From a virus: a DNA stretch of 20,439 nt. Under the pieces are notes generated by a model, which saw only the letters and a program-made list of their open reading frames with translations, searched no databases and was not told where the DNA came from. The DNA is taken from the IMG/VR virus record IMGVR_UViG_3300042507_001691, positions 1 to 20,439 of that record. One strand, 5' to 3'. Of this stretch, positions 1 to 20,439 are shown in pieces; within the stretch, counting starts at the first letter, position 1, and the number at the start of each line of letters is the position of its first letter. Position numbers and translations under genes: made by a program.

Positions 1-1110
1 AGCCTGTCTAGCGTTCAAGAACCCAAGGCTCGCGTGCCAATCATCGGCCACGCACAGCGACGGGGCGGTGCGGACCAGCACGCCGTCAATCGTCTCGATT
101 GGCCGCGACCACTCGGCGGCCGTGGAGTGGTAGTGCCCTGTGTGGTACTCGCGGTACGGGCACGTTGCCCATTGGGACGCTGCCTCAATAGCCATCAGCT
201 GCGGCAACTTCTTTTTCGCCTTGTGCCCGTGGGCAAAGCCGAGCAGGTTTCGCCCGTGGCTCAGGTACTTTCGCCCGGTGTAGTGACCGTCGACCGTGAT
301 CCGCTTGTCGTTGCGGTATCGCTCAAGCAGCAGTCTGTGAAAGACCCACGAAAGCGTCTCGTCATGGTTGCCATGGACAAGCACGACGTCCGTGGGCACC
401 GTCTCGGCGGATCGCTCCACTATCCCCAGCAGCGTGCCGACTCCAACATCCAGCATCTTCTGAAGCCGCCCGTCTCGCTCGAGCAACGTGCCGCTTGATG
501 TCTCGGCACGCTCTGCACGGTCGTAGTGGAACAAGTCGCCAAGAAAGGCAACCGTGCGGCGGGCCGGCTTGTGGGTGTCGCCTGCCGCCAGGAGCTCGTG
601 CCCGGTGTCTCGCACCACTCGCTCGGCAATCGCAAGATCCCAGTCGGCACCGGTTGTGGCCTTCCACGAGTAGTTGCCGAAGTGCGTGTCTGAAACGACC
701 AGCACCTGCCATGGCCCCGGCTGTGCCTTACCGTGACCCTTGATCGAAGGCCGGCGAATATCGCGGGCTGCCGCAGCGATCATCGCCGCTACCGCCTCGG
801 CAATCTTTGGCCCTGCCTTCGGTCGCAGCCGAACAAAGACGCGATGCAACTCGGTCACGACCGGCTCACCCGTCTCTCGGTCGGCGGTGAGGCCCTCCCA
901 CTTTGTCGCCTCACTGACGGCGACCTCAAAGCGGCTCATGTCCGCTTCGATGTGCCGCAGCAGATCATCGACGGTGCGGATGCGATCCGAAACGCTACGG
1001 GCTTCCATGCCCTCGGGCGTCTGCCGCTGCGTCACCTCTTCGATCGTGACCTTGCCGCCGTTCGCATCGGCGGCGATCTGCTTCACGATCTTTTCAGTTC
1101 GCCCAGCCAT
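1..1110 (-). CDS. Calcineurin-like metallophosphoesterase, 3' end cut by window edge
   Basis: An open frame of 370 codons runs from an ATG at 1110 to the left edge with no stop, so the C-terminus is missing. All five metallophosphoesterase motifs are readable: DTH (residues 141-143), LGD (190-192), GNHD (247-250), AHGH (293-296) and GHYH (325-328). These residues normally hold two metal ions for phosphoester hydrolysis. The substrate (DNA, nucleotide or phosphoprotein) cannot be told. A separate N-terminal region of about 130 residues precedes the catalytic domain; similar phosphoesterases with such a leader occur in other phages, from memory. The start is supported by GGAG seven bases upstream and by a 28-base overlap with the gene before it. 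It is the last visible gene of the tail-side operon and is probably not a virion part. Family assignment is firm; role is unknown. Confidence 0.9.
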   Translation of the reverse strand, partial: MAGRTEKIVKQIAADANGGKVTIEEVTQRQTPEGMEARSVSDRIRTVDDLLRHIEADMSRFEVAVSEATKWEGLTADRETGEPVVTELHRVFVRLRPKAGPKIAEAVAAMIAAAARDIRRPSIKGHGKAQPGPWQVLVVSDTHFGNYSWKATTGADWDLAIAERVVRDTGHELLAAGDTHKPARRTVAFLGDLFHYDRAERAETSSGTLLERDGRLQKMLDVGVGTLLGIVERSAETVPTDVVLVHGNHDETLSWVFHRLLLERYRNDKRITVDGHYTGRKYLSHGRNLLGFAHGHKAKKKLPQLMAIEAASQWATCPYREYHTGHYHSTAAEWSRPIETIDGVLVRTAPSLCVADDWHASLGFLNARQA

Positions 1111-1334
1111 TCACGCACTCCATACGGGCCGATGTTTATGCCGTGCTCACGCAACCGCTGGGATGCACTCACCGAGACCGCACGGGCCGAATGGCCAAGT
1201 TCGCCAGAAAGCCACGCAGACGCTATCGCATCGAGCAACTCCTTCTGCTCGGGTGTCACACGCTGATGCCACAACTGACCTTTCTTGAGGCTTGATGGAA
1301 TGCCAGCCTTGATCTGGGCAACTATGTCAGTCAC
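1083..1334 (-). CDS. Small phage protein of unknown function, possibly DNA-binding
   Basis: Encodes 83 residues from a GTG at 1334, with GAGAGG about six bases upstream. It overlaps the end of the metallopeptidase gene by 8 bases and the start of the phosphoesterase gene by 28 bases, so it sits inside a coupled unit. The C-terminal half (SASQRLREHGINIGPYGVRE, then WLGEL) has a helix-turn-helix-like spacing of hydrophobic residues and glycine, which might bind DNA. Some phage phosphoesterases, from memory, carry an N-terminal HTH region, so this could be a split-off partner of the next gene. No family is recognised; the DNA-binding idea is inference from pattern only. Confidence 0.65.
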   Translation of the reverse strand: MTDIVAQIKAGIPSSLKKGQLWHQRVTPEQKELLDAIASAWLSGELGHSARAVSVSASQRLREHGINIGPYGVREWLGELKRS

Positions 1335-1611
1335 GCGGCACCTCTCGCACGTTCAGCATCTTGAGCACCCGCCGCTGCACCCGCGCCAACTCGGTGATGC
1401 TCTCCTCGGAGATTGCTGGCCCAAGTACGGCATGGGCCAACTCGTGCAGGATCGTCTCGAGTCGGGCACCACCGCGCAGCCGCTCGTCAATCAGAATCCG
1501 GGGCCGCTTGGCGTTATCGAAGTACGTCCATCCGCACGCGTCACCAGTAAGCTTGGTGAACCGCAGCAGCCACCGCTTGCCGTCGATGGTGACGTCGTGA
1601 TCCTCGGGCAT
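1327..1611 (-). CDS. Mini HExxH zinc metallopeptidase-like protein
   Basis: Encodes 94 residues. The ATG at 1611 is chosen because AAAGGA stands six bases upstream; an in-frame extension to 1734 would overlap the gene before it and has no such site. The zincin motif HELAH is at residues 56-60, with a likely third ligand at Glu69 or Glu70 (AISEES). This matches the layout of small SprT- or ImmA/IrrE-like peptidase domains, but the protein has little beyond the catalytic core. Small HExxH proteins of this kind occur in phage late regions without a known substrate. Peptidase fold likely; activity and target unknown. Confidence 0.75.
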   Translation of the reverse strand: MPEDHDVTIDGKRWLLRFTKLTGDACGWTYFDNAKRPRILIDERLRGGARLETILHELAHAVLGPAISEESITELARVQRRVLKMLNVREVPRD

Positions 1612-1645
1612 CGGCAGTCCTTTCGCCCGCACTATGGCGAGGCTG

Positions 1646-1936
1646 TCAACCGATGCCGATGCGGCGGCCGAGTGCGTTGAGGGCCTCAGCCCGTTTTGAA
1701 CATCCGCAGGGGCGACCAATCGCCTTGCTGACACGCTCTTCGGTTATGCCAACGGCAGATAGCGTTGACTTCACCATGTCGCCAAGCCCCATCTTGGCCC
1801 GCGGGTAAGCACTGTGCGTCTCGTCCACGGTGATGTAGTCGCCATCTTCTGAGACAATGCACGCCCGTACTTGCTCTAGCGTTGCCCCTCGCTGGCGGCA
1901 TCGTTGCTCAAGGTGTTCGCGGTGGCACCGGATCAT
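1646..1936 (-). CDS. Conserved small Cys-containing phage protein
   Basis: Encodes 96 residues from an ATG at 1936 that overlaps the stop of the 931-residue gene as ATGA; a longer in-frame reading to 2023 is less likely because of this coupling. The N-terminal part holds RCHREHLEQRC followed by RACIVSEDGDYITVDETH. The C-terminal part has PCGCSKRAEALNALG, a CxC-plus-basic pattern that I recall at the ends of small phage tail-side proteins. Cysteines at the RC, AC and CGC positions could bind a metal or the virion protein encoded just before. It directly follows the Cys-rich tail protein. Function unknown. Confidence 0.7.
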   Translation of the reverse strand: MIRCHREHLEQRCRQRGATLEQVRACIVSEDGDYITVDETHSAYPRAKMGLGDMVKSTLSAVGITEERVSKAIGRPCGCSKRAEALNALGRRIGIG

Positions 1937-4728
1937 GGCAACGGGTTCTCGCAGGGTATATCGGCAATGACGTACTGGCCTGTCCAGCAACCATCGTTGC
2001 CGATCTCTGGCTCCCACAAACATCTCTGTTCTTGGTCAAAAGGAAAACACGCACATGCTGTCTTGCCCTTGTTTCCGCTTTCAGTGACTATTGCCGTCGG
2101 CTCGGGCGTCGTGGTGTAAACGGGGTCGCCGTTTTGGTCGAGGCCGACCAATATTGCCGCATCGCACTCGCCGCACATGAGTTGCCAAGAAACAAAGTCG
2201 CCATTTGCGTCATAAACGGCCGTGTACAGGATTGGCCCGCCGTTGTTCGCAAGAAAGTTTCCATCCGCATCAAGCCCCTGGCAGTCTCCTAGGAAAACAA
2301 GCCCAAGAGGGTCTACATATGCGGCAGGGTTTTCGCCTTCGCCAAGCGGCCAACCACTGTCGGGCGGATCAACGCACCGCTCAACACTCAGGTCACAGCA
2401 AGAACAAATCCGCTCACCCAAATCAAAATCGCCGCCCCACTCAACGATTGCCTGCCCGCTGTTCCCAGGCAGTAAAGGCGTCAGCGTGATAGATCGCGTC
2501 GAGTTTGAGAACGCAACGGCGTTCTCTCTGTCGGCCTGGAATACAAGAACCGGGGTCGAAGGGTCGTTTATGCTAGCCCCAAACCAGACTCGCAACCGCG
2601 GAAAGCAGACGCGAGGAAAGTCCAGTTCGCAACGGATTGGAAGTATCGAGAGAAAAGCAGGAAATGGTGTTTCCGGGCACTGATCTCTCAGGATAGTAGA
2701 CGCGTGGCGTTGCAGTATGTAGCCGCTTCCGGCACTGTCAACGACGGCGGTCATAGTGCCAAACGTGGCGCTATCAGGGTCATCATCAATGATGGCTCTG
2801 ATTGCAGCACCGGAGCCATTGCTAGGGGGCAGATTCTTGACTTCCACAGTCACGTCGGCCACATCAATAGAGTCGGTTTCTCTGTAGTAATAGCCTCCGT
2901 CTTCTACGGCTACTGTGCCGGCTTCTGAAGTAGTGCGGAAATAGCTACCGCCATCAATGACTGAAGCTTCGAACAACTGCCCTCTGTCGTTTGTGTACGC
3001 GACCACGCATGCCGCTCGGACCTGCGTGCTGCCGGATTGCACAGTGAATCTGACGGGCACTTCTCCCGAATAGCCAGAGCCGCCACTAAGTACGCTTACT
3101 GCCTCAATCGCAAGCGTCGGCGGCGTTGTTGAATCGTCTTGTCGCCAGTTGACCGCAAATGTGGCTCCTCCGTTGTGGCACGGTGTTGACGCCTGCACTT
3201 CTGGAGGAATCCGCTTGCGATACACACGCAGCGTCGCTGGACTTGCCTCCTTGTCGCTTGACGTGGCTGGCGTAACCAGCAGGCTTGCAAAATCGAGATA
3301 GCCGCTGCCGCCGTATGCGGTCACCCCAGCAATCTGCCACAGGGGCAACCCAAGAAAGGAGGCTTCGACCCACGAAACGACAAACGTGCCACCTTGCCCA
3401 AAGCCGCCGCTGATCGTAACTGTCGGCTCCACTCGACGGCGAACTGCCAACAAACTGCCGCCAGAAACACCCTGCACCTCTGCGATGCCAGACTCAAGAC
3501 CGTCATAGGTTGCAGGTATCACCGGCCGCAGGCGGCCAGGGCTGCCGAACGAAGATTGAACGCACAACTCGACGCTATCAATAAAGCTAGGGTTTGGGTT
3601 GCTTTCTGGGTTCTCGATCGCCCCCGTCTGAAGGGTAAGCGTCACGCCATTCAGTTCGGACGCGCACGTTTTTCGCTCTTCCCAAGCGGTGTGGCCGTCG
3701 CCACCGTCAGTCATCTCAAGCTGTGTCACATGCCCAAACGTCTCGCTTGCTGGGTCTTCGTCAACTGTGACAATAAAAGTTGGCGTGTCCAAAGGGTCGC
3801 CGGAAATGGGCCCGACTTTTGTTCCGGGTGACACATAGGGAGCCAGTGAAGGGTCTTCCTTAAAGTAACTGCCACCCGACACAACTTGCACCAACTGTGG
3901 AACGCCCTGCTTGTATGCACTGCCGCCAGATGTCATGGCGACGCCAGTGATAACCCCAGACGTGACTACAAGCGTTGCAACAGGGGCAGAGCTCAACACG
4001 TCTCCGTTGCCAGCCGTGAAAACCAGCCGCGAGCCGTTGGTGTAGCCATAGCCTCCATTGAGAATCGTGACGCCAGACACTGTCCACGTTTCACTGCCAA
4101 CGGCAGAACTTGCCTGCGCGTATTGAATCTGAAGCTGCGCGCCAGACCCGACTTTCGCGCCAGGCGTGCTGCATGAACATGGGTCAACGGTCACATACCA
4201 ATCAAGAGTTGGCCGTCCGCGAGCCACTCGCAATCGTGCGTTGGCGACGCTCCGACATGTCATGCCGTCGTCAAGAAGTACGATCATCTGGCTGTTGTGC
4301 GTGTAGCCGTAGCCATCTCCAGAAATGGAGATCGCACTCACCTTCCAAAATGGTATCCCGTCCCGGTCCTCGTCCTCGACCAGCGTGGCCTCGAACGTCG
4401 CACCGTTTCCGGTGTGATTGACTACTCTGCGTATCGTCGGCTCTGAGCGCCCGAGCAAGGCCCAGCCTGTGCCGCCGCCAGGAAGCCAGCGAATGCCGGA
4501 CGCTGGCCCCTCTGTCACCTTATCGGCATCAAGCAGAGTGCCGGGGTCGGTCGAAACAACGGTGCAGACTGCTGCATCGTTATCAAGCCAGTCATCGGAA
4601 ACAAAAAACTGCCGCCCTTCCCCAGACTGAATCACGTCGGCTAGGCCAGAGAATGTCACGCTCACAGTGGCCGGAAGCCGCTGGCAGAATTCTTGTGGGC
4701 AGGTAACGCAAAAGCCAAGCCGTGTCAT
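1933..4728 (-). CDS. Large repeat-containing, Cys-rich tail tip or fibre protein
   Basis: Encodes 931 residues from an ATG at 4728 that overlaps the preceding stop as ATGA; an upstream in-frame start at 4797 lies inside the previous gene and is rejected. Six units of about 40 residues end in a GGxGY-like turn: around residues 96-151, 189-238, 312-352, 434-488, 508-562 and 637-676. Each has an alternating hydrophobic pattern typical of beta strands. GGSYF also recurs (285-289, 593-597). The last 230 residues hold many cysteines (for example ICSCC 774-778, MCGEC 851-855, CAC 892-894) and DxNGDxV-like turns. There is no signal peptide. Size, beta repeats and place after the tape measure suggest a tail-tip, baseplate or receptor-binding protein. 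No named family is recognised, so the role is inferred from position and composition. Confidence 0.8.
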   Translation of the reverse strand: MTRLGFCVTCPQEFCQRLPATVSVTFSGLADVIQSGEGRQFFVSDDWLDNDAAVCTVVSTDPGTLLDADKVTEGPASGIRWLPGGGTGWALLGRSEPTIRRVVNHTGNGATFEATLVEDEDRDGIPFWKVSAISISGDGYGYTHNSQMIVLLDDGMTCRSVANARLRVARGRPTLDWYVTVDPCSCSTPGAKVGSGAQLQIQYAQASSAVGSETWTVSGVTILNGGYGYTNGSRLVFTAGNGDVLSSAPVATLVVTSGVITGVAMTSGGSAYKQGVPQLVQVVSGGSYFKEDPSLAPYVSPGTKVGPISGDPLDTPTFIVTVDEDPASETFGHVTQLEMTDGGDGHTAWEERKTCASELNGVTLTLQTGAIENPESNPNPSFIDSVELCVQSSFGSPGRLRPVIPATYDGLESGIAEVQGVSGGSLLAVRRRVEPTVTISGGFGQGGTFVVSWVEASFLGLPLWQIAGVTAYGGSGYLDFASLLVTPATSSDKEASPATLRVYRKRIPPEVQASTPCHNGGATFAVNWRQDDSTTPPTLAIEAVSVLSGGSGYSGEVPVRFTVQSGSTQVRAACVVAYTNDRGQLFEASVIDGGSYFRTTSEAGTVAVEDGGYYYRETDSIDVADVTVEVKNLPPSNGSGAAIRAIIDDDPDSATFGTMTAVVDSAGSGYILQRHASTILRDQCPETPFPAFLSILPIRCELDFPRVCFPRLRVWFGASINDPSTPVLVFQADRENAVAFSNSTRSITLTPLLPGNSGQAIVEWGGDFDLGERICSCCDLSVERCVDPPDSGWPLGEGENPAAYVDPLGLVFLGDCQGLDADGNFLANNGGPILYTAVYDANGDFVSWQLMCGECDAAILVGLDQNGDPVYTTTPEPTAIVTESGNKGKTACACFPFDQEQRCLWEPEIGNDGCWTGQYVIADIPCENPLP
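2701..4443 (-). repeat. Six diverged protein-level repeats with GGxGY turns
   Basis: Inside the 931-residue tail protein, six units share the plan [G-A-x-F-x-V-x-W] - acidic loop - [hydrophobic strand] - GGxGY - [hydrophobic strand]. Turns seen are GDGYGY, GGYGYT, GGDGHT, GGSGYL, GGSGYS and AGSGYI. Units three and six share a second form, DEDPASETFG and DDDPDSATFG, before the turn. DNA identity between units is low, so this is an old duplication kept at protein level. Confidence 0.65.
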
Positions 4729-5045
4729 GTGCAGTTCGCTGCGATCACATACCACGCCGTGCCTTCCTTGGCGACGGCAATTGGCGAGCCTCCGCAAGAT
4801 GCGGAGATAGAGCCAAACAGGTTGTATGCCGCAAGCGTTGCTGTGCTGTCACGCAGCGTGACGGTCTTGCTGGAGTTGATTGCCCAGCTGCCAGTGAACG
4901 TGCACACGCGGAACACCGGCGCAGATCCGCTGTCCCGCATGTCAACTGACCAGCCAGCTGCAACACGATCGCCAGCCTCAACGACCCGAACTGCCTTGCC
5001 GATACGCTCGGCCGCAGGCCGCGTAAACGTCACACGGTCGGCCAT
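4725..5045 (-). CDS. Small tail-side virion protein, unknown
   Basis: Encodes 106 residues from an ATG at 5045 with GAGG ten bases upstream, two bases after the preceding stop. It ends in an ATGA overlap with the 931-residue gene, so the two are probably translated together. The middle reads FTGSWAINSSKTVTLRDSTA, then LAAYNLFGSI: a beta-rich pattern that I recall in small virion-associated proteins of marine phages, without a known role. No signal peptide or membrane segment. Likely a tail-tip accessory protein or partner of the next gene product. Confidence 0.7.
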   Translation of the reverse strand: MADRVTFTRPAAERIGKAVRVVEAGDRVAAGWSVDMRDSGSAPVFRVCTFTGSWAINSSKTVTLRDSTATLAAYNLFGSISASCGGSPIAVAKEGTAWYVIAANCT

Positions 5046-5047
5046 AG

Positions 5048-5521
5048 CTATGCAACCTCAATGAAGCAGACAGTTGCCACTGTTGGAGGCGCGACAGGAA
5101 CGGCAAGCATGCCAATCGAACCGCCAATGACGACGTTTGCGTTGGCTGTGATCGCTGCGGAATACGCTGTGCCTGGGCTGTACGAGCTTGAATGAAGAAA
5201 ATACCTGTACATGCGTGGCGTAGCGGAAGCAGCCCACTCCTCTGAGGCAACGCTGAAGCTTGAGCCGTACGTGAACGTGATGGTGCCCGTGCCGCTGGGG
5301 CCGTGGAATGACACCGCCGGAGAGTTGCTGGCCACGTAAGGGCCGGGCGGCGACAGCTGCTTTAGTGGCGTATCCACGGCATACGTGCTTGTGCCATCTG
5401 TGGTTGACAAAGAGAACACAGGGTACGACGTGCATGAAAAGCTCTGCGTGCTCGCAGAGCACAGCTGAAAGCTCAGCACGCGGGCAGCCGTGTCACTAAT
5501 GATAAAGTTCCGCGTTTCCAT
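5048..5521 (-). CDS. Tail-side virion protein, unknown
   Basis: Encodes 157 residues from an ATG at 5521, 12 bases after the stop of the 301-residue gene; the ribosome site (GTAGG) is weak. The sequence is rich in Ser, Thr, Ala and aromatic residues with alternating hydrophobics (for example GTGTITFTYGSSFSV, about residues 77-91), suggesting a beta-sandwich. It sits between two tail-side genes in the same operon. No family is recognised. A minor tail-tip or fibre component is the most economical guess. Confidence 0.65.
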   Translation of the reverse strand: METRNFIISDTAARVLSFQLCSASTQSFSCTSYPVFSLSTTDGTSTYAVDTPLKQLSPPGPYVASNSPAVSFHGPSGTGTITFTYGSSFSVASEEWAASATPRMYRYFLHSSSYSPGTAYSAAITANANVVIGGSIGMLAVPVAPPTVATVCFIEVA

Positions 5522-5533
5522 GGTGTGCCTACG

Positions 5534-6439
5534 CTAAAACTGCTTGACCGTGGGCGGCGGTGAACCAAAAAACAGCGAAAAGTTTTCCTCGGGATAGACA
5601 CGAAACTCAAGGATGTCGGGCGGATATGGCCCAGCACCAAACTGCTTCATGTCTCCGTTGTTTGCTAGCGCCATTGGGCCAGCGCTCGGCACCTTGTCAC
5701 CGTTTTCGGCTATTACCCAGCAGCGGCGCTTGTTGTTCGCCTGGCCGTTGAGCAAGAAGTTGAGTCCGGCATTTGGCAGAAAGAGGTTGTGCGTCGACTT
5801 GCGATAAATGAGCTCTACCGTGATGCTCCAGAAATCGACGACCTGCGTTCCAAAAACCTGCCGTTCGGGAGTTCCTGAGATTCCAGCACATTGCCATGTC
5901 CTAGGCTGGCTTCCAAGAAAAAAGCCGGCGTTGACTGCACCGGTGAGCCTGACTGCGTAGTCCAACGGAAATTGCAGCCGAAAGCCTGTAATGGTTGCGC
6001 GTAGCTCAGGCTCGGCTTTGGTCAGTCCTTCGTACGCGTCGTTGGCTTTGTTGACCAACGCTGCCGCCAAGACATTGTTTTGCGCAATCGGGTAGTAATC
6101 CGTGCAAGCAGCTTGGCCAGTGCCAGTGGAAAAGCTCCAGACATCCGGCTGTATCCAAGGCAGCTGATCTGGCTCTTGTCCTGCCGATGGAGGCACAGTG
6201 AATTCAAGAGCCACCTCGGCATGGAACTTGTCAGTTTCTGTGACCTCAACGCTGCTGCACTTCAGAAAGGAAAACTCTGGATGGCTTGCGCCAAAGAAGT
6301 ACCCAACCTGGTTAACGATTGCCTGCTGGCTTGTTGCTCCGTCGAGCGTCACGACAAACAGCATGGACGCAGTCATGCTGCTGCCCAGCTGATGAGACAG
6401 CCCGCGCGGCAAAACTTCATTGACTGCCAGAACGGCCAT
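5534..6439 (-). CDS. Minor tail protein in the distal-tail position
   Basis: Encodes 301 residues. The ATG at 6439 lies one base after the tape measure stop; a TTG at 6454 inside the tape measure gene is less likely. In siphoviruses the gene right after the tape measure usually encodes the distal tail (Dit) protein or another tail-tip part, and this product has a fitting size. Recognisable stretches are RATITGFRLQFPLDYAVRLT (about 149-168), RTWQCAGISGTPERQ, and FWSITVELIYR (about 202-212), all strand-like. I recall similar sequences in planctomycete prophage-like regions but cannot give a family name. The Dit role is inferred from position only. Confidence 0.75.
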   Translation of the reverse strand: MAVLAVNEVLPRGLSHQLGSSMTASMLFVVTLDGATSQQAIVNQVGYFFGASHPEFSFLKCSSVEVTETDKFHAEVALEFTVPPSAGQEPDQLPWIQPDVWSFSTGTGQAACTDYYPIAQNNVLAAALVNKANDAYEGLTKAEPELRATITGFRLQFPLDYAVRLTGAVNAGFFLGSQPRTWQCAGISGTPERQVFGTQVVDFWSITVELIYRKSTHNLFLPNAGLNFLLNGQANNKRRCWVIAENGDKVPSAGPMALANNGDMKQFGAGPYPPDILEFRVYPEENFSLFFGSPPPTVKQF

Positions 6440-6440
6440 G

Positions 6441-8228
6441 CTAGTTGCCCACAATGTCCACAGGTGGTGCCTCGAGGGCTGTCAGTTTCTCGCGGATCTT
6501 TCGCAGCTCCGCCGTTTGTTTTTGCGCCTCAGCGACTGCTGGGTCTTCGCGGCTAAGTGCGGCCAACTGAGACGCACCTGAGCTGGTGCGAATGTCATCA
6601 AACCGCAGCGGCCCGGTGTCCGCCCGGCTCAACGTCCGTAGTCGCTCTTCGTCTATCGCACGCTCTTGCTCGGCCAGTTGCTGCTGCAGCTGCTGCCGCT
6701 CCTTCAGAGCGTTGATCGTCTGGTCAAACGCTGCCTTGGCATCCTCTCCTGCCCTCGCGGCGGACGTCTCGTTGAGGATGCCGCTTTCAACCTGCCGCTG
6801 GATTTCTCGGATCGCCTCTTGGTAGGCGACGGCCGCCGTGAAGCCTTCGTTGCCGAACTCCAGTGCAACGTCAACAGACAGGTTGGCTTGCCCCTGCAGG
6901 CGGTCGAGGATCTGCTGTACCGCCTGCTCCTCAGCCGCGAGCTCCTTGGTGGCCTCCTCAAGGGCTTTGGCAGCGGCGTCGCCGGCTTCCTTTACGTTCC
7001 CCTGGGCGGCTGCAAACGCCGCGGCCGTTGCCTCGGCGTCTTTGCGAATATCATCGAGCGACGCGCCCTGATTTTGCGCCGCTTGGTTCGATGCGTCGGC
7101 GTAGGAAAAGGCAGCCTCGGCTAACACGCCCAAGCCGGCAACCACCGCACCAATGACCGTGGACGCCAGCAGCCCACGAATGGCAATCTTGAGGACGTTT
7201 GTTGCGACCGCCGCCACGCCTGCCGACACAGAGAACGCACCAGATGCGGTAGCCGCAGCAGTGAAAGATGAAGCCAGCGTGGCGATGCCGGTGGAAATCG
7301 CCTGAGCGTTGATAAAGCCCAACGCAAAACCGATGGCTGGCAGCAGGTTGTTGGCAATGGGCTCAATGACCTGGGCCAGAATGCTGAACACGTTGCCCAG
7401 TGTTTCGATTGCCCCGGCTGCGGTGTTCGCCACGCTGGTCACGTCGATCTTGGAAATGAAATCCACGATCCCCTCGGCGGCCTCAGTCAGCACAGGGCTC
7501 AGCTCCGCCAGCACCTGGCCCGCCAGCTGCTGCACGGCCAGGCCAACCAACTGGAAGGCGTCGCCCACCGCCATCACTTGCTCAGCCTGGGCGGCCGTAA
7601 TGCCGCCGTTGAACTTCGCCAAAAACGTGGATGCGGTGTCGAGGTTGGTGCTCAGCTCTGCGAACACTGGCAGCAACTGGGCACCGGACCGCCCGAAGAT
7701 GGCGACCGCTGCGGCGGCCCGCTCGGTGGGATCGGCAATCTGCGTAATGGCGTTGGCCAGCGTTTGAAACTGCACGTCCGACGTGCGGCCCTCAAGATCG
7801 GTCACGGACAGCCCTAGCGTCTTCAGGGCGGCCTCGGCGGACTTGCTGCCCTTGCCTGCCTGCGAGATCGTCACCTGGGCACGCGTGAAAGCATTGGCCA
7901 ACGCCTCGCTGGAGACGGCCGCCAAGTCGGCGGCAATCTGCAGTTGGTCCAACTGCTGATAGGAAATCCCCAGCGACCGGCTCAGGTTGGCCGTCTGCTC
8001 GATGGCGCTGGCAGCACCGCTGGTGAAGTTGTTGAAGGTGTTGGCAACAGCCTGCACCGAGTTGACGAACACACGACCGATCTCGATGCCCTTGAGAGTC
8101 GCTACGTCGGTGGCCGTCTTCTTGGCGGCGTAGCCAAGCTTCTGCAACTCGACCGCAGCGGTGTTGATGCCGCCGGCCATCTGCGTGGCCGATGCGGAAA
8201 TCTGAAAGCCGAGTGCGACGGTTGCCAT
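6441..8228 (-). CDS. Phage tail tape measure protein
   Basis: Encodes 595 residues from an ATG at 8228, two bases after the preceding stop. Residues 75-190 carry the conserved tape measure core (SRSLGISYQQLDQLQIAA; later TLANAITQIADPTERAAAA, then FGRSG). Residues 293-372 are long Ala/Gly/Ile-rich hydrophobic segments, as expected for the part that may enter the host membrane. Residues 395-445 and 500-535 look like coiled coil, and the end (KQTAELRKIREKL, 570-582) fits a tape measure C-terminus. The protein sets tail length; at the usual 0.15 nm per residue this gives a tail near 90 nm. It follows two chaperone genes, the standard order. No peptidase or lysozyme insert is seen. Confidence 0.95.
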   Translation of the reverse strand: MATVALGFQISASATQMAGGINTAAVELQKLGYAAKKTATDVATLKGIEIGRVFVNSVQAVANTFNNFTSGAASAIEQTANLSRSLGISYQQLDQLQIAADLAAVSSEALANAFTRAQVTISQAGKGSKSAEAALKTLGLSVTDLEGRTSDVQFQTLANAITQIADPTERAAAAVAIFGRSGAQLLPVFAELSTNLDTASTFLAKFNGGITAAQAEQVMAVGDAFQLVGLAVQQLAGQVLAELSPVLTEAAEGIVDFISKIDVTSVANTAAGAIETLGNVFSILAQVIEPIANNLLPAIGFALGFINAQAISTGIATLASSFTAAATASGAFSVSAGVAAVATNVLKIAIRGLLASTVIGAVVAGLGVLAEAAFSYADASNQAAQNQGASLDDIRKDAEATAAAFAAAQGNVKEAGDAAAKALEEATKELAAEEQAVQQILDRLQGQANLSVDVALEFGNEGFTAAVAYQEAIREIQRQVESGILNETSAARAGEDAKAAFDQTINALKERQQLQQQLAEQERAIDEERLRTLSRADTGPLRFDDIRTSSGASQLAALSREDPAVAEAQKQTAELRKIREKLTALEAPPVDIVGN

Positions 8229-8230
8229 GG

Positions 8231-8545
8231 TTACTGCTGCCCAAGATCGCGTGCCATTTGTTTCAGCACTTCTGCGATCTGTGTTTCGTGTTGCGGTGCT
8301 TTCTTGTGCTTCGGGATGAAGTCTTCCGGCTCAATCTTTCTGCCTCGAGGCGTGTAAGGTGCGAGCATGGCGGCAGCCAGCGTCCCGGTCTGCTCCCAGT
8401 GCCCACCGATCGGCTCGTAGTACAGGTGGTAGGCCAGCCACCGCGTGAACTCCCTGCTATCCATCCGCCGGAACAACTCGCCCAGCGTCATTCCCAAGTG
8501 CCCGGCCAGCCGCATGGCGAACTGCAGCGACGGCCGGGCGTTCAT
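8231..8545 (-). CDS. Tail assembly chaperone, GpT/DUF4035-like
   Basis: Encodes 104 residues. The segment DSREFTRWLAYHLYYEPIGG (29-48) followed by HWEQTGTLAAAMLAPY (49-64) matches the pattern of GpT-like tail assembly proteins (WLAF...P.G...D...A.I). It lies directly before the tape measure gene, where the second half of the lambda G/GT pair sits. Its ATG overlaps the stop of the first chaperone gene as ATGA, with GGAGGAG about 11 bases upstream. It may be made alone by translational coupling or as a fusion by -1 frameshifting in the G5 run at 8547-8551. The C-terminal part is basic (PRGRKIEPEDFIPKHKK). Confidence 0.8.
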   Translation of the reverse strand: MNARPSLQFAMRLAGHLGMTLGELFRRMDSREFTRWLAYHLYYEPIGGHWEQTGTLAAAMLAPYTPRGRKIEPEDFIPKHKKAPQHETQIAEVLKQMARDLGQQ

Positions 8546-8904
8546 TCCCCCGCCAACTCCTCCACGTCAGACATTGACATTGCGTTGTGCTTCATGGCCC
8601 GCTTGAACAACCGGTCCACCACGGCCACGCTCTTGGTGGCCAGCTGCTCGACCTGGGCGTCAGTGAAGATCCGGCTGCCGTCCTTGTCGCACAGGCACCG
8701 AGCCAGAAACTTGCTGCGGAAGTTGGGCACGCCCTTCTCCTTGTTGGCGAGCCACTCGCACTCGTAGGCGTCCCGCTCGCCCACAGTCATCAGCCTGAGG
8801 TAGACCGTGCCGGCCTCGCCGTCCTTTTTCCACTCCGGCACCTTCACGGTCAGGATGTTCAGGTCGTCGGCCCCGATGATGTCGGCAATCGTGAGATCAG
8901 CCAT
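8542..8904 (-). CDS. Tail assembly chaperone, G-like
   Basis: Encodes 120 residues. The ATG at 8904 has a strong TAGGAG site five bases upstream, which overlaps the preceding stop; longer in-frame starts up to 9087 lie inside the previous gene and are rejected. ITVKVPEW-like N-terminus (LTVKVPEWKKDG), then VYLRLMTVGERDAYECEW and FLARCLCDKDGSRIFTDAQV: the plan of the phage tail assembly chaperone family, which keeps the tape measure soluble before tube assembly. Position between tube and tape measure genes agrees. It overlaps the next gene by 4 bases. Confidence 0.85.
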   Translation of the reverse strand: MADLTIADIIGADDLNILTVKVPEWKKDGEAGTVYLRLMTVGERDAYECEWLANKEKGVPNFRSKFLARCLCDKDGSRIFTDAQVEQLATKSVAVVDRLFKRAMKHNAMSMSDVEELAGE

Positions 8905-8912
8905 GGCGGCTC

Positions 8913-9233
8913 CTAGTTGTCGAGAATGCGAAGAGTGACCGTGTATTGCGTCACACCGTTCAACTGCGGCGCAACGGCAAACCCTTGATACACAGCCTTG
9001 CAAGTCAGGGTCGCGCCGCCGCCAGCGATTGCCAGATTCGCACGCGTGCCGTACTTCGCGGTGCTGACGTTTGCAACACCAAGGCAAGTAACCGTTACCT
9101 CACCTGGCTCGTCGGTGAAGTTGTTGGCACGCCCACGCGGCAAGCTGCCGCCGTAGTTCCACGCTAAAGACTGCACCTCGGTAAATGCCACGCTGTCAAA
9201 CGTGACCGAGATGCCGGTGCTGTAAGTCGCCAC
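8913..9233 (-). CDS. Second tail-tube-like protein
   Basis: Encodes 106 residues from a GTG at 9233 with a GGGGG stretch about eight bases upstream, 18 bases after the stop of the first tube-like gene. The protein is all-beta in appearance (SVTFDSVAFTEVQSLAWNYG; GEVTVTCLGVANVSTAKYG; YTVTLRILDN at the end). It shares with the preceding protein a short opening, an FT-V strand and a VT-LG region, so the two may be divergent paralogues of one tube fold. It could be a second tube subunit, a tail terminator or a decoration protein. No named family recognised. Confidence 0.7.
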   Translation of the reverse strand: MATYSTGISVTFDSVAFTEVQSLAWNYGGSLPRGRANNFTDEPGEVTVTCLGVANVSTAKYGTRANLAIAGGGATLTCKAVYQGFAVAPQLNGVTQYTVTLRILDN

Positions 9234-9251
9234 GGGCGGCCCCCTTGGCGA

Positions 9252-9629
9252 TTAGGCGAGCTGGAACTCAGCAGACCCACGAATGGCGTCATTCACCGTG
9301 AGCGTCACGCTCGAGCTGTTGCAGGTGGCGTTACCGCTGACGCTGATGCCACCGGTGATCGTCAGCGTGCCGGTGGTGTTCTGCGTGATCACATTGGTGC
9401 CGATGTACTCAATCGACACCGTCTTTCCGCTGTCGCCAGCCGATCCGACAAGCGGGCGGGCCAGGGTGGCAACGCTCTCGCCGGTGGTCTGACCGAGGTG
9501 GGAAACGTCGATCTGGTCGGCGGCCCCGGTCGCACCAATCGTGTAGGTGATGCTGGTGACGGTGAAGGTGGTGCCACCGAAAGAAAACCGTGTCCCGCTG
9601 CTGGCATGAGGCGTGGTGATGCTGCTCAT
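9252..9629 (-). CDS. Major tail (tail tube) protein, probable
   Basis: Encodes 125 residues from an ATG at 9629 that shares one base with the preceding stop (TAATG); GGAG lies nine bases upstream. It is Thr/Ser/Gly/Val-rich with FTVTSITYTIGATGAADQID, then VSHLGQTTGES, a tail-tube-like opening, and a beta-rich C-terminal half (TGTLTITGGISVSGNATC, then SVTLTVND). The position directly after the DUF3168-like gene and before the chaperones is where the major tail protein is expected. It is shorter than many tube proteins, which often have about 150 to 250 residues, but a bare tube domain is possible. Confidence 0.75.
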   Translation of the reverse strand: MSSITTPHASSGTRFSFGGTTFTVTSITYTIGATGAADQIDVSHLGQTTGESVATLARPLVGSAGDSGKTVSIEYIGTNVITQNTTGTLTITGGISVSGNATCNSSSVTLTVNDAIRGSAEFQLA

Positions 9630-10045
9630 TAGTTATTCTCCTGCCACCATACATCGTAGGTCTGAGTGATCTGGTACACCGGCGGCAGCTCGCTGCCGTC
9701 CAGTTGCACAAAGCCGTCCCGCTCGTTCTCTAGCGAGGTTTGGCTGATAACTACACCGTACGCAGAACCCGTCCACCCATCCAGAGTTTCACGCATCGCG
9801 TCGGCCAGTTGCCGCCCCTCTTCATAGGTGGCGGCGTACAGGTCGAACTGCACCGAAACCCGTGGCAGGCCCAGCGGTGTGGCCAGCGTTTGGCTCCGCT
9901 CAATCTGGGCTCGCTGGTACACGACAAACGGCAGGCCGGCTGACACTGGGGCCACCACGGGGAAGACCCGCAGGCCGAGCCGCATGGCCGTCGCGGGGTG
10001 CTGCGTCAGCTGCCGCATCAGCACCTGCTCAGGGCTTTTCATCAT
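9629..10045 (-). CDS. Tail completion/terminator protein, DUF3168-like
   Basis: Encodes 138 residues, starting at tandem ATGs at 10045 that overlap the preceding stop. The features RVFPVVAPVSAGLPFVVYQR (26-45) and VSVQFDLYAATYEEGRQLAD (63-82) are typical of the DUF3168/gpU-like family that caps the tail tube and joins it to the head connector. The length fits the family. It follows the gp10-like gene and precedes the tube gene, as in HK97-type phages. Assignment rests on motif memory and context, both consistent. Confidence 0.85.
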   Translation of the reverse strand: MMKSPEQVLMRQLTQHPATAMRLGLRVFPVVAPVSAGLPFVVYQRAQIERSQTLATPLGLPRVSVQFDLYAATYEEGRQLADAMRETLDGWTGSAYGVVISQTSLENERDGFVQLDGSELPPVYQITQTYDVWWQENN

Positions 10046-10857
10046 GGCGTGAAATCCCCCAAGTCGTTGAACTTTTTGCGATACGCTCTGATCGCCTGAG
10101 CCAAGGCATTCTTCATTTGGGCATCCAGCACGTTCTGCATCTGCGACCGAGAGGCCGCCAAGGCTTTGGCAAGAGGCCGGCGTGCTGGCGAAGGGCCGAC
10201 GCTTCCGGTGGCGATGAAGTCAATCGGATACTGACCGCCACCAACAAATGCACGCCGCTTGCCCTTTTTTTGTTCCGGCTTGCTGTTGAGGCCAAAGCCA
10301 GACGAAAGAATGCCACGCGGATTTGCTGGGCGATCTTTGACCGACTCAGCGATAGTCCGAATCCTGCCACCAAGAACTACCCGGCGACGCTTGGTGCGGC
10401 GAGTCTTTCCTGGCGTACGTCGCTGCGTTCCGTACTCCACCAAGTGCGAGTGGTACGCACGATTCGGCCCCTTAAGCACGCTGCCGCCAGCAAAAGCAGG
10501 CGTCGCCATCTTTTGGCTTGGCGCGTTGGTTGGCCTGCGAAAGCCGACAACCACGACCGTGACCGGCAGCCGCTGCCGGTTGTTCGTGTACTTGCGGGTG
10601 ACGTCCGTGACGCTGGCCAGAAGGTTGCCCGTGACCTGGCCCAACTGCGAGACCTGATTCCGCAGGGCTTCCTTGCCAGGCTTGGCAGCCTTTCGCAGGG
10701 CTCTGGCCTGATACTTGTTGCTGATATCCGCCGGCAGTTGCTTAAGAGCCGCCACCACGCTATCCAGCGGCTGCAGCGAAAACTCAGCCTTGGCGTACTT
10801 GCTTGTACCAAGAGCCAGCCTAATCAGCGGGCCGGCGACCCCGAACACCTGTGCCAT
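10042..10857 (-). CDS. HK97 gp10-like head-tail joining protein, enlarged
   Basis: Encodes 271 residues. The ATG at 10857 is chosen because AGGAG stands eight bases upstream and it shares one base with the preceding stop (TGATG); longer in-frame starts lie inside the adaptor gene. The family signature AYHSHLVEYGT is at residues 134-144 and the proline-containing PARRPLAKAL at 224-233. In ordinary gp10 proteins, about 130 to 150 residues long, these two elements stand close together. Here about 70 mostly basic residues (TRRTKRRRVV, KKGKRRAF) separate them. The protein works at the head-tail interface. The insert is unexplained; it might contact DNA or a head protein. Confidence 0.85.
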   Translation of the reverse strand: MAQVFGVAGPLIRLALGTSKYAKAEFSLQPLDSVVAALKQLPADISNKYQARALRKAAKPGKEALRNQVSQLGQVTGNLLASVTDVTRKYTNNRQRLPVTVVVVGFRRPTNAPSQKMATPAFAGGSVLKGPNRAYHSHLVEYGTQRRTPGKTRRTKRRRVVLGGRIRTIAESVKDRPANPRGILSSGFGLNSKPEQKKGKRRAFVGGGQYPIDFIATGSVGPSPARRPLAKALAASRSQMQNVLDAQMKNALAQAIRAYRKKFNDLGDFTP

Positions 10858-11174
10858 CAGGGAGTCTCCTGACAGATCAGCTCGTGCTCGCTGCGGTTGT
10901 TGTGCTCGAGCAGGCTGACGATCTCCAGCGTGCGGCCACGACACAGCAGCCGCATCTGCTGCGTCAGCCCGGCCACGTACCGTAGCCGCACGCGGTGCGT
11001 GATGCTCACCTCAAGCTGCCCGGCCCCAAGGGCCTCGCGGGCAGTCACGCCTTCCACGCTGGCCCAGCGATCCGTGAACGTCGACCAGGCCAGCGTGGTC
11101 TCGCCCAGAGCGTTGCGGCTCTCGGTGGCCTGCTGGATCGTCACCCGCTCGCGGAGCCTGCCTGGGTCTATCAT
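10857..11174 (-). CDS. Head-tail adaptor (SPP1 gp16-like)
   Basis: Encodes 105 residues from an ATG at 11174 that overlaps the preceding stop as ATGA. The opening MIDPGRLRERVTIQQATESR, followed by a Trp-Ser stretch (LAWSTFTDRWASVEG), ITHRVRLRYVAGL and a closing RGRTLEIVSLLEHN, is the standard plan of the phage head-tail joining family. The family plugs the connector after DNA packaging and forms the surface on which the tail docks. Length and gene order both fit. Confidence 0.93.
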   Translation of the reverse strand: MIDPGRLRERVTIQQATESRNALGETTLAWSTFTDRWASVEGVTAREALGAGQLEVSITHRVRLRYVAGLTQQMRLLCRGRTLEIVSLLEHNNRSEHELICQETP

Positions 11175-11578
11175 GTGCCGTACAGAACCAGTGTGTAGGT
11201 GCCAGTGCCTGTTAACGTGCGGACCCGGTAACCGGTTGTGCTCGAGCGAAAAGACTGCGGTATGTCGTTAACGCAGATGTTTCCGCTGCTACGGCCAGCG
11301 CTGATCTCGGGCGATGCAGAAACGATAAACAGCCCCTCACCGCCAACGCACTGAAACGCTGCCCGCTGGGCCGACGTGAATGCGACTACGTTGCCGTCAG
11401 CCCCGCGATACGACGAGATGTTGAGCGTCTGCTGGGCGGTGCCAACGGTGCCAGAAGCCACGGCCACGACGCCCATGGCGTACTCGCTTGATCCCTCAAG
11501 CGACACGACCTTGAGCGACGTAGTGCCATCGGTGTCGTGAAACAGCACGTCCACGTTCATGCGGCCGTTAAGAGCCAT
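11171..11578 (-). CDS. Unknown virion-type protein between connector and adaptor
   Basis: Encodes 135 residues from an ATG at 11578 that shares one base with the connector stop (TAATG), and ends in an ATGA overlap with the adaptor gene. It looks beta-rich (GTAQQTLNISSYRGADGNVV, then AFTSAQRAAFQCVGGEGLFI) with a C-terminal strand TGTGTYTLVLYG. Most HK97-type phages have nothing, or a short protein, at this place. A capsid decoration or connector-associated protein is possible. No family is recognised. Confidence 0.65.
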   Translation of the reverse strand: MALNGRMNVDVLFHDTDGTTSLKVVSLEGSSEYAMGVVAVASGTVGTAQQTLNISSYRGADGNVVAFTSAQRAAFQCVGGEGLFIVSASPEISAGRSSGNICVNDIPQSFRSSTTGYRVRTLTGTGTYTLVLYGT

Positions 11579-12189
11579 TAGCGGTAACTCCCCCAGCGGT
11601 GAGCGTCGAGCAAGGATTTCACGCCAAACTCAATCTCTTTGGAAATCGAGCCCGTCAGTACGGCGCTGCGCTGTTCGTACAGGCTGCCGACAATCATGAG
11701 CACGGCCGACCGGATGGCCGCCGGCACGCTTGAGCCGCTGGCCCCGTAGCCGGCCCACCAGGTAACGCTGATGGCGTTGTCATCCCGCAGGTGCGGCGGC
11801 CACGTCTGGCCGTAAAGCGTTTTGACAGCCCCCGGCGTACTGGCACGGTCGACGCGGTAACTGGCCGTTGAGTAGGTGGCCGTGGTGCCGTTCTCATACG
11901 TGAACGTCAGAGCCACCGCTGTGGCCGTGCCACTGGAAACCATCGGCGGCCTTGGCAGCTCGATGTCGTGCGTGCCGTCAGGCGGAAACGCATCGAACCG
12001 CATGACCCACTGCGTATCCACCAGCGTGCGGTCTAGGTACTGCTCGCACCACTCACGGGCCGCCGTGATCAGGGTGCCGATGTACGCGTCGTCATCAGAC
12101 ACGTCCACCCGCAGGTGGGCCTTGGCCTCGGCCAGCGTGACTGGTTCAACGGCCGGCGCTGTCTGGCGTGTCAGGCTTCGGTACTGCAC
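11578..12189 (-). CDS. Head-tail connector, HK97 gp6-like
   Basis: Encodes 203 residues from a GTG at 12189 with GAGG five to seven bases upstream; the start lies 44 bases inside the preceding gene. The region VTLAEAKAHLRVDVSDDDAY (17-36), then IGTLITAAREWCEQYLDRTL, is the hallmark of the gp6-like connector family. The tail end (AAIRSAVLMIVGSLYEQR, about residues 158-175) is also typical. The protein forms a ring under the portal. Order with the adaptor and gp10-like genes fits. Confidence 0.9.
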   Translation of the reverse strand: MQYRSLTRQTAPAVEPVTLAEAKAHLRVDVSDDDAYIGTLITAAREWCEQYLDRTLVDTQWVMRFDAFPPDGTHDIELPRPPMVSSGTATAVALTFTYENGTTATYSTASYRVDRASTPGAVKTLYGQTWPPHLRDDNAISVTWWAGYGASGSSVPAAIRSAVLMIVGSLYEQRSAVLTGSISKEIEFGVKSLLDAHRWGSYR

Positions 12190-12385
12190 GGCGTCCTCGT
12201 TTCCTCGGGGTGGCGTCGGCCGTCTCGGCCTGGTGCTCGACGGCTGCCGTCTCGATCAGTTGTTGCTGGCGGTCCTCGACGGCGACGCCTTGCGCCAGCA
12301 GCTGCGTGGCGAGCCCGCCCGCCAACTCAACAACCTGCCCAGTGCGGTAGCCTCGCCATGCACGTAGAAACCTCAGTGTCTTCAT
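12146..12385 (-). CDS. Small head-region protein, unknown
   Basis: Encodes 79 residues from an ATG at 12385, which overlaps the glycosyltransferase stop as ATGA. The N-terminal half (MKTLRFLRAWRGYRTGQVVE, then LAGGLATQLLAQGVA) matches the plan of short phage proteins of the type FLR.yrG..G.v.eL....A..Lv..GvA that stand near capsid genes. The C-terminal part is rich in Pro, Arg, Asp and Ala and probably unstructured. It overlaps the connector gene by 44 bases, which is a long overlap for this operon. Role unknown. Confidence 0.65.
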   Translation of the reverse strand: MKTLRFLRAWRGYRTGQVVELAGGLATQLLAQGVAVEDRQQQLIETAAVEHQAETADATPRKRGRRAVPKPDTPDSAGR

Positions 12386-13116
12386 TCAGCGGCACTCCAT
12401 GCAGATTCCGGGGGCTTTTGCGTCTGGGTGTACTGGTTGGCCCACTGAAACACCGGCTGGCTCAGATCCTTGCCGGGCCACGTCACGACGTACTCGCCGT
12501 GGCCGATGCAGACCCGTGGCGTGACGTAGACCTTGTTGCCGCTTTCTCGCCAGTTCGACCAGAAATAAATATCAGGGTCGCGGCGGCCATCGTTCCATGA
12601 GCCGTCAGGGCTTGGCTTGCACCAGAACCATGGTTTCTTAGCCCGCTTCAGTGCAGCGGTCGACAGGATCGTGCAGCCAAAGTGTGCCGAGTCAACTTCT
12701 TGGACTGGGGCCTGGAACCATTCCCGAGGCACGGACGTGCTGCCGCCTTCGGGCGGATTGTCTAGGCAGCCCTTTAACGTCAGCATCGGGCGGCCGTCTT
12801 CCCTCTTCGTCTGCAACGGGGCCAAGGCGTCGCACTGGAACGTGAGAGCCAGGGCAAATAGGTGCTCAATGTCGGCCTGAGAAAAGAAGCTGTCGTAATC
12901 GATCAGCAGCAGGTACTCGCACTTGTCGATGAACTGCTCAAAGACCCGCGTGTTGACCTGATCCCAGAACACGCCGGTGCCCATCGTCGGGCGGATGCCC
13001 AACGGCATCAGAGCCTGAGCCCACGCGAAGTGATTCGCCGTGAACGAAAGCCGAGGCATCGACAGACACGCCTCAACCCTGATATCTACCTCGCTTCTAC
13101 CCACCCGAACGATCAT
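12382..13116 (-). CDS. GT-A-like glycosyltransferase within the head module
   Basis: Encodes 244 residues from an ATG at 13116 with GAGG six bases upstream. Residues 67-76 (CEYLLLIDYDSFF, Asp73 and Asp75) form a strand ending in a DxD-like metal and nucleotide-sugar site. SAHFGCTILS (143-152) and DPDIYFWSNW (180-189) resemble acceptor-site regions, and IGHGE (204-208) could give the late metal-binding His of the fold. No membrane segment. It starts right after the capsid terminator and is coupled to the small gene after it. Phage glycosyltransferases that decorate capsid or tail proteins are known in actinobacterial phages, and this position suggests a virion target. The N-terminal nucleotide-binding part is short, so a remote or divergent family is likely. 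Confidence 0.7.
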   Translation of the reverse strand: MIVRVGRSEVDIRVEACLSMPRLSFTANHFAWAQALMPLGIRPTMGTGVFWDQVNTRVFEQFIDKCEYLLLIDYDSFFSQADIEHLFALALTFQCDALAPLQTKREDGRPMLTLKGCLDNPPEGGSTSVPREWFQAPVQEVDSAHFGCTILSTAALKRAKKPWFWCKPSPDGSWNDGRRDPDIYFWSNWRESGNKVYVTPRVCIGHGEYVVTWPGKDLSQPVFQWANQYTQTQKPPESAWSAAE

Positions 13117-13127
13117 GCGTGCCTCGC

Positions 13128-13167
13128 AAAAAGAGAGCGGGCGGCCCTTATCCAGAGCCGCCCGCTC
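13128..13167 (-). terminator. Intrinsic terminator after major capsid gene
   Basis: Reading the minus strand, a perfect 11-base GC-rich stem (GAGCGGGCGGC / GCCGCCCGCTC, arms at 13157-13167 and 13135-13145) with an 11-base loop is followed by TCTTTTT (13134-13128). It lies 30 bases past the capsid stop and 12 bases before the glycosyltransferase start. On the plus strand the stem has no T run, so it acts in one direction. It should lower, not abolish, transcription of the head-tail and tail genes compared with the capsid gene. Confidence 0.88.
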
Positions 13168-13196
13168 AGCGTTGCACAGGTGTCAAGCCGTCAGGC

Positions 13197-14516
13197 TCAC
13201 GCACCGACCAGGCCGATGATCGGCCCGGCGACCGTGGAGGTGCCGAGGTTGGCGTGCGTGATCGCCACGCGAGCCACGGCCCGGATCACCGTCTGGTCGG
13301 ACAGGAAGTTGACCTGATCGCTGGACGCGATCTCGATCGCCTGGCGGATGCCGTAGTAGCTCGAGTTCGCCATGTTCCCGTACAGGGCCATGATCGCACC
13401 CGTCGAGTCCGCACCGCTGGGAAGCCGGTCGGTGAGAACCACCGGGCTGCCCAAGAAGGTCGGACCCATGCCAGCCGCCAAGCCGACCGACCCGCCCTGG
13501 GCAAGGTCGAGATTCTGCATGCAGGTGGCGAAGAAGAACGGCGAGCAGAACCACTTGGCACCGGCCCGGCTGTGCTGCGGAACCGCAGCCATCATCGCCA
13601 GCAGGTTGGCCTTGGTCACCTCGTCAGGCGTGTCACCGGCAGCCGTCACAAGCGACGCCGCGTAGGTGGCACCCGAAGAGGCCAGCAGGCCACCCGTGTG
13701 GCTCGTCACAAGTCCGGCCACGGCGGGGGCGTTGCTGGGGTTCCCGCTGAACGCAGCCGACTCGACGGCGTTGCTCAGCGTCAGGGCCAGCTCGGCGGCG
13801 ATCCAGTCAGCGATGGACACGATCGAGTCCTGCAGGAGCTCGGACGCGATGACCACCGCACCGGTCACCTTCTTCGCCGTCAGCGTGACCTGATTGCTGG
13901 TCGGGTCGCTGGCAGTGATCGCGGCGTTCTCGTCAATCCAGTACGCGGTCGCACCGGCCGTCCGACGCGGGAACAGCAGCACGTCGCTCGGCATCACCAC
14001 GTTGGTGGCGTTCTGAGCAAAGGCCGAATACTGATCGACCAGGCGGATGACGGTGGAAGACAGGACGTCGGGCACGAAGGCCGCACCGGTCGTGGAACCG
14101 GTCGAACCCTGGGCACGGGCCTCGACGCCATGATCCTGGCACCACCGGCGGGCCTCGGCGTCGCCGCTCTTGGCCTTGAACCACATGCCGACCGAGTAGG
14201 CATCCTTGGCGTTCTCAAACGCACGGAGCCGACCCGAGAACGGGACCGCCTCGACGCGGGCCTTGTCGCTCCGCTCCTCGGTCACCTCGGGAGCCGGGGT
14301 GCAGCGATCCACCACCGACCGCAGGCTCTTGGCCGACTCGACCACCGACTTTTCAAAGTCGATCTTCTTGGCGAGCTTGGCGGCGTCGGCCGTCAGCGTC
14401 TCGAGCTCCAGATCACGCTCGGCAATCTTGTCGGCGTCGCCTTCGATGGCACGCACGGCGTCGATCCGGTTGGCGAGGGTAACGGCCTCGTCCTGCAGCT
14501 TCTTGAGGTTGTCCAT
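13197..14516 (-). CDS. Major capsid protein, HK97 fold
   Basis: Encodes 439 residues from an ATG at 14516, with GGAG eleven bases upstream; a GTG at 14558 adds 14 residues but lacks a ribosome site. Residues 1-70 form a charged helix or coiled coil (LKKLQDEAVTLANRIDAV), the scaffold-like delta domain removed by the protease. A cut somewhere around residues 85-100 (RVEAVPFSGRLRAF) is likely, by analogy with HK97. From residue 139 the family core begins (TGSTTGAAFVPDVLSSTVIR), with YWIDENAAITASDPT and VASELLQDS further on. It follows the protease gene as usual. A terminator follows the gene, fitting its need for high expression. Confidence 0.95.
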   Translation of the reverse strand: MDNLKKLQDEAVTLANRIDAVRAIEGDADKIAERDLELETLTADAAKLAKKIDFEKSVVESAKSLRSVVDRCTPAPEVTEERSDKARVEAVPFSGRLRAFENAKDAYSVGMWFKAKSGDAEARRWCQDHGVEARAQGSTGSTTGAAFVPDVLSSTVIRLVDQYSAFAQNATNVVMPSDVLLFPRRTAGATAYWIDENAAITASDPTSNQVTLTAKKVTGAVVIASELLQDSIVSIADWIAAELALTLSNAVESAAFSGNPSNAPAVAGLVTSHTGGLLASSGATYAASLVTAAGDTPDEVTKANLLAMMAAVPQHSRAGAKWFCSPFFFATCMQNLDLAQGGSVGLAAGMGPTFLGSPVVLTDRLPSGADSTGAIMALYGNMANSSYYGIRQAIEIASSDQVNFLSDQTVIRAVARVAITHANLGTSTVAGPIIGLVGA

Positions 14517-14559
14517 GTTCGGTGAGACTCCTGCGGCGGTATTGCCGATGGAGTTCACG

Positions 14560-14736
14560 TTAGGACGTCGGGCGTGGCCCCTTGCAGAACCGCACTTCCG
14601 AAACTGTTGTTTTCACAAACGCGACCGCACGAGCACCGCACCTCGGGCAACGCAGATACCGCTGCCGCTCGTCACCGCACGGGCGACTTGAACGGGTACG
14701 CAGTCGCTCGCCGCAGGTGCAGCGTGGTTCAGACAC
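14560..14736 (-). CDS. 58-residue zinc-ribbon protein
   Basis: A short frame runs from a GTG at 14736 to a TAA at 14560. The start overlaps the protease stop by eight bases (GTGTCTGA), and GAGG lies eight bases upstream. The product has CTCGERL at residues 6-12, Cys20, and LRCPRCGARA at 28-37, so two CxC or CxxC pairs could hold one zinc ion. The same GTG-over-TGA start style is used by the gene at 1334. It fills the gap between protease and capsid genes. It could bind nucleic acid or a capsid protein; evidence is motif plus context only. A chance frame is possible but the Cys spacing argues against it. Confidence 0.6.
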   Translation of the reverse strand: MSEPRCTCGERLRTRSSRPCGDERQRYLRCPRCGARAVAFVKTTVSEVRFCKGPRPTS

Positions 14737-15400
14737 GGCGAAGCCTCAGAGACCACGCCGCAGCGGCGTCACGTGCCAGCGACCGCACGGCCTTCTTCAC
14801 TTCGGGCTCAACGCCGGGATCGGCTTCGACGGCCGCAGCCTGCGATGCCAGCCACGCCTCGTAGGACCGCTGGGCCACGACGGCCGAGGTGGCGCTGCCA
14901 TACGCCGGCACGTTTACGGGGCCAACCTCGTACAGGCCAGAAGCCTCAACGATCTCACGGATCGCCTTGCCGCCCTCGTCAGTCGTGAACCGCTCGCCCT
15001 TCTGCGACACGGTAAAAGCGAACGAGCTGCCCCGCAGATTCCGAGAACGCACCAGAGCCAGAACGTCACGACCGGCCGAGGTATCCGGCGGCTCGACCAC
15101 GTACGAGATCCCGCGATCGTCGGCAATGATCTCGAGCGTGCCGGCCGACTCACGGCCCAGCAGCATGTCGCTGTTGTGGTTGTAGTAGCTCAGGATCTCG
15201 CCCTTGCCCCGCTGGCGGTTCAGCACCTTGTCGAAGGCCCCAGGCAAGACTCGTTCCCGAAAGCCGCCGAGATCAAGTGACAGCCGGCTGTAAGGCACCG
15301 CCAGGCCCCGGATCGCCTCGCGCCCACTTGCACGAGTCTCCAGCACCAGCTCGCACTCGGGAGCCTCTTCAACGGTCAGGCAGCGGCGTTCAAGTTCCAT
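14729..15400 (-). CDS. Prohead protease, S78 (HK97 gp4-like)
   Basis: Encodes 223 residues. The ATG at 15400 is preceded by AGGAGG at nine bases, the best ribosome site in the window, and overlaps the portal stop by 11 bases; a start at 15457 inside the portal gene is rejected. The likely catalytic His is His75 (SYYNHNSD) and the Ser is in RGSSFAF (Ser125 or Ser126). RGLAVPYSRL (31-40), FRERVLPGAF (47-56) and LYEVGPVNVPAYG (156-168) are family landmarks. The enzyme cuts the N-terminal domain from capsid subunits during head maturation. Order portal, protease, capsid is standard. Confidence 0.94.
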   Translation of the reverse strand: MELERRCLTVEEAPECELVLETRASGREAIRGLAVPYSRLSLDLGGFRERVLPGAFDKVLNRQRGKGEILSYYNHNSDMLLGRESAGTLEIIADDRGISYVVEPPDTSAGRDVLALVRSRNLRGSSFAFTVSQKGERFTTDEGGKAIREIVEASGLYEVGPVNVPAYGSATSAVVAQRSYEAWLASQAAAVEADPGVEPEVKKAVRSLARDAAAAWSLRLRRV

Positions 15401-16664
15401 CGGTCTGGTCCTCCTCTTCGGCCTGGTCTTCGGTGTCATCGGCCGGGCTGTCTTCAACCTCAGCGGCTGGTGCTGGCGGCTCCTGGCCGACCTTGTCCAA
15501 CGTGGTCATGTTCAACTGCACGAAGTGCTTGTCACCTTCCGGCCCGATGGGGTTAAGGTTCTCGGCCTCGCGGATTTCGTTAATCGTCATCCAGCCGTTT
15601 TGCAGGGCCGACACATAGAAAGCGGCCCGGCTTGTGTGGTCGCCACGCAGCAGCCCGTTGACGTTGTGCTCAGCGAAATACCGCTCGTCGTCAACGATCA
15701 GGTCTCGGCTGATGGCGGCTTCCCACCGCTTGAGGTGCGGCAGCAGGCAGTGCTGCACAAATTCAGTCCCCTGTACTTCAATGTTGCTATACGTCGAGCG
15801 GGTCAGGTCTTGGATCATGTGCGGCGGCACGCGGAACGCCCGGCAGATTTCGATGACCTGATACTGCCTAGTTTCCAAAAACTGGGCCGCCTCGTTACTG
15901 CCGCTGAGCTCGTGGGCTTTCACGCCGTTTGGCAGGACCGCCGTGCGAAACGCCCGGTCCGGGCCGCGGTGCATCCGTTCCCACTGTTCGCGGAGCCGCT
16001 CGGCCGCCTCCACCGGGATGGGGTTGTCAGACTCTAAGATCACGCCAGGCCTGGCCCCCGAGCCAAAGTACGCGCTGCCGTGGGTCTCCAACGCTTGGGC
16101 CAGCCCGATGGCGTTCTGGAAGATCTTGTAGGTCGGGATCGGCTTGATGCCGTCCTCGGTCGTGAACCGCAGGCAGAAGATCTGCGACTGTGAGTAGACC
16201 GTCTGCCGGCCGCTGGGCTCGCGGTACTTGTAGCGGACCGTGCCGTCCTCCAGCCGCTCGCACTCCATGCGGGAACTGTGCAGCGGCCACAGCTCCGAGA
16301 CCGCACCTCGAGCACCTGGGCGGATCTCGGCGTAACTGGCACCGTAGTGCAGATACATGCCGGTCATCCAATCCCGAAACTCCTGGGCCGTCTGCCACGG
16401 GTTGGGCTGCATGTGCAGCAGGCGGTACACCGGGTGCGTCGACGCCTTTGCCTTGCCGCCATTCGGCACCCGCTCATAGACGTGCAGCGGCAGGGCCGAG
16501 ACGGCGTCCGAGATGACCCGGATGCAGGCCGTGTAGGCTGAGCACGCCATGCTGTTGTCAGCGTTGACGCGAATACCAGACGGCGTGCGAGACGGCGAAA
16601 CCTCGGGCCAGTCAATGCCACGCAGGTCGTACAGGCGGTAGTCGGCCAGGGCGTTTTCGGTCAT
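15390..16664 (-). CDS. Portal protein, HK97 family
   Basis: Encodes 424 residues from an ATG at 16664 that overlaps the terminase stop as ATGA. ACIRVISDAVSALPLHVYER (46-65), then HPVYRLLHMQPNPWQTAQEF (about 76-95), and further on FRVPPHMIQDLTRSTYSNIE are standard family segments, the last leading into EFVQHCLLPHLKRWE. The end is strongly acidic (about 25 residues of Asp, Glu, Ala, Pro), which is common in portals. The dodecameric ring is the channel for DNA entry and binds the terminase. Length is normal. Confidence 0.95.
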   Translation of the reverse strand: MTENALADYRLYDLRGIDWPEVSPSRTPSGIRVNADNSMACSAYTACIRVISDAVSALPLHVYERVPNGGKAKASTHPVYRLLHMQPNPWQTAQEFRDWMTGMYLHYGASYAEIRPGARGAVSELWPLHSSRMECERLEDGTVRYKYREPSGRQTVYSQSQIFCLRFTTEDGIKPIPTYKIFQNAIGLAQALETHGSAYFGSGARPGVILESDNPIPVEAAERLREQWERMHRGPDRAFRTAVLPNGVKAHELSGSNEAAQFLETRQYQVIEICRAFRVPPHMIQDLTRSTYSNIEVQGTEFVQHCLLPHLKRWEAAISRDLIVDDERYFAEHNVNGLLRGDHTSRAAFYVSALQNGWMTINEIREAENLNPIGPEGDKHFVQLNMTTLDKVGQEPPAPAAEVEDSPADDTEDQAEEEDQTDGT

Positions 16665-18223
16665 AGCGAGATGATGTCCCAGTTCTGGTTTGGCGTGGTC
16701 GACGTGGCATGCACGCCAGCCGCCATCACCAGGCTCACGATGCCGTCAATCCGCTCGTGGCTTCGCTGCTTGCTTGGCTTTATGTTTTGCCCGTCTGTCT
16801 GAATAGCCACGTTGCCGGCCTGCCAAGTGAGCACCTCGTGCCCTCCGTGCAGCAACTTGCCGCCGACTATCCACGCTTCAACCTGGAGCGACGGGGCCGA
16901 CATGGCCCCATATCCCTGCCCATACCCTACGACTGGAAGCCCGTCCTCTTGCAGAAGCTGCTGCGTCAAATGCGTCGAGTTCCAGCGATCCACGGCGATC
17001 TGGCGAATCGTGTACCGCTTGGCTAGGTCAACTATGTCCCGCCGTACGGCTGAGTAGTCGGTCACGTTTCCCTGCGTGACGTTCAGCAGACCTTTCCGCT
17101 GCCACACGTCATACGGCACCTTGTCCCGCTTCACCCGTTGCTGCAGGTTTTCCTCTGGCACCCAGAAATGAGGCTGCACCCAGAAGGTGCCATCGTCCAG
17201 CGGGAACAGCAGCACGAAGGCCGTGGTGTCGAATGTCGTGGCCAGGTCGAGCCCGGCAAAGCAGACGCGGCCCGTGAGATCCACCGGGCACGGCACGCTG
17301 CCCTTGGCCCAGTTGTGCATGGCAATCCATCGCGTGTCCTGCTCAGTCCAGCAGTTCAGGTACAGTTGCTTGAAGGTGTTTTCGTATGTGGGCATTTCAA
17401 TGGCCCGCTGGCACTCGCTCCGCAGGAAGTCGAGCTTTACCGAAACGCCGAGGTTGGGATTCGCGGCTGCCCACGTTTTCTCGTCCTGCCAATCGGCCGC
17501 AGGATCGGCACAGTAGATGGCCGGCAAAAACGTCTCGTCCTTGATCGCTCCAGTGCGGACAGCCTCGGCATATTTCCACACCTCCCAGCAGACCGACTTC
17601 TTGTCATGCCCCGCCGTTGTCAGTGCCACCGTGAGCGGGTTGCGTCTGGCCCCTTGGCTCGACAGCATCACTTCCCACATCTCACGGTTGCTTACGTGGA
17701 GCTCGTCAAAGATCACAGCGTGGGCTGAAAGCCCGTGCTGAATGCCGGCCTCGGCGGACAACGCCTTGTACGTGGCGTGTGTGGACTCCCGAACGATGGC
17801 GTTGCGATAGACCTTGAGGTGCTGCCGCAGCACCGGCGACTGCTCAACGGCGATCCTTGCGGTATCGAAAACGAGTCGTGCCTGGTCGCGTGACGCAGCA
17901 CACGAATAGACCTCCGCCCCTGGCTCATCCTCGAGCATGCACCTGAGTGCAATGCCAGCCGCCAGCGTGCTCTTCCCATTTTTGCGAGGCAGAGCAAGCA
18001 GCGAAGTGCGTACTTTTCGCCGGCCATTCTCTTCTGCGAACAAGGCCCGCAGGTAATCACGCTGCCACGGCTGCAGCAGAAACGGCTTGCCGCCAAGCTC
18101 GCCCTTGGCGTGAGTCAGGTGCTTCTCAAAGAACCGCACCGCAAGGCACGACGAGCACGCGGTGCACGGCTTATCAGCCGAACATAAGCCGGTCTTCGTC
18201 GTCGTTCGACGCTGCTTGCTCAA
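16661..18223 (-). CDS. terL: Large terminase subunit (ATPase/nuclease)
   Basis: Encodes up to 520 residues. Walker A PRKNGKST is at 79-86, Walker B with catalytic Glu AVIFDE at 169-174, the coupling motif LTTAG at 201-205. The RNase H-like nuclease acids are Asp326 (AGLDLA), Asp412 (AVDRWN) and Asp493 (ERIDGI). The enzyme pumps DNA into the head and cuts it. The start is uncertain: TTG at 18223 has only a weak ribosome site and lies 50 bases inside the small subunit gene; no ATG is available, and the next option is a GTG at 18139. The TTG start would include four cysteines (14, 20, 23, 26) that might form a zinc knuckle. Confidence 0.95.
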   Translation of the reverse strand: MSKQRRTTTKTGLCSADKPCTACSSCLAVRFFEKHLTHAKGELGGKPFLLQPWQRDYLRALFAEENGRRKVRTSLLALPRKNGKSTLAAGIALRCMLEDEPGAEVYSCAASRDQARLVFDTARIAVEQSPVLRQHLKVYRNAIVRESTHATYKALSAEAGIQHGLSAHAVIFDELHVSNREMWEVMLSSQGARRNPLTVALTTAGHDKKSVCWEVWKYAEAVRTGAIKDETFLPAIYCADPAADWQDEKTWAAANPNLGVSVKLDFLRSECQRAIEMPTYENTFKQLYLNCWTEQDTRWIAMHNWAKGSVPCPVDLTGRVCFAGLDLATTFDTTAFVLLFPLDDGTFWVQPHFWVPEENLQQRVKRDKVPYDVWQRKGLLNVTQGNVTDYSAVRRDIVDLAKRYTIRQIAVDRWNSTHLTQQLLQEDGLPVVGYGQGYGAMSAPSLQVEAWIVGGKLLHGGHEVLTWQAGNVAIQTDGQNIKPSKQRSHERIDGIVSLVMAAGVHATSTTPNQNWDIISL

Positions 18224-18632
18224 CGGCCGAGACTCTCGCTAGGGCCGACGCCGTCAGGCCGAACTGCTCTGCAAAACGCAGCATGTGCAGCCGGCTGTCT
18301 TTCTTGCGATACCACGCAGGGTGATTCATAACCCTACCCTTGTCGTCCATGAACGTGGCCCCGTTCTGCTTTAGTTCCGCTTCGGCTTTGACCATGTCGG
18401 CCAAGGCGTCGCAGTACGCAGCCAGGGTGTGCTGATGGCGAAGGCTCATTACCTTGGACGCCTCAAGCATGGGCACGATCCGCTGCCACTCAGCACGGCC
18501 GATGTCGCACAGGTACGCCGGCGGCTCAGGCGTGCCGGTTGGCACCTCAAGGCCGCTGGTATGTGGCCCTCTAACGCGAGCGCCACGCAGCTTAAGGATC
18601 GGCTTAGGCGTAGGCTTACGGCCCTTACCCAT
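18174..18632 (-). CDS. terS: Small terminase subunit, P27 family
   Basis: Encodes 152 residues from an ATG at 18632 that shares one base with the ligase stop (TAATG). The opening MGKGRKPTPKPILKLRGARV and the late segment NHPAWYRKKDSRLHMLRFAE, then QFGLTASALARV, are the signature of the P27 small terminase family. It recognises phage DNA at the packaging start site and hands it to the large subunit, whose gene overlaps its end by 50 bases. P27 terminases often occur with an HNH endonuclease and cos packaging; an HNH gene is present 1.5 kb upstream. Confidence 0.93.
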   Translation of the reverse strand: MGKGRKPTPKPILKLRGARVRGPHTSGLEVPTGTPEPPAYLCDIGRAEWQRIVPMLEASKVMSLRHQHTLAAYCDALADMVKAEAELKQNGATFMDDKGRVMNHPAWYRKKDSRLHMLRFAEQFGLTASALARVSAVEQAASNDDEDRLMFG

Positions 18633-19381
18633 TACGCCACGCGATAGAACGACGGGAACCGTGGCACGCCGGCGTCCGTCAGTTGCTGGTACTTGAACGT
18701 GAACACGGTGCCAACCGCTGGCGGATCACGCCGCAGCGCGTCCGTCAGCCCTGACGATACACGAAACTCCGTGCCGTCTTGCAGGCAGGCCACGATGGCA
18801 CCGACGCAACCAGCATTCCGGCCTGTGCCGCCGTCGTAGCCGACCACGACAGCCTCGGCGTCGCGGAACGTCTTGACCTTAAGCAGCGTGCCGCTCCGCT
18901 TCCGCTCGTAGGCACTGCCGGGCTGCCGCAACATCACGCCCTCGCCGCCCTGGTGCTCGACTCGGGCCAGCTCCTCGAGCAGATCGGCTTGCCCACCGCA
19001 CAGGCGCTGCGGCAAAGCGTACGCTGGCCCGTCGCCTGCAAGAGAGTCACGCAAGGCGGCCAGCCGGTCCTCAAAGCCGCCCAATGCCATCGGGGCATCG
19101 AATGCTGCGTACCGCACCTGCCGCCACTCGGAACCGGCGTCGGGCGACTGCACCAGGCTGACGGTTTCTTGAAACCGGCCGCGGCCCAGCCACAACTCGC
19201 CGTCAAGCGGCTCGCTAGCCGGGAGAGACCGCAAGAACCACTCCGGGGCGTGAAGGAGGTTGCCGGTGCGAGTCCGCAGTTGCCGGCAATCCCAGACAGC
19301 ACGCACGCCGTCGAGCTTCTCGCTCATCCACCAGCCGGCCGGATCGGTGCCGGCCCAAGTCTTGGCAAGCAGCACCGCCAT
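18632..19381 (-). CDS. Minimal ATP-dependent DNA ligase
   Basis: Encodes 249 residues. The ATG at 19381 has GGAGG seven bases upstream and shares one base with the preceding stop (TGATG). The nucleotidyl transfer motifs are clear: SEKLDGVR (20-27, nucleophile Lys22), RTRTGN (36-41), LDGELWLG (59-66), YAAFDAP (91-97), GEGVMLR (146-152) and LLKVKTF (166-172). The last 70 residues form a small OB domain; no extra DNA-binding domain or signal peptide is seen. Size is as in LigE-like or small viral ligases. It seals nicks using ATP. Lying between the primase-polymerase and the terminase, it may repair ends or nicks before or after packaging. Confidence 0.93.
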   Translation of the reverse strand: MAVLLAKTWAGTDPAGWWMSEKLDGVRAVWDCRQLRTRTGNLLHAPEWFLRSLPASEPLDGELWLGRGRFQETVSLVQSPDAGSEWRQVRYAAFDAPMALGGFEDRLAALRDSLAGDGPAYALPQRLCGGQADLLEELARVEHQGGEGVMLRQPGSAYERKRSGTLLKVKTFRDAEAVVVGYDGGTGRNAGCVGAIVACLQDGTEFRVSSGLTDALRRDPPAVGTVFTFKYQQLTDAGVPRFPSFYRVA

Positions 19382-19887
19382 CACGCATCCTCCATGCACA
19401 GCTGGGCCAACGTCACAACCGCTGGGGCACAGTCGCGCGGCGAGATCTTCCACACGTAGGGCTTGCCGCTAGGGTGCCGTGACGGTGGCAGGACCGACTG
19501 GGCAGGCTTGCCGCCAAATCGCACCTCAAAGCCGCCGATCTTTCGCCAGCCGCAGTCCGGCACGGCGTCGGCCAGGCGGAAGATGCGGTGCTCGCCCCTG
19601 CCGCTGCTATACGTCGGCGTCTTGGCGTTGTGCAAGCCAAGCTCCCGAACCAGCCTGCGGCCTTCGGCGTCGTCGTACTCAACGTCGATAAGGCCGCTGC
19701 GGCCCAGCAAGAGCCCAACGTTGTAGCCGCCGTCAAGCCATTCACTGATGCGATCGGGGCACTGCGTCGCCTCTTGGTGCCACGCCAATCCAAGCGGCAT
19801 CTTGCTGCGGCGGCCGACTTTGACGCACGCGGCACCGTGCTCGAGCAGGGCAATCAGATCGGCGTCACATGCAGCGGTAACGGGCAT
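19381..19887 (-). CDS. Stand-alone primase-polymerase (AEP) domain protein
   Basis: Encodes 168 residues from an ATG at 19887 with GGAGAG five bases upstream. The order of motifs fits the bifunctional DNA primase/polymerase N-terminal domain: GGYNVGLLLGRSGLIDVEYD (53-72, with acidic Asp68 and Glu70 as the metal site), SSGRGEHRIF (94-103, with His100), and FGGKPAQSVLPPSRHPSGK (124-142) then PYVW. No helicase or zinc-binding primase part is attached, so it is only the catalytic domain. It could make primers or short fill-in synthesis. It is the first gene of the coupled unit and follows a promoter-like site. Confidence 0.88.
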   Translation of the reverse strand: MPVTAACDADLIALLEHGAACVKVGRRSKMPLGLAWHQEATQCPDRISEWLDGGYNVGLLLGRSGLIDVEYDDAEGRRLVRELGLHNAKTPTYSSGRGEHRIFRLADAVPDCGWRKIGGFEVRFGGKPAQSVLPPSRHPSGKPYVWKISPRDCAPAVVTLAQLCMEDA

Positions 19888-19911
19888 TGAATCTCTCCGT
19901 GAAGGTGCCCA

Positions 19912-19941
19912 ATGGTAGGCAACTCATCATCGGATTTTCAA
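19912..19941 (-). promoter_or_regulatory. Sigma70-like promoter before the primase-polymerase gene
   Basis: On the minus strand TTGAAA (19941-19936, five of six to consensus) and TACCAT (19917-19912, four of six) are 18 bases apart. Transcription would start near 19905, leaving a short leader with GGAGAG before the ATG at 19887. The -10 box is imperfect, so this remains a prediction. Confidence 0.4.
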
Positions 19942-19951
19942 CCCCATCGGC

Positions 19952-19988
19952 GTGCGTTTTGTGCCTGAAAAAGTGGTGCAAAACGCAC
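19952..19988. repeat. Perfect 10-base dyad upstream of the promoter-like site
   Basis: GTGCGTTTTG (19952-19961) and CAAAACGCAC (19979-19988) are exact inverse complements; with two G-U pairs the stem extends by four more bases (TGCC / GGTG), leaving a nine-base loop. It ends 10 bases upstream of the -35 box, a good position for a regulator, but it could also be a packaging or structural signal. There is no T run, so it is not a terminator. Confidence 0.55.
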
Positions 19989-20175
19989 TTTCCAAAGGCA
20001 CGGAAACGGTGCACAGACGCACGCATTCGTCGCGTGCTCAACGCCATTTCCGACCGGCCCAACCACCCGATGCCGGCTGCGACAAGCGGTACGCCGCAAG
20101 CGGTCGCCTACAGGGGCCGTCTATTTCGGCCACGCGTGCGTGCCGCAACCGTGGGGTTTATGTCGGCGCAGGCCC

Positions 20176-20439
20176 CTATGATGCCGATCCCCCCCGGTTT
20201 GTTGCATTTTGCAACAGTCCGGAACGCTCGCGGATGGTTTTGCGCGCGTGGCACGCGGAGCACCGGCACGCACCGTTGGCCAGGTCGTACCGCTCACCAC
20301 CCTGAGCGATGGGCACGATGTGATCGGCGTGGTTGGCTGCGTCCACTCGCCCGCAATCCACACAGGCCCAGGCATCCCTGGTCAGCACAGCCTGCCGCCA
20401 CTTTCTGTGGGCCTTATCGCAGTACCCGCGAGCCGCTGC
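20176..20439 (-). CDS. HNH endonuclease, 5' end cut by window edge
   Basis: The frame is open from the right edge to a TAG at 20178-20176: 87 residues, with the N-terminus missing. The order is RGYCDKAHRKWRQAVLTRDA, CVDCG, ADHIVPIAQGGERYDL, CSACHARKT, which is the usual phage HNH plan: two CxxC pairs to hold zinc and a DHIVP catalytic strand. The last 15 residues (GLLQNATNRGGSAS) go beyond the domain and lie over a hairpin. In HK97-type phages an HNH protein next to the terminase helps DNA cutting at cos ends. A homing-type HNH is an alternative. A GTG at 20388 is not the likely start, since conserved residues lie upstream of it. Confidence 0.9.
   Translation of the reverse strand, partial: AAARGYCDKAHRKWRQAVLTRDAWACVDCGRVDAANHADHIVPIAQGGERYDLANGACRCSACHARKTIRERSGLLQNATNRGGSAS
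20194..20222. repeat. Hairpin in the 3' end of the HNH gene
   Basis: CCGG (20194-20197) and TGTTGCA (20200-20206) pair with TGCAACA (20210-20216) and CCGG (20219-20222) around a TTT loop, with one mismatch and one G-U pair. No T run follows on either strand, so an intrinsic terminator is unlikely. It could be a DNA-protein site or an mRNA 3' structure. Confidence 0.5.

Follow-up and report, generated by a model that had tools for sequence, protein, structure and literature searches.

A predicted GT-A glycosyltransferase gene fixed next to the major capsid gene of an uncultured phage lineage

The IMG/VR virus record IMGVR_UViG_3300042507_001691 comprises 20,439 bases, and this entire stretch of DNA is referred to here as the window. 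Its head genes are arranged on the minus strand, where the genes for the small and large terminase subunits are followed by those for the portal, the protease and the major head protein, and subsequently by a gene coding for a putative GT-A-type glycosyltransferase. Further downstream lie a small gene encoding 79 amino acids, a head-tail adaptor gene, a gene encoding 135 amino acids, the head closure gene and the tail genes. The putative glycosyltransferase gene (12382-13116, minus strand) specifies 244 residues between an ATG at 13116 and a TGA at 12384-12382. The original prediction had described a glycosyltransferase-like reading frame of this length at the same coordinates without assigning a strand; the plus-strand frame in this interval is interrupted by stops.

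The gene had also been claimed to lie between capsid and connector genes and to be coupled to the small gene behind it, and the neighbouring genes bear out both points. Immediately upstream is the gene for the HK97-type major capsid (head) protein (13197-14558, minus strand; PHROG_10 major head protein, 1.6e-46), the product of which is a candidate acceptor for the enzyme, and the downstream head-tail adaptor gene (11578-12189, minus strand) matches PHROG_442 (4.4e-28). The stop codon of the glycosyltransferase gene overlaps the start codon of the 79-residue gene (12146-12385, minus strand) in the sequence ATGA; relatives preserve the overlap, in the form of either ATGA or GTGA. The 135-residue gene between the adaptor and head closure genes (11171-11578, minus strand) matches no PHROG family, and in many relatives, where the adaptor gene directly precedes the head closure gene, it was not found; it looks like an accessory insertion. 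Elsewhere in the window, a reading frame of 954 residues with a TTG start (1933-4797, minus strand) contains repeated glycine- and tyrosine-rich turns and probably encodes a tail or fibre protein.

The capsid and glycosyltransferase genes are separated by a strong intrinsic terminator (13135-13167, minus strand), which consists of a stem of 14 base pairs followed by TCTTTTT. Judged by the presence of a hairpin and a T-run, the terminator recurs in 119 of 137 relatives, and its arm sequences vary between clades yet remain complementary. This conservation suggests that the enzyme is made at a far lower level than the capsid protein, which would be fitting for a catalyst.

Viral contigs contain at least 599 stretches that encode a close relative of the glycosyltransferase. 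The capsid gene is located upstream in all relatives with enough flanking sequence (95/95), and the small gene is located downstream in 123 of 128, counts in which a few contigs that were fetched twice are entered twice. To avoid selection on the glycosyltransferase gene itself, an independent set of loci was fetched via the head-tail adaptor gene. Every locus of this set that reaches the capsid gene carries the glycosyltransferase gene in between (60/60), which answers the proposal to look for the gene at the same site in related phages. In one of the 60 (L236, 2865-3712) the gene is split by a frameshift, reflecting either natural decay or an assembly error. The order of capsid gene, enzyme gene and small gene is not due to chance, and the enzyme gene is a fixed part of a large, uncultured and largely metagenomic phage lineage. 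Relative to the window copy, dN/dS amounts to approximately 0.08-0.16 for all clades, the exception being one near-identical pair (0.01), and these ratios indicate that the gene is under purifying selection. Two pattern scans of 84,980 bacterial and archaeal species genomes retrieved no relative, and hence neither a prophage nor a link to a host. Among named phages, a tblastn search of INPHARED returned a single match (E 0.08), a podovirus gene at an equivalent place, and the same search with a sister sequence returned no match.

The translation contains the sequence elements that the original prediction had pointed out, and at the positions given there: Asp73 and Asp75 as well as a late IGHGE (residues 204-208). 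Expressed as codon positions on the minus strand, the DxD motif Asp73-Tyr74-Asp75 spans 12892-12900 at the end of a predicted strand (residues 68-73), and IGHGE, which according to the alignment includes an invariant C-terminal histidine (His206), spans 12493-12507. A further aspartate, Asp182 (12571-12573, minus strand), occupies the position of the xED catalytic base at the N-terminus of a predicted helix (residues 181-191). Asp73, Asp75, Gly147, Asp182, Gly193, His206 and Gly207 are unchanged in 142/142 close copies, which represent 92 distinct sequences, and the same seven columns are invariant in an alignment with 14 distant PHROG_1574-type proteins of 17-26% identity. The conserved active-site positions of GT-A enzymes are the DxD motif, the G-loop, the xED aspartate and the C-terminal histidine (Taujale et al., PMC7185993). 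The invariant residues of the window protein match this set, with Asp73 and Asp75 as the DxD pair, Gly147 as the G-loop glycine, Asp182 as the xED aspartate and His206 as the C-terminal histidine. The glutamate of xED is replaced in the window lineage, which features DPD, DDD, DSD or DAD at this site, and several distant members contain GED.

The structure of the protein was predicted with AlphaFold2 on an alignment of 33 sequences including distant relatives. The resulting model (pLDDT 85.3, pTM 0.86) has a Rossmann-like α/β/α core of the GT-A type, the fold that the original prediction had named as its structural check. Asp73 closes a strand, Asp182 opens a helix and His206 follows the next strand, an arrangement as in GT-A enzymes. 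The best match of the model in the PDB is A197 of Sulfolobus turreted icosahedral virus (STIV; 2c0n, E 2.4e-8, TM-score 0.55/0.69). Further matches are mostly GT-A proteins and comprise the collagen galactosyltransferase COLGALT1, mimivirus R699, the glycosyltransferase domain of LH3, GalNAc-Ts and TarP, and the matches among viral predicted structures are phage proteins of the GT-A type. In a control prediction with close relatives only, no usable model was obtained (pLDDT 32), and the model therefore depends on the distant homologues being aligned correctly. Given the invariance of the motifs and the PHROG match, a correct alignment is likely but not certain. At the sequence level, the window protein matches no Pfam family at E values up to 10, no NCBIfam family and nothing in the PDB.

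PHROG_1574, annotated as of unknown function, is the sole profile family that is matched. The match of the window protein is partial (E 1.5e-4, residues 139-213), that of a sister sequence is more extensive (8.1e-8, residues 65-215 of L065), and each of 21/21 long records of the lineage contains exactly one PHROG_1574 match. A profile comparison of the lineage with the distant set by hhalign gave a modest score (probability 61%, E 8e-5). An HMM built solely from the 14 distant PHROG_1574-type proteins was searched against 16,434 open frames together with shuffled and reversed decoys; it recovered the glycosyltransferase gene in 126 of the 142 loci (E 3e-4 to 0.15; window copy 0.018) and matched neither another frame nor a decoy. 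These profile comparisons place the window protein within PHROG_1574 as a distant member. The lineage shares all the invariant motif residues with the family and yet forms a divergent branch, which is 17-26% identical, extends N-terminally beyond the profile and lacks the GDCHVDDARN motif. Distant members of the family produce partial matches to Anp1 or Glycos_transf_2, and one deposited relative is annotated as Mnn9-like, features shared with GT62 (Anp1/Mnn9) and GT2, whereas the window protein itself is without a Pfam match. The predicted fold, the invariant GT-A residues and the membership in a phage family some of whose proteins score to glycosyltransferase models all point to a glycosyltransferase, as had been proposed.

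Relatives of the gene are found in similar positions in other phages. In the uncultured P22-like phage MW202691 a relative is located between the genes for a P22-type coat protein and a tail accessory factor, and in the P22-like MW202573, likewise uncultured, it follows the P22-type coat gene. To the best of its knowledge, the original prediction had regarded a glycosylated capsid or tail as undescribed in such phages. No paper reporting one was found, but these two deposited records already annotate the correspondingly placed relatives as “polysaccharide biosynthesis” and, in MW202573, as A197-like. Among 17 distant viral contigs with scanned neighbourhoods, 13 have a major head gene within approximately 3.5 kb of the relative, the other four having been scanned in part. 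The adjoining head genes belong to three families (PHROG_283, PHROG_334 and PHROG_10), and the association with head genes may be overstated, because the search for distant relatives started from a member located in a head module. Other relatives adjoin tail collar genes or further sugar genes, in cyanophage ACG-2014f and pelagiphage HTVC027P, or genes for a sliding clamp, RusA or recombination (phiM19, DLP_6, LS06-2018-MD06 and ctz7E20). In view of these varied gene neighbourhoods, the superfamily probably serves more than one target. Tentatively, PHROG_1574 may be viewed as a widespread group of phage glycosyltransferases, which were repeatedly acquired beside the gene for the major capsid protein in phages whose capsids belong to different families (HK97-type PHROG_10, P22-type PHROG_283 and PHROG_334); capsid glycosylation might then be a common, hitherto overlooked trait of tailed phages in aquatic habitats, and an obligatory one in the window lineage.

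Several additional features were observed around the relatives. In the P22-like phages, the protein continues beyond its glycosyltransferase domain with a domain resembling methyltransferases (Pfam matches weak; 7902-9179 in MW202691, locus L082), which perhaps serves a methylated sugar. Genes with a radical SAM domain are present near two PHROG_1574 relatives (L167, 2251-3315; L171, 2456-3610), and in L167 this gene is located between the capsid gene and the glycosyltransferase gene. A second glycosyltransferase (PF00535) is encoded outside the head module in the L178 and L185 records (G005:10713-11000 and G007:27621-28100).

The position of the gene plausibly favours a glycosylated capsid or tail, as the original prediction had suggested. 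We consider it probable that the gene product is a soluble, metal-dependent GT-A glycosyltransferase, which modifies a virion protein, probably that of the capsid. The enzyme would be produced together with the head-assembly proteins, with the terminator holding enzyme and connectors well under capsid levels. The nucleotide-sugar donor would probably be drawn from the host pool, the site showing no further gene of a sugar pathway. Asp73, Asp75 and His206 would hold the metal and the nucleotide-sugar, Asp182 would act as the base, provided the enzyme inverts, and a single sugar would be attached, in the cytoplasm, to a virion protein. The most likely acceptor is the capsid protein, followed by a connector or tail protein, and the modification might benefit the phage by masking the particle, by contributing to receptor binding or by adding stability.

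The α- and β-glucosyltransferases of phage T4 glycosylate modified DNA bases and thereby protect the phage DNA against restriction. A corresponding role of the window enzyme is the main rival to virion modification, since some relatives are linked to replication; for those beside sliding clamp, RusA and recombination genes, DNA is indeed the likelier target. In the window lineage, however, the gene belongs to the head operon, away from replication genes. A thymidylate-synthase-family gene (PF00303) was found in 0/21 and a cytosine-C5 methylase in only 2/21 of the long records, which may be fragments. A search of the lineage records for Tet_JBP, run without a positive control on the same possibly fragmentary records, gave no match. 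DNA as the target of the window enzyme is rated unlikely.

Even less probable is that the protein represents a GT-A-derived pseudoenzyme, or a structural or chaperone component of head assembly. The presence of the gene at the head site in every lineage member tested and the replaced xED glutamate would both be compatible with such a role, but the metal-binding aspartate pair, the G-loop glycine, the base aspartate and the C-terminal histidine are all invariant, as expected of an active enzyme, and on account of these residues a structural gene misread as an enzyme is rated low. Least probable is a modification of host surface glycans for receptor alteration or superinfection exclusion, since, although temperate phages alter the serotype of their hosts with glycosyltransferases (PMC12619734), the window protein has no membrane segment, the site harbours no GtrA/GtrC-like partners, the gene would be expressed with the late head genes, and the two pattern scans of prokaryotic genomes retrieved no related prophage gene.

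Modification of a virion protein by a viral glycosyltransferase has two parallels. STIV A197 is a putative glycosyltransferase, for which the major coat protein of STIV itself has been proposed as the target of glycosylation, and a D151E change in A197 delays replication (PMC10551542, PMC4187194). Like the window protein, A197 is a small, single-domain viral GT-A protein with a DxD motif, a base aspartate carried by a helix and conserved residues at the metal site; in contrast, it originates from an archaeal virus and shares just 12% identity with the window protein. The mycobacteriophage enzymes Che8 gp108-110 and Corndog gp38 are reported to glycosylate capsid and tail-tube protein (PMC12363180). 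Like these phage-encoded glycosyltransferases, the window enzyme is proposed here to act on a virion protein. Homology to Che8 gp108-110 was not detectable by HMM comparison (E 0.3 or worse), and the Che8 proteins are encoded by three tandem genes at the genome end, as opposed to the single gene inside the head operon of the window.

Glycosylation of the virion is known in few phages and in a few other viruses. To the original prediction, the analysis adds the fixation of the gene in this lineage, its membership in PHROG_1574 and the recurrence of that family beside the capsid genes of different head families. A PHROG family of unknown function thereby gains a testable activity, and the gene points to glycosylated particles in a large lineage of uncultured phages, of which metagenomes have yielded hundreds of members. 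If glycosylation is a core trait of these phages, capsid sugars would bear on adsorption, on particle stability and on recognition by hosts or grazers.
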